A stretch of 64,000 nt of DNA. Source: Pseudomonadota bacterium (GTDB taxonomy: Bacteria > Pseudomonadota > Alphaproteobacteria > Rhizobiales > MH13). Position 1 is the stretch's first letter, and the number at the start of each line of letters is the position of its first letter. The stretch is from the NCBI GenBank assembly GCA_039024915.1, contig JBCCPK010000001.1, positions 434,001 through 498,000 of the forward strand, in the 5' to 3' direction. Made by a program: the position numbers and the translations under genes. Positions 1 through 64,000 of this stretch are shown in pieces. The notes under the pieces are model-generated. The model was not told the DNA's origin and searched no databases. It saw nothing but the letters and a program-made list of their open reading frames with translations.

Positions 1-60
1 GCTGAGTGGAAGGCGTGGGGGAGGTCATGGCCATGAAGCAAGCCCGGTCGTACTGATGCT
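1..60. other. window edge, no gene assignable
   Basis: All three forward frames are open for only a short distance here. One frame closes at 34-36 and another at 53-55, so the 3' end of a gene lying outside the window is possible but cannot be identified from so little sequence. Confidence 0.3.
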
Positions 61-92
61 GTCCAAAGAAAAAGCGGGCCGCAAGGGCCCGC
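61..92 (-). terminator. intrinsic terminator of mscL
   Basis: Two 7-base GC-only arms, GCGGGCC at 74-80 and GGCCCGC at 86-92, enclose a 5-base loop. Read on the minus strand the stem is followed at once by a T-rich run (complement of 61-73). It lies about 45 bases past the mscL stop codon, which fits a Rho-independent terminator for that gene. Confidence 0.8.
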
Positions 93-137
93 GATCAATC
101 TTATCGCACGTCTGCGAAAGTTGCGAGATGCTAGGGC

Positions 138-560
138 CTAATTGACCTGCTTGGCCATAAGGTCGCGTATTTCGGTCAGAAGCGTTTCTTCTTTTGAGGG
201 CTCGGGCGGTGCCTCGGGCGCTTCTTCTTCCTTGCGCTTCATGTTGTTTACACCCTTGACCACCAGGAACAGTATGAACGCGATGATGAGGAAATTGACG
301 ACCGCCGTGATGAAGCTGCCATAAGCGAGGACGGCTCCCTGCTCTTTGGCAGCATCCAAGGTCGACGCATCGACCGCGGAAGACAAGCCAAGGAAATAGT
401 TGGAGAAGTCGAGGCCGCCAAAAATTGACCCAACGATCGGCATGATGACATCGTCAACCATCGACGACACGATTGTACCAAAGGCGCCACCAATGATAAC
501 GCCGATTGCCAAGTCGAGCACGTTGCCCTTCATGGCAAATTCTTTGAATTCCTTAAGCAC
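138..560 (-). CDS. mscL: large-conductance mechanosensitive channel MscL
   Basis: MscL forms a pentameric inner-membrane pore that opens under high membrane tension and releases solutes during osmotic downshock. The 140-residue product has the family pattern: an amphipathic N-terminal helix, TM1 at about residues 14-42 with the [17 protein letters not shown] pore-lining signature, a periplasmic loop, TM2 at about 78-104, a charged KRKEEE linker and a C-terminal helix that forms the cytoplasmic bundle. I chose the GTG at 560 because an AGGAGCG Shine-Dalgarno sequence sits just upstream and the protein then begins like its relatives ([13 protein letters not shown]). The open frame continues to 752, but that extension has no similarity to MscL. 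The gene is monocistronic and ends at a clear terminator. Confidence 0.96.
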
Positions 561-865
561 GCAACCGCTCCTGCTTTGTGTTCGGTGGTAAAACTGTCGG
601 CGGCTTCGTTTGTACGCACGCACCGCGTAAAATCGTGATGCGAAACAGTACGGAGCAACCATGACCTTGAAAAGCGCAAATCGTTGGTAATTGCGCATGA
701 ATATGCGGCCGCTTATGCGGCATACAGCCATCAAGTGAGCATACCAAATCAATCGACAACTTGCGCGGAAACCGGTTCGGGCGGTACGCTATCGCCTGAA
801 ATGTTGGTGAGATTTTCATACGGTCAGCGGGCACGGCGGGGCCCGTTTGGCTTGGAGGCGTCGGC
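561..865. other. divergent intergenic region, mscL / sensor kinase
   Basis: This 305-base gap separates two divergent genes and must hold both promoters. I could not fix -35/-10 elements with confidence. The only notable structure is the 8-base direct repeat at 702-721, listed separately. Open frames crossing the gap are spurious. Confidence 0.5.
702..721. repeat. 8-bp direct repeat TATGCGGC, 12-bp period
   Basis: TATGCGGC occurs at 702-709 and again at 714-721, roughly one helical turn apart. The intervening bases make a GCGGCCGC palindrome (705-712) and a GCCGC-TTAT-GCGGC dyad. It lies about 145 bases upstream of the sensor kinase start and could be a regulator binding site, but nothing in the window identifies a binder and chance is possible. 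Confidence 0.3.
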
Positions 866-3800
866 TTGGTTCCCAGTTGGTTAGCCCTAGCGGCCGCGCT
901 CCTGTATATCGGCTTGCTTTTCTGGCTCGCGAGCTACGGTGACAAGAGAGCGGCGCGGAACCCCATCAGGCGTCCGCGACCGACGATGTATGCCTTGGCG
1001 CTAGCTATTTATTGCACAAGCTGGACCTTTTTCGGGTCAGTCGGACTGGCGGCGGTCAGCGGGCTCGACTTCCTTACAATCTACATAGGCCCGATTTTGA
1101 TCCTCACACTCGCGGCACCCTTACTGCGTCATGTGATTGCGCTTTCAAAAGCAGAAAAGATCACCTCGGTCGCTGACTTTTTGTCGGCTCGCTATGGCAA
1201 GAACGGGAGCGTTGCTGCGCTTGCGGCGATCATCTCATTTATTGGGGTGGTTCCGTACATTGCGCTCCAGTTGAAGGCTGTCTCGAGCTCCGTAGGGCTA
1301 TTCTTCCTCCCGCCGGCTGTGGAGCTTAACCCGACCTTCGTTTCGGATACCGCGTTCTTGATCGCTCTGGCCCTGGCTGCGTTTGCAATCCTATTTGGCA
1401 CACGAACGGTGGATGCAAGCGAACATCAAGATGGGTTGATGTTGGCGATTGCAACCGAGTCGGTGGTAAAGCTCGTCGCGTTTGTGATTGTCGGTGCCTT
1501 CGTAACCTTCAGCATGTTCGATGGGTTCGGCGACCTCGTCAATCAAGCCGCTGAGGCAGGTGCTTTGGCGCCGATCACAAGCTCAATTTCCGGTGGAAGT
1601 TTCATTGCCATGACGTTTCTGAGCGCATGCGCAGTGATGCTACTGCCGCGGCAGTTTCACATTCTGGTCGTCGAGAACAATCACCCTGCGGAACTGCAGA
1701 GGGCCCGCTGGTTGTTTCCAGCGTACCTGATCGCCATCAACATTTTCGTGCTGCCCATAGCGCTCGCAGGCAAGATCCTGCTTGGCGGACAGATGGATCC
1801 GGACCTCTTTGTTCTGGGCCTGCCGATGAGCGTTGACGCGCAAGCGATCGCTTTGATCGGCTTCATAGGTGGTCTTTCGGCGGCAACCGCGATGGTCATC
1901 GTGGCGTGCGTTGCGTTGTCAATCATGATCAGCAACGACCTTGTCATGCCATTTGTCGTTCGTCAGCGCGCCGCGAGCGGGCAGCCCCACGAGTTGGGAC
2001 GGTTGGTCATCAACATTCGGCGCGCCGCGATCGTCGCAATCGTTTTGTTGTCGTATGTCTATTACCGCGTTGCCGGCGGCACGGCGGCGTTGGCCGATAT
2101 CGGTCTGCTTTCCTTTGCAGCGATCGCGCAGATGGCCCCACCCTTCTTCATTGGCCTGGTTTGGAAGCGTGGGACTGCGCGTGGCGCGGTGGCGGGGATG
2201 CTGGCGGGTTTGGCTGTATGGACTTACACGCTGCTCGTTCCCAACCTCATCGCCTCGGGCGCGCTACCGGGCGGACTACTGGAAAGTGGGCCGTTTGGCC
2301 TGATGTTCTTGCATCCGCAGCAGCTGTTCACGATTGCATTCGATCCGCTAACCCATGGCGTCTTCTGGAGCATGGTTGCGAACATCGGCGCGTACTTCCT
2401 TGTATCTCTTGCGCGGCGACCTGAACCTATTGAGCGGCTCCAAGCGCAAATCTTCGTGCCGTCAGACCTCTCTCCGACACCCGCGCTGCGCATGGCCCGT
2501 ACGAAGGTGAACATTGCCGAGCTGCAGGCGACCGTTGCGCGTTACCTGGGCGAAGAAAGGACGCGACGGTCCTTTCAGAGTTTCGCGCAGGAAAAAGGTG
2601 CTCGCCTGCTCCCGTCCAGCGAAGCCGATATTCACGCGTTGCGCTTCGCAGAGCAGCTGCTAGCCAGTGCGATCGGCGCTGCGTCCTCGCGGCTTGTCAT
2701 GACGCTGATGCTACGCCGTCATCAAACCTCCTCTCGAGAGGCGATGAAACTGCTCGATGAAGCCAGCTCGGCTATCCAATACAATCGGGACCTGTTGCAA
2801 ACCGCACTCGATCAAGTGCGACAGGGCATTTCGGTGTACGACCGCGACCTCAATCTGATCTGCTGGAACCGGCAGTTTCGCGATTTGCTCGGCGTACCAC
2901 CCGAGCTTGGACAGGTGGGAACGTCGCTGCACACGATATTGCGACACATCGCGGAGGCCGGCGGTTTCGGACCGGGTAGCCCCAGTCGGTTGGTGGACGC
3001 GCGCATCGAGCGGATGGTGCTGGACATGACCACCTTTACCGAAACCCTTCATCCGTCTGGATTGGTTCTGGAAGTGCGGACCAACCCGATGCCCGACGGC
3101 GGCATCGTGACGACCTTCACCGACATCACGGAAAGGGAACGCGCCGCCGAAGATCTTGCGCAGATCAACGAGGATCTCGAACAACGGGTCAGAGACCGCA
3201 CGGAGGAACTGACCGCAGTCAACCAGGAGCTCGATCGCGCCCGGCAGGTCGCTGAAAGTGCCAACATTTCAAAGACACGGTTTCTAGCAGCAGCAAGTCA
3301 CGATATCCTTCAACCACTGAATGCGGCACGCCTCTACACCTCGACGCTCACAGCAACTGACCTCCCCGGTGCAGCAAACAAGCAAGCTCAAAACATCGAT
3401 CGGTCGCTGCTCGCCGTCGAGGATATCCTTGGCGCGCTTCTGGACATATCGAGGCTTGATGCTGGCGTTATGAAGCCTGATCCCAGCATTTTCCCGCTGC
3501 AGGACATGTTTGATCAGCTCGAGTTGGAATTTGGACCAATCGCGCGCGAGAAAGGGTTGCGGCTCTGCTTTGTTAAAAGCTCCCTCGCGATCCGTACCGA
3601 CCGCAGCCTGTTCAAGCGGGTGCTGCAAAATCTGGTTTCCAACGCCATTAAGTACACCAAAGATGGCGGCGTGGTTGTGGGTGTTCGCCGACGCGGCAAG
3701 CCTGGCGTCGTCGCGACCTATGACACCGGGATCGGTATGTCAGAACGCGAACAGCGGGTCGTCTTTGAGGAGTTCAAGCGCCTCGACGACGGTGCGCGGA

Positions 3801-4393
3801 CCGCAGGTGGTCTTGGGCTTGGCCTATCGATCGTCGATCGGATTGCGCAGGTTCTCGATCTCGATATCTCCGTTGCGTCAAAGCAAGGGAAAGGATCGTG
3901 TTTTGCAGTAAAGCTCCCGCAAACGGTCGAACTACCTCTCCCGGCTCCGGCAAGCGACATACCGCGGCTGTCGACCGCATCATCGCCCGGGCGCAACGCT
4001 GATCTCGCAGGCATGGTGGTCTTTTGTATCGACAATGAGCGGGCAATACTTGATGGGATGCAAGGACTTTTGAGCCGTTGGGGCGCGATCTCGGTCGTCG
4101 GTGCCACAGCACAGGACCTGAAGGCGGAAGCTGCAAATGCCCAGCTCAGGCCAGACGTCATCTTGGCCGATTTCCATCTTGACGAGGGCACAGGCATTGA
4201 GGCGGTCAAAGCACTGCGCTGGACATTTGGCGCCAGCGTCCCTGCTATTTTGATCACCGCGGATAGGTCTGAAGAAACAAAAACACAGGCCGAGCGTGTC
4301 GGCATGAATATCCTGCACAAGCCGATTAAACCGGCTGCACTGAGAGGCCTTTTAGCGAAGTATCGCGCCGTAGACCCGGCGGCCGCAGAATAG
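866..4393 (+). CDS. SSS-family hybrid sensor histidine kinase (CrbS/MxtR-like)
   Basis: This 1175-residue inner-membrane protein starts with a sodium:solute symporter-like domain (about 1-510, some 12-13 hydrophobic helices). A linker, a PAS domain (about 638-755) and a short coiled coil follow. The HisKA H-box ASHDILQPLN has the phospho-acceptor His at about residue 812. The HATPase carries an N-box (QNLVSNAIKYT, about 918), DTGIGM and GLGLGLS. A receiver domain holds the likely acceptor Asp at about 1102 (LADFHLDEG). Family knowledge: CrbS/MxtR kinases of this layout work with LuxR-type regulators (CrbR/ErdR) to control acetate and carbon use. Just such a regulator is encoded convergently next door. 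The start is a TTG at 866 preceded by GGAGG at 854-858. Whether the symporter domain transports or only senses is not visible. Confidence 0.92.
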   Translation: MVPSWLALAAALLYIGLLFWLASYGDKRAARNPIRRPRPTMYALALAIYCTSWTFFGSVGLAAVSGLDFLTIYIGPILILTLAAPLLRHVIALSKAEKITSVADFLSARYGKNGSVAALAAIISFIGVVPYIALQLKAVSSSVGLFFLPPAVELNPTFVSDTAFLIALALAAFAILFGTRTVDASEHQDGLMLAIATESVVKLVAFVIVGAFVTFSMFDGFGDLVNQAAEAGALAPITSSISGGSFIAMTFLSACAVMLLPRQFHILVVENNHPAELQRARWLFPAYLIAINIFVLPIALAGKILLGGQMDPDLFVLGLPMSVDAQAIALIGFIGGLSAATAMVIVACVALSIMISNDLVMPFVVRQRAASGQPHELGRLVINIRRAAIVAIVLLSYVYYRVAGGTAALADIGLLSFAAIAQMAPPFFIGLVWKRGTARGAVAGMLAGLAVWTYTLLVPNLIASGALPGGLLESGPFGLMFLHPQQLFTIAFDPLTHGVFWSMVANIGAYFLVSLARRPEPIERLQAQIFVPSDLSPTPALRMARTKVNIAELQATVARYLGEERTRRSFQSFAQEKGARLLPSSEADIHALRFAEQLLASAIGAASSRLVMTLMLRRHQTSSREAMKLLDEASSAIQYNRDLLQTALDQVRQGISVYDRDLNLICWNRQFRDLLGVPPELGQVGTSLHTILRHIAEAGGFGPGSPSRLVDARIERMVLDMTTFTETLHPSGLVLEVRTNPMPDGGIVTTFTDITERERAAEDLAQINEDLEQRVRDRTEELTAVNQELDRARQVAESANISKTRFLAAASHDILQPLNAARLYTSTLTATDLPGAANKQAQNIDRSLLAVEDILGALLDISRLDAGVMKPDPSIFPLQDMFDQLELEFGPIAREKGLRLCFVKSSLAIRTDRSLFKRVLQNLVSNAIKYTKDGGVVVGVRRRGKPGVVATYDTGIGMSEREQRVVFEEFKRLDDGARTAGGLGLGLSIVDRIAQVLDLDISVASKQGKGSCFAVKLPQTVELPLPAPASDIPRLSTASSPGRNADLAGMVVFCIDNERAILDGMQGLLSRWGAISVVGATAQDLKAEAANAQLRPDVILADFHLDEGTGIEAVKALRWTFGASVPAILITADRSEETKTQAERVGMNILHKPIKPAALRGLLAKYRAVDPAAAE

Positions 4394-4443
4394 ACTGCGC
4401 CCCCAGGTCAGAGTTATCGATGGTAACCGCAAGGTACGTGCGA

Positions 4444-5121
4444 CTAGTGCGCCAGCTCAGCGACGGCATCCTGCCAATTGCCCATCTCGATGCGCGAAGC
4501 AGCGATGACGGCCTGAGTACGACTTTCGACGTTCAGCTTTTGCAGGATCGCAGAAACATGCGCCTTCACCGTCGCTTCGGAAACGCCGAGTTCATAAGCG
4601 ATCTGCTTGTTGAGCAAGCCCTGGCTGAGCATCATAAGGACGCGCACCTGTTGGGGCGTTAGCGAAGACAAGCGCTTGGCTAGCGCTGCCGCCTCGTCAT
4701 CGTCTGGAGCATTTGCGAGGTCGAGACCGCGCGGCGTCCAGATATCACCCGCAAGGATCGCTTCGATTCCTTCGGAAATCTCCTCAACAGGAAGTGACTT
4801 GGGCATGAACCCGGCGGCACCAAAATCAAGGGCGCGACGAATGATGGCTTGATCTTCGGTTGCGGAGACGATGCAAACCGGAACCGCTGGATACTGGGCT
4901 CGCAAATACATCAGACCAGAGAAGCCTTGAACGCCCGGCATGTTCAGATCGAGCAGGATAAGGTCGACATCATCGCCTGCCTGCAACTGCGCGGTGACAG
5001 CATCGATATCGCCTGCCTCTGAGATAGCAGCACCCGGAAACTGGGTTGCCACCGTTATCTTCAACGCATCGCGAAACAGCGGATGGTCGTCGGCGATGAT
5101 GAAATGCTGGCCAGTTGACAT
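4444..5121 (-). CDS. LuxR/NarL-type response regulator (CrbR/ErdR-like)
   Basis: A 225-residue two-domain regulator. The receiver domain (about 5-120) has the acidic pair DD near residue 11, the phospho-acceptor Asp58 in LLDLNMP, Ser86 of the switch region and the conserved Lys in FMPKS. A LuxR-type helix-turn-helix follows (about 155-215: LTPQQVRVLMML, NKQIAYELGVSEATVKAHVS). Phosphorylation would activate DNA binding. The gene faces the SSS-type hybrid kinase across only 50 bases. That arrangement and the domain types match CrbS-CrbR systems, which activate acetyl-CoA synthetase genes in Pseudomonas and Vibrio. The pairing and target here are inference, since no acs gene lies in the window. 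Overlapping open frames on the other strand are shadows. Confidence 0.93.
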   Translation of the reverse strand: MSTGQHFIIADDHPLFRDALKITVATQFPGAAISEAGDIDAVTAQLQAGDDVDLILLDLNMPGVQGFSGLMYLRAQYPAVPVCIVSATEDQAIIRRALDFGAAGFMPKSLPVEEISEGIEAILAGDIWTPRGLDLANAPDDDEAAALAKRLSSLTPQQVRVLMMLSQGLLNKQIAYELGVSEATVKAHVSAILQKLNVESRTQAVIAASRIEMGNWQDAVAELAH

Positions 5122-5272
5122 TGATGATTGCCCCCGATTTGAGCGGCAGCCCGATTACGCGCCGCTTTCTATTGAAACCGTTTTCGGCATCATTCCGATT
5201 GTGACAGTAATTTCAAGCCCTATGCACCTTTAGTAGGCATTCTTGCGTATCAGAAAGTGCTAAACTAGCTGC

Positions 5273-5602
5273 CTACTCCTTGGGCAGCGAGGACAACCGG
5301 GCCCGAAGAGACTGCCAGCGCAAGAGCAACCAAACAACTGCAACTGCATTGCCCAGCAAACAAAGTGCGGCGATCCATAAGGCAGTTGCCGCGCGCCAGC
5401 CGTCCGCAAATGCGATAATGACAGCGAAAAGAACAAAACCCAGGTAGAGATCGAAAAGCGAAACAACACCCCAGGGATCGCTGGCGATCGCCGAGAAGCT
5501 CTCCAGAAAGTTGGCGGATGTTGACGCCCAGACCACAAGGCCAATGAACACAACACCGAGGGTGGCAATGGTAATGGGCCATATCAGCTGTGATTTTGGC
5601 AT
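5273..5602 (-). CDS. small three-helix membrane protein, DUF1475/DUF2834-like
   Basis: The 109-residue product is mostly hydrophobic. It has three predicted membrane helices (about 7-27, 46-66 and 70-94) and a short basic C-terminus. The segment with GVVSLFDLYLGFVLF resembles a pattern I associate with the DUF1475/DUF2834 families of small membrane proteins, but the match is from memory and function is unknown. It lies upstream of the response regulator on the same strand with a 151-base gap, so co-transcription is possible but not shown. Two other frames of similar length overlap it; this one is chosen for its membrane-protein composition and clean ATG. Confidence 0.65.
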   Translation of the reverse strand: MPKSQLIWPITIATLGVVFIGLVVWASTSANFLESFSAIASDPWGVVSLFDLYLGFVLFAVIIAFADGWRAATALWIAALCLLGNAVAVVWLLLRWQSLRARLSSLPKE

Positions 5603-5683
5603 TTCGGAGCCTTGTGGGTTTTGACTTCCTCAGCAGTGTTTTACGAAGGCGATGCTATTTGGTTTGTTGAGAAGTAGCCGTGC

Positions 5684-6673
5684 ATGACTGAAACACCCGA
5701 CGCGGTTTCCGAGCCGCCATCCGCATTCAGCGCCTGCCATGGTGTGGCTGCCGCCCGAAACCCGTTCGATCCCTCTTTGGTTTCTAAAGAAACTGAGACC
5801 TTCAATCAGAGCTTGCTTGAAACGCTCTCCGCGCTCGCTGATCCATGGGCGAGCCCGCCCCACATTATCCGAAAGGCGCGCGCGGAGGGCAAAGGACCAT
5901 TCCCGCTGGAACCTAAGCTTGAGGCTGCTCAATGGATAGAAAAGGACGGCGTCCGACTGAGGGTGATCGCACCGGATGTGGGTGAACCGCGCGGTGTTTT
6001 CCTTCACATCCACGGCGGGGGATGGATGTACGGGCAGGCTGATTTTCAGGACCCGATGTTGGCGCGCTTTGCCAACGCAACCGGCTTTTTGTGCGCAAGC
6101 GTCGCCTACCGCCTCGCGCCAGAACACCCCTTCCCCGCTGCACCAGACGATTGCATGACCGCAGCACTTTGGGCCTTTTCAAAGGGGCTGCCAGTTGTCC
6201 TTGGCGGCGAATCGGCGGGGGCAAACCTTGCAGTCCTGACCGCACTTGGGCTACGCGAGCGCCGCCTCGATGCTGCGGGCCTTGTCCTGCTTGCGGGGTG
6301 TTTTGACCTGTCTTTAACGCCGTCGGCACGCAGCTGGGGCTCTGACAAGCTGGTGCTCAATACCCGGGATATAAGCCTGTTTGCGGCAAACTATGTGCCA
6401 GCTTTCATAGAGCCGCGCAGCCCAGCTGTGTCCCCGCTTTACGCGTCCCTCGAAGGACTGCCGCCATGTTTCATCAGCGTTGGGACCGCCGACCCGCTGC
6501 TGGACGACAGCCTGTTTCTGCACAGCCGTCTTTGTGCAGCTGGCGTACGCTCGGAGCTTGCTGTCGCGCCAGGCGGCTGCCATGTGTTCCACGTTTATGA
6601 TTTGCAGATCTCGCGAGAGGCCGAGACTGCCACACACGCTTTCATCGATACGCTGGTAGATACAACACCATGA
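5684..6673 (+). CDS. alpha/beta-hydrolase fold-3 esterase (HSL family)
   Basis: The 329-residue cytoplasmic hydrolase has the hormone-sensitive-lipase signature: the oxyanion-hole HGGGW motif (His110-Trp114), nucleophile Ser177 in GESAG, and plausible triad partners Asp270 (GTADPLLDD) and His300 (GCHVFH). Family members cleave short-chain carboxylic esters or amides. The stop codon overlaps the start of the following hotdog thioesterase (ATGA), so the two are translationally coupled. That suggests a shared pathway in which an ester and a CoA thioester are hydrolysed. The real substrate cannot be read from the sequence. The ribosome-binding site before the ATG is weak. Confidence 0.9.
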   Translation: MTETPDAVSEPPSAFSACHGVAAARNPFDPSLVSKETETFNQSLLETLSALADPWASPPHIIRKARAEGKGPFPLEPKLEAAQWIEKDGVRLRVIAPDVGEPRGVFLHIHGGGWMYGQADFQDPMLARFANATGFLCASVAYRLAPEHPFPAAPDDCMTAALWAFSKGLPVVLGGESAGANLAVLTALGLRERRLDAAGLVLLAGCFDLSLTPSARSWGSDKLVLNTRDISLFAANYVPAFIEPRSPAVSPLYASLEGLPPCFISVGTADPLLDDSLFLHSRLCAAGVRSELAVAPGGCHVFHVYDLQISREAETATHAFIDTLVDTTP

Positions 6674-7563
6674 TAGGGCCCATCGAGACGCTTCGCGACA
6701 CCGCAAACAGTTGGGAGTGCGACGAGAACGATCATATCAATATCAAGTCCTATGCGCGTCGGTTCGACGATGCTGTGCGGGCCTTTCTGGTTGAAGCGCG
6801 CTGGCAGATACCGCATCGCACCTCCCGGCTGATCCGCTTTCATGCCGAATTGCGAGGCGGCGAACCGGTCAACGGTACGACGGCGATCGTCGCGATCGAC
6901 GGTGGACAAGTGGCGCTCGAACACCGGCTGTACGCCAGCCACAGAATGGTGAACGGCGAACCACTGCTGTCCGCAACAGCGCTTGACTTGTTGCCAGATG
7001 TCGAGCGCGAAGACCTTTCGGCGTTTGATCTAACGTCTGCAAGCGCAGATGCTCTGCCCAAAACCGGAGGATTGGACGCCAACCAAACCCTCCATGTGAG
7101 CGGGCTGGATCGGCTACCGGTTACCTATAAGGGGGTTGTGCCAAACGACGCGTTCGGGCCAGAGGCGGAAAGTACCAACGGTCCCAGGCTAAATGACCAT
7201 TACCTGGTGGGCATCATTTCTGATGCTGCCACCCATATTTGGGCGGAAGCAGGTGCAACCGACGACTGGCTGCGAGAGCGGGGCTGGGGTCGCGCAGCGG
7301 TCCAATTGAGACTTCGCTACGGCACGCGGCCCCAAGCCGGAGATGTCGTCGACATCCGCAGCGCTATCGTAGCGTTCACGCGCAAGACGGTGAGTTATCG
7401 TCACCTGATCGTCAATCAGATGACCGAGACGGTTATCGCCGAAGCGACCATAACCAGCCTCATGCTTGACCTGTCGGCTAGACGGGCCATGCCGTGGCCC
7501 GATGAAAACCTGAAGCACCTGCACCAAAAAGTCGCCGAATTTGATGAGAGCTACTCGAGCTGA
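6670..7563 (+). CDS. double-hotdog thioesterase-like protein
   Basis: 297 residues containing two consecutive hotdog-like halves. The first (about 8-130) begins with WECDENDHINIKSYARRFDDA, the usual acyl-CoA thioesterase helix region with an Asp/Asn-His pair. The second (about 150-285) has LNDHYLVGIISDAATHIW followed by beta strands. Tandem hotdog proteins act as acyl-CoA thioesterases; betainyl-CoA thioesterases of carnitine breakdown have a similar layout, but this assignment is only a possibility. The gene is coupled by a 4-base overlap to the upstream esterase. Its 3' end overlaps the convergent secreted coiled-coil gene by 13 bases. Confidence 0.75.
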   Translation: MIGPIETLRDTANSWECDENDHINIKSYARRFDDAVRAFLVEARWQIPHRTSRLIRFHAELRGGEPVNGTTAIVAIDGGQVALEHRLYASHRMVNGEPLLSATALDLLPDVEREDLSAFDLTSASADALPKTGGLDANQTLHVSGLDRLPVTYKGVVPNDAFGPEAESTNGPRLNDHYLVGIISDAATHIWAEAGATDDWLRERGWGRAAVQLRLRYGTRPQAGDVVDIRSAIVAFTRKTVSYRHLIVNQMTETVIAEATITSLMLDLSARRAMPWPDENLKHLHQKVAEFDESYSS

Positions 7564-8045
7564 TCGGCGGAAGGATTTTGTTGAATGTCGTCTCGCAAGC
7601 GGTGCACCATACCAAAAAAGCGACGCATAACTTCTTCAGCAGTATCCATCACAACATCAATTTCCTGATCGCTGGGGAGACCCATCCTCGACGCAATTTC
7701 ATTGTCGGGAGCCCGATCTTGACCGGCACTCGCAACAACCTGTTCGAGCTGGTCGACTTCGGCACGCAGCCGTTCGTTCTCGGTATCCAGACGATTGATC
7801 TCGGCCTCGTATGCGAGACGATCATCGGGCGACAGGCGGCAGACCCATCCGATATCTTCGTTTCGACACTGTGAAACGTCGCCCGTGCGTCGATTGATCC
7901 GCAAAAGCCCGTCGTCAGTCTGCACAACGTGGAACTGGTCGTCGGCAAGAGGTTCTGTGACAAGTTGAGCTTGCGCACCGGTGGCAAGCAAGGCCGTACT
8001 AGCCCATATCAAGACTACGGAAGTTCGCATCTTACGCTGGCACAT
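7551..8045 (-). CDS. secreted coiled-coil protein of unknown function
   Basis: I do not recognise this 164-residue protein. It has a convincing signal peptide (basic start, hydrophobic core, cleavage after about residue 26 at AQA-QL), so it should be periplasmic or secreted. Mature features are two cysteines (60 and 69) that could form a disulfide, a charged coiled-coil segment at about 74-107 (EAEINRLDTENERLRAEV) and an acidic C-terminal helix. An AGAGGGG-type Shine-Dalgarno sequence five bases before the ATG at 8045 supports this start; a second Met at residue 6 is the alternative. It is divergent from the Lhr-like helicase, about 55 bases apart, and convergent with the thioesterase. Confidence 0.7.
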   Translation of the reverse strand: MCQRKMRTSVVLIWASTALLATGAQAQLVTEPLADDQFHVVQTDDGLLRINRRTGDVSQCRNEDIGWVCRLSPDDRLAYEAEINRLDTENERLRAEVDQLEQVVASAGQDRAPDNEIASRMGLPSDQEIDVVMDTAEEVMRRFFGMVHRLRDDIQQNPSADQLE

Positions 8046-8100
8046 GGCAGCCCCTCTTGCCGCGGACAGGAATCAATATGAACGTAACGGCAAACACTGT

Positions 8101-10713
8101 ATGAGAATGCCGAGCGACAGCCAAGCGCCCAGTTCATCGTTCGGCAGCAACGTTAACAGCGACCGTGCAATGCTGGCATCGGCTATGCCGCCAGCTTTCT
8201 CGCAATGGTTTTCGTCGCGCGGATGGGAACCCCGACCACACCAGCTCGCTCTGCTTGCCCACGCGAGCAAGCAACGCGATACGCTGCTTATCGCCCCGAC
8301 CGGCGCTGGAAAAACCCTAGCGGGCTTTCTTCCATCTCTCACCGATGTGGCGGACCGCATCGAGCGCGGACCGAAGCAAAGACGGCACGAGCTACACACT
8401 CTGTACATCTCGCCGCTTAAGGCGCTGGCGGTTGATGTGGCGCGCAATCTGACTCAGCCCGCGGAAGAGATGGGCCTCAATCTGCGCATTGAGACGCGGA
8501 CAGGCGATACGCCCGCCTCCCGGCGGCAGCGCCAGAAGCGCAATCCGCCCGATATCATGCTGACAACCCCGGAGCAGTTGGCACTCCTGTTATCGCATGT
8601 CGACGCCGATCGCTTTTTTGGAAACGTCAAACGCGTCATCTTCGATGAACTGCATGCGCTGGTGACATCCAAGCGCGGCGATCTCCTCGCGCTCGGACTT
8701 GCTCGCTTGCGCCAGCTCGCGCCCAACCTCACCGCGACCGGACTATCGGCCACCGTTGCCGACCCTGAGGCACTCGCCGGCTGGCTGGTGCCGCAATCGG
8801 GCGGTGCAACGCATACCGCTGAGATCGTCACGGTGGCAGGCGGGGCGAAGCCGGATATCTCGATCCTCGACAGCGAACAACGCCTGCCATGGGCTGGCCA
8901 TATGGCCCGTTACGCGATGGGCGAGGTGCTCAAAGCCGTCAAGGATCACCGCACGACGCTTATTTTCGTCAATACCCGGTCGCAGGCGGAGCTGATCTTT
9001 CGCGAGTTGTGGGCGATCAACGAGGAAAGCCTGCCAATCGCCTTGCACCATGGCTCGCTCGATGTGGGGCAGCGCCGGAAAGTCGAACAGGCGATGGCGC
9101 AAAACGCGCTTAAAGCCGTCGTGGCGACGTCCACGCTCGACCTTGGGATCGATTGGGGCGATGTCGATCTTGTCATTCACATGGGGGCACCAAAAGGTGC
9201 CAGCCGCTTGGCCCAACGCATCGGCCGCTCCAACCATCGGATGGACGAACCTTCAAAGGCGATTTTGGTTCCAGCGAACCGCTTCGAGGTACTGGAGTGC
9301 CGCGCAGCGCTCAAAGCTAACTACGACCGCGCCCAGGATACGCCGCCGATCCGTGACGGCGCCCTGGATGTTCTTGCGCAGCATATTGTGGGTATGGCGT
9401 GCGCGGATGCGTTCGAAACCCAAGATCTCTATGCGGAGGTCAGGTCGGCCTACCCTTATCGCCTTCTGACGTTTGAAGCTTTCGAACGGGTTGTCGAGTT
9501 TTGCGCCACCGGTGGCTATGCACTGAAGACCTATGAGCGCTATGCGCGCATCCGCAAGCGCAAGGACGGCAAGTGGCGCATCTCCAACCCCGACGTCGCG
9601 CAGCAGTATCGGCTCAACGCCGGAACAATCGTCGATGTTCCAGTGCTCAACGTGAAGCTGGTTTCGGCCCAACAAGCAGCACAACGATCGAAAGGTGCGC
9701 TCCGCGGCGGACGAATTCTCGGCCAGGTCGAAGAGTACTTTCTTGAAACCCTTGTGCCGGGCGACAGCTTTCTGTTCGGCGGCGAGGTCGTGAAACTGGA
9801 GGGCATCCACGAGGAAGACGCGCTGGTTTCGCGGACGACGACCGAGACCCCAAAGATTCCCTACTACGCGGGCGGAAAGTTCCCGCTATCGACCTACCTT
9901 GCCAGTGAAGTTCGCCGGACATTGGCCACGCCGGACGACTGGCACCTTCTTCCCGATCAGGTAGGTGACTGGTTGCGCATGCAAAACGACAAGTCTGCCC
10001 TTCCCGGCCGTGATGGGCTGTTGGTGGAGACCTTTCCACGCGGCGGACGGCACTATTTGATCTGCTACCCATTCGAGGGCCGCCTTGCTCACCAGACGCT
10101 GGGCATGCTGTTGACCCGGCGCATGGAACGCATGCGCGCCAAGCCTCTTGGATTCGTTGGCACCGACTATGCACTGGGCATTTGGGGTCTTGCCGACTTT
10201 GGCGAGATGATCACCGATAAGCGGATGCGGCTCGATGACCTTTTTGCGCAATCGATGCTTGGCGATGACCTCGAAGAGTGGATGGGCGAGAGCTACCTGC
10301 TCAAGCGGACCTTCAGGGCCTGTGCCCTTATCTCGGGACTGATCGAACGGCGCCATCCCGGTAAAGAAAAATCAGGTCGGCAAGTGACCGTTTCAACCGA
10401 CTTGATCTATGACGTGCTTCGCCAGCACGAGCCGGATCATATCCTGTTGCAAGCGACATGGGCCGATGCGGCGACCGGGCTTCTCGACATTGCTCGACTG
10501 GGAACTATGCTTGCGCGGATTGAGGGTCGAATCACCCATCAACGCCTTGAACGCATTTCGCCATTAGCGGTTCCGATCATGCTCGAAGTGGGCCGTGAAC
10601 CTGTTTATGGCGAAGCGCGCGATCAGGTGCTTGAAGATGCCGAAGCGATGATCGACGAGGCAATGGGAGACAACCAAGCAATCCGGCGACCGCCGATTTT
10701 TCTCGGCGCGTGA
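8101..10713 (+). CDS. ligase-associated Lhr-type DEXH-box DNA helicase
   Basis: An SF2 helicase of about 870 residues in the Lhr family. From the start used here the Walker A Lys is about residue 71 (APTGAGKT) and the DELH box begins at Asp182 (VIFDELHAL). Motif III (GLSATV) and the RecA2 motifs (ATSTLDLGIDWG, QRIGRSNHR) follow, then the winged-helix and Lhr core regions. The length and the adjacent PdeM match the TIGR04121-type 'ligase-associated DNA damage response DEXH box helicase', which is thought to act with PdeM, a beta-CASP exonuclease and an ATP-dependent ligase in repair. All four occur in this window. The start is uncertain: the frame opens at 7981, and ATGs at 8044, 8101 and 8170 all lack a strong ribosome-binding site. 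Confidence 0.93.
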   Translation: MRMPSDSQAPSSSFGSNVNSDRAMLASAMPPAFSQWFSSRGWEPRPHQLALLAHASKQRDTLLIAPTGAGKTLAGFLPSLTDVADRIERGPKQRRHELHTLYISPLKALAVDVARNLTQPAEEMGLNLRIETRTGDTPASRRQRQKRNPPDIMLTTPEQLALLLSHVDADRFFGNVKRVIFDELHALVTSKRGDLLALGLARLRQLAPNLTATGLSATVADPEALAGWLVPQSGGATHTAEIVTVAGGAKPDISILDSEQRLPWAGHMARYAMGEVLKAVKDHRTTLIFVNTRSQAELIFRELWAINEESLPIALHHGSLDVGQRRKVEQAMAQNALKAVVATSTLDLGIDWGDVDLVIHMGAPKGASRLAQRIGRSNHRMDEPSKAILVPANRFEVLECRAALKANYDRAQDTPPIRDGALDVLAQHIVGMACADAFETQDLYAEVRSAYPYRLLTFEAFERVVEFCATGGYALKTYERYARIRKRKDGKWRISNPDVAQQYRLNAGTIVDVPVLNVKLVSAQQAAQRSKGALRGGRILGQVEEYFLETLVPGDSFLFGGEVVKLEGIHEEDALVSRTTTETPKIPYYAGGKFPLSTYLASEVRRTLATPDDWHLLPDQVGDWLRMQNDKSALPGRDGLLVETFPRGGRHYLICYPFEGRLAHQTLGMLLTRRMERMRAKPLGFVGTDYALGIWGLADFGEMITDKRMRLDDLFAQSMLGDDLEEWMGESYLLKRTFRACALISGLIERRHPGKEKSGRQVTVSTDLIYDVLRQHEPDHILLQATWADAATGLLDIARLGTMLARIEGRITHQRLERISPLAVPIMLEVGREPVYGEARDQVLEDAEAMIDEAMGDNQAIRRPPIFLGA

Positions 10714-10734
10714 TACCTTTGGAGGCGTGAGGCG

Positions 10735-11469
10735 ATGGCTGCGTGGATGCAGCAGCAGGCTGAGCACGATACAGATACAAGCGCGCGTGTTGATCTCGAT
10801 TACGCCCAGTTTGTCGCAGACCGGGCGGGCGCGCTGTACTGGCCTGATCAACAAACGTTGATCGTTGCCGACCTGCACCTTGAAAAAGGCTCATCATTCG
10901 CCCGCTTCCGCACGCATCTTCCGCCCTACGATACGGCAGCAACGCTTCGCCAACTGGCCAGTCTGATTGAGATTTATGCGCCACGAACAGTCATTGCACT
11001 CGGTGATAGCGTTCATGACCGGACGGCATGGGAACGGCTATCAAAGACTGACCGTGAGCAGCTGGTAGGGTTGATTGCGACAACCACAGACTGGATCTGG
11101 ATTACCGGCAACCATGACCCGGAGCCACCATCAGGAGTTGGTGGGCAAAGCCTTGACGCGATCACCGTCGGCCCCGTCGTCATGCGGCATCATCCCGGTG
11201 GCATTCTCGCGGCGGATCAGATGGAACTGGCCGGGCATCTTCACCCCGCCGCACGGGTCATAGGTCGCGGGGGATCCGCCCGGCGCCCTGCGTTTGCCAC
11301 CGACGGGCGGCGGATGATCCTGCCCGCGTTTGGTGCCTACGCAGGGGGCCTGTGCCTGTCGGCGAAACCGTTCCGCCCCCTCTTCGAAGCCGAGACCTTC
11401 ACCGCCTACGTTTGCGGTCGCTCGCGGGTCTTCGTTGTGCCCGGCAAGCGTGTTCTTGGTTGGACGTGA
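10735..11469 (+). CDS. pdeM: ligase-associated DNA damage response endonuclease PdeM
   Basis: A 244-residue calcineurin-like metallophosphoesterase. Metal-binding motifs appear in order: Asp46 and His48 (VADLHLEKG), Asp91 (GDSVHD), the GNHD motif (Asn126-His127-Asp128), an HHP pair and GHLH (His168, His170). The DLHLEKG signature is typical of PdeM, a nuclease linked by genome context to the Lhr-type helicase (TIGR04123 group). It follows that helicase by 21 bases on the same strand, so the two are probably one transcript. A GGAGG sequence at 10721-10725 supports the ATG chosen. The ligase and exonuclease partners lie about 10 kb downstream rather than alongside. Confidence 0.93.
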   Translation: MAAWMQQQAEHDTDTSARVDLDYAQFVADRAGALYWPDQQTLIVADLHLEKGSSFARFRTHLPPYDTAATLRQLASLIEIYAPRTVIALGDSVHDRTAWERLSKTDREQLVGLIATTTDWIWITGNHDPEPPSGVGGQSLDAITVGPVVMRHHPGGILAADQMELAGHLHPAARVIGRGGSARRPAFATDGRRMILPAFGAYAGGLCLSAKPFRPLFEAETFTAYVCGRSRVFVVPGKRVLGWT

Positions 11470-11478
11470 CGGTCTTCG

Positions 11479-11937
11479 CTAGACAATCGTTAGAACCGCT
11501 AAGACGGTCAGTAGCGAACACACGATCGCGGTCAGCAGGATCCGCAATGTTGGGTACCAGTCCGGTGCGCCGTCCCGAGTTGCGTCACCCGCATCCCACG
11601 CTCCCTGCGCTGCAAACGCCATGGCGAGTAGGACCAGCCCGGGGAACGCGGGGAGAAGAAGCGCAACCCAGCCCAATAGCGATGGAACGACGGATACGGA
11701 AAGGCGCGCATCACGCCGCGCAGCATCGGCTAACAGCAGCCCTAAACCCCATCGGATACCGGCAAGAAACGAAAGAATGACGGCGCCGTATGCCAACGTC
11801 GACTGTAAGGCGAAGGGTGCGCTAACCGGGCCGATACCACCTGATGCATAGGTCATAACACCACCGGCGAAAGGTAAAGCGCCGGACAAGCCGAGCCACA
11901 GGGGTGCACGGGGTACCGACGCAAGATCGAACTTCAT
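11479..11937 (-). CDS. DUF3429 family inner-membrane protein
   Basis: 152 residues with four to five hydrophobic segments separated by short loops. The second segment contains SFLAGIRWG, close to the SFLGGIHWG pattern typical of DUF3429 membrane proteins. Function of the family is unknown. The gene starts 59 bases after the stop of the TIGR02186 protein on the same strand and may be the last gene of the TauE/SafE operon. It converges on pdeM with a 9-base gap. Confidence 0.8.
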   Translation of the reverse strand: MKFDLASVPRAPLWLGLSGALPFAGGVMTYASGGIGPVSAPFALQSTLAYGAVILSFLAGIRWGLGLLLADAARRDARLSVSVVPSLLGWVALLLPAFPGLVLLAMAFAAQGAWDAGDATRDGAPDWYPTLRILLTAIVCSLLTVLAVLTIV

Positions 11938-11996
11938 GGATTCACTCAGCTTGGATGGTGACGATATTGGCCCGCCGCGACAGTCGTTGAGCTAAG

Positions 11997-12806
11997 TCAT
12001 GAGCGACGAAACACAACCCCACCCAACCAACCGGTGAACAGTGCGAGCACAACGGCGAGAAGGCCATACACGACGGGCTGACCTTGCGAAGCCGAAAATA
12101 TGAATTGCTCAAAACCGGTCTTGCGCACGAGGATCGCAACCTCGTCTTCCGCCAGCAGCACGCCACCGGAGAACAGAAAAACGCGAACCGTGAAGTTGCC
12201 CAATGGGACGTCCGCCGGAAACGTTGCGCGCGCCCGAAAAAGCTGGTTGTTTATGATCTCAACGGCCTCCGGGCGCGCGGCATAAATCTCGTTTTCAGTC
12301 TGAAGGCGCAAAAAGGCACGGCCGAAAACGCCTTCCCGGCTTGCCGCTGAAATCACCGACCCCAACCCCTCAGCCTGATCGTCCGTGCCCTCTTCGTCAT
12401 CGTTTTGCGCCGCGACAAGCAGATGCTCTATTCCGATCTGAAAGCGCCGCAACAGGTTAGGATGGGCAATCTCTTGAACAGGTCGGTTTGATAGCACCGA
12501 ATAAGCGCTCGGCACATTCTCGAACGTTTCGGCCTCGCGGTTGATCCAGACACCGAGAACGCGGTCTTTCCGACGAGTAATCGCATCAACCGTCGGACCA
12601 GTGACGGTTACGACCACATCGTAGTCAGAAGCGCGGGGCACGGTGGCGGCATCGCGTAGCACCGCACCGAAGACGGTGATTGCCGACCCCGTGAAGTTGG
12701 AGGTGATGTCAACGGTGCGCTCAGACAACGTTACAAGAAGATCCTCAGCTTTGCCGGACGTACAAAGCAAGCAAACGCAAACAATCGATAAGACGAACCG
12801 GATCAT
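11997..12806 (-). CDS. TIGR02186 family membrane-anchored periplasmic protein
   Basis: A 269-residue protein with a signal peptide (about 1-20, cleavage near GKA-ED), a large beta-rich periplasmic domain (ITVFGAVL; VVVTVTGP) and a single C-terminal membrane helix (about 244-264) followed by a basic end. It matches the alphaproteobacterial family TIGR02186, which is usually found next to TauE/SafE exporters as here. The 4-base overlap with the upstream exporter gene implies translational coupling. The protein is likely an accessory subunit on the periplasmic side of the exporter, but its biochemical role is not known. Confidence 0.85.
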   Translation of the reverse strand: MIRFVLSIVCVCLLCTSGKAEDLLVTLSERTVDITSNFTGSAITVFGAVLRDAATVPRASDYDVVVTVTGPTVDAITRRKDRVLGVWINREAETFENVPSAYSVLSNRPVQEIAHPNLLRRFQIGIEHLLVAAQNDDEEGTDDQAEGLGSVISAASREGVFGRAFLRLQTENEIYAARPEAVEIINNQLFRARATFPADVPLGNFTVRVFLFSGGVLLAEDEVAILVRKTGFEQFIFSASQGQPVVYGLLAVVLALFTGWLGGVVFRRS

Positions 12807-13723
12807 CTCAGCACCTGCGCGACTGAGAAAAGATCGACCGGTTGGACGACCAAATCGACCAGGAAACGCACGCCCACCGACAAGATGAGGAGAGCAAGGA
12901 GCAGCCTTAGCTGTTCACCTTTCAGTTTTTGACCGGCGGACACGCCGAACTGGGCCCCAATCACACCGCCGACCATTAAGATAAAGCCCAAAACGATGTC
13001 GACCGAACCCGTTGTCAGCGCATGAAGGATCGTGGCGACCGCCATGGTGACCAGAATCTGCACAAGCGAGGTACCGATGACGACGGTTCCAGGTACGCGC
13101 AGAAGGTAGATCAGCGCAGGCACCATGATGAACCCGCCACCGATGCCGAGAATAGCGCCAATGAAACCGATCGACATGCCCAGCGCGACGATGGGAATGA
13201 CAGAAATATACAGGCGCGACTTTTTGAACGCGACTTTCAGCGGAAGCGCCTGCGCAATGCCGCGTTTGCGTGGACGTGGAGCGGACACCTGGCGTCCTGA
13301 TTTTCCTCGCCAAATGGCCCTACTGGCCTCGATCAGCATCAGCCCGCCCACGGCGCCCAGAAAGAGCATGTAGGATACGGAGATGATCAGATCGAGCTGG
13401 CCAAGGTCGCGCAAAACGCTGAACAGCCAGACCCCGATGGCAGATCCTGCAATACCCCCGGACAGCAGAACACCCGCAAGCTTAAAATCGACGCCGCCTT
13501 TGCGCCAGTAACTCAAAACGCCGGAGGTGGATGAGGCGACGACCTGAGACGTGACCGTTGCGACGGCGACCGCTGGAGGAATGCCCGAAAAGATCAGCAA
13601 AGGCGTCAAAAGGAAACCGCCACCAACCCCGAAAAGACCGGACACAAAGCCGACCGCCCCCCCCATGCCCAAGATAATGAACATGTTTACGGCCAGTTCG
13701 GCGATGGGCAGATAAATCTGCAT
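12803..13723 (-). CDS. sulfite exporter TauE/SafE family protein
   Basis: A 306-residue inner-membrane permease with about eight helices in two related halves, each opening with a glycine-rich motif (GLFGVGGGFLLTP near residue 30 and GAILGIGGGFIMVP near 185). This is the hallmark of the TauE/SafE (DUF81) family, which exports sulfite, sulfoacetate or other organosulfur anions. A hydrophilic cytoplasmic loop at about 140-165 joins the halves. It is first in a minus-strand operon with the TIGR02186 protein and probably the DUF3429 protein. The transported compound is not evident; no taurine or sulfonate genes are nearby. Confidence 0.9.
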   Translation of the reverse strand: MQIYLPIAELAVNMFIILGMGGAVGFVSGLFGVGGGFLLTPLLIFSGIPPAVAVATVTSQVVASSTSGVLSYWRKGGVDFKLAGVLLSGGIAGSAIGVWLFSVLRDLGQLDLIISVSYMLFLGAVGGLMLIEASRAIWRGKSGRQVSAPRPRKRGIAQALPLKVAFKKSRLYISVIPIVALGMSIGFIGAILGIGGGFIMVPALIYLLRVPGTVVIGTSLVQILVTMAVATILHALTTGSVDIVLGFILMVGGVIGAQFGVSAGQKLKGEQLRLLLALLILSVGVRFLVDLVVQPVDLFSVAQVLR

Positions 13724-13886
13724 GGGGTTTGATCGCGTCCGCGGAGGTCAAGATGCGGCTACGCACCCGCTATGCGTTCCGTGTGTCGTGTATGGCGTGC
13801 GGTGCCGTAACCGGTCAATCGGGCGGGATACGCACATCTAACCACCAGATAAGAGCGCTGTGCGACACGGTTTTGGTAAATTTGCT

Positions 13887-16800
13887 CTAGAGTTGTGAGC
13901 CCTCACGCAATGCATTCAGCAGAGCGGCATCGATCTGTTCGGAGTCACCGAGACCCGCCGACTGCCGGAACGCCCGAACCGCCTCGCTTGTCCGCGGACC
14001 CACGAGGCCATCCGCCGGACCCGGATCATAGCCGCGCTCGGCCAAAAGACTCTGGGCAATCGCCACCATATCGCGCGTCGCACTTGCTTCAGCGCGCGCG
14101 GGGACGTCGTCATCCCATCCGCCTTCAGGCTGCGGAACGGCTATGGCAGCAGAGGCGACTGGAATGGCCTGCCAGCTTTCCGTCCGCGCGGTGGCCAGCG
14201 CAAGAGCTTCCTGACCCAGAACTGCTGCGACCTCATCGCGCCGGGCAACCGCTTCTTCGTCTCCGGCAAGTGCGGCGAGCGCGAACCACTGATAGGACCG
14301 CATCAGATCGCGCTCGACGCCCATACCCCGCGCAAACAGGACCGCCAGGTTGAACTGGCTATCAGACAGACCACGTGAGGCTGCGGGCTCGAACCACGCT
14401 GCTGCCCGTTGAAAATCAGGGCCATCAACCCCGGTTACAGGCCCGCTGCGCCCTTCAGCTGCCATCACAGCGAGGTTATGCATCGCACGCGGATTGCCGG
14501 CCATGGCAGCCAATTCGTACCAAGCGATGGCAGCTTCCGGGCTCCGCTCGACGCCCCTGCCCTGCTCGTAGAACGTCGCAAGCCGGTAAGCGGCAGGAAC
14601 AATGCCTTGCTCAGCAGCCTGACCATACCAATAGGCGGCTGCCGCAAAGTCTTGCGCTACAAATCGGCCTTCGGTGTAGCGTACAGCGATCTCAAACTGC
14701 GCAGCCGGGTCGCCGCCGGCCGCCGCCACACGCAGGCGCGGCGAACCGATTGCTTCGGGCAAGGAGTCAGCCACCGATGTCGGCAGCGCGGGTGGCGTCA
14801 GCCCAGACAGGGGCCCCATGCCATTGCTTGACGCGGTTTCGGCGGTCGGAGCATCGGCTGGAACGGCGTCAGCATCTTGCGCGCTTTGGACGGACGCATT
14901 CGTAGGATCAAGCGCGGCTTCACCGTCTCCGGCAACACCAGGCGTCACATCCATCACCGGCGTTTCACCACGCTGAAAGCCTTCACTCAATTCAGTGTTT
15001 TCTGTCGTTTCCGCTTCGAGTGCCGCGAGCGCGCCTTCGGCTGCCGCATTGGCAGATACAGCGCCTTCCGATGCTGCGGCAGCCACGTCGGTGACCGGCG
15101 AACTTTCTTCGGGGCCAACGACCCGGACGCCCGTTTCTTGTGTTGTCGTGCCAACACTTGGGGAAAGCGGTGCGACAACCGTGTCGTTTCGGCTGCCCGT
15201 CACAAAGAAACCTGCCAAAAGCAAGGTCACCCCAATCACAAACAGGCCAATGGCGACGGTTGCGGCACGGGATAGAGGGCGCTTTGGAGTGCCAGATTTG
15301 TCTTTTGGCTTTTGCTCTTTTCTAAACTTGCCCTTGAAGGCGGTGGCAACCGAACCATCGTCTTTCGGCATGGCAACGCCGGTTTCGGGATCGACGTCTG
15401 CATCGGGGCTATGGCCTGCGCCTACATCGGCCTCATCGTGCGTATCAGGCTTTTTCCAGGTCTGATGGCCATCGGCGGTCATGCCCGGCTCGATGCGCTC
15501 GCCGTCGGCTTTGGTCCCGCCACCGCCATCAAGTGCGTTCAGTCTGGCAACCGCATCGGAGGCGGCAACGCTCCCCGGTTCAGCACCAGAGGCAGCCTGC
15601 AGCGCTGCGGCCTGGGCTGCTCGGCGCGCGGCGGCAATAAAGCTTGCGCGCTGGGCACCACTTTCATCGGCCAAACCCTTTTTGGCCTGCTTTGCTGCTG
15701 CTCGTTTCTCCGCGCGCGTTTGACGCGGCTCGGCACGTTCGGCTGCGCCTTCCAGGTCGGACGGCTCCCCGTCAGCATCCATGGCCCCCGACAATTGCCT
15801 CAAAAGGTCTTGGGCATCGCCAGGTTGTTGAACGGCCGGCGCTGGTGCGGCTGCTTCAACCGCCGCCTCTGGATGCTCCGGGCTGACCACTTCGGCGTGC
15901 ATCGGCGCACTTGGAGCATCGTAAGAAACGTCTGAAACAACCGCTGGCTTGGCCGGTGCTGCGGCCTGGCGACTTTGCTGTGCAAGGCTGAGAGCCGCCT
16001 TATCGTCCGACTCGAGGTTCTCGATCCGGGCGATCACCGTTTCAAGCGCGTTTTGGACGGAGCCCAGTGTCTCGTGCAGGCGACGATCTTGCTCCCCAGC
16101 GGACTGGCGCAGCCCAACAAGTTCAGCCCGCAGCTCTCCGACCTCGGGAGACGAGACCACAGCGGGTGTTGGGGCCGGTGCCTGCGCGCGCATCTGACCG
16201 AAGCCAATTTGGATCTGACGCGCCACCTCATCGGAAAGCATCGTACTTTCCGAATTTTGGCTTGATGCACCAAGCGCATCGATGCGGCTCGACAGGGCCT
16301 GAATCTGATTCTCGATCGCTGGCAGCATGGCAGCGTTGCCACTTTGCCGGGCGGCGTCAAAATTGTCGGCGAGCTGCCGAACTTGGTCAGCGATCGCCTG
16401 CTGCAGATCGTTATTGGTGCCGAGCTCAACGCTCGCACGAACGCGCGACAACTCACCGCTCAGCTCACGCACTTCGTCGCGGCTGATCATACCTGCTTCG
16501 TCGTAACGCCTATTCAGGTCGACAATGTGCTGCTCTAGCTGAGCCAACCCTTCATCGGCACGCGGACCGGGCATGGAGGAGATGAGCTTTTCGATACGTG
16601 CAGCAATTGCATCGATGATCGGACCGTCTTCCGCGGAAATTGCCTGGTAAATGGCATCGACTTTGCTGTCCAACTTACCGAAATGGGGCTCGAGCCGCGC
16701 CTCAACCGCATCAACCAACGCGTCGCCGTTGGGCATCGCGGCGATGCAGGCGTCGACCCGCTCGTTCAAAACGTGCACTGCCGTCGTCAGCCGAACATTG

Positions 16801-18464
16801 GTGTCGTCCTCCTGGAGGGCCGTCACGCGCCCCGTTAAATCCAGAAGGGCCTGCTCGATCTCGCGAACGGGAATCGTATTGGTGAACGTATCCACCTGGC
16901 GGGAGAGCGCGGCCACCTGGCGCACCACTTCCGACTGATCGGCAAGGTTCCCGCCGAGCGCTTCAAGCCGCTGATTGAGGGCATCAATCTGCTCGCCATA
17001 TCCACCAGTCGCTTGCTCGATGCGGTCAATCGCTCCAAGTCGATTGTCGAAGAACGACATATCAACGGGCGATGGTGAGGTATCGCGCACTTCGTCGCGT
17101 ATCGTGTCCAGAGCACTGTGCAATGCGCCGATCTCGTCGCGAAAGCGGCTCAGCTGACTGAGTTCGCTTTGGATAGCGTCCAGCCGCTCGGCTGTCTGAT
17201 CGCTACCGGTATCCGGTGAAGAAAGCGCTTCGATCCTGGCTTCAAGCGCCACCAAGCGCTCGACAATCGCTCCGATAGAATCCTGCATCGCATCGGGGCT
17301 CATGCCGCGTGCCAATTGCGAGACTTCTTCCAGCGCTGCGGTTATCCGGGCCTGATCGGTCTGCCCATCGCTCTCAAGACGCGAGAGCGCACTGCGCATC
17401 TCATCGAGGACAGCACCAGTCCCGCTCTGGCTCAGCGTGTCCAGCGCCTCTCGCAAGCCTGTCACTTCGCTGTACAGCGCGTCGACTTTCTCGTCGGCGG
17501 TGCCATCTCCCTTCAGGCCGTCCAGGCGCTGAAGGATATGGTGGTAGCCCTCTTCAAGCGATCGGATTGCGTCCGGGGTCGGCATATGCGCCAAGGTTTG
17601 CTGCACGGCACCGATTTGTGCCTCCAGCTTGGAAAGCCCATCGCTTTGATCAATGTCGACGGGCTGACCTTGCTCCATCAGTCGCTGCTCGAGAGCGGCA
17701 ACCTGCGACTGTAGCGTCGGCAGAACCTCAAGCGCTGGCAGGGCACGGCTTGCCAAGTTGGCCTGCTGCTCCGCACTGGACTGGGCAAGCGATCGGACGT
17801 CGGCAAGTGCATCGGTCAGCCGGGCAAACTGCGCATCAAGATGGGCGGTGGTGTCAATTTGCGGTACGGTCGGTGGTGCAGGCATCTGCGCGGCGGGCGC
17901 CACGTCAGGCTGGTATCGCGGCTGCGGCTGCGGCTCGTCGGCAGCAAAGACATCGGGTTCCCCGGCCCCACTGTCCAATTCCCGCTTTCTGCGGCGCAAG
18001 GCTTCCAACGGATCGTAATCGCGATCCTGGGCAGCGGTCGGCACATCCGGAGCCACTTGCTGATGTATTTGGGACTCATCGGCAACCGGCAACGGGGCAG
18101 GCAGATCGGCGTGCTGCGGGTTCTCCGTCGGCTCGGGCGCGGCCGGCGCAAGACCGCCATTTCCGGTGACCTTGTTCTCCAGGCTTTCGATATTCTTGGC
18201 AATCGCGGCGAGACGAGACTGAAGGTCAGGCCCGGGCTGCTGGCTGGGGGCGACAAATCCATCATCGATCTGCGCGCTGGCGCCAGGCGACGTCGCCCAG
18301 TCGTCCGTGGACTGGGTTTGCGGGGCGGTTGCTGGCGACTGGTTTGCGGGCGCTTGGCCGAGGACGTTTTGCATCCAATCGCCAACCGTTGGCGTTCGCG
18401 GCGACGCCGAAACAGGCGCTTCCTGCGATTTGTGATGCCTAGAAATTCGGGATTGCTGAACCAT
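13887..18464 (-). CDS. PodJ-like polar localization factor with Sel1 repeats
   Basis: A 1525-residue bitopic protein. The N-terminal cytoplasmic part starts with a short PTVGDWMQNVLG motif and a Pro/Gln-rich stretch, then about 700 residues of predicted coiled coil (from about 150). A single membrane helix lies near 1065-1090 (ATVAIGLFVIGVTLLLAG). The periplasmic part has an acidic Ala-rich linker, about four Sel1 repeats (about 1250-1415; AAAYWYGQAAEQG, AIAWYELAAMAGN) and a C-terminal peptidoglycan-binding domain (about 1463-1505; GYDPGPADGLVGPRTSEAVRAF). This order matches PodJ/PodJL proteins, which mark a pole or growth zone and recruit cell-cycle and envelope factors. The open frame extends to 18587; I prefer the ATG at 18464, after which the protein looks natural and which follows a GGGGTAGGG sequence. 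Confidence 0.85.
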   Translation of the reverse strand: MVQQSRISRHHKSQEAPVSASPRTPTVGDWMQNVLGQAPANQSPATAPQTQSTDDWATSPGASAQIDDGFVAPSQQPGPDLQSRLAAIAKNIESLENKVTGNGGLAPAAPEPTENPQHADLPAPLPVADESQIHQQVAPDVPTAAQDRDYDPLEALRRRKRELDSGAGEPDVFAADEPQPQPRYQPDVAPAAQMPAPPTVPQIDTTAHLDAQFARLTDALADVRSLAQSSAEQQANLASRALPALEVLPTLQSQVAALEQRLMEQGQPVDIDQSDGLSKLEAQIGAVQQTLAHMPTPDAIRSLEEGYHHILQRLDGLKGDGTADEKVDALYSEVTGLREALDTLSQSGTGAVLDEMRSALSRLESDGQTDQARITAALEEVSQLARGMSPDAMQDSIGAIVERLVALEARIEALSSPDTGSDQTAERLDAIQSELSQLSRFRDEIGALHSALDTIRDEVRDTSPSPVDMSFFDNRLGAIDRIEQATGGYGEQIDALNQRLEALGGNLADQSEVVRQVAALSRQVDTFTNTIPVREIEQALLDLTGRVTALQEDDTNVRLTTAVHVLNERVDACIAAMPNGDALVDAVEARLEPHFGKLDSKVDAIYQAISAEDGPIIDAIAARIEKLISSMPGPRADEGLAQLEQHIVDLNRRYDEAGMISRDEVRELSGELSRVRASVELGTNNDLQQAIADQVRQLADNFDAARQSGNAAMLPAIENQIQALSSRIDALGASSQNSESTMLSDEVARQIQIGFGQMRAQAPAPTPAVVSSPEVGELRAELVGLRQSAGEQDRRLHETLGSVQNALETVIARIENLESDDKAALSLAQQSRQAAAPAKPAVVSDVSYDAPSAPMHAEVVSPEHPEAAVEAAAPAPAVQQPGDAQDLLRQLSGAMDADGEPSDLEGAAERAEPRQTRAEKRAAAKQAKKGLADESGAQRASFIAAARRAAQAAALQAASGAEPGSVAASDAVARLNALDGGGGTKADGERIEPGMTADGHQTWKKPDTHDEADVGAGHSPDADVDPETGVAMPKDDGSVATAFKGKFRKEQKPKDKSGTPKRPLSRAATVAIGLFVIGVTLLLAGFFVTGSRNDTVVAPLSPSVGTTTQETGVRVVGPEESSPVTDVAAAASEGAVSANAAAEGALAALEAETTENTELSEGFQRGETPVMDVTPGVAGDGEAALDPTNASVQSAQDADAVPADAPTAETASSNGMGPLSGLTPPALPTSVADSLPEAIGSPRLRVAAAGGDPAAQFEIAVRYTEGRFVAQDFAAAAYWYGQAAEQGIVPAAYRLATFYEQGRGVERSPEAAIAWYELAAMAGNPRAMHNLAVMAAEGRSGPVTGVDGPDFQRAAAWFEPAASRGLSDSQFNLAVLFARGMGVERDLMRSYQWFALAALAGDEEAVARRDEVAAVLGQEALALATARTESWQAIPVASAAIAVPQPEGGWDDDVPARAEASATRDMVAIAQSLLAERGYDPGPADGLVGPRTSEAVRAFRQSAGLGDSEQIDAALLNALREGSQL

Positions 18465-18605
18465 CCCTACCCCAACTGTTCCATAACAAGCCGAAAGCCG
18501 CCGGACCTTCGACCGAAGCGCTTTGCGGCAAACTGCGACGAACATGGTAAACGTGGGGTAAACGTTTCCGGGCAGTAAACGCATCACGATGGGCCATTCA
18601 CGACC

Positions 18606-18636
18606 TTGACGTAAGCTGGTTTACGTCCATTATACA
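18606..18636 (+). promoter_or_regulatory. MerR-type promoter with operator in a 19-bp spacer
   Basis: A -35-like TTGACG (18606-18611) and a -10-like TATACA (18631-18636) are separated by 19 bases, the overlong spacing typical of MerR-controlled promoters. A perfect dyad sits mostly within the spacer: GACGTAA at 18608-18614 and TTACGTC at 18621-18627 around 6 bases. MerR regulators bind such dyads and untwist the DNA. The promoter points toward the merR-family gene that begins 158 bases downstream, so autoregulation is the simple reading. Dyad and spacing are seen; the function is inferred. Confidence 0.65.
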
Positions 18637-18660
18637 TCTTATAGTTGTATTTTTTGTTTG

Positions 18661-18685
18661 CGCTCGCAAAGCGTCCTTGCGAGCG
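18661..18685. repeat. 9-bp perfect hairpin in the merR leader
   Basis: CGCTCGCAA (18661-18669) and TTGCGAGCG (18677-18685) form a 9-bp stem with a 7-base loop, between the MerR-type promoter and its gene. No T-run follows on either strand, so it is not a standard terminator. It could be a 5' leader structure or a second operator. Confidence 0.5.
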
Positions 18686-18794
18686 ATTGGTACCGGACCG
18701 GAGGCAAATCCCGTGCCGCTGCGTCGGCTCCTAAGCTGAACCCACGGCTGGCTGGACAGGCTGAGCCGCAACCATTAGCCAGAAGGAATTCGCA

Positions 18795-19229
18795 ATGAGA
18801 CCTTTGGAACCCATGCCGTCAGTCGAAGCCGGACCCGTTGAGACCGAATACGCCATCGGCGAACTAGCGCGTGAGTTTGATCTGACCTTGCGCACCTTGC
18901 GCTTTTACGAAGACAGAGGCCTGCTCCGCCCGCGGCGCGTTGGAATGCAGCGCATTTATTCGCGACGTGACCGGGCTCGGCTGAAACTGATCGTAATGGG
19001 CAAGAAGGTTGGGTTTTCGCTTCATGAGATCGGAGAGATGCTCGATCTGTACGATCTCAAGGACGGCCAAGCTGGACAACTCATCACAGCCCGCGATCGC
19101 TTCCTTGGGCAGATTAATGTCCTGGAGAACCAAAAGCAGGAAATCGAGAGAGCGATCGGCGAACTGCAGCGGACCGTTGAAGTGGTAACGGGCATGTTGA
19201 AGGCCAAACAAGAGAACGAAGCGGCTTAG
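18795..19229 (+). CDS. MerR family transcriptional regulator
   Basis: 144 residues. The N-terminal winged helix (about 18-85) has the family sequence YAIGELAREFDLTLRTLRFYEDRGLL, then RIYSRRDRARLKLI, and a helical dimerisation segment (about 95-138) follows. The short C-terminus lacks cysteines, so it is not a metal-sensing MerR. The overall form resembles the acyl-CoA/amino-acid catabolism regulators of the LiuR type, but that is tentative. AAGGA lies 8 bases before the ATG. It probably autoregulates through the dyad at 18608-18627. Other targets may include the downstream isomerase gene or genes elsewhere. Confidence 0.9.
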   Translation: MRPLEPMPSVEAGPVETEYAIGELAREFDLTLRTLRFYEDRGLLRPRRVGMQRIYSRRDRARLKLIVMGKKVGFSLHEIGEMLDLYDLKDGQAGQLITARDRFLGQINVLENQKQEIERAIGELQRTVEVVTGMLKAKQENEAA

Positions 19230-19281
19230 CCCTCAGGGATACCGTCGGCGTCACCTCCGGCGGTCACGCAGGTTCAAATTG

Positions 19282-19324
19282 CCGAGAGTTCCGTTGTCTA
19301 TAGACAGCGAAAGCTCTAACTCGG
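19282..19324. repeat. extended imperfect inverted repeat with a TGTCTATAGACA core
   Basis: A perfect 12-bp palindrome (19295-19306) is flanked by further partly paired bases, and CCGAG at 19282-19286 is matched by CTCGG at 19320-19324. It sits in the 172-base gap between merR and the isomerase gene, about 95 bases before the latter. It could be an operator, or as RNA a stem that ends the merR transcript, since a pyrimidine-rich stretch follows at 19334-19345. Not resolved. Confidence 0.4.
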
Positions 19325-19401
19325 TTCAAGGCGTTTCTCTTCTTTCGCGCTAAGAAGGCAAATACCGACGATCCGATCCGGCAGTTTGTTCCTGGGCAAA
19401 G

Positions 19402-20025
19402 ATGATGGCGACCCAAATTGATTACTACTTCACCCTGATCTCACCTTTCTCCTATCTGGGTCATCAAGCGTTGATGGAGGTCGTCCGGACCCACGGATCG
19501 GCTATTGCTTACCGTCCCTTCAACCTGTTCGATGTTTTCAAGACCTCAGGTGCTGTTCCCGTCCCTGAGCGCCCGGCTCCACGGCAAGCCTACCGATTGA
19601 TCGAGCTGCAGCGCATTGCGCATTATCGTGATTTGCCATTGACCTTGCGCCCCAAGCACTGGCCGACGAATCCATCGCTGGCAAACGGCGCGGTGGCTGC
19701 CATCGCGCGGGAAGGTGGTGACCCGTCAGCCTTCATGTTTTCAGCGTTCCAAGCCTGCTGGGTTCATGATCACGATATCTCAGATCCGGCGACGATTTCG
19801 CCGCTACTGGAGCAGGCCGGGCATCCCGTCGATGCAACACTCGCCGCGGCCCAAAGCGACGCAATTGTCGCCGAGATTGCAACCAATACCGAGATGGCCA
19901 TCACCGCTGGCGCAGTTGGCGCGCCCGTCTATGTTCTTGATGGCGAACCATTCTGGGGTCAGGATCGTATAGACTACCTCGATCATGCGCTCGCCACAGG
20001 TCGCGCGGCGTTCTCTGCCGACTGA
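19402..20025 (+). CDS. 2-hydroxychromene-2-carboxylate isomerase-like protein (DsbA fold)
   Basis: A 207-residue thioredoxin-fold protein related to kappa-class glutathione transferases. The N-terminal strand is followed by SPFSYLG with the presumed glutathione-activating Ser14 in place of a CxxC pair. Conserved later segments are the FNLFDVFK region, KHWPTNPSLAN, and GAPVYVLDGEPFWGQDRIDYL near the C-terminus. HCCA isomerase converts 2-hydroxychromene-2-carboxylate to trans-O-hydroxybenzylidenepyruvate in naphthalene breakdown. No other aromatic-catabolism gene is present, so a general glutathione-dependent role is at least as likely. Two adjacent ATGs (19402, 19405) are possible starts. Confidence 0.9.
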   Translation: MMATQIDYYFTLISPFSYLGHQALMEVVRTHGSAIAYRPFNLFDVFKTSGAVPVPERPAPRQAYRLIELQRIAHYRDLPLTLRPKHWPTNPSLANGAVAAIAREGGDPSAFMFSAFQACWVHDHDISDPATISPLLEQAGHPVDATLAAAQSDAIVAEIATNTEMAITAGAVGAPVYVLDGEPFWGQDRIDYLDHALATGRAAFSAD

Positions 20026-20063
20026 TACTTCCACACTGCCTCCACACAGTCAGAGGGCTGCCC

Positions 20064-21380
20064 GTGTTTCATTCGTTCTTCCCAAAGCCGAAGGTCTTCT
20101 TCTCCTCGTTCGCCATCTACGCTCTGGCGATGGTGATCTTCTGGTACGCCGCTGGACAAAACATGCAGTTTCTGTCGTTTGGCCCCTTATTCGGCGTTGA
20201 AACGATGCAAGCGATACCGGACGGTATTGCGCCCGATGTACCGGCCACTGGGGACACTGCTGACGCTCAGACGGGCGAGCCCGCTGCGGCCGCGGAGAGT
20301 TGGACGAGCCCGGAAACCTTCTGGTTCTACCAATACATGCTGACCGCTATCGCGCTGTTTGTCGGCTTCTGGATGTGGTACGCGCCCCATCCTTGGCAGC
20401 TTTGGTCGGTTGCTGGTTCGGCGCTGATCTTTTTCACCAACTGGTTTCTCGTCCAACTCGATGTGATGATCAACGAGTGGTTCGGGACATTTTACGATCT
20501 GATCCAGCAGGCCCTGTCTGAACCAGGCTCCATCGATGGCCGGGACTACTATCTCGGCATCGCCACATTCCTTCAAATCGCACTTGTCTACGTCTTTGTC
20601 GCGGTGATGTTCCGCTTCTTTGTCAGTCACTACGTGTTTCGCTGGCGCACAGCGATGAACAATTACTACACCGGAATGTGGAAGCGCGTGCGGCACATCG
20701 AGGGCGCATCGCAGCGCGTTCAGGAAGACACGATGCGGTTCGCATCCATCACCGAGAGTCTCGGTGTGGCCCTCCTCGACTCGGTGATGACGCTGATCGC
20801 GTTTCTGCCCCTTTTGTGGGGCCTTTCGGCGGCAGTCACCGAACTACCGATCATCGGCGAAGTCAGCCAAGGATTGGTATTTGTCGCGATCATCTGGTCG
20901 ATCATCGGCACGGTGCTGCTGGCCGCCGTCGGCATCAAGCTGCCGGGCCTGGAGTTCAATAATCAGAAGGTGGAGGCGGCCTACCGCAAGGAACTTGTTT
21001 ACGGCGAGGACTATGTCGAGCGCGCGCAGCCGCAATCGCTCGTTGAGCTATTTGCCGATGTACGCAAAAACTATTTCCGGCTCTACTTCCACTACCTCTA
21101 CTTCAACGTGGTGCGGATCTTTTATCTGCAGATCGGCAATCTCATCCCCTTCATCGCGCTGGGACCGACGATCATTGCGGGCACAATCACACTTGGCACC
21201 ATGCAGCAAATTATGCGCGCCTTCGGCCGGGTGGAGAACTCGTTCCAGTATCTGGTGAACTCATGGACGACGATCATCGAACTGATGAGTGTTTACAAAC
21301 GCCTCAGCGCCTTCGAGCGCGCGGCGCTGGCGAGCCCGGAAGGCGGTGTGGGTACCCAGGCGGCCAACCCAGCAGAATAA
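20064..21380 (+). CDS. sbmA: SbmA/BacA peptide transporter
   Basis: A 438-residue inner-membrane proton-driven importer of peptides and peptide antibiotics; in rhizobia and Brucella, BacA is needed for chronic intracellular life. The sequence follows the family closely: MFHSFFPKPKVFF at the start, then FFVSHYVFRWRTAMNNYY, HIEGASQRVQEDTMRFA, GIKLPGLEFNNQKVEAAYRKELVYGED and YFRLYFHYLYFN, with no fused ATPase. The loop after the first helix (about residues 35-85) is acidic and Ala/Pro-rich and appears longer than in E. coli SbmA. The start is a GTG at 20064 preceded by AGAGGG. It lies upstream of the exonuclease-ligase pair with a 45-base gap. Confidence 0.94.
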   Translation: MFHSFFPKPKVFFSSFAIYALAMVIFWYAAGQNMQFLSFGPLFGVETMQAIPDGIAPDVPATGDTADAQTGEPAAAAESWTSPETFWFYQYMLTAIALFVGFWMWYAPHPWQLWSVAGSALIFFTNWFLVQLDVMINEWFGTFYDLIQQALSEPGSIDGRDYYLGIATFLQIALVYVFVAVMFRFFVSHYVFRWRTAMNNYYTGMWKRVRHIEGASQRVQEDTMRFASITESLGVALLDSVMTLIAFLPLLWGLSAAVTELPIIGEVSQGLVFVAIIWSIIGTVLLAAVGIKLPGLEFNNQKVEAAYRKELVYGEDYVERAQPQSLVELFADVRKNYFRLYFHYLYFNVVRIFYLQIGNLIPFIALGPTIIAGTITLGTMQQIMRAFGRVENSFQYLVNSWTTIIELMSVYKRLSAFERAALASPEGGVGTQAANPAE

Positions 21381-21425
21381 GGCTACACTCTTTGAATCTC
21401 CCCGTCTCGCTCCACATGGTTGGGC

Positions 21426-22451
21426 ATGCGTGCTGACGAGTTCATGACGATCCGCCCCGAGGGGCTTTATTGCATCCCAGGTGATTTCTTCATCGACCCG
21501 GTTACCCCGGTCGATCGGGCACTCATCACGCACGGCCACGCCGACCACGCGCGTCCCGGCCACGGCTCTGTTTTGGCAACCTCCGAAACACTGATAATTA
21601 TGGCCATCCGGTACGGCGCCAATTTTGCAGGCCAAACGCAGTCGGCGGAGCTGGGCGACGCGGTATCGATCGGCGACACTCGGGTGAGCTTTCATCCAGC
21701 GGGTCATGTACTCGGCTCGGCTCAGATCTGCATCGAACATGCCGGGCACAGATTGGTCGCCTCGGGCGACTACAAGCGCCACGCCGACCCAACGGTGACG
21801 CCCTTTGAGGTGGTACCCTGCGACACGTTCATCACAGAGGCTACGTTTGGACTGCCGGTGTTTCGCCATCCTGCCGGTGCTGATGAGGTTGCGAAGCTGC
21901 TCCGATCCCTCGAGTTATTTCCCGACAGGCCACATCTTGTTGGCGCTTATGCTTTGGGGAAAGCGCAGCGGGTCATCGCCGAAGTCCGAGCCGCTGGCTA
22001 CGACGCGCCAATCTACTTGCATGGAGCGATGGAGAAGCTCTGCAACTTTTACCAGGCGCAAGGCATCGACTTGGGTGAGCTGCGCCCGGTGGCCGGCCTC
22101 AAGGGTAAGGAGGTTGCAGGACAGATCGTTGTTTGCCCGCCAGGTGCGATGGCAGATCGCTGGTCGCGAAAGTTTGGTGATGCCATGACCTGTTTTGCGT
22201 CAGGGTGGATGCGGGTTCGCGCTCGGGCGCGCCAGCGTGGCGTCGAACTTCCGCTTGTCATGTCGGATCATGCTGACTGGGATGATCTTTGCCGCACAAT
22301 CATAGACACCGGGGCATCAGAGATCTGGGTCACACATGGACAGGAGGACGCGCTCGTGCACTGGTGCGGCACCCAAGGCATCGCCGCGCGCCCGCTCAAC
22401 ATGATCGGCTATGGCGACGATGATGAGGAGCAGGTGGAGGCCGCTGCATGA
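21426..22451 (+). CDS. ligase-associated DNA damage response exonuclease (MBL/beta-CASP)
   Basis: A 341-residue metallo-beta-lactamase-fold nuclease. The metal-binding HxHxDH motif is at His36-His41 (THGHADHARPGH). Downstream motifs are FHPAGHVLGSAQI, SGDYKRH, FITEATFGLP and a C-terminal SDHADW / WVTHGQED pair typical of the CPSF73-like exonuclease that accompanies the bacterial damage-response ligase (TIGR04122 group). The frame opens with a TTG at 21420; I prefer the ATG at 21426. It overlaps the ligase start by four bases (ATGA), so the two are co-translated. It likely trims DNA ends before ligation; the trimming role is family inference. Confidence 0.93.
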   Translation: MRADEFMTIRPEGLYCIPGDFFIDPVTPVDRALITHGHADHARPGHGSVLATSETLIIMAIRYGANFAGQTQSAELGDAVSIGDTRVSFHPAGHVLGSAQICIEHAGHRLVASGDYKRHADPTVTPFEVVPCDTFITEATFGLPVFRHPAGADEVAKLLRSLELFPDRPHLVGAYALGKAQRVIAEVRAAGYDAPIYLHGAMEKLCNFYQAQGIDLGELRPVAGLKGKEVAGQIVVCPPGAMADRWSRKFGDAMTCFASGWMRVRARARQRGVELPLVMSDHADWDDLCRTIIDTGASEIWVTHGQEDALVHWCGTQGIAARPLNMIGYGDDDEEQVEAAA

Positions 22452-24082
22452 GGGCTTTTGCTGCCCTCCTGGATAGGCTTGCCTATGAGCCAAGGCGCAA
22501 TGGAAAGCTGCGCCTTATGATCGACTATTTTCAAAGGACGCCGGACCCTGAGCGTGGCATTGCCCTTGCTGCGATCACAGGTGGACTCGACTTCAAGAAC
22601 GCTAAACCGGCGCTTATTCGCGGGCTGGTCGAGGAGCGCACCGACCCGGTTCTGTTCGGGCTGTCTTACGATTACGTTGGAGACATGTCGGAAACGGTGG
22701 CGCTTATCTGGCCGACGCACCACGGCACGAACGAGCCGCCACCGTCGCTCGGCGACGTGGTCGAGGCTCTGGATACAGTTGGCAAGGCGCAGATGCCGGC
22801 CCTTATCGCTCGCTGGCTGGATACACTCGATGAGACGGGCCGCTGGGCACTGCTGAAGCTGATCACCGGTGGGCTGCGCGTGGGCGTATCTGCCCGGCTC
22901 GCGAAGACCGCCGTGGCAGGGCTCGGTGATCTGGAGCCCGACGCCATTGAGGAAGTCTGGCATGGCCTCAAACCACCCTATGTGAGCCTTTTCGCATGGG
23001 CCGAGGGGACAGCCGGTCGGCCAGAAAACGATGATCCAGCACCGTTTGCCCCAGCCATGCTTGCACACCCTGTAGAAGACAAAACGTTCGAGACGCTCGA
23101 TGCATCACTGTTCACGGCCGAGTGGAAGTGGGATGGCATCCGCGTGCAAGCTGCCACTGGCACCGCGAAAGATGGACGTCCTGTGGCGCGGCTCTACTCA
23201 CGTACCGGCGACGATATTTCCGGAGCCTTTCCCGACCTGATCGGTGCACTTCCAGGTGATTGCACCCTCGATGGCGAACTATTGGTGATCATCGACGGGC
23301 GCGTGCAGACCTTCAACACGCTCCAACAGCGCCTCAACCGAAAGACTGTTTCCAAGAAACTGCTCGCCAGCCATCCCGCCGCCATCCGCGCATACGATCT
23401 GCTGCGGTTAGGCGACGACGACCTCCGCCCCCTGCCCTTTGCCGAGAGGCGGGCACGGCTTGAAGCGCTCGTCGCAGATCATGCTAATCCGCGCCTCGAT
23501 CTATCGTCGATGGTGGCGTTTGGCGAATGGGATCAACTGGCGGAAGCGCGCGCCGACCCTGCCTCTCATGGTGCCGGCGCTGATGCCGATGCGGTCGAAG
23601 GCGTTATGATCAAGCGTGCAGATTCCGCATACGTTCCCGGGCGGCCGAAGGGCCCGTGGTGGAAATGGAAGCGTGATCCGATGTTGATAGACGCGGTTCT
23701 GATGTATGCGCAGCGGGGGCATGGCAAACGCTCAAGCCTATACTCTGACTACACGTTCGGGGTCTGGACGGATGAGGGCGCGCTGGTGCCAGTCGGCAAG
23801 GCCTATTTCGGCTTCACCGACGAGGAACTGAAACAGATCGACAATTTTGTCCGTAAGCATACGACCAACCGCTTCGGTCCAGTTCGCGAGGTGGTTCATG
23901 GCAAGGATGCCGGCCTCGTTCTCGAAGTCGCGTTTGAAGGCTTGCAGCGCTCAACGCGGCACAAGAGCGGAATTGCCATGCGCTTCCCGCGCATCTCAAA
24001 ACTGCGATGGGACAAGCCACCGCACGAAGCCGATACGCTCGAAACCGTGACTGCGCTTCTACCCGCAGCAGAGCGCGCGTAA
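22448..24082 (+). CDS. ATP-dependent DNA ligase, cisplatin damage response type
   Basis: A 544-residue ligase. The N-terminal region (about 1-200) is the alpha-helical DNA-binding domain. The nucleotidyltransferase motif I is EWKWDGIR with the adenylated Lys227, followed by LYSRTGDDIS (motif Ia), CTLDGELLVI (III), EGVMIKRADS (IV) and WWKWKRDP (V). An OB-fold completes the protein, ending with FEGLQRSTRHKSGIAMRFPR (VI). The size and the coupling to the beta-CASP exonuclease match the 'cisplatin damage response ATP-dependent DNA ligase' group (TIGR04120). It would seal strand breaks alongside the exonuclease, PdeM and the Lhr-like helicase encoded at 8-11.5 kb. Confidence 0.95.
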   Translation: MRAFAALLDRLAYEPRRNGKLRLMIDYFQRTPDPERGIALAAITGGLDFKNAKPALIRGLVEERTDPVLFGLSYDYVGDMSETVALIWPTHHGTNEPPPSLGDVVEALDTVGKAQMPALIARWLDTLDETGRWALLKLITGGLRVGVSARLAKTAVAGLGDLEPDAIEEVWHGLKPPYVSLFAWAEGTAGRPENDDPAPFAPAMLAHPVEDKTFETLDASLFTAEWKWDGIRVQAATGTAKDGRPVARLYSRTGDDISGAFPDLIGALPGDCTLDGELLVIIDGRVQTFNTLQQRLNRKTVSKKLLASHPAAIRAYDLLRLGDDDLRPLPFAERRARLEALVADHANPRLDLSSMVAFGEWDQLAEARADPASHGAGADADAVEGVMIKRADSAYVPGRPKGPWWKWKRDPMLIDAVLMYAQRGHGKRSSLYSDYTFGVWTDEGALVPVGKAYFGFTDEELKQIDNFVRKHTTNRFGPVREVVHGKDAGLVLEVAFEGLQRSTRHKSGIAMRFPRISKLRWDKPPHEADTLETVTALLPAAERA

Positions 24083-24232
24083 CCGGTTTCACGCCTCAGC
24101 TATCACAATGTTGGGAGGCTGCGTTGGTAAGCGGAAGAAGAGTGCTTATGTCGAACGCAACCTCCCAAAGCGAGCCCATCAGCGGAGACCCGCCGATGCG
24201 TTCGAACTCTCAAACAGAAAAGACCATTTTCG

Positions 24233-24931
24233 ATGACCGACCTATCCGCTTTTCCGATCACAAAACGCTGGGCGCCTAAGGACCCTTCAGTCATCCAGCT
24301 TTACTCCTTCCCAACGCCGAACGGCGTCAAGGCTTCCATCGCGCTGGAAGAGCTCGGACTGCCCTATGAGCCGCACAAGGTGACGCTCGCCGACGAAGAC
24401 GTGAAAAGCGACGCGTTTCTGTCTCTTAACCCCAACAACAAGATCCCCGCCATCATCGACCCGAACGGGCCGAACGGTGAGCCGATCGGCCTTTTCGAAA
24501 GCGGCGCGATTCTGCTTTATCTCGCCGACAAGACAGGCAAGCTGGGCGGCGCCAACGCGCATGAGCGGGCGCACGTCACACAGTGGCTTATGTGGCAGAT
24601 GGGCGGGCTTGGGCCGATGTTCGGCCAGATGGGCTTTTTTGTGAAGTTTGCCGGGGCACAGATTGAAGACCCGCGCCCGCGGGAGCGGTATGTGGACGAA
24701 GGCAAGCGGCTCCTTGGTGTACTCGATGGCCATCTTGACGGTCGTGAATGGGTCGCCGGCGATTTTTCGGTCGCCGATATCGCCATCGCGCCCTGGCTGG
24801 CGGCGCTTGAATTCTACGGCGCCAAAGAGCTGGTTGGTTGGGCGGGTTTCACCAACGTAACCGCTTACCTCGACCGCTTCTTGGCCCGGCCAGCCGTGCA
24901 GAAAGGTCGGAACATTCCGTCCCGCGACTAG
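24233..24931 (+). CDS. glutathione S-transferase, YghU/Ure2-like
   Basis: A 232-residue cytosolic GST. The N-terminal thioredoxin-like domain (about 18-100) contains LYSFPTPNGVKASIALEELGLPYE, NPNNKIPAI with the cis-Pro, and LFESGAILLYLADK, the glutathione gamma-glutamyl-binding segment. The all-helical C-terminal domain (about 110-225) has WLMWQMGGLGPMFGQMGFF and the N-capping box region FSVADIAIAPWL. The motif set fits the nu-class/YghU group, which has disulfide-bond reductase or peroxidase activity with glutathione. It is separated from the ligase by 150 bases and has its own start; no functional link is evident. Confidence 0.92.
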   Translation: MTDLSAFPITKRWAPKDPSVIQLYSFPTPNGVKASIALEELGLPYEPHKVTLADEDVKSDAFLSLNPNNKIPAIIDPNGPNGEPIGLFESGAILLYLADKTGKLGGANAHERAHVTQWLMWQMGGLGPMFGQMGFFVKFAGAQIEDPRPRERYVDEGKRLLGVLDGHLDGREWVAGDFSVADIAIAPWLAALEFYGAKELVGWAGFTNVTAYLDRFLARPAVQKGRNIPSRD

Positions 24932-24999
24932 GCTTCTTGCTCCCTTGAGAGGTAGCGCTGCGCGTCGGCGGGGCGTTACCTCCGGAGCATTCCAAAACC

Positions 25000-25479
25000 A
25001 TGAAGCTTGTTACCCGTCCCGCGCGCCGTTCCGATGCACACAGCATGTGCGCGCTTCTCAACGCCATCATCGTAACAGGTGGGACAACCGCCCATCGCGA
25101 ACCTTTCACGATAGACCAAATGGTCTCGCTATACGTTGAGGCCCCGCTTAGCATTGCTTGTACGGTGGCGTCGGAAGGATCAAACCTATTAGGTTTTCAA
25201 TCGGTTGAGTGGTGCGACCCGAACTGGACAGGAGAGGACGCGCTTCCCGATGATTGGGCCGTGATCGCCACCTACGTTGCCCAATGCGCCCACGGCCGAG
25301 GCATTGGGCGCCTGCTGTTCCGCGAGACCAGGCAGGCCGCGCAAGCCGCTGGCGTGACAACGATTGATGCCACCATTCGGCGCGAGAATACCGGTGGGCT
25401 CGCCTATTACAGCAAGATGGGCTTCGCCGATTATCGCGAAAGCGCAGACGCCGTTTCAAAGCGCCTGGATCTACTCTGA
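25000..25479 (+). CDS. GNAT family N-acetyltransferase
   Basis: 159 residues in a single GNAT domain. The acetyl-CoA-binding motif A reads VAQCAHGRGIGRLLFRETRQ (about residues 93-112), then a helix and the ENTGGLAYYSKMGFADYRE segment typical of the C-terminal half. The N-terminal part (RPARRSDAHSMCALLNAII) is standard. Closest in form to the phosphinothricin/amino-acid acetyltransferases, but the acceptor cannot be predicted. A GGAG lies about 20 bases before the ATG, which is weak. Its last nine bases overlap the convergent surf1 gene. Confidence 0.88.
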   Translation: MKLVTRPARRSDAHSMCALLNAIIVTGGTTAHREPFTIDQMVSLYVEAPLSIACTVASEGSNLLGFQSVEWCDPNWTGEDALPDDWAVIATYVAQCAHGRGIGRLLFRETRQAAQAAGVTTIDATIRRENTGGLAYYSKMGFADYRESADAVSKRLDLL

Positions 25480-26253
25480 ATTGCCCTCGGCGTCGGGCCT
25501 GCGTCGCCACCATGCGACGCCGACGACACCGACGAGGCACGCTGCCAGACCGTACCAGGTGATGGCGTATTCGAGATGCCGGTTTGAGAAGGTGAACTTC
25601 GTTTCGCCAGCCTGAGGCAGACCGCCAATTGCAGAAGCGGGCATATCGATTGTGATGGGCAAAGCAGCCGGAATGCCCGTAGCTTGCAAAAGCTGTGACA
25701 CCGAGCGGCGGTAAATCAGTCGGCCTTCATAGTCCGGGTCGGGTGTAAAAGCTCCGACAGTGTCGTCGGGCCTGATCAGACCCTCAAACTGAACTTCGCC
25801 AGTTGGCGCTTCCCGAACGGTGACGCCCGGCGGTAGCTCAAAGGGGACAAACCCCCGATTCACAAAAACGATGTCGGAGTCGGCGAAGCCAACTTCAAAA
25901 TCGCCTTCGAAAGCGTGCATAAGCCAGAAACCGGGGCCCTCATAGTCACCAATCGAAGCTGACAGGGTGGTGAAGACACGCACTGGATCGCCAACAAAAT
26001 GGCCCTGCAGGATCACTCGCCGGTAGGCGTTCTGATCGCCGAAGTCGGCAGGAAACGTTGGGCCCGTTGCGGTAGCTTCAAACCCAGCCTCAGCAAGCAA
26101 CTCGGCGATCGGCATGGCTGGAAGGTCCGGCCTGCTCTCAGCTCGCGCAATCAAATCCTGTTTCCACGCCAGCCGCTGTACTTGCCACGTCCCTAAGCCA
26201 AGCAAGGTGACCAGCGCCCCAAGGATCAGCACAGCCGTCAGCAAGCGCTTCAT
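25471..26253 (-). CDS. SURF1 family cytochrome oxidase assembly protein
   Basis: A 260-residue inner-membrane protein that helps insert heme a into subunit I of aa3-type oxidases. It has the SURF1 layout: an N-terminal helix (about 4-22, AVLILGALVTLLGLGTWQVQRLAWK), a large periplasmic domain with GPGFWLMHAFE, VNRGFVPFE and the PDPDYEGRLIYRRS region, and a C-terminal helix (about 223-245) after FSNRHLEYAITWYGLA. It is the last gene of the cox cluster and overlaps the DUF983 gene by four bases. Confidence 0.94.
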   Translation of the reverse strand: MKRLLTAVLILGALVTLLGLGTWQVQRLAWKQDLIARAESRPDLPAMPIAELLAEAGFEATATGPTFPADFGDQNAYRRVILQGHFVGDPVRVFTTLSASIGDYEGPGFWLMHAFEGDFEVGFADSDIVFVNRGFVPFELPPGVTVREAPTGEVQFEGLIRPDDTVGAFTPDPDYEGRLIYRRSVSQLLQATGIPAALPITIDMPASAIGGLPQAGETKFTFSNRHLEYAITWYGLAACLVGVVGVAWWRRRPDAEGNSE

Positions 26254-26630
26254 CGGCGCGCCACCTCATCGTTGCGGACCTCGGTTGCGCTCATCTGATA
26301 TTGCCGCGCGATCATCCACCCCTTAAGGGGCCGCAGCGGCCCGATGGCGGTGATCAGAATAATCGGCAAGGACAGCAGCGCGTGGACCCAGTAAGGCGGT
26401 TGATAGGCAAGCTCCAGCCACAGGGCAAAACCCACTGCGATCGCGCCTGAAAAGAAGGTGATGAAAACGGCGGGCCCATCGCCCGAGTCGGCAAAGCCGT
26501 AATCGAGCTCACACACGTCGCAGCGCGAACGCACTTTGAGGAAACCATCGAACAGTTTGCCTTGGCCACATCGAGGGCATCGGCCACGCAATCCTGCGGA
26601 CAAAGGGGAAGCGGTCAGGGTTCGGCTCAT
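26250..26630 (-). CDS. DUF983 zinc-ribbon membrane protein
   Basis: 126 residues. The N-terminus carries a zinc-ribbon with two CxxC pairs (Cys18/Cys21 and Cys37/Cys40), and two membrane helices follow (about 54-73 and 80-100). This is the DUF983 family, regularly found between coxC and surf1 in alphaproteobacterial oxidase operons, as here, and presumed to help oxidase assembly. The start is coupled loosely to coxC, with a hairpin in the 72-base gap, and its stop overlaps the surf1 start (ATGA). Confidence 0.93.
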   Translation of the reverse strand: MSRTLTASPLSAGLRGRCPRCGQGKLFDGFLKVRSRCDVCELDYGFADSGDGPAVFITFFSGAIAVGFALWLELAYQPPYWVHALLSLPIILITAIGPLRPLKGWMIARQYQMSATEVRNDEVARR

Positions 26631-26644
26631 GCAGACACGCCTTG

Positions 26645-26673
26645 AAAAGCAAACGGGCGACCGAAGCCGCCCG
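26645..26673 (-). terminator. hairpin between coxC and the DUF983 gene
   Basis: CGGGCG (26654-26659) and CGCCCG (26668-26673) pair around an 8-base loop. On the minus strand the stem is followed by a T-rich run (complement of 26645-26653). It may act as a partial terminator or attenuator that lowers expression of the DUF983 and surf1 genes relative to the structural subunits. Confidence 0.55.
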
Positions 26674-26702
26674 CGTTTCTGGGAGGGGATCGTTCGCGCG
26701 CC

Positions 26703-27530
26703 TTAGTGAACGGCGCCCGCTCCCCAAACATAGATCGCAACGAACAGGAACAGCCATACCACATCGACGAAGTGCCAGTACCAGGCGGCCGCCTCAAAAC
26801 CGAAATGCTTCTTCTCGTTCATCTGGCCCTGCATGATCCGGAAGAGGCAGACCGCGAGGAAGATGGTGCCAACGAAGACATGGAAGCCGTGAAAGCCTGT
26901 CGCCATGAAAAACGTCGCGCCATAAATATGGCCGGAGAAGTCGAAGTGGGCATGGGTGTACTCGTAGACCTGGAAGCCCGAGAAAAGAACCCCGAGGCCA
27001 ACGGTCAGTGCCAGCATCTGCTTGAGCATCTTGCGGTCGCCTTCGATCATGGCATGGTGCGCCCATGTGACCGTGGTGCCAGAGGTCAGAAGGATAACCG
27101 TGTTCATCAAGGGAAGGTGCCAGGGGTCGAAGGTCTCGATGCCCTCGGGCGGCCAGACACCTCCGGTGAGCTCCGTCCGCATGGGCTGCTCGGCTGGGCC
27201 GGGGAAAAATCCAGCATCGAAATAGGCCCAGAACCACGCCACGAAGAACATCACCTCGGAGGCAATGAACAGGATCATGCCGTAGCGCAGATGCAGCGAG
27301 ACAACGGGAGTGTGATCGCCGGCAAGGCTCTCACGAACCACATCACGCCACCACATCGTCATTGTGTACAGGACACCAAGCATGCCGAGCGCAAACCAGA
27401 TCCAGGCGCCACCATGCATCCAGACAATCGCTCCAACCGCAAGGACCAGTGCCGAAACGGAGCCGACAAACGGCCAAGGGCTTGGCGGGATAATATGATA
27501 GTCGTGATCTGTTGCGTGCCCTGAGGCCAT
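26703..27530 (-). CDS. coxC: cytochrome c oxidase subunit III
   Basis: A 275-residue inner-membrane subunit of the aa3-type oxidase with about seven helices. Family sequences visible are [13 protein letters not shown] at the N-terminus, the conserved [28 protein letters not shown] with the helix III Glu, [19 protein letters not shown], and C-terminal [14 protein letters not shown] and [14 protein letters not shown]. Subunit III stabilises the catalytic core. It is downstream of ctaG by 57 bases on the same strand. Confidence 0.97.
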
Positions 27531-27587
27531 ATTCAGTTCCCCCGAAGTCTGTTTCAGTGCCGCATCGGCGAACAGACGGTGTTCAGC

Positions 27588-28187
27588 TTAATTCCTTTCG
27601 AGCGCGGATGGCGCGCTCGTTTCGTTTCCGTCATTACGAGCAGCAAGCTCTGCGCCGTCGGGCGCATCAGCTTCAAACATCGTATAACTCAGCGTGATCG
27701 TATCGATACGGTCGTTGGCAGGATCGTCGAGAATTGCAGGATCGACAAAGAACACGACGCCCATATCCATAGATTGTCCGGCCTCAAGGCCCTGCAGCTC
27801 GAAGCAGAAGCAATGCATCTTGTTGAAGTAAGCACCGGCCTGAGGTGGCGACACGTTAAAGGTCGCCGTACCCCAGCTTTCTGACGACCCCCAATTATGC
27901 GCTGCGTAGGCCGTTTCGTTCACCGCCCCAATCTGTACCTCAACCTCGGTCTCACCGGGCTCCAGGTCCCAGTTCAAACCGGCGGCCACATTGCCATCAA
28001 AACGAACCTTGATCGTGCGATCAGACACGTCTTCGGGCGCGACGTCTGCAACCTGCGTGGTGCCACCAAACCCTGTGACCTGACAAAACAATTCATAGAG
28101 CGGCACGGCTGCGTAGGCGACGCCAACCATAGAGGCGGCGAAAACACCCAGTGCCAATGCTGTCTTTTGAGGTTTGGAAGCAGACAT
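27588..28187 (-). CDS. ctaG: cytochrome c oxidase assembly protein CtaG (Cox11)
   Basis: A 199-residue copper chaperone that delivers Cu to the CuB site of subunit I. A single N-terminal membrane helix (about 9-29) precedes the conserved AAVPLYELFCQVTGFGGTTQ segment. The periplasmic immunoglobulin-like domain carries the copper-binding CFCF motif (Cys126 and Cys128, in MHCFCFELQGL), the MDMGVVFFVDP motif and the ITLSYTMFEAD end. It lies between coxF and coxC in the usual alphaproteobacterial order. Confidence 0.96.
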   Translation of the reverse strand: MSASKPQKTALALGVFAASMVGVAYAAVPLYELFCQVTGFGGTTQVADVAPEDVSDRTIKVRFDGNVAAGLNWDLEPGETEVEVQIGAVNETAYAAHNWGSSESWGTATFNVSPPQAGAYFNKMHCFCFELQGLEAGQSMDMGVVFFVDPAILDDPANDRIDTITLSYTMFEADAPDGAELAARNDGNETSAPSALERN

Positions 28188-28196
28188 CAGGCTACC

Positions 28197-28400
28197 TTAC
28201 ATCGGACGCTGCAGGATGGCCGGGCCCTGTATCAGGCTGACCACGTAAAACAGAACAACGACACCGGCCAACGCCAGAGCAAGCGCGATGGATCGCCCGC
28301 GGCGCTGTTTGTAGAAATGCGCCCGCTCTTCGGTGCCCATCACCAACGGCTCGGACTGTGTAGCGATGGGCTTCGGGGCGGCTGGTCGGGTACGAGCCAT
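28197..28400 (-). CDS. coxF: CoxF-like small membrane protein
   Basis: A 67-residue protein with a basic N-terminal tail, a QRRGRSIALALALAG junction and one membrane helix (about 36-58). It sits between ctaB and ctaG with gaps of only 4 and 9 bases. Position, size and topology match CoxF, a short protein kept in rhizobial oxidase operons whose role in assembly is not well defined. The call rests mainly on context, since the sequence is short. Confidence 0.8.
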   Translation of the reverse strand: MARTRPAAPKPIATQSEPLVMGTEERAHFYKQRRGRSIALALALAGVVVLFYVVSLIQGPAILQRPM

Positions 28401-28404
28401 GGTC

Positions 28405-29409
28405 TCACATCCCCAGCGACATGGTCAGAGTTTCCGGCATTGCCAAAGTCCATCCCAACAATCCAGCGGCCAGTTCTTCAACGAGCATGACGATGAAAAG
28501 AGCAAAAAGATAGGTTATCGAGAAGCCGAAGAGCCGTCCGGCTGCGCTGTTGCGGGTCGCCAGGTCCGGTGCCTTGAGAAGGTTGAAGGCAAACCAAACG
28601 AACGCCAGGCCGCCAACAACTGCACTTACCGCGTAGATAACCCCGGTAAATCCCAGGAAAGCCGGTGCGGCGCCAAGCGGTGCGAGCAAAACCGAATAGA
28701 CGAGTATCTGCACACGGGTATGCCGATCACCCATGACATTGGGCATCATCGGCACGCTCGCACGGCCATAGTCGTCCGCCTTCAGCAAGGCGAGCGCCCA
28801 AAAATGAGGCGGCGTCCACATGAAGATAATCGCGACCATCAGCACAGGTTCAAGCGACAGCGAACCTGTTGCCGCGAGCCACCCGATGGCGGGAGGAAAC
28901 GCCCCGGCGAGACCACCGATGACGATGTTTTGCGGCGTGGAGCGCTTCAGCCACATCGTATAGATGACAACATAGAAGAAGATGGTGAAGGCCAGCAGTG
29001 CGGCCGATTGCCAATTGACCAGAAGGCCAAGAATTCCGACCGAAAAACACGACAGCAACAAGCCGAAAGCCAGTGCATCGCGCGGCCGGATGGCACCTGA
29101 GGGGACCGGTCGCTTGGCGGTTCGGCCCATCACCGCATCAATATCCGCATCGTACCACATGTTCAGGGCACCAGACGCGCCCGCGCCAACAGCAATGCAG
29201 ATCAAGGCGGTCAGAGCCACGAACGGGTTGAGCTGAACCGGCGCTGCCACAAGACCGACCAACGCTGTCAAGACAACCAGCGACATCACGCGAGGCTTGA
29301 GAAGGTTTATGAAGTCTGCGGCAGACGCCGTCGATAACCCGGCGGCGCGCAGAGCATCCACGGCCAGTGCGTCAGGCTTTGCAGGGTTGGTAATGTCAGA
29401 CAGGCTCAT
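28405..29409 (-). CDS. ctaB: protoheme IX farnesyltransferase (heme O synthase)
   Basis: A 334-residue UbiA-family prenyltransferase with about nine helices. It adds farnesyl to protoheme, giving heme O, the precursor of heme A. The first Asp-rich motif is [19 protein letters not shown] (about residues 88-106); the second conserved region includes [26 protein letters not shown]. It follows coxA in the oxidase operon by about 80 bases. Heme A synthase (ctaA), the next enzyme, is not in this window. Confidence 0.96.
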
Positions 29410-29490
29410 GGTTTAGCAGGCTTGGAAAGCTATCAATTTTGGCCTTAGGCCTGCGCTTTGAACGCGCAGACCACAGGGATTTACAGCCAC

Positions 29491-31104
<1,614 letters not shown>

Positions 31105-31182
31105 TTAATTCAGTCCTTGTTTTGCGAAAACCGGGTCTCGCAAGAGAGGTGTATTGGTCGCCGCCTTGCGCGGAGCGACGGC

Positions 31183-32091
31183 TTAATTTGCTGCGACTTC
31201 CGTTGCGTCCGCCTCACGCAGCAGTTGCGCGAGCATTTCATTGGCCTCGGTCAGATCGTCGGATGCAACGGACGCCCACGCATCAAACTGCTCTTGGCTC
31301 ACCACTCGGATGGCTAGCGGCATGAATGCGTGGTCGGTACCGCACAACTCCGAGCATTGCCCATAAAAAATGCCTTCACGCTCCGCGCGGAACCAGGTTT
31401 CGTTGAGCCGGCCCGGAACGGCGTCCATCTTCACGCCGAATGCCGGCAAAGCAAACGCGTGCAACACGTCCGCAGCGGTGACGATCAAGCGAACAGTGGT
31501 GTCAACCGGCACAACCACTTCGTTATCCACGGCCAGCAGTCGCGGAAAGTCAGCTTCTGTTCCGCCGCTCTCCTCGATCCGAGCCAAGCGCTCTTCGTCG
31601 TCCAACATAAACTGCAGAAAGTCGATGTCGTCATGGTCGGGGTATTCGTAACCCCAATACCATTGGTATCCGGTCGCCTTGATTGTGAGATCGGCCGGCG
31701 GGACGACCGCCTCTTCATATAGCAGGCGAAAGGATGGCACGGCGATGACAACGAGAATGAGGATCGGAACGACCGTCCAAACCACTTCGATCATCGTGTT
31801 GTGGGTCGTTTTCGACGGTGTCGGGTTCCGGCCTTCGGAGAACCGCCAGCAAACATAAATCATCAACCCCAAAACAAAGATCACAATCAGGGTGATGATG
31901 ATGAGGGTGAAATTCTCAAACCAGTGGATGTGCGCCATCACCGTGGTCGCGGCCGCTTGAAGGTCGGTACCCCAAGGCGTTGGCTGGGCGGCCAGTGCAC
32001 TGGTGATCGTGCCCAGCGTAACTGCGAGCAGCGTCCCCAGGAGAATTGCAAACCTAGCGAAAGGCTGACGAAATTTATCAGTCGAGATCAT
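31183..32091 (-). CDS. coxB: cytochrome c oxidase subunit II
   Basis: 302 residues: a signal sequence (cleavage near ALA-AQ, about residue 34), two membrane helices, then a periplasmic cupredoxin domain. The domain carries the CuA ligands in CSELCGTDHAFMP and the earlier His in DVLHAFALPAFGVK, plus the aromatic electron-entry motif GYQWYWGYEYP. It accepts electrons from cytochrome c. The frame opens with a TTG at 32109, but the ATG at 32091 with GGAAAG upstream is more natural. First gene of the oxidase operon. Confidence 0.97.
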   Translation of the reverse strand: MISTDKFRQPFARFAILLGTLLAVTLGTITSALAAQPTPWGTDLQAAATTVMAHIHWFENFTLIIITLIVIFVLGLMIYVCWRFSEGRNPTPSKTTHNTMIEVVWTVVPILILVVIAVPSFRLLYEEAVVPPADLTIKATGYQWYWGYEYPDHDDIDFLQFMLDDEERLARIEESGGTEADFPRLLAVDNEVVVPVDTTVRLIVTAADVLHAFALPAFGVKMDAVPGRLNETWFRAEREGIFYGQCSELCGTDHAFMPLAIRVVSQEQFDAWASVASDDLTEANEMLAQLLREADATEVAAN

Positions 32092-32451
32092 AAAATGGGC
32101 ACTTTCCAACGACGTGGGCCGCCCAAGCGTTCATGCGCGGTTCGATAGACTGCACAAAACATCAGGGGGCCCAAAACAGGGCACACTGTGGCGCGCCCTC
32201 CTCCCGATATGTTTCTACCTATCCAAAGAGCGCACGGGATGGAAGCCCGAGAGCCTGTGGCAAATGCGCCAAATCCTCATGATACCCCCCTTCGATGGTC
32301 GAAGTAGCGGCGATGTTCCCCTTTAAACCGGCGATACGTGCAGTCTGTGCGCACAAAATGCCGTTTCAGGCGACCTATCGCCATATGGCGGACCCATTGC
32401 TAGGGTTTGGCGCCCATAGTGTACGAATCAATGATTTGAGGTCGCCCTAAC
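32092..32451. other. divergent intergenic region, coxB / ialB-like gene
   Basis: A 360-base gap between divergent genes. It must contain the promoter of the oxidase operon (minus strand) and of the IalB-family gene (plus strand). I see no credible gene; the small frames crossing it have unlikely composition. The one clear element is a 12-bp palindrome at 32379-32390. Confidence 0.5.
32379..32390. repeat. 12-bp perfect palindrome CGCCATATGGCG
   Basis: CGCCAT is followed directly by its inverse ATGGCG, about 60 bases before the IalB-family ATG. It is a plausible operator for a dimeric regulator acting on that gene, but no regulator is identified and a chance palindrome cannot be excluded. Confidence 0.35.
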
Positions 32452-32973
32452 ATGATGGCGTGTGTGTCAATGTTGAAATTCCGGTCGTGGCTGGCGATCG
32501 CTGGCACCGCCTGTGCGCTGCTTGCACCCAGCCACGCAACCGCGCAGCCGGTCGTTCAGCAGCAGTTTGAAGCTTGGCAAATCCAATGCGAAACACCTAC
32601 CGGAACGGAGACGGAGCTTTGTGCGCTCGTCCAGAACGTCGCGGCGGTCGACAGGCCAAACGTCGAGTTGCGCGTTACCATTGTTCGGACGCTCGACGGA
32701 GGCGCCCATATTCTGCGCGTTGCGGTGCCCTTGGGGGTCCTGCTTGATGGCGGCCTAGGCCTGCGGGTCGACGACACCGACGTTGGAACCGCTGACTATG
32801 CTCGCTGCCTGCCGTCTGGCTGTTATGTCGAAATGATCATGGATCAGGGTTTGATCGATACGATGGCGGGTGGCGAGACCGCTTGGTTTGTCATCTTCCA
32901 AACGCCAGATGAGGGCATTGGAATTCCGATAGAGCTCAGCGGATTCTCTGAAGGTTTCGCAGCACTGGAATAA
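32452..32973 (+). CDS. invasion associated locus B (IalB) family protein
   Basis: A 173-residue secreted protein. A signal peptide (about 1-32, cleavage near ATA-QP) is followed by the family core: FEAWQIQCET, CALVQNV, VPLGVLLDGGLGLRVDD, ARCLPSGCYVEMIM and AWFVIFQTPDEGIGIPIELSGF. Four cysteines (CET, CAL, CLPSGC) probably form disulfides. IalB was named for erythrocyte invasion in Bartonella but is widespread in free-living alphaproteobacteria, where its role is unclear. ATGs at 32452, 32455 and 32470 are possible; GAGG lies at 32438-32441. Confidence 0.88.
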   Translation: MMACVSMLKFRSWLAIAGTACALLAPSHATAQPVVQQQFEAWQIQCETPTGTETELCALVQNVAAVDRPNVELRVTIVRTLDGGAHILRVAVPLGVLLDGGLGLRVDDTDVGTADYARCLPSGCYVEMIMDQGLIDTMAGGETAWFVIFQTPDEGIGIPIELSGFSEGFAALE

Positions 32974-33108
32974 GATTAGGCCGTCAAGATACGGCGCTGT
33001 CTGAACAAGCCCCGGTCCTGTGCAGCCGGTCACTTGATTTTCGTGCGCAACAAGCGCACCAGCCATAGGCATGCACGTTCATGTCCCACCTTTCACTGAG
33101 CTGACCCC

Positions 33109-34974
33109 ATGAGCGAAGCATGGCTGGCTGCGCACCCGCTTGTCGTGGTTCTTATTCTTCTCGGCGCAGCCGTCATCGCGGTCCCGATCTTTCAGCGTTT
33201 CCGCCTAGGGGCAGTGCTCGGTTATCTGGTCGCCGGATTGATCATTGGCCCGGCAACCGGCCTCATTTCCGACATCGACAGCATCGCAACCGTCGCAGAG
33301 TTCGGCGTTGTCCTGTTTCTGTTCATCATCGGCCTTGAGCTAAAGCCCTCGACACTTTGGTCCTTGAGGCGCTCAATCTTCGGCTCTGGCGGCGGGCAGA
33401 TGCTCGGGTCCACCCTTCTCCTCTCCGGTGCGGCGATGCTGCTGGGGTTTTCGTGGACTGCCGCCTTAATTATTGGTTGGTCTCTCGCCTTGTCGTCGAC
33501 CGCGATTGCGCTTTCCATCCTCGATGAGAAGCGGGAACGTGAAACGGTCCATGGCCGCGCCAGTTTTGGAATTCTGCTTTTTCAGGACCTCACGGTGGTG
33601 CCTTTGCTAGCGCTGGCCTCCCTGCTTGCACCACGTGGAGAAGGCTCGATGGGCCTCACCGAAGCGGGTGTTGCTCTCGCTGCAGTGGTCTTTCTCGTCG
33701 CGGTTGGCCGGTGGGCGCTCAACCCGCTGTTTCATCTGCTGGCGAAAACGGGTGTCCGCGAAGTCATGACGGCGGGCGCCTTGATGATTGTGCTAGGTGC
33801 CGCGTTCCTGATGGATGAGGCAAACCTGTCATCGGCGCTGGGGGCGTTGATTGCCGGCGTGATGCTGTCCGAATCGGATTTCAGGCACCAGCTTGAAGCT
33901 GATATTGAGCCGTTTCGCGGTCTTTTGATGGGACTGTTCTTTCTCGCTGTCGGCCTTTCGATCGATCTTCAGGTTTTGATCGATCAGTTCGCCGTGGTGC
34001 TGGCCATCACCATCGGTGGTCTCTTGATTAAGCTCGCCGTGACCTACGCTGTTGAGCGCGCGATGGGCGAAGCGCATGCCTGTGCCGCCAAAGCAGCTGC
34101 CTATGTCTGCCAATTCGGCGAATTTGGGTTCGTCGTGTTCGGCGTTGCCCTCGCCGGCGGACTGCTCGACCCTGCAAGCCAAAGCATACTCGCCTCCTCG
34201 GTTGCGCTGTCGATGGCTTTCACGCCGGTGATCGTCAAACTCTCTTACAAACTTACCACCGCTCCGGAGAAACCGACGATCAACGAGGATTTCTCGGACG
34301 CCAACGCCCGGGTCTTGATTGTGGGTTTTGGTCGCTTTGGGCAGTTCGTCTCCCAGACAGTGCTTGCCGCCGGGGAACGTGTGACCGTTATCGACACCGA
34401 TCCCGACAGGATTCGAGAAGCAAAACGGTTCAATGCCCGCATCTACTATGGTGATGGAACCCGGCTCGATATCCTCGCCGCCGCCGGCATAGGCCGGGCC
34501 GAAGCCTTGGTCGTCTGTACCGATGATCGGGCGACAACAACACGCATCATCGAAGCGGTGCGCGAAGCCTATCCGGAGCTTCCGGTTTTCGCACGGGCAT
34601 ACGATCGCGGGCACGCACTGGAACTTTTCAAGCTCGATGTGCAAGCCGCCGTCCGCGAAACCTACCATTCATCGCTCGAAATGGGGCGGCAGGTCTTGAT
34701 GGGCATCGGGATACCGGAGGCGGAAGCCAATTTCCGGGTTCACGACGTCAAGGAACGAGACGCGGAGCGTTTGGCGATGCAACGCGAAAGCGGGATCATG
34801 GCCGGCTTGGACCTAATTTACGCAACCGGCAACGAACCGGTCGCGCCAATGCCCGTTCCCGAGCCGCTGTCAGGCAACGAAGGCGATGCGGAGGCGCTGT
34901 CGCCCGAGACGGAAGCGATTACCAATGAACCGCTGGCAGGCGAACCGTCATCCACCGAAAAAGCCGATAGCTGA
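33109..34974 (+). CDS. CPA2 family monovalent cation:proton antiporter (KefB/KefC-like)
   Basis: 621 residues. The N-terminal part (about 1-385) has some twelve helices with FRLGAVLGYLVAGLIIGP and the ELKPSTLW and GWSLALSSTAIALSIL segments of CPA2 antiporters. A TrkA-N/RCK domain (about 400-520) follows with the dinucleotide-binding motif GFGRFGQFVS (about 406) and VIDTDPDR, and the tail is acidic. These proteins exchange K+ or Na+ for H+, gated by nucleotide or glutathione adducts in Kef. Its TGA overlaps the ATG of the MATE gene by one base. Confidence 0.93.
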   Translation: MSEAWLAAHPLVVVLILLGAAVIAVPIFQRFRLGAVLGYLVAGLIIGPATGLISDIDSIATVAEFGVVLFLFIIGLELKPSTLWSLRRSIFGSGGGQMLGSTLLLSGAAMLLGFSWTAALIIGWSLALSSTAIALSILDEKRERETVHGRASFGILLFQDLTVVPLLALASLLAPRGEGSMGLTEAGVALAAVVFLVAVGRWALNPLFHLLAKTGVREVMTAGALMIVLGAAFLMDEANLSSALGALIAGVMLSESDFRHQLEADIEPFRGLLMGLFFLAVGLSIDLQVLIDQFAVVLAITIGGLLIKLAVTYAVERAMGEAHACAAKAAAYVCQFGEFGFVVFGVALAGGLLDPASQSILASSVALSMAFTPVIVKLSYKLTTAPEKPTINEDFSDANARVLIVGFGRFGQFVSQTVLAAGERVTVIDTDPDRIREAKRFNARIYYGDGTRLDILAAAGIGRAEALVVCTDDRATTTRIIEAVREAYPELPVFARAYDRGHALELFKLDVQAAVRETYHSSLEMGRQVLMGIGIPEAEANFRVHDVKERDAERLAMQRESGIMAGLDLIYATGNEPVAPMPVPEPLSGNEGDAEALSPETEAITNEPLAGEPSSTEKADS

Positions 34975-36401
34975 TGGCCGCGAACTCAAAAGACGATGAC
35001 GCAAAACCTCGCTTCGTCACAGGTTCGACGATGCGCCACACGATCGTCATGACCGGCACGGCTTCGATCGGCCTCGTGGCGATCTTCATCGTTGATTTTG
35101 CGAACCTTTTTTACATCGCCCAACTTGGTGAGACGGAATTGGCGGCGGCCATTGGATATGCCGGCACGCTGATGTTCTTCATCACTTCCGCCGCGATCGG
35201 CAGCACCATCGGGATCGTCGCACTGGTGTCGCGGGCGTTGGGAGCGGGCGATCTTGAGAGAGCGCGCAGCATAGGCGGTACCGGGCTCGTTTTTATCACG
35301 TTGGTCATCACGACGCTCAGTGCCATCTGTTTCATCTTTCTCGAAACGTTTCTCCGCGGCCTTGGCGCCGAAGGCCGCACGCTTGAAGTCGCGGTCGGTT
35401 TTCTGCAGATCGTAATCCCATCTATGCCGCTGCTCGCGCTGGGCATGGCCATGTCTGGCCTGCTGCGAGCGGTCGGTGATGCAAAACGAGCCATGTATGT
35501 GACGCTTGGCGCTGGAATCGCAGCGGCGATCATGGACCCGATCTTCATCTTCGGTTTCGACCTTGGGGTAACGGGCGCCGCAATCTCAACAAATCTGTCG
35601 CGGCTGTTTCTGTTAGCCCTGGGGATACATGGCGCGATCGTCGTCCATGGCCTAGCCATATGGCCGAGCCATACCAGCTTTCGGACGCATCTTGTCGCGA
35701 TAACCGGGATCGCAATTCCGGCCATTTTGACCAACGTCGCAACGCCGGTTGGCAACGCAATCATCACACGGGCGATCGCACCTTTCGGTGACGACGCTGT
35801 CGCCGGATGGGCAATCGTCGGTCGAATTATCCCCGTTGCTTTCGGTGCGATCTTCGCACTTTCCGGCGCGATCGGCCCAATCCTTGGTCAGAACTACGGC
35901 GCAGGTCAGGTTGACCGCGTGCAACGCGCATTCCGAGATGCGCTGACACTGATCATCCTGTACACGGTGGCGGTTTGGGGCATTCTGTTCATCGCCCGCG
36001 AACCGATTGTCGCGATGTTTGATGCGACCGGCGATGCCGCTTCGCTTGTTATCCTCTTCTGCACATGGGTTGCTGCAAGCTTTGTCTTCAACGGAGCTCT
36101 GTTCGTCGCCAACGCCTCATTTAACAACCTCGGCTACGCCACCTATTCGACGGTCTTCAATTGGGGCAAGGCGACGGTCGGCACGCTGCCCTTTGTCTGG
36201 CTCGGTGCCAGCTGGGGCGGGGCCGCAGGCGTCTTGATCGGTCAGGCAATCGGCTCAGTTGTCTTCGGCGTCGCGGCCGCTGCCACCGCCTGGGTCACCA
36301 TGCAAAGGCTCGAACCGCCCATAGATCGTGATCCCGACCATCCATTGCCCGCTCGCGCCGAACCGGCCCCATTCGCTTCGGGCAAAGCGGCATTGAACTA
36401 G
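34974..36401 (+). CDS. MATE family efflux transporter
   Basis: A 475-residue inner-membrane exporter with about twelve helices in two homologous halves (FYIAQLGETELAAAIGYAGTLMF in the first; GWAIVGRIIPVAFGAIFALSGAIGPILGQNYGAG in the second). MATE proteins expel cationic drugs and metabolites using Na+ or H+ gradients. It is translationally coupled to the CPA2 antiporter by a one-base overlap, so an ion-gradient link between the two is conceivable. Substrate unknown. Its 3' end overlaps the convergent EamA gene by four bases. Confidence 0.93.
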   Translation: MAANSKDDDAKPRFVTGSTMRHTIVMTGTASIGLVAIFIVDFANLFYIAQLGETELAAAIGYAGTLMFFITSAAIGSTIGIVALVSRALGAGDLERARSIGGTGLVFITLVITTLSAICFIFLETFLRGLGAEGRTLEVAVGFLQIVIPSMPLLALGMAMSGLLRAVGDAKRAMYVTLGAGIAAAIMDPIFIFGFDLGVTGAAISTNLSRLFLLALGIHGAIVVHGLAIWPSHTSFRTHLVAITGIAIPAILTNVATPVGNAIITRAIAPFGDDAVAGWAIVGRIIPVAFGAIFALSGAIGPILGQNYGAGQVDRVQRAFRDALTLIILYTVAVWGILFIAREPIVAMFDATGDAASLVILFCTWVAASFVFNGALFVANASFNNLGYATYSTVFNWGKATVGTLPFVWLGASWGGAAGVLIGQAIGSVVFGVAAAATAWVTMQRLEPPIDRDPDHPLPARAEPAPFASGKAALN

Positions 36402-37375
36402 CCGCCTTTGTTGACCGTCTGCCGCTTGCCGCCAGCAAGGACCAACCAATTGCCCATCAGCGCAAATGCCACCCCAACGGCCGCAAATATGGTCCACTGG
36501 TAGCCCTCAAACACAGTTGAAGATGCCAGCGCGACTATGGGAAAGATGACGGTCGCATAAGCGGCGCGTGCCCCGCCGATCCGGCCCAACAGGCTCAGAT
36601 AGCTCCAAAAGGCGATCACCGACGAAAACACGGCGAGCCATATCAAGGAGCCGACGTAAGCACTGGTTGCTTCAAAGATGAAAGGATGCCCTTGGGCAAC
36701 CGTCAATACCAAAAGCCAAAGCGTTCCATAGAGCATTCCCCATGCGTTAGAGGCCAAAAGCGGCAGACCCTTTTTCTGGGCTCGCGCTGACAACACGTTG
36801 CCCACGCAAAAGCTCAACGTCCCCAACAGGCAAAGGCCAAGGGCTAAGATAGCCTGGCGATTGAATGTCGTTCCGACGATCTCGGGCCAGAACAGAAAAC
36901 CGACCCCCAAGGCGCCGAATAGTGCACCTGCCAGCCTTCGCGGTTCCGGTCTTTGGCCAAAAAACAGGATCGCGATCAGGAAATTGATCACGGATGCAAG
37001 CGAAAAAACGACCGCCAGGAGACCGGCCGTGATCGTCAGCCCACCGTAGTAGAAAAAGAGAAAGTTGGTAGAGAACAGAAAGACGCCCATAGCCGCACAC
37101 AGGCCATGCTCACGTGCGCTAAAGCGTAAACGCTGACCGGCGTAGGCCGCCCACACGAAGACTATGGCGCCGGCCAACGCAAATCGCCAGACCAACGACA
37201 CCTCTGGCGCCACGACACCCAACTGCATGCGCAAGGCCAACCAGCTGGTGCCCCATACGAAACACGTTACCGCGAAGAGCGCATAATCGGACGCCGTGAG
37301 CATTGCATCATCATTGCTCGCTGCACTGCTCGAGGTGTCTGAGTTGGCTTGCGATGACACGACAGAAGACCACAT
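36398..37375 (-). CDS. EamA/DMT family transporter
   Basis: A 325-residue membrane protein with ten helices in two EamA repeats. Typical segments are VWGTSWLALRMQLGVVAPEVSLVWRF near the start, FLFYYGGLTITAGLLAVVFSLASVINFLIA, and IAFWSYLSLLGRIGGARAAYATVIFPIVALASS. Members export amino acids, nucleosides or other metabolites. The first 24 residues are Ser/Asn-rich and atypical; the ATG at 37303 (MLTASDYALFAV) is a good alternative start that matches relatives better. It is divergent from the patatin gene. Confidence 0.9.
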   Translation of the reverse strand: MWSSVVSSQANSDTSSSAASNDDAMLTASDYALFAVTCFVWGTSWLALRMQLGVVAPEVSLVWRFALAGAIVFVWAAYAGQRLRFSAREHGLCAAMGVFLFSTNFLFFYYGGLTITAGLLAVVFSLASVINFLIAILFFGQRPEPRRLAGALFGALGVGFLFWPEIVGTTFNRQAILALGLCLLGTLSFCVGNVLSARAQKKGLPLLASNAWGMLYGTLWLLVLTVAQGHPFIFEATSAYVGSLIWLAVFSSVIAFWSYLSLLGRIGGARAAYATVIFPIVALASSTVFEGYQWTIFAAVGVAFALMGNWLVLAGGKRQTVNKGG

Positions 37376-37445
37376 AAGTGCGGACGGTGACCGCGATCGA
37401 TGCCGTGCTCACCATGCCTTGCCCCTGTGTCATAAAATCGAAGCG

Positions 37446-38396
37446 ATGACCATGACCCCTTCACAGTCTCATCCAACATCTTCGGGCAGCTTAGCCGACG
37501 TGCTTGAAACGCCGTTGACGGCGACAACCCGAACGCAAAGCGATCTTCCAACGCTGGGGCTTGCGTTGGGTGGCGGTGGTGCGCGTGGTCTTGCGCACAT
37601 CGTTGTGCTGGAGGTCATCGATGAATTGAAGCTGCCCGTCTCTTGCATTGCCGGCACGTCCATCGGATCGATCATTGGTTGGGGCAGAGCATCCGGGATG
37701 ACAGGCGCGCAGATGCGCGAAATCGCGATGACCACGTTTCTCGACAGCCGGGAAGTCGCTGCGCGCGTCTGGAAAATGCGCCCCAAGAATTGGGGCGCGC
37801 TCAGGGGCATGAGCATGCAGCTTGATGCGGACGCGGTGCTGTCAGCCTTTCTGCCAGAGGGCCTCAAGGCCACTTTTGAGGAACTCACCACGCCGCTAAG
37901 CGTTACCACGACCGACTATTATGGCTGGAGCTCGCACACAATCACCGCCGGCCCCATCAAGGCGGCCGTCTCAGCGAGCATTGCGATTCCCTTTGTTTTT
38001 CGCCCCACAGTTCTGAACGGTCGCGTCCACGTTGATGGTGGCGTGGTCAATCCCTTACCCACCGGAGCCTTGGGGGCTTGTGATCTGACGGTGGCGGTTG
38101 ACGTTATTGGCGGGCCTGAGCCGGCGGGCGAGAACAGCGGCGATGCGGTTGACGAGCCACCATCGCAATTGGAGAGCATTCTCGGCGCCACACAGCTTTG
38201 CATGCAGACCATCACCAAGGCGCATCTTGAACGCCACCCGCCAGACATTCTTATCACCCCGCCAATCGCCAATTTTCCCGCGCTGAACTTTCTCAAAGCG
38301 CAAGAGGTGCTGATGGCCGCCGACAGTAAGAAAGAGCTTGTCCGACGGCAGATCAGCGAGGGTGTTGAGAAGTGGCTGAGGCAACGCACCGCGTGA
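37446..38396 (+). CDS. patatin-like phospholipase
   Basis: A 316-residue patatin-fold lipid acyl hydrolase. The oxyanion loop is LALGGGGARGLAH, the nucleophile elbow is GTSIG with the catalytic Ser, and the catalytic Asp is in VDGGVVNPLP, so the Ser-Asp dyad is complete. An FLKAQEVLMAAD segment near the end is typical of the bacterial RssA/YchK-like group. The frame opens at 37296, inside the divergent EamA gene; I use the ATG at 37446. Substrate is probably membrane phospholipid. No secretion signal is visible. Confidence 0.9.
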   Translation: MTMTPSQSHPTSSGSLADVLETPLTATTRTQSDLPTLGLALGGGGARGLAHIVVLEVIDELKLPVSCIAGTSIGSIIGWGRASGMTGAQMREIAMTTFLDSREVAARVWKMRPKNWGALRGMSMQLDADAVLSAFLPEGLKATFEELTTPLSVTTTDYYGWSSHTITAGPIKAAVSASIAIPFVFRPTVLNGRVHVDGGVVNPLPTGALGACDLTVAVDVIGGPEPAGENSGDAVDEPPSQLESILGATQLCMQTITKAHLERHPPDILITPPIANFPALNFLKAQEVLMAADSKKELVRRQISEGVEKWLRQRTA

Positions 38397-38509
38397 ACGG
38401 GGTCGGATGACAGCTTGGCCGAAGAAAGAACAGCTGGGCAAGCGAGGCCTATGGGCGACCGCAAAACCTGCCGCTTAGGCGAACCGTGCGTGTGAGAACT
38501 GGGAACGGA

Positions 38510-39343
38510 ATGGCTAGTTGGGCGCTTGATCAAACCTTTCGCACGTCTGCAGGATCAGTCGCCGCCGGGCGCGCGGGCGACGGACCGGACCTGGTTTTGG
38601 CGCATGGATGGCCATGGTCCTCCTACTCGTGGCATCGCGTGATCCCAGAACTGGCCAACGCGTTCACGGTGCATTGGTACGACATGCCTGGCTATGGAAG
38701 GTCGGACAAATCTGAGAAGCAACGCACGTCCCTTGATATTCAGGGTGAAGTCTTTGCCGAGATGATGACGCATTGGGGGTTATCAACGCCAACCGTTGTT
38801 GCGCACGACTTCGGAGGCGCGACGACGCTCAGGGCGCATTTGCTCCTGGGAGTGGATTTCAAGAGATACGTGCTCATGAACGTGGTGGCCATGCGTCCCT
38901 GGGGCTCGGATTTCTTCGAGCATATGAAGCGGCACGTCGACGCTTTCCAAGGCTTGCCACCGCACATCCACAAGGCTGTCGTGGAAGCCTATATCAGGGG
39001 AGCATTGGTCAACGATTTGGCTCCTGAGGACTTCGAGGCGCTCGTCGCGCCATGGCTGACCGATCAAGGAGCGCCTAGCTTTTATCGACAGTTTGCGCAG
39101 GCTGATGAGAGGTTCACTGCCGAAGTCGAACCGCTGTTCGGAGAGATCCGATGCCCGGTCAAGATAGTGTGGGGCGAGGACGATCCATGGATACCGCTTG
39201 AGAGGGGCACGGCATTACACAAGCGGATACCGAGGGCGGAATTTGCGACCATAGCCGGCGCTGGCCATTTACCGCAGCTCGAGAAGCTCGATGCGGTTCT
39301 CAGAGACCTAGTGGAATTTCTCGTCCCAGCGGATCAGCCTTGA
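38510..39343 (+). CDS. alpha/beta hydrolase with Asp nucleophile (dehalogenase-like)
   Basis: 277 residues in the alpha/beta-hydrolase fold. The oxyanion motif is HGWPWSSYSW (from about His32). The nucleophile elbow is VAHDFGG, placing an Asp (residue 100) where esterases have Ser, as in haloalkane/haloacetate dehalogenases and epoxide hydrolases. The catalytic His is about 253 (GAGHLPQLE), and WGEDDPWIP holds a further acidic residue. The likely reaction therefore goes through an ester intermediate to release halide or open an epoxide. The frame opens at a GTG at 38486; the ATG at 38510 is preceded by a purine-rich stretch. Confidence 0.85.
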   Translation: MASWALDQTFRTSAGSVAAGRAGDGPDLVLAHGWPWSSYSWHRVIPELANAFTVHWYDMPGYGRSDKSEKQRTSLDIQGEVFAEMMTHWGLSTPTVVAHDFGGATTLRAHLLLGVDFKRYVLMNVVAMRPWGSDFFEHMKRHVDAFQGLPPHIHKAVVEAYIRGALVNDLAPEDFEALVAPWLTDQGAPSFYRQFAQADERFTAEVEPLFGEIRCPVKIVWGEDDPWIPLERGTALHKRIPRAEFATIAGAGHLPQLEKLDAVLRDLVEFLVPADQP

Positions 39344-39420
39344 AACAGTTCGTCGGAAGCAAGGCCGCATAGCAACGCGATCAGCTCCTTCTAAAATGCG
39401 CTCAACCGATCCCAGCGCGG

Positions 39421-39987
39421 TTAACCGCGCCGTCCCGGTAGCATGCGCCACAAGAGCCCATCACGCATGAAGAATTGATGGCGCAGCACAAGAAGCACGT
39501 GACCCGCAACGGCGGCGGCGAGGACGTATCCCGAGACGATGTGCACCCATTTGGCGGCGAACTCGAGCCACTCACGCTCGCCAATGGGGTTCGGCAATCT
39601 CCACTCGCCAAACAGCAAGACGCCAAAGCCGCCAGCCATGACGTACAGATAGCCGCTGACCGGCATCACGAACATGGCGAGATAAAGCAGCTGCTCCGCG
39701 CGGTGGATAAAAACCTTCTCGCCGTCTCCCAATGTTGGCGCCCAGTCCGGTAACTGACCAATCGAACGGTTGATGATCCGGAAGATAGCAATGGCCAGAG
39801 CGACAAGGCCGATGGATTTGTGCCAATTGAAGTAGGCGTTTTGGTCCAATCCGGCGACGAGCGTACCGCGTTCCATACCAAGCATGATGTTGCCGCTGGC
39901 GTATTGCCACGCGAACAGTACCACGATCAGCCAGTGAAAGAGCTTTGTCAGGGCACCGTAACTGTCCGCAGAGTTGCTCAAAGCCAT
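39421..39987 (-). CDS. cytochrome b561 family protein
   Basis: 188 residues with four membrane helices carrying the histidines expected for two b hemes: LFHW (helix 1, His18), NWHKSIGL (helix 2), HRAEQLLYLAMFVMPVSGY (helix 3) and HIVSGYVLAAAVAGHVLLVLRHQF (helix 4). The family moves electrons between quinol and a periplasmic acceptor. The frame opens at 40068; the ATG at 39987 (MALSNSADSYGALTKLFHW) gives a typical start. It lies 102 bases downstream of upp and may be read through from the nucleoside operon, but has no pathway link to it. Confidence 0.9.
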   Translation of the reverse strand: MALSNSADSYGALTKLFHWLIVVLFAWQYASGNIMLGMERGTLVAGLDQNAYFNWHKSIGLVALAIAIFRIINRSIGQLPDWAPTLGDGEKVFIHRAEQLLYLAMFVMPVSGYLYVMAGGFGVLLFGEWRLPNPIGEREWLEFAAKWVHIVSGYVLAAAVAGHVLLVLRHQFFMRDGLLWRMLPGRRG

Positions 39988-40089
39988 GACTGGAACCCCA
40001 TCAATGTTGCCGCGCTGGTTGGACCGGACAAGGCTGACGGAAGGCGATGAGAAGCACAAGACCTTCACAGCCGGGTTGGGCCCCCAAAA

Positions 40090-40719
40090 CTACTTCGTCC
40101 CGAACATCCGGTCGCCGGCATCGCCAAGGCCAGGCACAATGTACCCATGGTCATTGAGATGACTGTCGATCGCGGCGGTCACCACCGGCACATCCGGGTG
40201 GGTCGTTGTGAACTTCTCGATGCCTTCGGGCGCAGCGAGAAGACATACGAACCGGATGTTGTGCGCGCCCCGTTCCTTAAGCTTGGTCACCGCTGCCGAC
40301 ACTGAGTTTGAAGTCGCGAGCATGGGATCGAGCACGATCACCAAACGGTCTGAGAGATCTTCAGGTGCTTTGAAATAGTATTCCACCGGCTGAAGCGTTT
40401 CGGGATCGCGATACAGACCGATATGGGCAACACGGGCTGCCGGCACGAGGTCGAGCATGCCTTCGAGAAGCCCGTCACCGGCGCGCAGGACCGATGCGAA
40501 CACGAGCTTTTTTCCCGACAGTTTCGGTGCCTTCATCGGTTCGAGCGGGGTCTCGATATCGACCTGCTCGGTCTCAAGATCGCGGGTCGTCTCGTAACAG
40601 AGCAAATGGGAGATTTCGAAAAGGAGCCGGCGGAAAGAAGCGGTGGAGGTGTTCTTGTCCCGCATCAAGGTGAGCTTGTGCTGAATGAGCGGATGATCAA
40701 CGACGGTCACACCTTGCAT
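40090..40719 (-). CDS. upp: uracil phosphoribosyltransferase
   Basis: A 209-residue cytosolic enzyme converting uracil and PRPP to UMP. Conserved segments are [46 protein letters not shown] and [17 protein letters not shown], with a C-terminal uracil-binding loop [17 protein letters not shown]. The PRPP-binding loop reads [14 protein letters not shown], where many enzymes have GG in place of SN; this loop varies in alphaproteobacteria. I use the ATG at 40719, preceded by GGAG. Last gene of the nucleoside operon; it salvages uracil released by thymidine/uridine phosphorylase action. Confidence 0.96.
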
Positions 40720-40765
40720 TAGGGGGCTCCTTATTGGCTTTGCAGATGTGTTGTGGCGCAGGCTG

Positions 40766-41761
40766 CTAGGCGGACGCAACTGCCTCGTCTAGTTTTGCCA
40801 AGAGTTTTGCGCGGGTTTCCTCATCCATGAAGGCCGAGTTGAGCGCATTGCGCGTCAGCATGGCGCGCAAGGGGCGGTCGGCTCCGCCCAACAGGCGGAC
40901 CATCGTCGCGTAGTCCTTTTCAAGCGACGTATGAAAGTGTGGCGGGTCATCGGAGTTGGCGGTCACGAGCACACCTTGATTGTGCAGCCGCATGGCAGGA
41001 TGTGCTGTCTGCGATCGAACCGCTTGCAGCACCAAATTGGATTGCGGACAGACCTCGAGCGTGATTCCGCGCTGAACGAGCTCGGCCACCAGCAGCGTAT
41101 CGTCGGCAGCCCGGATACCGTGGCCAATGCGCGTGACACCCAGCGTGAGCGCATCACGGATGGTATCTGGCCCGGTCCATTCACCGGCATGGCACGTCAG
41201 TCCCAGCCCGGCCGCGGCACACCTGTCGAAAGCCGGGCTGGCATCGTTGACGGTTCCTGCCGTTTCAGAACCAGCAAGGCCAAAACCCACAATGTGGGAG
41301 TTCGACTTGGCTGCGTGCACGGCTATCTCGGCAGCCCGATAGATACTGACCTTGCCGAAATGACGGACACCCGTTGGGATGATGCGGCACGCAATGCCAT
41401 GCTCGGCTTCGGCGCGCTTCTGCCCTGCAGCAAGGGCATCGAGGTAGGCGACGGGGTCCACGCCGGCCTGTTCGGCATGGTCCGTCGATGCGAAAATTTC
41501 CGAATAGATCGTCCCCTGCTCCGCCAGAGCACAAGCATAGGCATAAGCGAGTTCGGCGTAATCCTCGGGCCGAGTGAAAACGCTTGCAGCCCGATCGTAA
41601 GCGCCGAGAAAACTGTCGAAATTCGACCAGATGTAGCCGTCATCTTCATCGATCAGTCCGGTGATGTCCTGCCCATTGCGTTGAGCCAGTTCACGCACGA
41701 GCTCTGGCGGCGCAGCCCCTTCGATGTGGCAGTGCAGTTCGGCGAGCGGAATGGCGATCAC
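40766..41761 (-). CDS. add: adenosine deaminase
   Basis: A 331-residue zinc enzyme that deaminates adenosine and deoxyadenosine to inosine. Metal ligands are His10 and His12 (AELHCHIEG), the later His in [10 protein letters not shown] and the Asp pair in NSDDPPHF; the catalytic Glu is in HAGE, and RIGHGIRA is also conserved. The start is a GTG at 41761 that overlaps the deoB stop (GTGA), so the two are coupled. Longer starts upstream lie inside deoB. The inosine formed would be split by the purine nucleoside phosphorylase encoded in the same operon. Confidence 0.94.
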
Positions 41762-42999
41762 AGGATCGACACCCCATGGCGCCCTGCAGGGAGACCAAGC
41801 CATTTCGCAGCCGTCTCCCCGATGTCTGCAAACGTGTCGAGCACGCCTGCATCACCTGGCTTGAGCCCATGGGCGGTTATCAGAACCGGGACCCGTTCGC
41901 GGGTGTGGTCGGTGCCGACCCAGCTGGGATCATTGCCGTGATCGGCGGTGAGGATCAGAAGATCGTCTTCGCGCAGCGCATTCAGGAGACTTGGGACCAG
42001 CTGATCAAAGCGCTCAAGCGCATCGGCATAACCGGCTATATTCCGGCGGTGACCAAACTCGCTGTCGAAGTCGACAAAGTTCGCGAAGATCAGATCACCA
42101 GGTTGTGCTTCTCTATCGCCGTCCACTGTCTCCAAAAGAACCTCGAATAGGCCTTTAATGCCAGGGCTCTTGCGAACCTCGTCGATCCCGTTCATCGCGA
42201 ATATATCGCCGAGCTTACCCAAGGCTATGACCTGCCCGCCCGCATCCTTGACCCGGTTGAGCACGGTCGGTTCCGGGGGCGGAATCGCAAAATCCTTGCG
42301 ATTGGAGGTGCGCTGGAACGTCTGCCCGGTTTCGCCGACGAATGGTCGTGCAATCACCCGGCCGATATTCATCGGATCGACAAGGCGACGCGCCACTTCA
42401 CAGATTTGATACAGGCGCTCGAGCCCAAAGTGGGTCTCGTGTGCCGCGATCTGGAAGACCGAGTCCGCTGAGGTGTAGACGATCGGCTTGCCGCTTGCGA
42501 TGTGCTCCGCGCCGAAGTCCGCCACAACAACTGTGCCCGATCCGTGAGCGTTACAGAGCGTGCCGGGCAAACTCGCTTCAACTATGAAAGCTTCCATCAA
42601 ATCGGGAGGGAAGACGGGCTGCGTCTTCGGAAAATAGCCCCAGTCGAACGGCACAGGAACACCCGCAATCTCCCAATGGCCAGAAGGCGTGTCTTTGCCC
42701 CTGGAAACTTCGCTTGCCGCCGCGAAGCGCCCCTTGAGGTCTGCTACACGCAAATCAGGATGGTCGACCCCGCTTGCGATTTCCATCGCACGGCCCAACC
42801 CAAGTCTTGCAAGGTTTGGGACGCGTAAGGGACCGGATCGAAGACCGACCTCATCGCCCCGACCCTCGGCGCAGGCTTCCGCAATGTGGCCCACAGTGTT
42901 GGCCCCTGTGTCGGGCACATCACCGTTGAAAAACCGGTCTGCATCAGGTGCGCCACCTATCCCGACACTATCGAGGACCACAAGAAAGACCCGGGCCAT
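41758..42999 (-). CDS. deoB: phosphopentomutase
   Basis: A 413-residue member of the alkaline phosphatase superfamily that interconverts (deoxy)ribose 1-phosphate and 5-phosphate. Conserved segments are [17 protein letters not shown] with the first metal Asp, [13 protein letters not shown] with the nucleophile Thr, [45 protein letters not shown] and [10 protein letters not shown]. It handles the sugar phosphates from PunA and DeoA. No deoxyribose-phosphate aldolase gene (deoC) follows in this window. The ATG at 42999 shares a base with the deoA stop. Confidence 0.96.
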
Positions 43000-44324
43000 C
43001 ACGACGTACCTGTGGGCGCCAAACGGCGATAGATCGCTGGTCGCGGATCAGACGCGTTACCGATGGTGACGGCCGCCGACACCCGGCGCTCGGCCTCGTC
43101 GGCTGCTTCAGGCGTACGCGCCAGAACCCGCGCCAGCGGCTCGCCCTTTTCGAGCCTTTGCCCGCAAGCGATGATGTTTGTGAGTCCGACAGCATGATCG
43201 ATGGAATCTTGCGGATTTATCCGCCCACCACCGAGAGCAACAACGGCGTTTCCAACCGCTCTGGTGTCCATTGCGACCACTTCGCCGGTCTGCGGTGCCG
43301 GAATGTCTCGGACGACTTCCGGGGTGATCAGGTATGCGCGGTAGCGCTCAACGAAGTCCGAAGGTCCACCTAACGTCTGCACCATACGCGCGAACATCTC
43401 TGCGGCTTGACCGTTATCCAGTGCATCAGCAACTTTCGACAGTGCGTTTGTTTCGTCCGCCAAGTCCCCCAAAACCAGCATCTCAGCACACAGGGCCAGC
43501 GTCACCTCACGCACGCGCGGGTCTTGGGCTCGGCCGGTCAAAAATTCCACGGCGGTCGCGACCTCAACTGCGTTTCCGGCAGCGTGACCCAGCACTTCAT
43601 TCATGTCGGTCAGGAGGGCCGAGGTCTTGGTTCCTGCGCCGTTCGCCACGGCCACAAGACTGTCCGCCAGCGCTTCGCTTTGCGCATGGGAAGGCATGAA
43701 AGCGCCCGAGCCGGATTTGACGTCCAGCACCAAGCCATTGAGGCCCGCAGCAAGTTTCTTTGAGAGGATGGATGCGGTGATCAGGTCGATGCTTTCGACC
43801 GTCGCTGTCACGTCCCGCACGCCATAAAAGCGCTTGTCCGCAGGCGCGAGGCTCGCGGTCTGCCCTATGATCGCGCACCCGCACGCTTCGACGGTTCTCC
43901 GAAAGGTCTCATTGTCAGGTTGGGTCTGATAGCCGGGAATGGAGTCCATCTTGTCGAGCGTGCCGCCCGTATGGCCCAAACCGCGTCCGGATATCATGGG
44001 AACGTAACCACCGCATGCTGCGACGATCGGGGCGAGCATCAACGACAGATTGTCGCCAACGCCTCCCGTTGAGTGCTTGTCGAGCGCGGGACCATTGAGA
44101 TGCGACCAGTCGAGGACATCGCCGGAGTCGCGCATCGCCAGCGTCAGCGCAACCCGCTCGTTCATCTGCATGCCTTGAAAGAAAACAGACATGGCAAACG
44201 CCGAGATCTGGGCGTCGGTCACACCTCCGGATGTGATGCCATCGACCAGGAAACCAATCTCATCGGTTGTCAGCGTGCCGCCGTCGCGCTTCTTGGCAAT
44301 CAACTCTTGGGGAAGGAAGTCCAT
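42999..44324 (-). CDS. deoA: thymidine phosphorylase
   Basis: 441 residues. Phosphorolysis of thymidine and deoxyuridine gives the base and deoxyribose 1-phosphate. The N-terminal helical part ([21 protein letters not shown]) precedes the phosphate- and substrate-binding motif [24 protein letters not shown] and [21 protein letters not shown]. The C-terminal domain is typical of nucleoside phosphorylase class II ([14 protein letters not shown]-like segment; [22 protein letters not shown]). It sits 30 bases after punA and is coupled to deoB. Confidence 0.96.
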
Positions 44325-44354
44325 GGGTGACTGTGTCAGGTGCGCCGCGCCAAC

Positions 44355-45158
44355 TCAACTGGCGGCGCGATCAGCAACCAGGGCGCGGATCAGACGGCTG
44401 AGTTTGGGAACAATGGTTGCGCCGACATCTTTGGTTTCATGGTGCGAGAGCGCGTCACCCGTCATGCCAGCACCCAGGTTTGTGATCGACGAGATGCCCA
44501 GCACCTTTATATCGTGCAGCCGCGCAAGGATGGTCTCGGGCACTGTGGACATGCCGACAGCGTCCATCCCCAAGATGCGGGCCATGCGAATCTCAGCAGG
44601 CGTCTCGAATGACGGACCAAGAAACCAGCCATAGACCCCTTCGTGCAAATCGATTTTTTGTTCGGCGGCAATTCGCTTGGCGATGGAACGCCATGCGGGG
44701 TCGTAAGCATCGACCATATTGGCGAAGCGCCCATCACCTTCAACGCCGATCAGTGGGTTGCGCCCGGAGAAATTGATATGGTCGGAGATCAGCATCAGCG
44801 CGCCCGGCCCCATTTCTTCATGCAACGAGCCGGCAGCGTTCGTCAGGATCAGGTGCTCAACGCCAAGCGCCTTCAGTGTTGCAATGGGGGTCGCCATCGC
44901 ATCGGCTGACCCGGTTTCATAGGCATGTACACGCCCCGCAAGCACCGCCACCTCGACGCCTTCGAGCTTCCCTATCACCAGTTCGGCCGCATGAGATGAA
45001 ACGGTCGAAAGCGGGAAATGCGGCAGGTCCGTGTAGGGGAAATGGGTCGCGCCCTCGATTTGGTTCACCAGACCACCCAGGCCGGATCCAAGTACCAGGC
45101 CAAGCTTCGGCGCCGCGTCGGGAAGCCGAGCTCGAATGACGGAAGCGGCGTCCGACAC
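44355..45158 (-). CDS. punA: purine-nucleoside phosphorylase (trimeric class)
   Basis: 267 residues. Splits inosine, guanosine and their deoxy forms into base and (deoxy)ribose 1-phosphate. Motifs of the trimeric PNP/MTAP family: the phosphate loop LGSGLGGL, the SSHAAELVIG and AGRVHAYE segments, LILTNAAGSL, LISDHINFSGRNPLIG, GPSFETPAEIRMAR, DAVGMSTVPE and the base-contact region SITNLGAGM. It is two bases after cdd and 30 before deoA, all on one transcript. Confidence 0.95.
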   Translation of the reverse strand: MSDAASVIRARLPDAAPKLGLVLGSGLGGLVNQIEGATHFPYTDLPHFPLSTVSSHAAELVIGKLEGVEVAVLAGRVHAYETGSADAMATPIATLKALGVEHLILTNAAGSLHEEMGPGALMLISDHINFSGRNPLIGVEGDGRFANMVDAYDPAWRSIAKRIAAEQKIDLHEGVYGWFLGPSFETPAEIRMARILGMDAVGMSTVPETILARLHDIKVLGISSITNLGAGMTGDALSHHETKDVGATIVPKLSRLIRALVADRAAS

Positions 45159-45160
45159 GT

Positions 45161-45592
45161 CTACTCCTCCACCAAATTAAACGCGTGGGGCAGCAAGTCC
45201 CCGATGGTTGTCTCAAGCATCACGGTCTCCGGCGACACAATGATTACCGGTGTTTGTGCGCTTTGGGCGAACTCTGCAATGCGCTGCCGGCAACCGCCGC
45301 AAGGAGAGCAAAGGTCCCATGGATCGGTTTCAGGTTGATGATCAGCTCGTCCACCGGCGACCGCAACAGCGAGGATGCGGCGTTCACCGGCGAGGGCCAT
45401 GGCTGAGATCGCCCCCGCCTCTGCACATGTGCCTTGAGGGTAGGCCGCGTTTTCGACGTTACACCCAGGGTAGACGACACCATCGGCGCCCAAGATCGCG
45501 GCTCCGACCCGGTAGCCCGAGTACGTGGCGTAGGCCGTTTCGCGGGCAGCGCGAGCGGCCTTGATAAGCGCCTCACTTTGCTCGGGCGACAT
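45161..45592 (-). CDS. cdd: cytidine deaminase
   Basis: A 143-residue tetrameric-type zinc deaminase (cytidine and deoxycytidine to uridine forms). Zinc ligands are the Cys of the TCAEAGA motif, whose Glu is the proton shuttle, and the two Cys of SPCGGCRQR. The substrate-binding NVENAAYP segment and YSGYRVGAAILG are also present. The gene begins one base after the upstream permease stop, so it is tightly linked to the transporter genes. The uridine formed feeds the phosphorylase and upp steps. Confidence 0.95.
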   Translation of the reverse strand: MSPEQSEALIKAARAARETAYATYSGYRVGAAILGADGVVYPGCNVENAAYPQGTCAEAGAISAMALAGERRILAVAVAGGRADHQPETDPWDLCSPCGGCRQRIAEFAQSAQTPVIIVSPETVMLETTIGDLLPHAFNLVEE

Positions 45593-45593
45593 C

Positions 45594-46565
45594 CTAGCGT
45601 TCCTTTACATAAGGGACGCCACCTGCTTTCGGGGGCTCAGCCTTACCGATAAAGCCGGCCAAAAGGACAACGGTCAAAATGTACGGCAGAGCCTGAATGA
45701 TCTGCACGGGGACTTCACCAATGCCTGGGAATTCATAGCCCTGCAGGCGAATACCAAGCGCATCAAGGAAGCCAAACAGCAAGCACGCATAGAGCACCGG
45801 GACTGGTTTCCATTTGGCGAAGATCAATGCCGCAAGTGCAATGAACCCTTTGCCGGCAGACATGTTGGGGACGAAGCTCGCCGACTGCGCAGTGGACAGA
45901 TAGGCGCCGGCAAATCCACATAAGACACCGCAAATGATTACGGCCTGATAGCGCATGAGGGTGACCGATATGCCTGCGGTATCGACCGCTGCGGGGTTCT
46001 CACCGACCGCACGCAACCGAAGCCCGAAGCGCGTGCGGAAGATCACGAACCATGTGACGGCCACAAACGCAAAGCCCAAATAAACAAGCAGATTGTGCCC
46101 GGAGATGAGTTCCTCATAGACCGGCCCGAGGAACGGCACGCCAGCAAGCGCCTCTGCCGCGGGCCATTCGATCGGCAGGAAACGCGCTTCGGTATCAAGG
46201 CGGGGCGTGCGACCACCCTGGCTGAAATAGGCATGCCCGATCAATGCGGTAAGGCCAGCGGCCAGGAAGTTGATAGCCACGCCCGACACGATTTGGTTGC
46301 CTCGTGCCGTGATGCAGGCAAAGCCATGGACCAGTGCCAGCGCAACCGAAATGGCGATACCTGCCAACAGGCCAAGCCAGACGTTCCCGACGACTGCGCC
46401 GACAGCGGCGGCGGCGAACGCAGCTGCGAGCATCTTTCCCTCAAGACCTATATCGAAGACCCCTGACCGCTCCGAATACAGGCCCGCCAATGCAGCAAAC
46501 AGAAGCGGCATGGAAAGGCGGACGGTCGAGTCGAGTAAAAGAATAAAGCTCTCGAAGGTTCCCAT
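45594..46565 (-). CDS. ABC transporter permease, nucleoside type (NupQ-like)
   Basis: A 323-residue inner-membrane permease of the branched-chain/ribose superfamily (BPD_transp_2), about eight to ten helices. Typical elements are LSMPLLFAALAGLYSERSGVFDIGLEGKM near the start and RLRAVGENPAAVDTAGIS, the coupling-helix EAA-like loop contacting the ATPase. With the second permease, the double ATPase and the BMP lipoprotein-like binding protein it forms a nucleoside importer, as known for NupNOPQ/BmpA-type systems. The gene runs 18 bases after the larger permease. Confidence 0.93.
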   Translation of the reverse strand: MGTFESFILLLDSTVRLSMPLLFAALAGLYSERSGVFDIGLEGKMLAAAFAAAAVGAVVGNVWLGLLAGIAISVALALVHGFACITARGNQIVSGVAINFLAAGLTALIGHAYFSQGGRTPRLDTEARFLPIEWPAAEALAGVPFLGPVYEELISGHNLLVYLGFAFVAVTWFVIFRTRFGLRLRAVGENPAAVDTAGISVTLMRYQAVIICGVLCGFAGAYLSTAQSASFVPNMSAGKGFIALAALIFAKWKPVPVLYACLLFGFLDALGIRLQGYEFPGIGEVPVQIIQALPYILTVVLLAGFIGKAEPPKAGGVPYVKER

Positions 46566-46582
46566 GATAGCGCCGCCCCGCC

Positions 46583-47731
46583 CTACTCAGCCGCCTGCGC
46601 GCTCTCGGCCGCGCGTTCGCGGGCGCGGCGGCGGTCATAAAGGGCGTTGAAGAAGCCAACGATGGCCGGACGGAACAAACCTTCCAGCGCGCCAGCAAAC
46701 AGAATGACGAGGCCCTGAATGGCAACGATCATGTCGCGCGTGATAGAGGGCATGGAGAAGGCGAGTTCTGCCCCGCCCTGGTAAAGCGCGCCAAACAGCA
46801 AAGCGGCAAGTACGATTCCGATGGGGTGACCTCGGCCCATAAGCGCAACGGCGATACCGACAAAGCCCGCCCCGCCGGCGAATTCGAGGATCAGCCGACC
46901 GTGTACACCCATGATCTCGTTGATGGCCATCATACCCGCAAGCGCGCCGGAAATCGCCATTGCGATCATGATCAGACGCGGGGGGCGCATGCCTGCATAG
47001 ACTGCCGCGGTCGGGTTCTGACCGAGCGTACGCAAACGATAGCCAAGCCGGGTGCGCCATATGAGAACCCAGACAAGGAACGCCATGACCAGCGCGAGGA
47101 AGAAGGAGATATTGAGCTGCGCGCCGCCAAGATTTGCACCGAACCAATCGAACAGCCAATCGAGCCGCGGGATGCGCCCCCCGTCTTCAAAGGTGCGCGA
47201 TTCGGGCGCCATGGCCCCCGGTTGCCGGAACACATTGACCAGCATATAGGTCATCAACGCGGCGGCAATGAAGTTGAACATGATCGTGGTGATCACGATG
47301 TGGCTGCCGCGCGTCGCTTGCAGATAGCCCGGAACAAACGCCCAGAAAGCGCCGACGGCGCAGCCAGCAGCGAGTGCAAGCGGTGCTGCGATGAACCATG
47401 GCACATATTGGTCGAGCATGAGCGCGACGATGGCGACCCCGAGCCCCGCAACATAGGCCTGCCCTTCGCCACCAATGTTGAAGAGACCGGCGTGGAAGGC
47501 AACGGCGACCGCAAGACCGGTGAAAATGAAGTTGGTTGCGTAGTAGAGGGTGAAGCCAACGCCCTCACCGTAACCGAAAGCCCCGAAGAGCATCAGTTCG
47601 ACAGCCTCAATCGGATTTTCTCCGACAGCTATGACGACAAGGCCCGCAACAAAAAATGCGGCCGCGAGGTTCAAAAGCGGGATCAGGCCGTAGTCGACCC
47701 ATTTGGGCAGTTCGCCGCGGGACAGGCTCAT
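46583..47731 (-). CDS. ABC transporter permease, nucleoside type (NupP-like)
   Basis: A 382-residue membrane subunit, longer than its partner. Features are FTGLAVAVAFHAGLFNIGGEGQAYVAG, GSHIVITTIMFNFIAAALMTYML, a hydrophilic periplasmic insert (about 165-200) and the cytoplasmic coupling loop RLRTLGQNPTAAVYAGM. The C-terminus is Ala/Arg-rich. It pairs with the permease encoded next to form the translocation pore. Upstream, 13 bases away, is the unrecognised secreted protein, an unusual insertion in this type of operon. Confidence 0.93.
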   Translation of the reverse strand: MSLSRGELPKWVDYGLIPLLNLAAAFFVAGLVVIAVGENPIEAVELMLFGAFGYGEGVGFTLYYATNFIFTGLAVAVAFHAGLFNIGGEGQAYVAGLGVAIVALMLDQYVPWFIAAPLALAAGCAVGAFWAFVPGYLQATRGSHIVITTIMFNFIAAALMTYMLVNVFRQPGAMAPESRTFEDGGRIPRLDWLFDWFGANLGGAQLNISFFLALVMAFLVWVLIWRTRLGYRLRTLGQNPTAAVYAGMRPPRLIMIAMAISGALAGMMAINEIMGVHGRLILEFAGGAGFVGIAVALMGRGHPIGIVLAALLFGALYQGGAELAFSMPSITRDMIVAIQGLVILFAGALEGLFRPAIVGFFNALYDRRRARERAAESAQAAE

Positions 47732-47744
47732 AGCATCCGACCCT

Positions 47745-48659
47745 TCACGGTGCCGCCTCCAAATAGCCCTGTTCGACCAGGTGACGCGTCAAAAACTCGA
47801 CGAAAGTGAAACTGCGCAAATACTGTTCGTCGCAGGAAAAGCGCGACCCGCCCTTCAGGCAAACCTGGTAGGGCCAATCGACAGTGGCGTTGGCAAGCCT
47901 GAGGCGTTCGATCGCCTCTTCGCCGTGGCCCAAACGGGCGCGCATCGCTGCCCAGCCGGCAAGCGCGCCTGGCCGCTCGATATTCTGCTCAGGTATGAAA
48001 TCGCCGATCTCCTCGGTGAAAGCCGACGCATACCCGTCGTCCGCGGAAACATCCAAAACCTCACCATCGCGAAGCACGAAAATCTGCGGCGGTGCCCAGG
48101 ACCCCGCATAACCGTCGAAAGTATACAGAAACGACTGGTCGCGAACGGTGATCTCACCGACGCCATCGCCATTGTGGTCGGACAGATAAAAACCACCATC
48201 GTACAAGCCGAACTCTTCCAGCCACCAAGTCCCCTCTGCCTGAACCCACGCAATCTGAATGCGATCGCAACAATGCGCGCCACCCGTGTAGCTCGTCGCG
48301 ACGAGCTCAGGTTCCGGCGTGTCAGGATCAAGCTGCGCCAGCGTCACGCGAACCGGCAGGAAATCGAAATAGGTTGGTTCGCCCTCGAATTGCATCACCT
48401 GGTTGTCATTGTGGAAGAGCGTGAAGATCGGGGTGACGGTGTCGTGTTCGCTCGGGCGATCGGTCACCCGCAACGTCCAGTTTTCAAAGGTCATCTGACG
48501 TAAGGTGTCGTCTTCCACCAGATCGATCGAGACACCGGAGAAACCCTCTTGTGAATCCGCCTGCCCTTTTTGTGCCAGAGAGTTCGTCGCCATCAGGCCG
48601 CTTACGAGCAGCGCAACAAATGCAAAAGCCAGCCGAGTAAAGCGGGAACAAGTGGTCAT
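47745..48659 (-). CDS. unrecognised secreted protein inside the nucleoside ABC operon
   Basis: I do not recognise this 304-residue protein. A signal peptide (about 1-29, cleavage near SLA-QK) predicts export. The mature part is acidic and aromatic-rich and looks beta-structured: FENWTLRVTDRP, TPIFTLFHNDNQVMQFEG and a TSYTGGAHCCDRIQIAWVQ segment with adjacent cysteines. DHNGDGVGEITVRD resembles a calcium-binding DxNxDGxxE loop of the FG-GAP/EF-hand kind. The C-terminal 80 residues look helical, with a second Cys pair (CLKGGSRFSC). Its ATG overlaps the ATPase stop (ATGA) and the permease follows 13 bases later, so it is made with the transporter. A periplasmic partner or an enzyme acting on nucleosides is conceivable, not shown. 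Confidence 0.8.
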   Translation of the reverse strand: MTTCSRFTRLAFAFVALLVSGLMATNSLAQKGQADSQEGFSGVSIDLVEDDTLRQMTFENWTLRVTDRPSEHDTVTPIFTLFHNDNQVMQFEGEPTYFDFLPVRVTLAQLDPDTPEPELVATSYTGGAHCCDRIQIAWVQAEGTWWLEEFGLYDGGFYLSDHNGDGVGEITVRDQSFLYTFDGYAGSWAPPQIFVLRDGEVLDVSADDGYASAFTEEIGDFIPEQNIERPGALAGWAAMRARLGHGEEAIERLRLANATVDWPYQVCLKGGSRFSCDEQYLRSFTFVEFLTRHLVEQGYLEAAP

Positions 48660-50248
48660 TCGGCCGCCTCAGGCGCCGCTTTGGCGGGCGTATCCTGGTT
48701 GGCGGCCCCGTCGATGCCCGCCATCATCAATCCGATTTCATTCTCATCGGTTTCATGCGGCAAACGCTCACCAACAATTTCACCGCCACACATGACGAGG
48801 ATCCGGTCGGAAAGACCGAAGATTTCGTCCAGTTCAACAGACACAAGCAGGACCGCCTTTCCTGCGTCGCGCATCTCGATCAGACGCTTATGGATGAACT
48901 CGATCGCGCCAATATCCACCCCACGGGTCGGCTGCCCGACCAACAGAACATCGGGGTCCTCCTCCATCTCGCGAGCGATGACGATCTTTTGCTGGTTACC
49001 GCCTGAGAAATTGGCGGTCTTCAACCGGCAATTGGGGGGGCGGATGTCGTATTTTTCGATCTGGCTTCTGGCGTGCGTTCGGATGGCGTCGACGCTCATG
49101 ATCATCTTACCGCCGATATCGGACGCATCATGATAGCCAAGAACCGAGTTTTCGTTCTCTTCGAAGGTCTTCACCAAACCCATGCGCAGGCGGTCTTCAG
49201 GGACGTGGCCCATGCCCAAGGTACGGGCTTCTGCTGGATCACCGGTGTGCGACAGGATCTTCCCATCTATGAGCACGCGCCCAGACGCCGGAGCCTCAAT
49301 CCCCGAAACAGCCTCGAGAAGCTCGGATTGACCATTTCCGGAAACGCCTGCAATTCCCACGATCTCACCGCGTCGCACGGTGAAGGAAACATCCTTGACC
49401 CGTTCAACGCCAAAGCGATCACGAACAGTCAGGTTCTCCACCACCAGAACACCGTCGCTAGGTGCGGCTTCACCTTTGTCAACTTGCAGCAGAACCCTGC
49501 GGCCCACCATTTGTTCGGCGATCTCGGCGGGGCTGGTGTTGGCGGTTTGCAAGCTTGCGACCATCGCGCCACGCCGCATCACCGACACCTCATCGGTGAC
49601 CGCCATGATCTCCCGAAGCTTGTGCGTGATCAACAAAATGGTCTTACCCTGATCGCGAAGCTGCCGCAGGATCTTGAAAAGGTTGTCGGCCTCCTCAGGG
49701 GTTAGCACGCCCGTGGGCTCATCGAGGATGAGGATTTCGGCACCTCGGTACAGCGCCTTGAGGATTTCGACGCGCTGCTGAAGACCGACAGAAAGCTCCG
49801 AGACAATAGCGTCCGGGTCGACCGTCAGACCGTAAGTTTCGGAAAGGTGCTTAAGCTCCTGCCGCACTTTCTCCCGCCCGGTCTGGAGGGTAGCAGCGCC
49901 CTCTGCCCCGAGCATCACATTCTCGATCACCGTGAAATTATCCACCAGCATGAAATGCTGATGGACCATCCCGATCCCGTTGGCGATGGCATCGTTGGAG
50001 GAACGAATGGATGCCTTTTGCCCAGCAACGTAGATGTCACCCTCATCGGCTTCGTAGAAGCCGTACAGAATGGACATCAAGGTCGATTTTCCTGCTCCGT
50101 TCTCGCCGACTATCCCATGAATGGATTGCCGCGCGACCTTGAGATCGATGGCCCGGTTCGCGTGGACAGCACCAAAGCGCTTATCAATACCGCGCAATTC
50201 GATTGCGAGCGGTGTGGAGGGCGTTTCAGGTTGAGGTTCAGCGCTCAT
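48656..50248 (-). CDS. ABC transporter ATP-binding protein, tandem ATPase (NupO-like)
   Basis: A 530-residue cytoplasmic protein with two ABC domains, as in sugar and nucleoside importers. Domain 1 has Walker A GENGAGKSTL, signature LSVGLQQRVEILKAL and Walker B LILDEPTGVL. Domain 2 has a degenerate Walker A (GVSGNGQSELLE, without the usual Lys), signature FSGGNQQKIVIAREM and VGQPTRGVDIGA in place of a full Walker B. This asymmetry is normal for the family. The frame opens at 50317, but the ATG at 50248 gives a standard N-terminus. Its stop overlaps the start of the unrecognised secreted protein. Confidence 0.95.
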   Translation of the reverse strand: MSAEPQPETPSTPLAIELRGIDKRFGAVHANRAIDLKVARQSIHGIVGENGAGKSTLMSILYGFYEADEGDIYVAGQKASIRSSNDAIANGIGMVHQHFMLVDNFTVIENVMLGAEGAATLQTGREKVRQELKHLSETYGLTVDPDAIVSELSVGLQQRVEILKALYRGAEILILDEPTGVLTPEEADNLFKILRQLRDQGKTILLITHKLREIMAVTDEVSVMRRGAMVASLQTANTSPAEIAEQMVGRRVLLQVDKGEAAPSDGVLVVENLTVRDRFGVERVKDVSFTVRRGEIVGIAGVSGNGQSELLEAVSGIEAPASGRVLIDGKILSHTGDPAEARTLGMGHVPEDRLRMGLVKTFEENENSVLGYHDASDIGGKMIMSVDAIRTHARSQIEKYDIRPPNCRLKTANFSGGNQQKIVIAREMEEDPDVLLVGQPTRGVDIGAIEFIHKRLIEMRDAGKAVLLVSVELDEIFGLSDRILVMCGGEIVGERLPHETDENEIGLMMAGIDGAANQDTPAKAAPEAAE

Positions 50249-50276
50249 GCCGTTGGCCGCAGGTCCGCCAGGAAAG

Positions 50277-50309
50277 CGCTGGTTCCCGGCTTCGGGCTGG
50301 GAACCAGCG
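50277..50309 (-). repeat. 11-bp intercistronic hairpin after the binding-protein gene
   Basis: CGCTGGTTCCC (50277-50287) and GGGAACCAGCG (50299-50309) are perfect inverse repeats with an 11-base GC-rich loop, in the 71-base gap between the binding-protein and ATPase genes. No T-run follows on the minus strand. It probably protects the upstream mRNA from 3' decay or partly blocks read-through, so the binding protein is made in excess, as is common in ABC operons. Confidence 0.7.
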
Positions 50310-50319
50310 GCTGCCAATT

Positions 50320-51324
50320 CTAGCTGTCAGTGGCCGGGCACGTGTTGTCCGACATGTAGTCGTGGACAACAACATCACCGGCAATGATAGCTTCCTTCGC
50401 CGCATCCACTGCGGCGCGCATATCATCTGTGATCAGCTCTTCATTGTTCTCGTCAAGCGCCCAATCAACGCCGCCTTCAGCAAGGCCAAGAACTTCGAAA
50501 CCGTTGGTCCACTCCCCGTTTTGCGCATCGGTGAAGGCGTCGGAAACCGCAACATCAACTCGCTTGAGCATGGAGGTCAGAACCGACCCTGGCTGCAGAC
50601 CGTTCTGGTTAGAATCAACGCCAATGCCAAGAATGCCAGCATCCGCCGCAGCCTGGAGAACACCGATACCGGTACCACCTGCCGCATGGAAGACGACATC
50701 GGCGCCAGCTGAAACATGGCTCTGGGTGATCTCGCCGCCGCGCACCGGATCGTTCCACGCGGCCCCTGTGGTGCCTGTCATAGCGGTCAGAACCTCGGCA
50801 CCATCGCTGACCGACAGCACGCCTTCAGCGTAACCGCAGGCGAACCGACGGATCAACGGAATGTCCATGCCGCCAACAAAGCCGACAGTATCCGACTGTG
50901 ACGCCATCGCGGCGAGAACACCCACCAGGTAGGACCCTTCATGCTCCTTGAAGACAATCGACCGGACATTGGGTTGCTCCACAACCATGTCGACGATCGC
51001 AAAGCGTGTGTCAGGGAACTCTTGGCTGACGGTATCGACGGCAGTGCCGTGCGAGAACCCGATCGCGATGATCGGATCATGGCCGCGGCGGGCGAAGTTG
51101 CGCAGTGCTTGCTCGCGTTGGCTGTCGTTCTGGATCTCGAAATCGACATACTCAATGCCGGTTTCGTCTTTAAAGGCCTCCGCGCCGGTGAACGCCGCTT
51201 GGTTGAAGCTTTCGTCAAAGCGTCCACCCAGGTCATAAACCACCGCAGGGTTGATGTCCTCGGCAATGGCTGGCGCTGTCAGCAGCGCGCCAAGGGCGGC
51301 CGTCGCAAGAAACTGCTTGATCAT
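50320..51324 (-). CDS. BMP family nucleoside-binding protein of an ABC importer
   Basis: A 334-residue periplasmic binding protein. A signal peptide (about 1-22, cleavage near AIA-ED) has no lipobox Cys. Family segments include VYDLGGRFDESFNQAAFTGAEAF, PIIAIGFSHGTAVDTVSQEFPDTRFAIVD, SYLVGVLAA, VGFVGGMDIPLIRRFACGYAEGV and GADVVFHAAGGTGIGVLQAA with GIGVDSNQ. This is the BMP/PnrA group that binds purine and pyrimidine nucleosides. The ATG at 51324 has a strong GGAGGTG Shine-Dalgarno sequence, fitting high expression; the longer frame to 51372 is unlikely. First gene of the operon running to upp. Confidence 0.94.
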   Translation of the reverse strand: MIKQFLATAALGALLTAPAIAEDINPAVVYDLGGRFDESFNQAAFTGAEAFKDETGIEYVDFEIQNDSQREQALRNFARRGHDPIIAIGFSHGTAVDTVSQEFPDTRFAIVDMVVEQPNVRSIVFKEHEGSYLVGVLAAMASQSDTVGFVGGMDIPLIRRFACGYAEGVLSVSDGAEVLTAMTGTTGAAWNDPVRGGEITQSHVSAGADVVFHAAGGTGIGVLQAAADAGILGIGVDSNQNGLQPGSVLTSMLKRVDVAVSDAFTDAQNGEWTNGFEVLGLAEGGVDWALDENNEELITDDMRAAVDAAKEAIIAGDVVVHDYMSDNTCPATDS

Positions 51325-51341
51325 TGTATTCACCTCCATCT

Positions 51342-51358
51342 GAACCCTTTTTGGGTTC
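51342..51358 (-). repeat. leader hairpin GAACCC-N5-GGGTTC
   Basis: Six-base perfect arms around an all-T (all-A on the minus strand) 5-base loop lie five bases upstream of the GGAGGTG ribosome-binding site of the binding-protein gene. As RNA it could stabilise the 5' end or affect ribosome entry; as DNA it could be an operator. Confidence 0.5.
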
Positions 51359-51374
51359 GGCCTTCCAGGCAATC

Positions 51375-51386
51375 CGTTCCGGAACG
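51375..51386. promoter_or_regulatory. candidate operator CGTTCCGGAACG (proximal)
   Basis: A perfect 12-bp palindrome with a central CG and the pattern GTTC-NN-GAAC, about 51 bases before the binding-protein ATG. A second site of the same pattern lies 117 bp away. LacI-family regulators favour such CG-centred palindromes; the regulator itself is not identified. Confidence 0.5.
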
Positions 51387-51491
51387 CTGCGCACGGCCTT
51401 GTTGACTCTGTTGAGCTTTATGAGCCAGCCGTTGCTGCGGCGGCTCTGTCGCTAAAGCTGGACCCTAAGCCATTGGGCGCGCCACGCAAGA

Positions 51492-51503
51492 GGTTCGCGA
51501 ACC
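51492..51503. promoter_or_regulatory. candidate operator GGTTCGCGAACC (distal)
   Basis: A perfect 12-bp palindrome, again GTTC-NN-GAAC. Its centre is 117 bp from the proximal site, close to eleven helical turns, so both sites face the same side of the DNA, which would allow looping by a tetrameric repressor. It is also about 143 bases before mgsA. Confidence 0.5.
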
Positions 51504-51522
51504 GCGTGCTGCACTTTCGCAA

Positions 51523-51540
51523 ACCAGTTTTCACACTGGT
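51523..51540. repeat. inverted repeat ACCAGT-N6-ACTGGT
   Basis: Six-base perfect arms around six bases, about 105 bases before the mgsA start. Unrelated in sequence to the GTTC-NN-GAAC sites; possibly a separate operator for mgsA-glk. Confidence 0.35.
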
Positions 51541-51645
51541 CTGCCGCTTTCGCAGGCATCGTCGATGACCCATGCACCTGCGTTCGCGCAGGATAGGTCA
51601 CGCCATTTGGTTTGCACGGACGGGAAAACGCAGTAGAGCGTGTCC

Positions 51646-52071
51646 ATGGACAGCAATCTTTCCGGCGACCCTGACCGCCCCTCTAGCTTGACCTTGGCGC
51701 TCGTCGCGCATGACGCCAAAAAGGCAGCGATGGTCGAGTTTGCCATGCGGCACGCCGATGCGCTTAGCCAGCATGAGATCGTCGCGACGGGAACGACCGG
51801 CGGGCAGGTCAAGAAGGCTGCACCAAGCATTCCGGTGCGCCAACTCAAGAGCGGTCCGCTAGGAGGCGACCAGCAGATTGGCGCGATGATCGCTGAGGAC
51901 GCGATTGATGCGTTGTTTTTCTTTGTCGATCCGCTTTCTCCCATGCCGCACGACGTCGATGTCAAGGCGCTCATGAGGCTGGCCCTTGTTTATGACGTCC
52001 CGATGGCTCTCAACCCCGCGACGGCGGAAGCGCTTTTGTTCGATCTTGTAGCATCGGTTCGCGACCGCTAA
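51646..52071 (+). CDS. mgsA: methylglyoxal synthase
   Basis: 141 residues. Converts dihydroxyacetone phosphate to methylglyoxal and phosphate, a bypass of lower glycolysis under phosphate limitation or sugar-phosphate overload. Conserved features are [14 protein letters not shown] with a catalytic Asp, the phosphate-binding [23 protein letters not shown], and [25 protein letters not shown] with the second catalytic Asp and His. The start is the ATG at 51646; a GTG at 51640 is also possible. It is followed by glk 56 bases later and diverges from the nucleoside operon, whose products enter triose phosphate metabolism. Confidence 0.94.
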
Positions 52072-52127
52072 GGCAAAAGGATACCCATCTGTCGCGCCTC
52101 GTCGCGCCTTCATAATTGAACTCGCTC

Positions 52128-53165
52128 ATGCCCGATCGTCGCAGCCTTGATATCGTCACGCCCTTTCCCGTCTTGATCGCTGATCTTGGTGGCACGCACG
52201 CGCGTTTCGCTCTGGTCAGTGATTCCCATGCGACAGAGCAGGGGTTCGCTCAGGTGCGAACACGCGAGCATCCAGATGTTCAGAGCGCAATTCAAAGCGG
52301 GGTGCTCGATCAGACCTCGTTAATACCGAGAACAGCGATCCTTGCCGTCGCCGGTCCGACCCTCGGTGAGGCCTTCAAGCTGACGAATGCGGATTGGGTT
52401 ATTGAGCCAAAGCGGATCATGGACCAACTCGGCTTCGATTGCGTGATTGCGTTGAACGACTTTGAGGCCCAAGCGCTGGCGCTTCCCGACCTTACCGAAG
52501 ACGATTGGGTTCTGATTGGCGAGCAGCAGCCACCAAAGCGCGGCACCAAGCTTGTGCTTGGGCCTGGGACGGGTCTAGGCGCGTCCGTTCTGGTGGATAG
52601 CATGGGGATGTGGATTACGGTACCGGGCGAAGGCGGCCACATCGCGATACCAATCGAATCGGAAGACGATGATCGGCTGGTTGCCCACATTACGCAGGGT
52701 GGGCAGCACCGGCTCGGCGGAGAACAATTGGTTTCCGGTGACGGGCTTGAGCGCCTTTACCGTAGTCTTGGCGCACTCGAAGGTACGGACACCCCTTTGC
52801 AAAAGGCCGCTGACATCACGCAGGCCGCGCTGGCCGGGGAGCCGCTCGCGGTCCAATCAGTCGAGCGATTTGTCGTCTACATGGCCCGCGTCGCACGCGA
52901 ACTGGCGCTTACCGTCATGCCGGCAGGCGGCGTTTTCATAGCGGGCGGCATTGCTCCTAAGATCTTGCCGTTCATCGAGAACTCTGAGTTTCGCTCGATC
53001 TTCGAGGCTGCCTATCCGCATGAGGACAAACTCAGCGCGTTCCCGACCGTGGTGGTTACGCACCCGCGCCCGGCGCTTTCGGGATTAGGGAGCTTTGCCC
53101 GCACCCCAGGCCGTTTCATGGTCGATGTTGCAGAGCGTATGTGGAAGACAGGTGCCGACGTCTAA
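52128..53165 (+). CDS. glk: glucokinase
   Basis: A 345-residue ATP-dependent hexokinase of the bacterial Glk family. Motifs: phosphate-binding LIADLGGTHARFALV (about 16-30), the adenosine-contact VAGPTLGEAFKLTNADWVIE, LNDFEAQALAL with the catalytic Asp, VLGPGTGLGASVLVD and the sugar-binding PGEGGHIAIP. No ROK zinc motif is present. The frame opens with a TTG at 52116; the ATG at 52128 is used. Coupled by position with mgsA: glucose entry and methylglyoxal formation from triose phosphate. Confidence 0.94.
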   Translation: MPDRRSLDIVTPFPVLIADLGGTHARFALVSDSHATEQGFAQVRTREHPDVQSAIQSGVLDQTSLIPRTAILAVAGPTLGEAFKLTNADWVIEPKRIMDQLGFDCVIALNDFEAQALALPDLTEDDWVLIGEQQPPKRGTKLVLGPGTGLGASVLVDSMGMWITVPGEGGHIAIPIESEDDDRLVAHITQGGQHRLGGEQLVSGDGLERLYRSLGALEGTDTPLQKAADITQAALAGEPLAVQSVERFVVYMARVARELALTVMPAGGVFIAGGIAPKILPFIENSEFRSIFEAAYPHEDKLSAFPTVVVTHPRPALSGLGSFARTPGRFMVDVAERMWKTGADV

Positions 53166-53295
53166 CCGTTCGATCAGCATCGCCGCTAACCGCAGCCAGG
53201 TGTGCTAAACAAGGCACAGGCCGCGATCACACGGAGTTCGAGCAAGGGTCGCGGTCGGCTACCACCAGTTACCACGTCAAGCTCGAAAGACCGAT

Positions 53296-54801
53296 CTAAC
53301 GATCTTCCGGCTTTTCGGTCAGTGACACGACATTGTCGGGCAGACGGTCGCGGTCAAGCGACAGCTCTTCCTCGACGGTCAACTCGTCGAGATGATCCTC
53401 TTCGCCAAGCAGGTCGTCGAGATCACTGGTCATTTGCGCATCAGCTTCGGAGAGTGGCTGGAACGACGAACGCCCTGCGGCGATCAGCTTCTGGTAATCG
53501 GCAACCAGTGATTTGAACTCTGATGCCTGCACCATCAACTCGTCATGCTTGATCTTATATTCCTCAAGCTTGCGATTTTCGGAGATCAGCGTCTCAACAC
53601 GCTGCTCGAGAATCTCTCGCTGCTTGCGCTGATGGTTCAAATCCGAGATCGCAGCGTTGTAGCGCAAATTGAGTTCGGCGACTTTGGTATTGGCGCGCGA
53701 GGCTTCATGCCGTTCGGTCTCTTTTGAACGCTGAAGCGAGTCCAATTTGGCCGTCACCGAGCGAAGCTGGGCTGTCAGGTCACGTATCTCGGAATTGAGA
53801 CTGCGAACTTCGTTTTCCGCTTCCTTCAGCGACTGCCGAAGTACGCGTCGCTCGGAGCCCAGATTGTCGATATCTGTCTTGAAACCGAACAGACGATTGT
53901 CGAACGTCCGGCGCTCATCTTCGTGTGCCTGCTTCATGAACTCTGCTTCTTCACGCAGCGTCTCGATTTCCGAGCGCGCGGCGGTCAAGGCGAGATTCAA
54001 TTGCGACAGTTCGCGCTGCGACGCCGAAAGCTCGTTGGCGTTGTTCTGCGAGCGCAGTGTCTCGTTTTCAAGAAGCGCGTTCGCTTCAGCAAGCGACTGC
54101 CGCAACTCGGTTTCGCGCTTGTTTTGGCTGTCGAGATCGTTTTTCAGGTCAACGATCTGGCGCTCTTGGCTTTCGTACCTGCGCGCATACTCATCGTTCT
54201 GCGAAACGAGTTCGGATATGCGGGCGTCCAGAGCGGCGATCTCTGTCGTCTTGCCTTCAATTGTGTCCAGATCATCGTTGCGCTGCTGGCGCATCGCTAG
54301 GATCGAAGAGCGGGCAACCTCGAGGGCGTTTCTATATTTCGAGGCGCGTTCTTTGAGGACCTGCAGCTCACCGGCATACTGATCGATCTGACGACCCTGC
54401 CGAGCAATCGTGTTGTCTTTCTCGATATTCGCGACAGACAACTTCGCGTTCTCGGACTGAATGCGTTTGTCAGCCTCAGCATCGATTTTTGACTGTTCGA
54501 TGAACTGTGCAAGCAGACCAGCCGACTTTTCAGAGTTCAGCAGAAGGGTCGAAATCTGCGAAAACGTATCTTCGATGTCGGTGACGCTTGAGGAGAGCAA
54601 ATCAAGCCGACGGTTGCGCTCACGAAACTTGATGTCCAGTGGCGAGGAAACCGGCGACATCTCGCTTGCTTCAAGACCTATGTCCTGCTCGGCAGCAGAT
54701 GTCTCGCCTGTCAGCGCGGAATTGAGGGCCTGAAGCTGCTCGGAGCGCTCCTCTTCCTTGCCCTGTTCATTTGGCTTTTTAGAATTTGAAAATAGGCCCA
54801 T
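53296..54801 (-). CDS. long coiled-coil protein, possibly intermediate-filament-like
   Basis: 501 residues, almost entirely predicted coiled coil from about 60 to 425. A short head (MGLFSNSKKPNEQ, acidic and Ser-rich to about 55) and an acidic tail (LDDLLGEEDHLDELTVEEELSLDRDRLP) flank the rod. Heptads are rich in Leu, Glu, Arg and Ser, with breaks near 160 and 400 (SILAMRQQRNDDLD; KIKHDELMVQAS). There is no signal peptide or membrane helix, so it is cytoplasmic. This architecture is like crescentin and other bacterial filament-forming rods, but coiled-coil similarity is unspecific and SMC-fragment-like or polarity roles are possible. It converges on glk and has a 467-base gap upstream. Confidence 0.8.
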   Translation of the reverse strand: MGLFSNSKKPNEQGKEEERSEQLQALNSALTGETSAAEQDIGLEASEMSPVSSPLDIKFRERNRRLDLLSSSVTDIEDTFSQISTLLLNSEKSAGLLAQFIEQSKIDAEADKRIQSENAKLSVANIEKDNTIARQGRQIDQYAGELQVLKERASKYRNALEVARSSILAMRQQRNDDLDTIEGKTTEIAALDARISELVSQNDEYARRYESQERQIVDLKNDLDSQNKRETELRQSLAEANALLENETLRSQNNANELSASQRELSQLNLALTAARSEIETLREEAEFMKQAHEDERRTFDNRLFGFKTDIDNLGSERRVLRQSLKEAENEVRSLNSEIRDLTAQLRSVTAKLDSLQRSKETERHEASRANTKVAELNLRYNAAISDLNHQRKQREILEQRVETLISENRKLEEYKIKHDELMVQASEFKSLVADYQKLIAAGRSSFQPLSEADAQMTSDLDDLLGEEDHLDELTVEEELSLDRDRLPDNVVSLTEKPEDR

Positions 54802-55268
54802 AAACTCGCCTCAGGCTTCGTCAATGGCTGCAGTTCAGGATGCTACCCGGCACGCGCAGTACAGAGGTCAAAGGTTTCGGTGCGATTAAAAGCGCACCAA
54901 ACTATCAAAACGCGAACGGCTTTACTGACCACACACAAGCGCACAACAGGCCGAGCGTTATCCCGAGCCCAGCACTGTCTTCGAGTTATCGGCACATCTA
55001 TAGTTAAGTCAATGCCGGACGCCCCGTACTGTGGGGTTTTCAGCGCTTCCGCGACCCTCCAGACTTCCTGTGTTGCTAAGCGGATACAAGGTCACGCGCG
55101 GTGATCTGGACCGCCCTTGGGTGCTCAGCGCTGACCACATCGATAGAGCGTTACGGCTCCTTAACGCTGCTTGTTTACCTTCCAATTTACAGGACGCAGG
55201 GCAGGGTCGAGTTACGGGCCAGTGTGCCGCGCCTCCTGATTCTGTGCCCATTGCTTGGTGATCCCCCG
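54802..55268. other. intergenic region with hairpins, no clear gene
   Basis: A 467-base stretch. It has a GGTGCG/CGCACC hairpin (54879-54898), a CGGCA/TGCCG pair (54990-54994 and 55013-55017) and a terminator-like CCCC-N7-GGGG followed by TTTT (55022-55040, plus strand). Together these could mark a small plus-strand RNA, but no firm promoter was found. The open frames here have unlikely sequences. Confidence 0.35.
55022..55040 (+). terminator. weak terminator-like hairpin
   Basis: CCCC (55022-55025) and GGGG (55033-55036) flank seven bases and are followed by TTTT. The stem is only four base pairs, so it is weak; it would end a transcript coming from 54802-55021. Confidence 0.3.
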
Positions 55269-55511
55269 ATGCAAGACCCCCAAGATACCCGTTCCACCGC
55301 TGCCAAGCGGCTTGGCCCGTTCATGCTTCGAGCCTGCCTCACTGGTCTGGCTCTTGGGCTAGCTGGGATCGGCCTCGTGGAGAACAGTCAGAGGTTTTCC
55401 GATCCGGCCTCGCTGCGAACAGCGCAAGCCAGCTCAAGTGCATTGGAGCTGCCGGAGACGGACGCTGTACCGGGGGCCGCAGCTGCGCCACGTGGTGACC
55501 GTCTGAACTGA
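55269..55511 (+). CDS. possible small membrane-anchored protein
   Basis: An 80-residue frame with a basic N-terminus (RSTAAKRLGPFMLR), one hydrophobic segment at about 23-38 (LTGLALGLAGIGLVEN) and an Ala/Ser-rich polar tail. That is a believable single-pass or signal-anchor protein, but I do not recognise it. The frame opens upstream at 55101, where the sequence looks non-coding. No good ribosome-binding site precedes the ATG at 55269. A strong GC hairpin follows at 55541-55558. Treat as tentative. Confidence 0.35.
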   Translation: MQDPQDTRSTAAKRLGPFMLRACLTGLALGLAGIGLVENSQRFSDPASLRTAQASSSALELPETDAVPGAAAAPRGDRLN

Positions 55512-55540
55512 TCTGCGCGGCAGGTTGATGCCACGAACCA

Positions 55541-55558
55541 CGCGGCCGGACGGCCGCG
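55541..55558. repeat. GC-only hairpin CGCGGCCG / CGGCCGCG
   Basis: Eight-base perfect arms separated by two bases, 30 bases after the small open frame and 106 bases before the LacI-type gene. No T-run follows, so it is not a classical terminator, but as RNA it would be very stable. Confidence 0.5.
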
Positions 55559-55647
55559 GTACGGACCCGCATGCGTGCAGGAAAGCATTCGACTTTTCTT
55601 ATATTGGAAATAATCTTGAGAATTATGTCCTAGAGTGCAATATTCAA

Positions 55648-55663
55648 GGCAAGGAGCCTTGCC
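55648..55663 (+). promoter_or_regulatory. perfect dyad covering the lacI-type gene's ribosome-binding site
   Basis: GGCAAGG (55648-55654) and CCTTGCC (55657-55663) form a 16-bp dyad that ends at the base before the ATG and contains the AAGGAG Shine-Dalgarno sequence. A possible promoter, TTGAGA (55616-55621) and AATATT (55639-55644) with 17 bases between, would start transcription inside it. It could be an autoregulatory operator or an RNA hairpin that hides the ribosome-binding site. Confidence 0.5.
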
Positions 55664-56818
55664 ATGAGTCATGACCGCCGAGAAACTCGCGCCGACGCAA
55701 AGCCGCTGGACGGCGATAAGCGCAGCGCTACGGACGTTCGCCCCAAACAAACGGTCGATCTGCGCGCCTTGTCTGAACACTTAGGTTTATCCAAGGGCAC
55801 TATTTCGCGGGCGCTAAACGGATACCCCGAGATCGCCGAACGCACCCGCATCCGCGTTCTGCAAGCCGCCCAGGAGCTTGGCTACAAGCCAAACAGGGCT
55901 GCAAGGCGTTTGGCGACGGGCCGCAACGATCTGATTGCTTACATAGGCGTTGGTGCTGACTGGATGACGGTAGACCGAGCCTTCTTGGGCAGCCTGTCAG
56001 AAAATCTTGCAGCTAGCGGGTACGGCCTGCTCGTGAGCCTTGCCGACAGCATTGATCACGCCTGCGAAGCGATGACACAGCTTCTGGATGAGCAGCGCGT
56101 CGATGGCTTCGTTTTCAACAGCCCCAACCCGTTTGATGGACGACTGGACCTGGTTTCACAGCGCAGCGTACCGTCCGCGATTGTTGGCGCCTCAGGCGCT
56201 TACGGATCTTCGCCCCACCTCACAGACCAAGGCATCCCTGTCGTGGGCTTAAGTGATTCGGTCGTGCTTGATGGTTTGGTCGACTACCTAACCTCCATGG
56301 GACATAGCGCAATCGGCTACTTCGGATGCGACGCGCCCGACGTCTTGCAAATGCACCACACCAAAACATTGGCCGCCGCTGCGGGCAACCGGAACGCAAG
56401 CTTCTCAAGCTCACTGCTGAATGGCGATCGACTCAACGTCGAACAGCGCACCGCCCAGCTCGCCACCGAGAGTGCACAATCGCTTTCGAAACGCGCCACC
56501 GACCTGCTTAAGGAGCGCCCCACGGCCGTCTTTTGCGGATGTGAGCGTACAGTGGTTGCTTTGTACATGGCTGCCCGCGAGCAGGGGCTTAGCGTGCCGG
56601 CGGAGCTTTCGATCATCGGAATAGGTTCCAGCCAGCTCGCGTCGTGGTTGTCTGGAGGCTTGTCCACCGTATCGTGGTCGCTGGGTGAAGCGGGGCGCCT
56701 CGCAGCCGACTGCGTGGTCGCGCAAGTCGAAGGTAACAGCCTTCCCGAATTGCAGGCCGGGATCGAAGCTACGTTTTTAGCACGCGCAAGCCACGGGCCG
56801 GCGCCGCAAATCAGGTAG
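55664..56818 (+). CDS. LacI family transcriptional regulator
   Basis: 384 residues. A 30-residue polar extension precedes the LacI helix-turn-helix and hinge (about 32-85: DLRALSEHLGLSKGTISRALNGYPEIAERTRIRVLQAA, then YKPNRAARRLATG). The periplasmic-binding-protein-like core (about 90-370) has the usual LLDEQRVDGFVF and PAELSIIGIGSS segments, with a truncated or divergent region around 220-260 (HHTKTLAAAAGNRNASF). Ligand is probably a sugar or related metabolite. It lies 289 bases upstream of the YnjBCD-type transporter and is the best local candidate to control it; control of the nucleoside operon 4 kb away is also possible. Confidence 0.92.
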   Translation: MSHDRRETRADAKPLDGDKRSATDVRPKQTVDLRALSEHLGLSKGTISRALNGYPEIAERTRIRVLQAAQELGYKPNRAARRLATGRNDLIAYIGVGADWMTVDRAFLGSLSENLAASGYGLLVSLADSIDHACEAMTQLLDEQRVDGFVFNSPNPFDGRLDLVSQRSVPSAIVGASGAYGSSPHLTDQGIPVVGLSDSVVLDGLVDYLTSMGHSAIGYFGCDAPDVLQMHHTKTLAAAAGNRNASFSSSLLNGDRLNVEQRTAQLATESAQSLSKRATDLLKERPTAVFCGCERTVVALYMAAREQGLSVPAELSIIGIGSSQLASWLSGGLSTVSWSLGEAGRLAADCVVAQVEGNSLPELQAGIEATFLARASHGPAPQIR

Positions 56819-56908
56819 AGCAAGCAGCCCCCTCTCAGGCCTAGTGACGCGGTATGGATCAGGCAGGCGAAACGCACGCCCTCAGTTTCATCAATCGGCC
56901 CGGCGGGG

Positions 56909-56921
56909 TCTTCGCCGAAGA
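56909..56921. repeat. 13-bp dyad TCTTCG-C-CGAAGA
   Basis: A perfect dyad in the 289-base gap between the LacI-type gene and the transporter operon, about 190 bases before the binding-protein ATG. It is a possible operator for that operon. No gene is supported in this gap. Confidence 0.3.
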
Positions 56922-57107
56922 TCGCCGTGCTGCTTCCTCCCAAATAGAGCTCTCACCGGTTTGTGATGTGCACGTGACGCGTGCGCTTGGCATGAAGGCC
57001 AAACCCGACCAATCTTCGCCTACGCTGTCCTGGTTCTAACTATCGCCCGCCGCTTAGGTTTTTTCTGCTTCGACCTCTCGTCATTGTCTTCAATAGGCCC
57101 GTTATTC

Positions 57108-58379
57108 ATGTCTTCCAATTTTCCCACCAGCGCATGCAAGAGTGCGCACTTCCGGACCCGGCCGACTGCATCCGGGGTCGCCGCCGCACTCCTGATGTTG
57201 GCTGCCGCACCTGCCGCAAACGCAGCCTCGCTTGCCGATTTCGATGCGCTGGTCGCCCAGACTGAAGGCCAAACGGTGTTTTTTCATGCCTGGTCGGGGG
57301 ACCCCACCATTAATGCCTACATCGACTGGGCTGGAGACGAGATCGAAGCGCGCTTCGGTATTGAACTGGAGCATGTTCGGGTCACCGACACATCAGATGT
57401 CGTGGGCATCGTGCTGGCAGAGACTGCAGCAGGTCGAGACAGTGGCGGGTCGGTCGATCTGGTGTGGATCAATGGCGAAAACTTCATAGCCCTTAAGGAA
57501 GCCGGGCTCCTGTTCGCGCCCGATGACGACGGCTGGGCTGACCGGCTACCGAACTGGAACTTTGTAGATGACGAAGGTAATCCTTCGCTCACAGTGGACT
57601 TTACGGTTCCGGTCGAAGGGCTTCAGGCTCCGTGGGGAACCGTTCAGTTCTCCTTCTACTATGACGCCAACCTTATTGCAGAAACACCGGATAATCCGCT
57701 GGCGCTTCTAGACTGGGCGCGCTCCAATCCGGGTCGCTTCACGTATCCGCAGCCTCCGAACTTTCTTGGATCAACTTTCCTCAAACTACTTTTGGCTTAC
57801 ACGGTCGATGATCGTTCGCGTCTTGCGGAGCCGCTTGAAGCAGCCGATGCAGACGATGCTCTGGAACCGCTTTTTGCGTACCTTGACGAGCTGCATCCTC
57901 ATCTGTGGCGCTCGGGCAGAACCTTCCCCGCCAATCAAGCAGCACTGCGGCAGCTTTTCGCCGATGGTGAGATTGAAATAGGATTTGCGAACAACCCCGC
58001 CGAAGCATCGGGCGCTGTAGCGCGAGATGAGTTTCCCGCAAGCACACGCTCGTTCGTTTTCGACGACGGGATGATTGCCAATTCGCATTTCCTGGCGATC
58101 CCAGCGAACGCCAACGCGCCCGAGGCCGCGATGGTGGTTGCAAACTTCCTGATGAGCCCGGTGGCCCAGTTGCGTAAACAGGACCCCGCAGTTTGGGGCG
58201 ACTTCACGGTGCTCGATATCGAGGCTCTCGATGACGCAACCCAGGCAGCCTTTGGCGCTCTCGATCTCGGCGTTGCCACGCTTGGCCCCAGCGAGTTGGG
58301 ACCGGCGATCTCAGAGCCGCACACCAGTTGGCTTGAAGCGATCGAAGCGCAATGGGCGGCGCGCTACCAAGGCGGTTAA
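57108..58379 (+). CDS. ABC transporter substrate-binding protein, YnjB family
   Basis: A 423-residue periplasmic protein with a signal peptide (about 1-40; hydrophobic core AAALLMLAAAPAANA). The mature part is a two-lobed binding protein. Typical YnjB segments are VFFHAWSGDPTINAYIDWAGDEI, VDLVWINGENFIALKEAGLLF, LQAPWGTVQFSFYYDANLI and FTYPQPPNFLGSTFLKLLL. E. coli YnjB belongs to an importer of uncertain substrate, related in form to thiamine/iron binding proteins. The frame opens at a TTG at 57084; the ATG at 57108 is preferred. It is followed 7 bases later by the fused permease, then the ATPase, the YnjBCD order. Confidence 0.9.
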   Translation: MSSNFPTSACKSAHFRTRPTASGVAAALLMLAAAPAANAASLADFDALVAQTEGQTVFFHAWSGDPTINAYIDWAGDEIEARFGIELEHVRVTDTSDVVGIVLAETAAGRDSGGSVDLVWINGENFIALKEAGLLFAPDDDGWADRLPNWNFVDDEGNPSLTVDFTVPVEGLQAPWGTVQFSFYYDANLIAETPDNPLALLDWARSNPGRFTYPQPPNFLGSTFLKLLLAYTVDDRSRLAEPLEAADADDALEPLFAYLDELHPHLWRSGRTFPANQAALRQLFADGEIEIGFANNPAEASGAVARDEFPASTRSFVFDDGMIANSHFLAIPANANAPEAAMVVANFLMSPVAQLRKQDPAVWGDFTVLDIEALDDATQAAFGALDLGVATLGPSELGPAISEPHTSWLEAIEAQWAARYQGG

Positions 58380-58386
58380 GACACCC

Positions 58387-60090
58387 ATGCCGGCCGCCCT
58401 GCCAAGGCTCGTTCGGCTCGCGCCATCAGCAGCAATCGGTCTTTTGGTTTTTCCCGTTCTGGTTGGATTGGCAGGCGCTGCCCTCCCCGCTTTCGGTTTC
58501 TTCCCCGCCCTCGGTGGTCATACACTGTCGTTGGAGCCACTGCGCGACGTCTTCGCCCAACCTGGCATCTGGAAGTCGATTGGTTTGAGCGCATTGGTCG
58601 GTCTGTTCAGCCCACTGATCGCTCTGGTTCTGACGTTTGTCCTGCTTGCTGCAACCTGGGGAACGCCCGCATTGGCCGCCGTTCGGCGGCTCATAGCGCC
58701 GCTTCTTTCAGTCCCGCACGCGGCTGCGGCCGTGGGCTTGGCTTTTCTAATCGCGCCTTCAGGCTTTCTGTTCAGGCTTATCTCGCCAGAGCTTAGCGGT
58801 CTTACGCGCCCACCCGACCTGCTGATCATTCAAGACCCGCTCGGCCTTGCGATGACAGCCGGCCTGGTGGCGAAGGAGATGCCATTCATTTTGCTAATGT
58901 CTTTAGCGGCGCTCCCAGCACTTGATGGTCGCAGACGGCAGATGGTGATGACGTCGATTGGCTATGGGCGAGGCATGGGCTTTGCCCTGGCAGTTGCGCC
59001 GCAACTCTACCAGCTCATCCGACTTCCGGTTTTCGCGGTCATTGCGTATGCCTCATCGGTCGCCGATGTGGCCATCATTTTGGGTCCGACAACACCAGCT
59101 CCGTTGTCTGTCCGCATCCTTGACTGGGCGTCTGATCCCGATCTGACTTCGCGCTTTATGGCTGCTGCAGGGGCCCTTGTTCAACTCGCTCTGACGGTGT
59201 CGGCTCTCTTGATATGGTTCGCGGCCGAGAAGATTTTGGGGCGACTTTGGGAGCTGTTTGCAACGTCTGGGATTCGGTCGGGCCGGGGTGGCAAAGGCTG
59301 GCAAGCGCTGGCGCTGGCTGTTCCGCTTGTCCCGATGCTTGCCATCGCGGCCGGGCTGGCCCTGTTGCTTGTCTGGTCGTTCGCTGGGCCGTGGCGATTT
59401 CCCGACACACTGCCATCCAGTTGGAGTCTGCGTGCGTGGATGCAGATGGGATCGGACGGGTTTGAACTCGCTCAGACATCCATGCTCATCGCCCTCGTGC
59501 CCACACTGGTTGCCGCGATCCTTATAATCGGTTGCCTCGAGGTTGAGTTTGCGACAGGTCGAACGGGCGGCAGTCGATCGCTTCTGATCCTCTACTTGCC
59601 ATTGCTTATCCCACAGGTGACGTTTCTTTTTGGCCTGCAGTTCCTTGCCATCGTGCTGCGCGCCGACGGCATGATTGTTTCGGTTATGATGGCGCATCTG
59701 GTTTTTGTGCTACCGTACATGTTCCTTTCGCTCGCAGACCCTTACCGTCGATTCGACCGCCGAGTGATTCAGGTCGCTTCCGGTCTCGGGCTGGGTTTTT
59801 GGCGCAGGCTTTTTCAGGTTCGTCTGCCTATGATGATCGCACCGATCCTGACAGCTCTGGCGATCGGCATCGCGGTTTCAATTGGTCAGTACTTGCCTAC
59901 ACTGCTGGTGGGCGCTGGTCGCGTTCCGACACTGACCACCGAAGCGGTCGCACTTGCCGCGGGCGGAGATCGGCGCGCGTTAGCAGTCGCTGCCACGCTG
60001 CAGTCTGTCCTGCCGTTCGTCGCATTTTGGATGGCGTTGGCACTGCCGGCTTTCGTCGCACGCAAACGCAAGGGCATGCAGATCGCATGA
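58387..60090 (+). CDS. ABC transporter permease, fused double (YnjC-like)
   Basis: A 567-residue inner-membrane protein with about twelve helices. It is made of two binding-protein-dependent permease halves, each with a coupling-loop motif (SIGYGRGMGFALAVAPQLY near 195; VASGLGLGFWRRLFQVRLP near 465). One chain therefore supplies both halves of the pore, as in E. coli YnjC. The open frame reaches back to 58231 inside the binding-protein gene; the ATG at 58387, 7 bases after that gene's stop, is the natural start. Confidence 0.92.
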   Translation: MPAALPRLVRLAPSAAIGLLVFPVLVGLAGAALPAFGFFPALGGHTLSLEPLRDVFAQPGIWKSIGLSALVGLFSPLIALVLTFVLLAATWGTPALAAVRRLIAPLLSVPHAAAAVGLAFLIAPSGFLFRLISPELSGLTRPPDLLIIQDPLGLAMTAGLVAKEMPFILLMSLAALPALDGRRRQMVMTSIGYGRGMGFALAVAPQLYQLIRLPVFAVIAYASSVADVAIILGPTTPAPLSVRILDWASDPDLTSRFMAAAGALVQLALTVSALLIWFAAEKILGRLWELFATSGIRSGRGGKGWQALALAVPLVPMLAIAAGLALLLVWSFAGPWRFPDTLPSSWSLRAWMQMGSDGFELAQTSMLIALVPTLVAAILIIGCLEVEFATGRTGGSRSLLILYLPLLIPQVTFLFGLQFLAIVLRADGMIVSVMMAHLVFVLPYMFLSLADPYRRFDRRVIQVASGLGLGFWRRLFQVRLPMMIAPILTALAIGIAVSIGQYLPTLLVGAGRVPTLTTEAVALAAGGDRRALAVAATLQSVLPFVAFWMALALPAFVARKRKGMQIA

Positions 60091-60145
60091 TACCCTTGGC
60101 TCTCAGCGCGCGATACGATCAGCGGAACCTCGAAAGGTGCATCCG

Positions 60146-60802
60146 ATGAGGGGGATGGCCCAGACGCAGGAGGCCTTGGTACTCGATAAGCTGTCGGTCA
60201 GCCTTCACGGCCGTAGTCTACTGGAGTTGACCGCGCGCATTGAGTGCGGCCACGTGCTGACGGTCATGGGGCCGTCCGGGTCAGGCAAATCGACCTTGCT
60301 TCACGCTCTGGCCGGCTCGCTGGCTCCTGTCTTCAAGCTGCACGGTAGCGCCAAGCTCGGCGCACAGAACGTATTGGCTCTGCCTGCGGAGACCCGACGT
60401 ATGGGCCTTCTTTTCCAGGACCCTCTGCTTTTTCCGCACTTGTCTGTCTGCGGGAACCTGATGCTCGCCATTCCGCGTACCGCTGCAAAGGGCCGCAAAG
60501 CGCGTCAGGCACTTGCCGAAGACGCCTTGGCCGCAATCGGCCTGAAAGAGTTTGGTCCACGTGATCCCGCGACCCTGTCGGGAGGCCAAGCAGCGCGCGT
60601 TGCGCTTCAACGCACCTTACTTTCGCAACCCCGCGCGCTGCTCCTCGACGAGCCTTTTTCAAAACTCGACGTTGCCCTACGCGAAGACATGCGCCGTTTG
60701 GTGTTTGAGCACGCCAAAGCGCGAAACCTGCCGGTCATACTCGTTACGCACGATGCGGACGATGCACATGCGGCAAACGGAGAGATTTTCTCGCTAGAGT
60801 AA
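60146..60802 (+). CDS. ABC transporter ATP-binding protein (YnjD-like)
   Basis: A 218-residue ATPase. Walker A is GPSGSGKST, the Q-loop is FQDPLLFPHLSV, the signature is LSGGQAARVALQRTLLSQPR, Walker B is ALLLDEPFSKLD, and the H-loop His is in VTHDADDA. All catalytic residues are intact. It powers the YnjB/YnjC importer encoded just upstream (55 bases). Of several possible starts, the ATG at 60146 has AAAGG at a good distance; a GTG at 60137 is the longest. The last nine bases overlap the convergent hydrolase gene. Confidence 0.92.
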   Translation: MRGMAQTQEALVLDKLSVSLHGRSLLELTARIECGHVLTVMGPSGSGKSTLLHALAGSLAPVFKLHGSAKLGAQNVLALPAETRRMGLLFQDPLLFPHLSVCGNLMLAIPRTAAKGRKARQALAEDALAAIGLKEFGPRDPATLSGGQAARVALQRTLLSQPRALLLDEPFSKLDVALREDMRRLVFEHAKARNLPVILVTHDADDAHAANGEIFSLE

Positions 60803-61606
60803 AGTTCCGCCTGCCGTGGTGCCGATGTTGTGCATCAGAGCCTCAAGGGTTCGGTTCAAGACTTCGATGTCTTCCGGGCGTGACAGCCGATGGTCACCGT
60901 CCTTGATCAGGGTCATCTGCACATTCTCTCCCACCAGTGCATCAAACAATTTGAGCGCGTGTGTGTGTGGCACATCGGGATCCGCAACACCCTGAATGAT
61001 CCGAACCGGGCACTGCGTCTCAATCGTGCCATCGAGAACGAGGTTTTGTTTTCCGTCCTCAATCAAGGCGTGGGTGATAATCGTTGGCTCATCATCGTAC
61101 GGACTTGGCTGAGACAGCTGTCCAGTAGAAAGAATGGTTTGGCGCTGATCCTCAGTGAAGCGTGGCCACATCAGTGTTTGCGTAAAATCCGGCGCTGGCG
61201 CAAGCAGAACGAGCCCCTTGATCGGCGATGGGACGTTTGTCTGTTTGGCGCGAAGGGCGGCATCACGAGCCAGAAGCAGCGCGATCCATCCACCCATAGA
61301 TGATCCTATCAGCACAACCTCGCCGGCCGCTTTTGCGTTTATCATCGCCTGTGCGTCATCGGCCCACGAGCTGATGGTTCCGTCCGTGAAGGCACCGGTC
61401 GACTTTCCGTGTCCGGCGTAATCAAAGCGCAAACATGCCTGCTGCCGCTGCCGCGCGAAGGCCTCCAAGGCCAGCGCCTTCGTGCCGTCCATGTCTGAGC
61501 GAAAACCGCCGAGCCAAACCAGCGTTGGCCCGCTGCCCTTTAAGCCGTGGAAAGCAAGTTGATGCGTTTGCCGGTCCAAGAATTGCGGCTTCGATTCAGC
61601 GTTCAT
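60794..61606 (-). CDS. alpha/beta hydrolase, ABHD10-like
   Basis: 270 residues in the alpha/beta-hydrolase fold. The start region LVWLGGFRSDMDGTKA and CLRFDYAGHGKSTGAF are close to ABHD10-type hydrolases (mitochondrial acyl-protein or glucuronide esterases in animals; common in alphaproteobacteria). The nucleophile Ser is in LIGSSMGGWIAL, the acidic partner in QGVADPDVPH and the His in DGDHRLSRPED. Two starts are possible, 61606 (used) and 61657; neither has a good ribosome-binding site. It is convergent with the ynjD-like gene and divergent from the glycosyltransferase. Confidence 0.88.
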   Translation of the reverse strand: MNAESKPQFLDRQTHQLAFHGLKGSGPTLVWLGGFRSDMDGTKALALEAFARQRQQACLRFDYAGHGKSTGAFTDGTISSWADDAQAMINAKAAGEVVLIGSSMGGWIALLLARDAALRAKQTNVPSPIKGLVLLAPAPDFTQTLMWPRFTEDQRQTILSTGQLSQPSPYDDEPTIITHALIEDGKQNLVLDGTIETQCPVRIIQGVADPDVPHTHALKLFDALVGENVQMTLIKDGDHRLSRPEDIEVLNRTLEALMHNIGTTAGGTLL

Positions 61607-61686
61607 AAGGAGCAAGCCCGTTGCACATCTGTCGATCGTCGGTATAGCAGGCCGCATGGTCCAAGCCAGCGCCCCGACCGCGTAAA

Positions 61687-62805
61687 ATGCGTGTACTGCA
61701 ACTCATCCCCGAACTTGAGACCGGCGGAGCCGAACGCACGACGATTGATATTGCTATCGCCCTGGTCGAGGCGCGGAAAGGCGCTTGGGTCGTCAGCGAG
61801 GGCGGACGCATGGTGCAAGAGCTGCCAGCCGAAGCTCACCATCGGACCTTGCCGGTCAAATCGAAAAATCCGCTTGTTATCCTTGCAAACGCAGTCCGGA
61901 TCGCTCGGCTGTGTCGGCGTGAGAACATTTCGATCATTCACGCTCGAAGCCGTGCGCCGGCCTGGTCCGGGTTGATCGCTGCGCATTTGGTCGGAGCCAG
62001 ATTCGTAACGACCTACCATGGTGCTTATAGGGGCCAGAACGCCGCCAAGCGGTGGTATAATTCGGTTATGGCGCGTGGAGATGCCGTTGTTGCGAACTCA
62101 AAGTTCACAGAAGCGTCTATCGCCAAGGTCTATCCGTTCGCCCGCAGTCAGCTTGTTACCATTCCCCGAGGAACAGACCTCGGTCAGTTCGATGGGCATG
62201 CGAAGCCTTATGACTGGCGCCTGCCGGCCAACGCACGGACGATTGTCCAGATTGCCCGGCTGACCGAATGGAAGGGGCAGGCCGTGGCGATTGAAGCGCT
62301 TCAACTGCTCGACGAAAACACCCACCTTGTCCTGTGTGGTGATGATCAAGGGCGAGCCGGCTACAAGAAAACGCTCGAAGAACGAGCCGAAAGACACGGT
62401 TTGACCGATCGCGTGCATTTCGTGGGCCACGCCGATCCAGCCCGAGCGCTCGCCTCAGCGGATGTGTGTATCGTCCCATCAATTCGGCCAGAGGCCTTTG
62501 GGCGGGCTGCAGTGGAAGCGCAGGCCGCCGGCGTTCCGGTGGTTGTTTCGCAACTCGGTGCTGTTGGGGAAACGGTCATGGCACCCCCCAATGTTCCCGA
62601 AACAGCCCGGACAGGCTGGCACGTCACTGCAAACGATGCGTCGGCTTTGGCTCAAGGCATCACCGAAGCGCTTACTCTTGCGCCCGCTGCACGCGATGCC
62701 CACGTCAAGCGGGCAAGCGAGCACGCGCGGCGACATTTTTCACTCAGCGCCATGCGATCTGCTACTCTCGCCGTTTACGAACGCTTAGCCGCATCAGGCA
62801 GCTGA
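61687..62805 (+). CDS. glycosyltransferase family 4
   Basis: A 372-residue GT-B fold enzyme that uses a nucleotide sugar. The N-terminal domain starts with [23 protein letters not shown], the acceptor-side glycine-rich loop. The C-terminal domain has [18 protein letters not shown] and the donor-binding ExxxxxxxE region in [24 protein letters not shown]. Such enzymes build cell-surface polysaccharide or lipopolysaccharide. It begins 81 bases from the divergent hydrolase and ends 110 bases before infC. Another glycosyltransferase lies beyond infC, so a surface glycan role is likely. Confidence 0.92.
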
Positions 62806-62902
62806 TCAGACCACACGCTTCAAAGGTGTATTTTTGGTCGCAGGACTGCTTGCAAGCGGGCGTTCCATGCGGCACAAACTGCATCCCATCATTCAACGTT
62901 CA

Positions 62903-62918
62903 AGGAGACAAAGCCATT
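62903..62918 (+). promoter_or_regulatory. infC ribosome-binding site and ATT start
   Basis: AGGAG (62903-62907) lies 8 bases before an in-frame ATT (62916-62918). IF-3 rejects non-standard start codons, so an AUU start lets IF-3 limit its own synthesis. Confidence 0.8.
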
Positions 62919-63527
62919 CGCCGTCCGCACCGTAGTCAAGCCGTTGTCAAAGAAGGCCCTCGCACAAACGACAAAATCCGCGTCCCCACCGTCCAGCTCA
63001 TAGATGAAAACGGTGACAATCGCGGTGAGACCGATACCAGTGAAGCTCTTGAGATCGCGATGGCCGCTGGTCTCGACCTGGTGGAGATTTCACCGAACGC
63101 CCAACCACCGGTCTGCAAGATCATGGATTTTGGGCGCTTCAAATATCAGCAGCAAAAGAAGGCTGCCGAGGCGAAGAAAAAGCAGAAGACCGTTGAGGTC
63201 AAAGAAGTGAAGATGCGGCCCAACATCGACATCCATGATTACGATGTGAAAATGCGCAACGCGCGCCGCTTCTTCAACACAGGCGACAAGGTGAAATTCA
63301 CGTTGCGGTTCCGGGGTCGCGAAATGGCCCACCAAGAGCTGGGCATGAACGTTCTCATGCGCGTGAAGGATGAGACCGAAGACTACGCAAAGGTCGAGGC
63401 GCATCCGAAAATGGAAGGCCGTCAGATGATGATGGTTCTTGCGCCCATCCCGCAAATGGTCGGCAAGATCGACGTCAAGGGTGAAGTCGAGCCCGAAAAT
63501 GACGGCCCGGAGCACGATGAGGACTAG
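62916..63527 (+). CDS. infC: translation initiation factor IF-3
   Basis: A 203-residue factor that binds the 30S subunit, prevents premature 50S joining and checks the start codon and initiator tRNA. The N-domain has [17 protein letters not shown] and [40 protein letters not shown]; the C-domain has [43 protein letters not shown] and ends with an acidic tail. There is no ATG in a fitting place. The ATT at 62916 is in frame and has an ideal Shine-Dalgarno sequence, giving IRRPHRSQ as the first residues, as in relatives. The open frame upstream to 62466 lies inside the glycosyltransferase and is not real. rpmI and rplT do not follow here. Confidence 0.95.
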
Positions 63528-63607
63528 AGCGGCAGCAAGGACACACGATCTGGAGCGCTGCTTGCCCTGGAATTATTGACGACGCTCTAAAGGCGGTGAT
63601 GCCTGTC

Positions 63608-64000
63608 TCAATCTGCCAAGCTCGCCTCAACAAGCCTGTTCCATTCGCCGGTAACTTTAGCGCGCGAAAACTGTGTTTGGTAGGTTTCAAAGCAACGCTG
63701 CTGGATACTGGCCAAGGTTTTTGGATGGTTTGAGGCTTCTTCCAGCTGGCTAGCCACCAGATCAAGCGTTTCCGGTGTCAGTGTCCAACCTATATCGTAG
63801 CGATCAATCCAATTGGCGATCGCGCTGTCCTGCGGACCCGCGTAGAGCACCGGCCGGCCCGTCGCCAAACTACCGAAGAACTTGGACGGAACGGCAACGC
63901 CGGACCATTCCGGGAAGAGGCTGGCCATATGGATGTCAGCGCTCCCCAGCCTCTTCTCAAGCATCTCAATTGGCGCGAACCCGGCAAACGAGATGTTGGT
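63608..64000 (-). CDS. glycosyltransferase, C-terminal part (cut by window edge)
   Basis: The last 130 residues of a larger protein whose start lies beyond the window. The frame stays open to the edge. ISFAGFAPIEMLEKRLGSADIHMASLFPEWSGVAVPSKFFGSLATGRPVLYAG is typical of the donor-binding end of WcaI-like GT4 glycosyltransferases, with the PSKFF and GRPVLY segments that contact the nucleotide sugar. It converges on infC with an 80-base gap. Probable role in surface polysaccharide synthesis. Confidence 0.85.
   Translation of the reverse strand, partial: TNISFAGFAPIEMLEKRLGSADIHMASLFPEWSGVAVPSKFFGSLATGRPVLYAGPQDSAIANWIDRYDIGWTLTPETLDLVASQLEEASNHPKTLASIQQRCFETYQTQFSRAKVTGEWNRLVEASLAD

Follow-up and report, generated by a model that had tools for sequence, protein, structure and literature searches.

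The window analysed here, a stretch of 64,000 nucleotides, carries between the ATPase and permease genes of a nucleoside importer a gene whose product, which we call the GGAHCC protein, is most likely a recruit to the operon, an accessory protein of the periplasm that acts by binding or in the manner of an inhibitor. In its more specific form, that of a Sec-exported protein which would bind and not catalyse, resemble the periplasmic inhibitors PliI and XAC2610 and serve as an envelope helper made with the importer, this is our preferred reading, held tentatively and at less than even confidence. The GGAHCC family is widespread, appears to be exported, and has no Pfam or NCBIfam model.

The gene and its operon

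The open reading frame, on the minus strand, has its ATG at 48659 and its stop at 47745-47747. It is a real coding gene and not a chance reading frame, because it is under purifying selection (dN 0.35 and dS 1.53 against the nearest relative) and because homologues occupy the same slot in other genomes. The operon reads, in order, BMP protein, ATPase, GGAHCC-family gene, permease 1, permease 2 and then the nucleoside enzymes from cytidine deaminase to adenosine deaminase:

50320..51372, minus strand, BMP-family nucleoside-type binding protein (PF02608, 2.1e-56)
48656..50317, minus strand, double ABC ATPase (family matches)
47745..48659, minus strand, gene of a predicted exported FG-GAP/PliI-like protein, 304 aa (ORF reading)
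46583..47731, minus strand, permease 1, BPD_transp_2 (family match)
45594..46565, minus strand, permease 2, BPD_transp_2 (family match)
45161..45592, minus strand, cytidine deaminase (family match)
44355..45158, minus strand, purine nucleoside phosphorylase, PNP (family match)
42999..44324, minus strand, thymidine phosphorylase (family match)
41758..43002, minus strand, phosphopentomutase (family match)
40766..41803, minus strand, adenosine deaminase (family match)

The stop of the ATPase open reading frame (50317-48656) and the start of the GGAHCC-family gene share 4 nt (ATGA), and 13 nt separate the gene from the start of permease 1 at 47731, as an earlier note on this DNA had described. The further claim of that note, that the protein is produced with the importer, is supported by this placement, an overlap and a short gap being consistent with co-transcription. 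Pfam and NCBIfam family searches found no cell-wall enzyme in the operon, and no cognate lytic effector gene lies beside the gene, whose neighbours belong to the importer and to the nucleoside enzymes.

Within the genus, the GGAHCC protein of the window is 45-58% identical to those of three genus mates, as against 86-92% for the BMP protein and the ATPase and 87-95% for the permeases. The dN of its gene (0.35-0.52) compares with 0.03-0.11 for the BMP protein, ATPase and two permeases, and exceeds the values for the BMP protein and permeases by a factor of about 5 to 11; dS, at about 1.1-2.5, is near saturation (one pair of the GGAHCC gene gave no dS estimate). An identity of 45-58% versus 86-95% argues against a core subunit and, taken together with the absence of the gene from most such operons (see below), the fast divergence indicates that the GGAHCC protein is not a core subunit of the importer. 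The earlier proposal of a new accessory subunit is thus retained in part: the protein is encoded with the importer in a few lineages, but the divergence and an adjacency in only 5 of 112 genomes speak against a place in the core.

The family and the ATPase-permease slot

A single copy of the family is present in the genome of the window. Matches were found in 13 of 61 genomes (its own and 60 relatives), including 4/4 of the window genus, in 35 of the 249 genomes sampled from the order (query A1, a 14-row alignment gathered by whole-protein similarity, at E<=1e-8) and in 71 of 397 genomes with the 7-row alignment A4 (E<=1e-20). A pattern scan of named genomes yielded at least 585 pattern stretches, of which at least 426 were confirmed; the 80 best of these, which were kept, come mostly from Hyphomicrobiales, with some from cyanobacteria and one from Sphingosinicella. 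The window protein alone, used as query against genome contigs, found no relative, whereas an alignment query did. Phage records held no match to the family; nine plasmid records matched, three of them annotated as serine protease. The strings SGGAHCC and GGAHCC are absent from the papers that were searched, and the titles and abstract openings of the papers retrieved on nucleoside or BMP importers name no such protein. A common alphaproteobacterial, and partly cyanobacterial, family of putative exported proteins is thus absent from Pfam and NCBIfam, with a fold and a loop hypothesis that can be tested.

The slot between ATPase and permease is filled by the family in seven operons: four in the window genus (4/4 genomes, the window and three sampled mates), those of Oceaniradius stylonematis and a Phyllobacteriaceae MAG (L084, L071), and that of genome G210; in all of these the genes overlap or are near-adjacent. 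The gene is therefore not peculiar to one strain, a possibility that the earlier note had allowed for. In a Nitratireductor MAG (L092) a glyoxalase-like gene is followed by a GGAHCC relative and then by cytidine deaminase and PNP genes; transporter genes are not seen there because the contig starts just upstream.

Such linkage is the exception in the family as a whole. With adjacency read from match coordinates in the 249-genome sample, the family lies beside the permease in 5 of its 35 carriers, that is, in 5 of the 112 permease carriers. Among the best 80 of at least 426 loci, five adjoin nucleoside genes, a share that is biased upward because these loci were picked in order of their similarity to the window, and in 30 loci of the best A4 matches transporter genes were present in four (the genus) and in none of the other 26. 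Homologues do not stay within BMP operons: most are scattered without nucleoside genes, an outcome that the earlier note had named in advance as speaking against its reading. Seven recurring neighbours of the non-BMP relatives were scanned (TPP enzyme, short-chain dehydrogenase, Ku, radical SAM, LplA/B-type, glycosyl hydrolase 2 and TerB); all are lineage-specific, and these relatives therefore have no shared partner.

To judge the slot itself, 40 upstream regions were picked across families from the 112 permease-bearing genomes, with the window genus excluded and G210 knowingly included. The ATPase lies directly beside permease 1 in 38 of them (gap between matches -42 to 218 nt), in agreement with the earlier view that BMP operons do not normally have such a gene, and the remaining two contain the GGAHCC family (G210) and a glyoxalase-like gene (G032). 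Glyoxalase/VOC-like genes were thus seen both in the slot of G032 (L193:5248-5694, minus strand) and directly upstream of the GGAHCC relative in the Nitratireductor MAG (L092:165-689, plus strand), and the slot therefore accepts other inserts.

The family tree spreads the operon-linked members over two or three positions and gives them long stems; their grouping as one clade was not rejected (AU p 0.39, 7 of 86 rows), nor was it with 8 of 110 rows (AU p 0.79, in a test where the constrained tree scored 13.4 log units above the quick unconstrained one). The long rows L028_G, L029_G and L086_x were left out of the second family tree. For the ATPases of the seven carrier operons a single clade was rejected (AU p 0.001, 46 rows), the test becoming borderline without G210 (p 0.067), and the ATPases of L071 and L084 nest, with starred support, among those of operons without the gene. 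As the carrier ATPases do not form one clade, either the slot was entered repeatedly, or the gene moved between operons into it, or losses were many. The recurrence of the same slot across ATPase lineages is the best evidence for a functional tie to nucleosides, although it is not proof.

The domain architecture of the relatives varies. A W-x-x-x-A-S-type segment precedes the domain on its N-terminal side in 22 of the best 80 (of at least 426) loci. In relatives with this segment SPOR leads the Pfam matches (8 of 21 aligned and scanned, best 0.0017), below the cut-off in the one member whose cut-off was shown; PG_binding_1 and Trypsin_2 match L023 and also L101 (PG_binding_1 below cut-off in the latter), Trypsin_2 matches L027 and L109, and the other Pfam matches are scattered single hits. 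The window protein itself has no SPOR or peptidoglycan-binding match. Large proteins that fuse the beta domain to a trypsin-like protease were noted at L023:7331-9859 (minus strand), L101:3220-5919, L027:9282-10901 and L109:7605-9419; several have a SPOR-like N-terminus and two a peptidoglycan-binding match.

Conserved loops and predicted fold

The following features were assigned to the window protein:

48573..48659, minus strand, putative Sec-type signal peptide, residues 1-29 (hydropathy and alignment)
48042..48539, minus strand, predicted FG-GAP-type beta domain, about residues 41-206 (structure models)
48267..48284, minus strand, invariant GGAHCC loop, residues 126-131 (14/14 rows of A1)
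48153..48179, minus strand, calcium-binding-type loop DHNGDGVGE, residues 161-169 (sequence and alignments; FG-GAP_3 weak in relatives)
48090..48140, minus strand, conserved loop DxxFxYxFxxYAxSxxP, residues 174-190, between two strands (alignment and model)
47748..48041, minus strand, predicted helical C-terminal part with C267 and C276, residues 207-304 (model and alignment)

By hydropathy, residues from about 10 to 24 are hydrophobic, SLA|Q comes next, and no other such segment occurs further along; with the alignment, this suggests a Sec-type signal peptide, in line with the signal peptide read in the earlier note. The two cysteine pairs to which it drew attention, C130/C131 and C267/C276, are conserved in relatives, both being kept in 65/65 rows of alignment A2. 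However, 64 of those rows were fetched by a pattern containing GGAHCC, so that the motif is invariant there by construction and C130/C131 is fairly tested in A1 only, where G126-C131, with both cysteines, is invariant in 14/14 rows. Invariant in A2 without such selection are D161, D174, F177, Y179, Y184, S187, P190, C267, C276 and Y299; Y179 and Y184 (65/65 rows) lie downstream of the D161-E169 loop. The sequence DHNGDGVGE in that loop, likened before to a calcium loop, is of the DxDGDGxxE type and may well bind calcium.

Searches of Pfam and NCBIfam with the window protein returned 0 families at E<=1, and the PDB sequence search gave no credible match. Weak FG-GAP_3 matches occur in 13 of 65 members (best 0.005) and the FG-GAP match of L084 is below the cut-off (18.2 bits vs 26.9); the window protein has no FG-GAP Pfam match. 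AlphaFold2 with A2 modelled the whole protein at pLDDT 88.7 and pTM 0.83, and the core alone (residues 38-206, alignment A5) at pLDDT 92.5 and pTM 0.88. The modelled core forms a beta domain in which one pair of strands flanks the calcium-type loop (161-169) and the following pair flanks the long loop 174-190; from residue 208 to 296 the model is mostly helix. In a Foldseek search of the PDB (350,542 chains) PliI ranked first with both the whole model (E 0.022, prob 0.99, TMt 0.52) and the core model (E 0.019, prob 0.99, TMt 0.50), XAC2610 (4qtq) ranked seventh with the core (E 0.066, prob 0.63), and integrin FG-GAP propellers were among the matches; neither model had a match at E<=0.001. The second-look aligner VIA placed an integrin first for the whole model (Z 9.7). 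For the core, a mosquito salivary gland protein led at Z 8.8, with integrins level with it at Z 8.7, and scores of about 8 may reflect no more than a common arrangement; the 50 entries listed for either model include neither PliI nor 4qtq. On these models an FG-GAP/PliI-like fold is plausible.

PliI, the periplasmic inhibitor of i-type lysozyme (PF16743; 3od9, 4pj2), may resemble the window protein, itself presumably exported, in the predicted beta fold and in a calcium-like loop followed by a strand and a loop, and is its best PDB match by structure. The window protein differs in being about twice as large, with its helical C-terminal part, in an E value of only 0.02, and in the profile: PF16743 matches neither it (E<=1) nor anything in its own genome (E<=10). 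Against three PliI proteins, hhalign aligned the calcium loop alone (probability 1.7), and an ungapped profile scan produced two registers, calcium loop on calcium loop and GGAHCC loop on the TAGSGxY loop of PliI, of which the better reached 16.7 with one PliI protein, where the highest of 100 shuffles was 16.5; the other three sequences scored below their shuffle maximum. Because neither register clearly beats shuffles, we do not claim sequence homology with PliI, and the Ser and Tyr of its inhibitory loop have two candidate positions in the window protein and no confident one.

XAC2610, the immunity protein of X-Tfi against a lysozyme-like T4SS effector, is periplasmic, as the window protein is predicted to be. 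PMC10933484 describes in it a calcium loop at 151-159 and, after that, an inhibitory loop at 165-173 that contains the conserved Y170, an order of calcium loop, strand, Tyr loop and strand that the window protein matches; according to the same paper PliI, XAC2610 and Tsi1 use topologically equivalent loops, which connect strands 2 and 3 of a sheet common to the three. The two proteins differ in that no effector gene adjoins the window gene and no family model common to both was found, and the structural match has an E value of 0.066. FG-GAP repeats (PF13517, PF01839; integrin alpha propeller) share with the window protein the DxDGDGxxE-type loop and blade-like sheets, and integrins are prominent in the VIA alignment; the window protein falls under the Pfam cut-off, however, and has one clear loop and no seven-blade propeller.

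Candidate roles

In the preferred reading, the GGAHCC protein would be exported by Sec to the periplasm, where its FG-GAP-type beta domain, probably calcium-stabilised, would have a shape close to that of the peptidoglycan-hydrolase inhibitors PliI and XAC2610, and its helical C-terminal part would be held by a C267-C276 disulfide. It would most likely act by binding, not by catalysis, the GGAHCC loop (126-131) and the Tyr-rich loop (174-190) that follows the calcium loop docking onto an envelope partner, for which a cell-wall-acting enzyme or the wall is the most plausible candidate. In the window genus and a few other lineages its production with the nucleoside importer would make it a condition-specific envelope helper. 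Of the possible mechanisms this one, in the envelope, has the most support, which comes from a weak structural similarity. Counting against it are the Foldseek E values, all above 0.001, the PliI sequence tests, close to shuffles, and the absence of PF16743; so do the operon, which has no cell-wall enzyme, and the SPOR matches, weak in relatives and missing from the window protein. Loops that are nearly invariant across a family would also be unusual for inhibitors of fast-changing foreign enzymes. The SPOR-like, peptidoglycan-binding and trypsin-like domains of relatives are the only hints that may tie the family to the cell wall.

Next in probability, and itself unlikely, is a generally useful envelope protein that has nothing to do with nucleosides and came by chance to lie in a well-expressed operon. 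Its possibility is kept alive by the unrelated, lineage-specific surroundings of most relatives, by the glyoxalase-like insert in G032 and by the fast divergence; chance insertion, however, would not lead one to expect operons of more than one ATPase lineage to share the slot ahead of permease 1, or the gene to be kept across families. A dedicated accessory of nucleoside uptake, which would bind the BMP protein or the permeases, or hand over substrate, and so improve import, is about as unlikely, if marginally more so. The tight packing into one slot in the window genus, L071/L084 and G210, a slot otherwise empty in most sampled operons, the relative beside cytidine deaminase and PNP in L092 and the carrier ATPases, which are not one clade, all favour it, but 107 of the 112 permease-bearing genomes lack the family next door, the dN far exceeds that of the BMP protein and permeases, and most family members have no nucleoside neighbour. 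That the protein is a periplasmic hydrolase, be it a nucleotidase, a nuclease or another enzyme, and supplies nucleosides to the importer, we regard as improbable. Its presumed export, its place in a nucleoside operon and many near-invariant polar residues (His129, Asp161, Asp174, Tyr179, Tyr184) would suit such an enzyme, whereas the proteins closest to it in structure act by binding or as inhibitors and most relatives lie outside nucleoside operons; the substrate-preparing enzyme suggested in the earlier note gained nothing from the family and PDB sequence searches, which matched no enzyme family.

A bolder version of the preferred reading, that the GGAHCC family comprises new periplasmic inhibitors or regulators of wall-cutting enzymes, repeatedly wired into the nucleoside-scavenging operon of some alphaproteobacteria, is likewise improbable. 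If true, a cell feeding on the contents of lysed neighbours would also make protection against co-released lytic enzymes, and a wall enzyme as partner would join nutrient scavenging to envelope protection; if, instead, the link to nucleoside uptake is real, BMP-type importers would gain a further periplasmic part.

Two other loci lie near the operon. MGS-like (methylglyoxal-synthase type) and glucokinase genes adjoin it in divergent orientation (window 51640-53165, plus strand), and window 53296-54801 (minus strand) encodes a 501-aa protein with coiled-coil type matches only.
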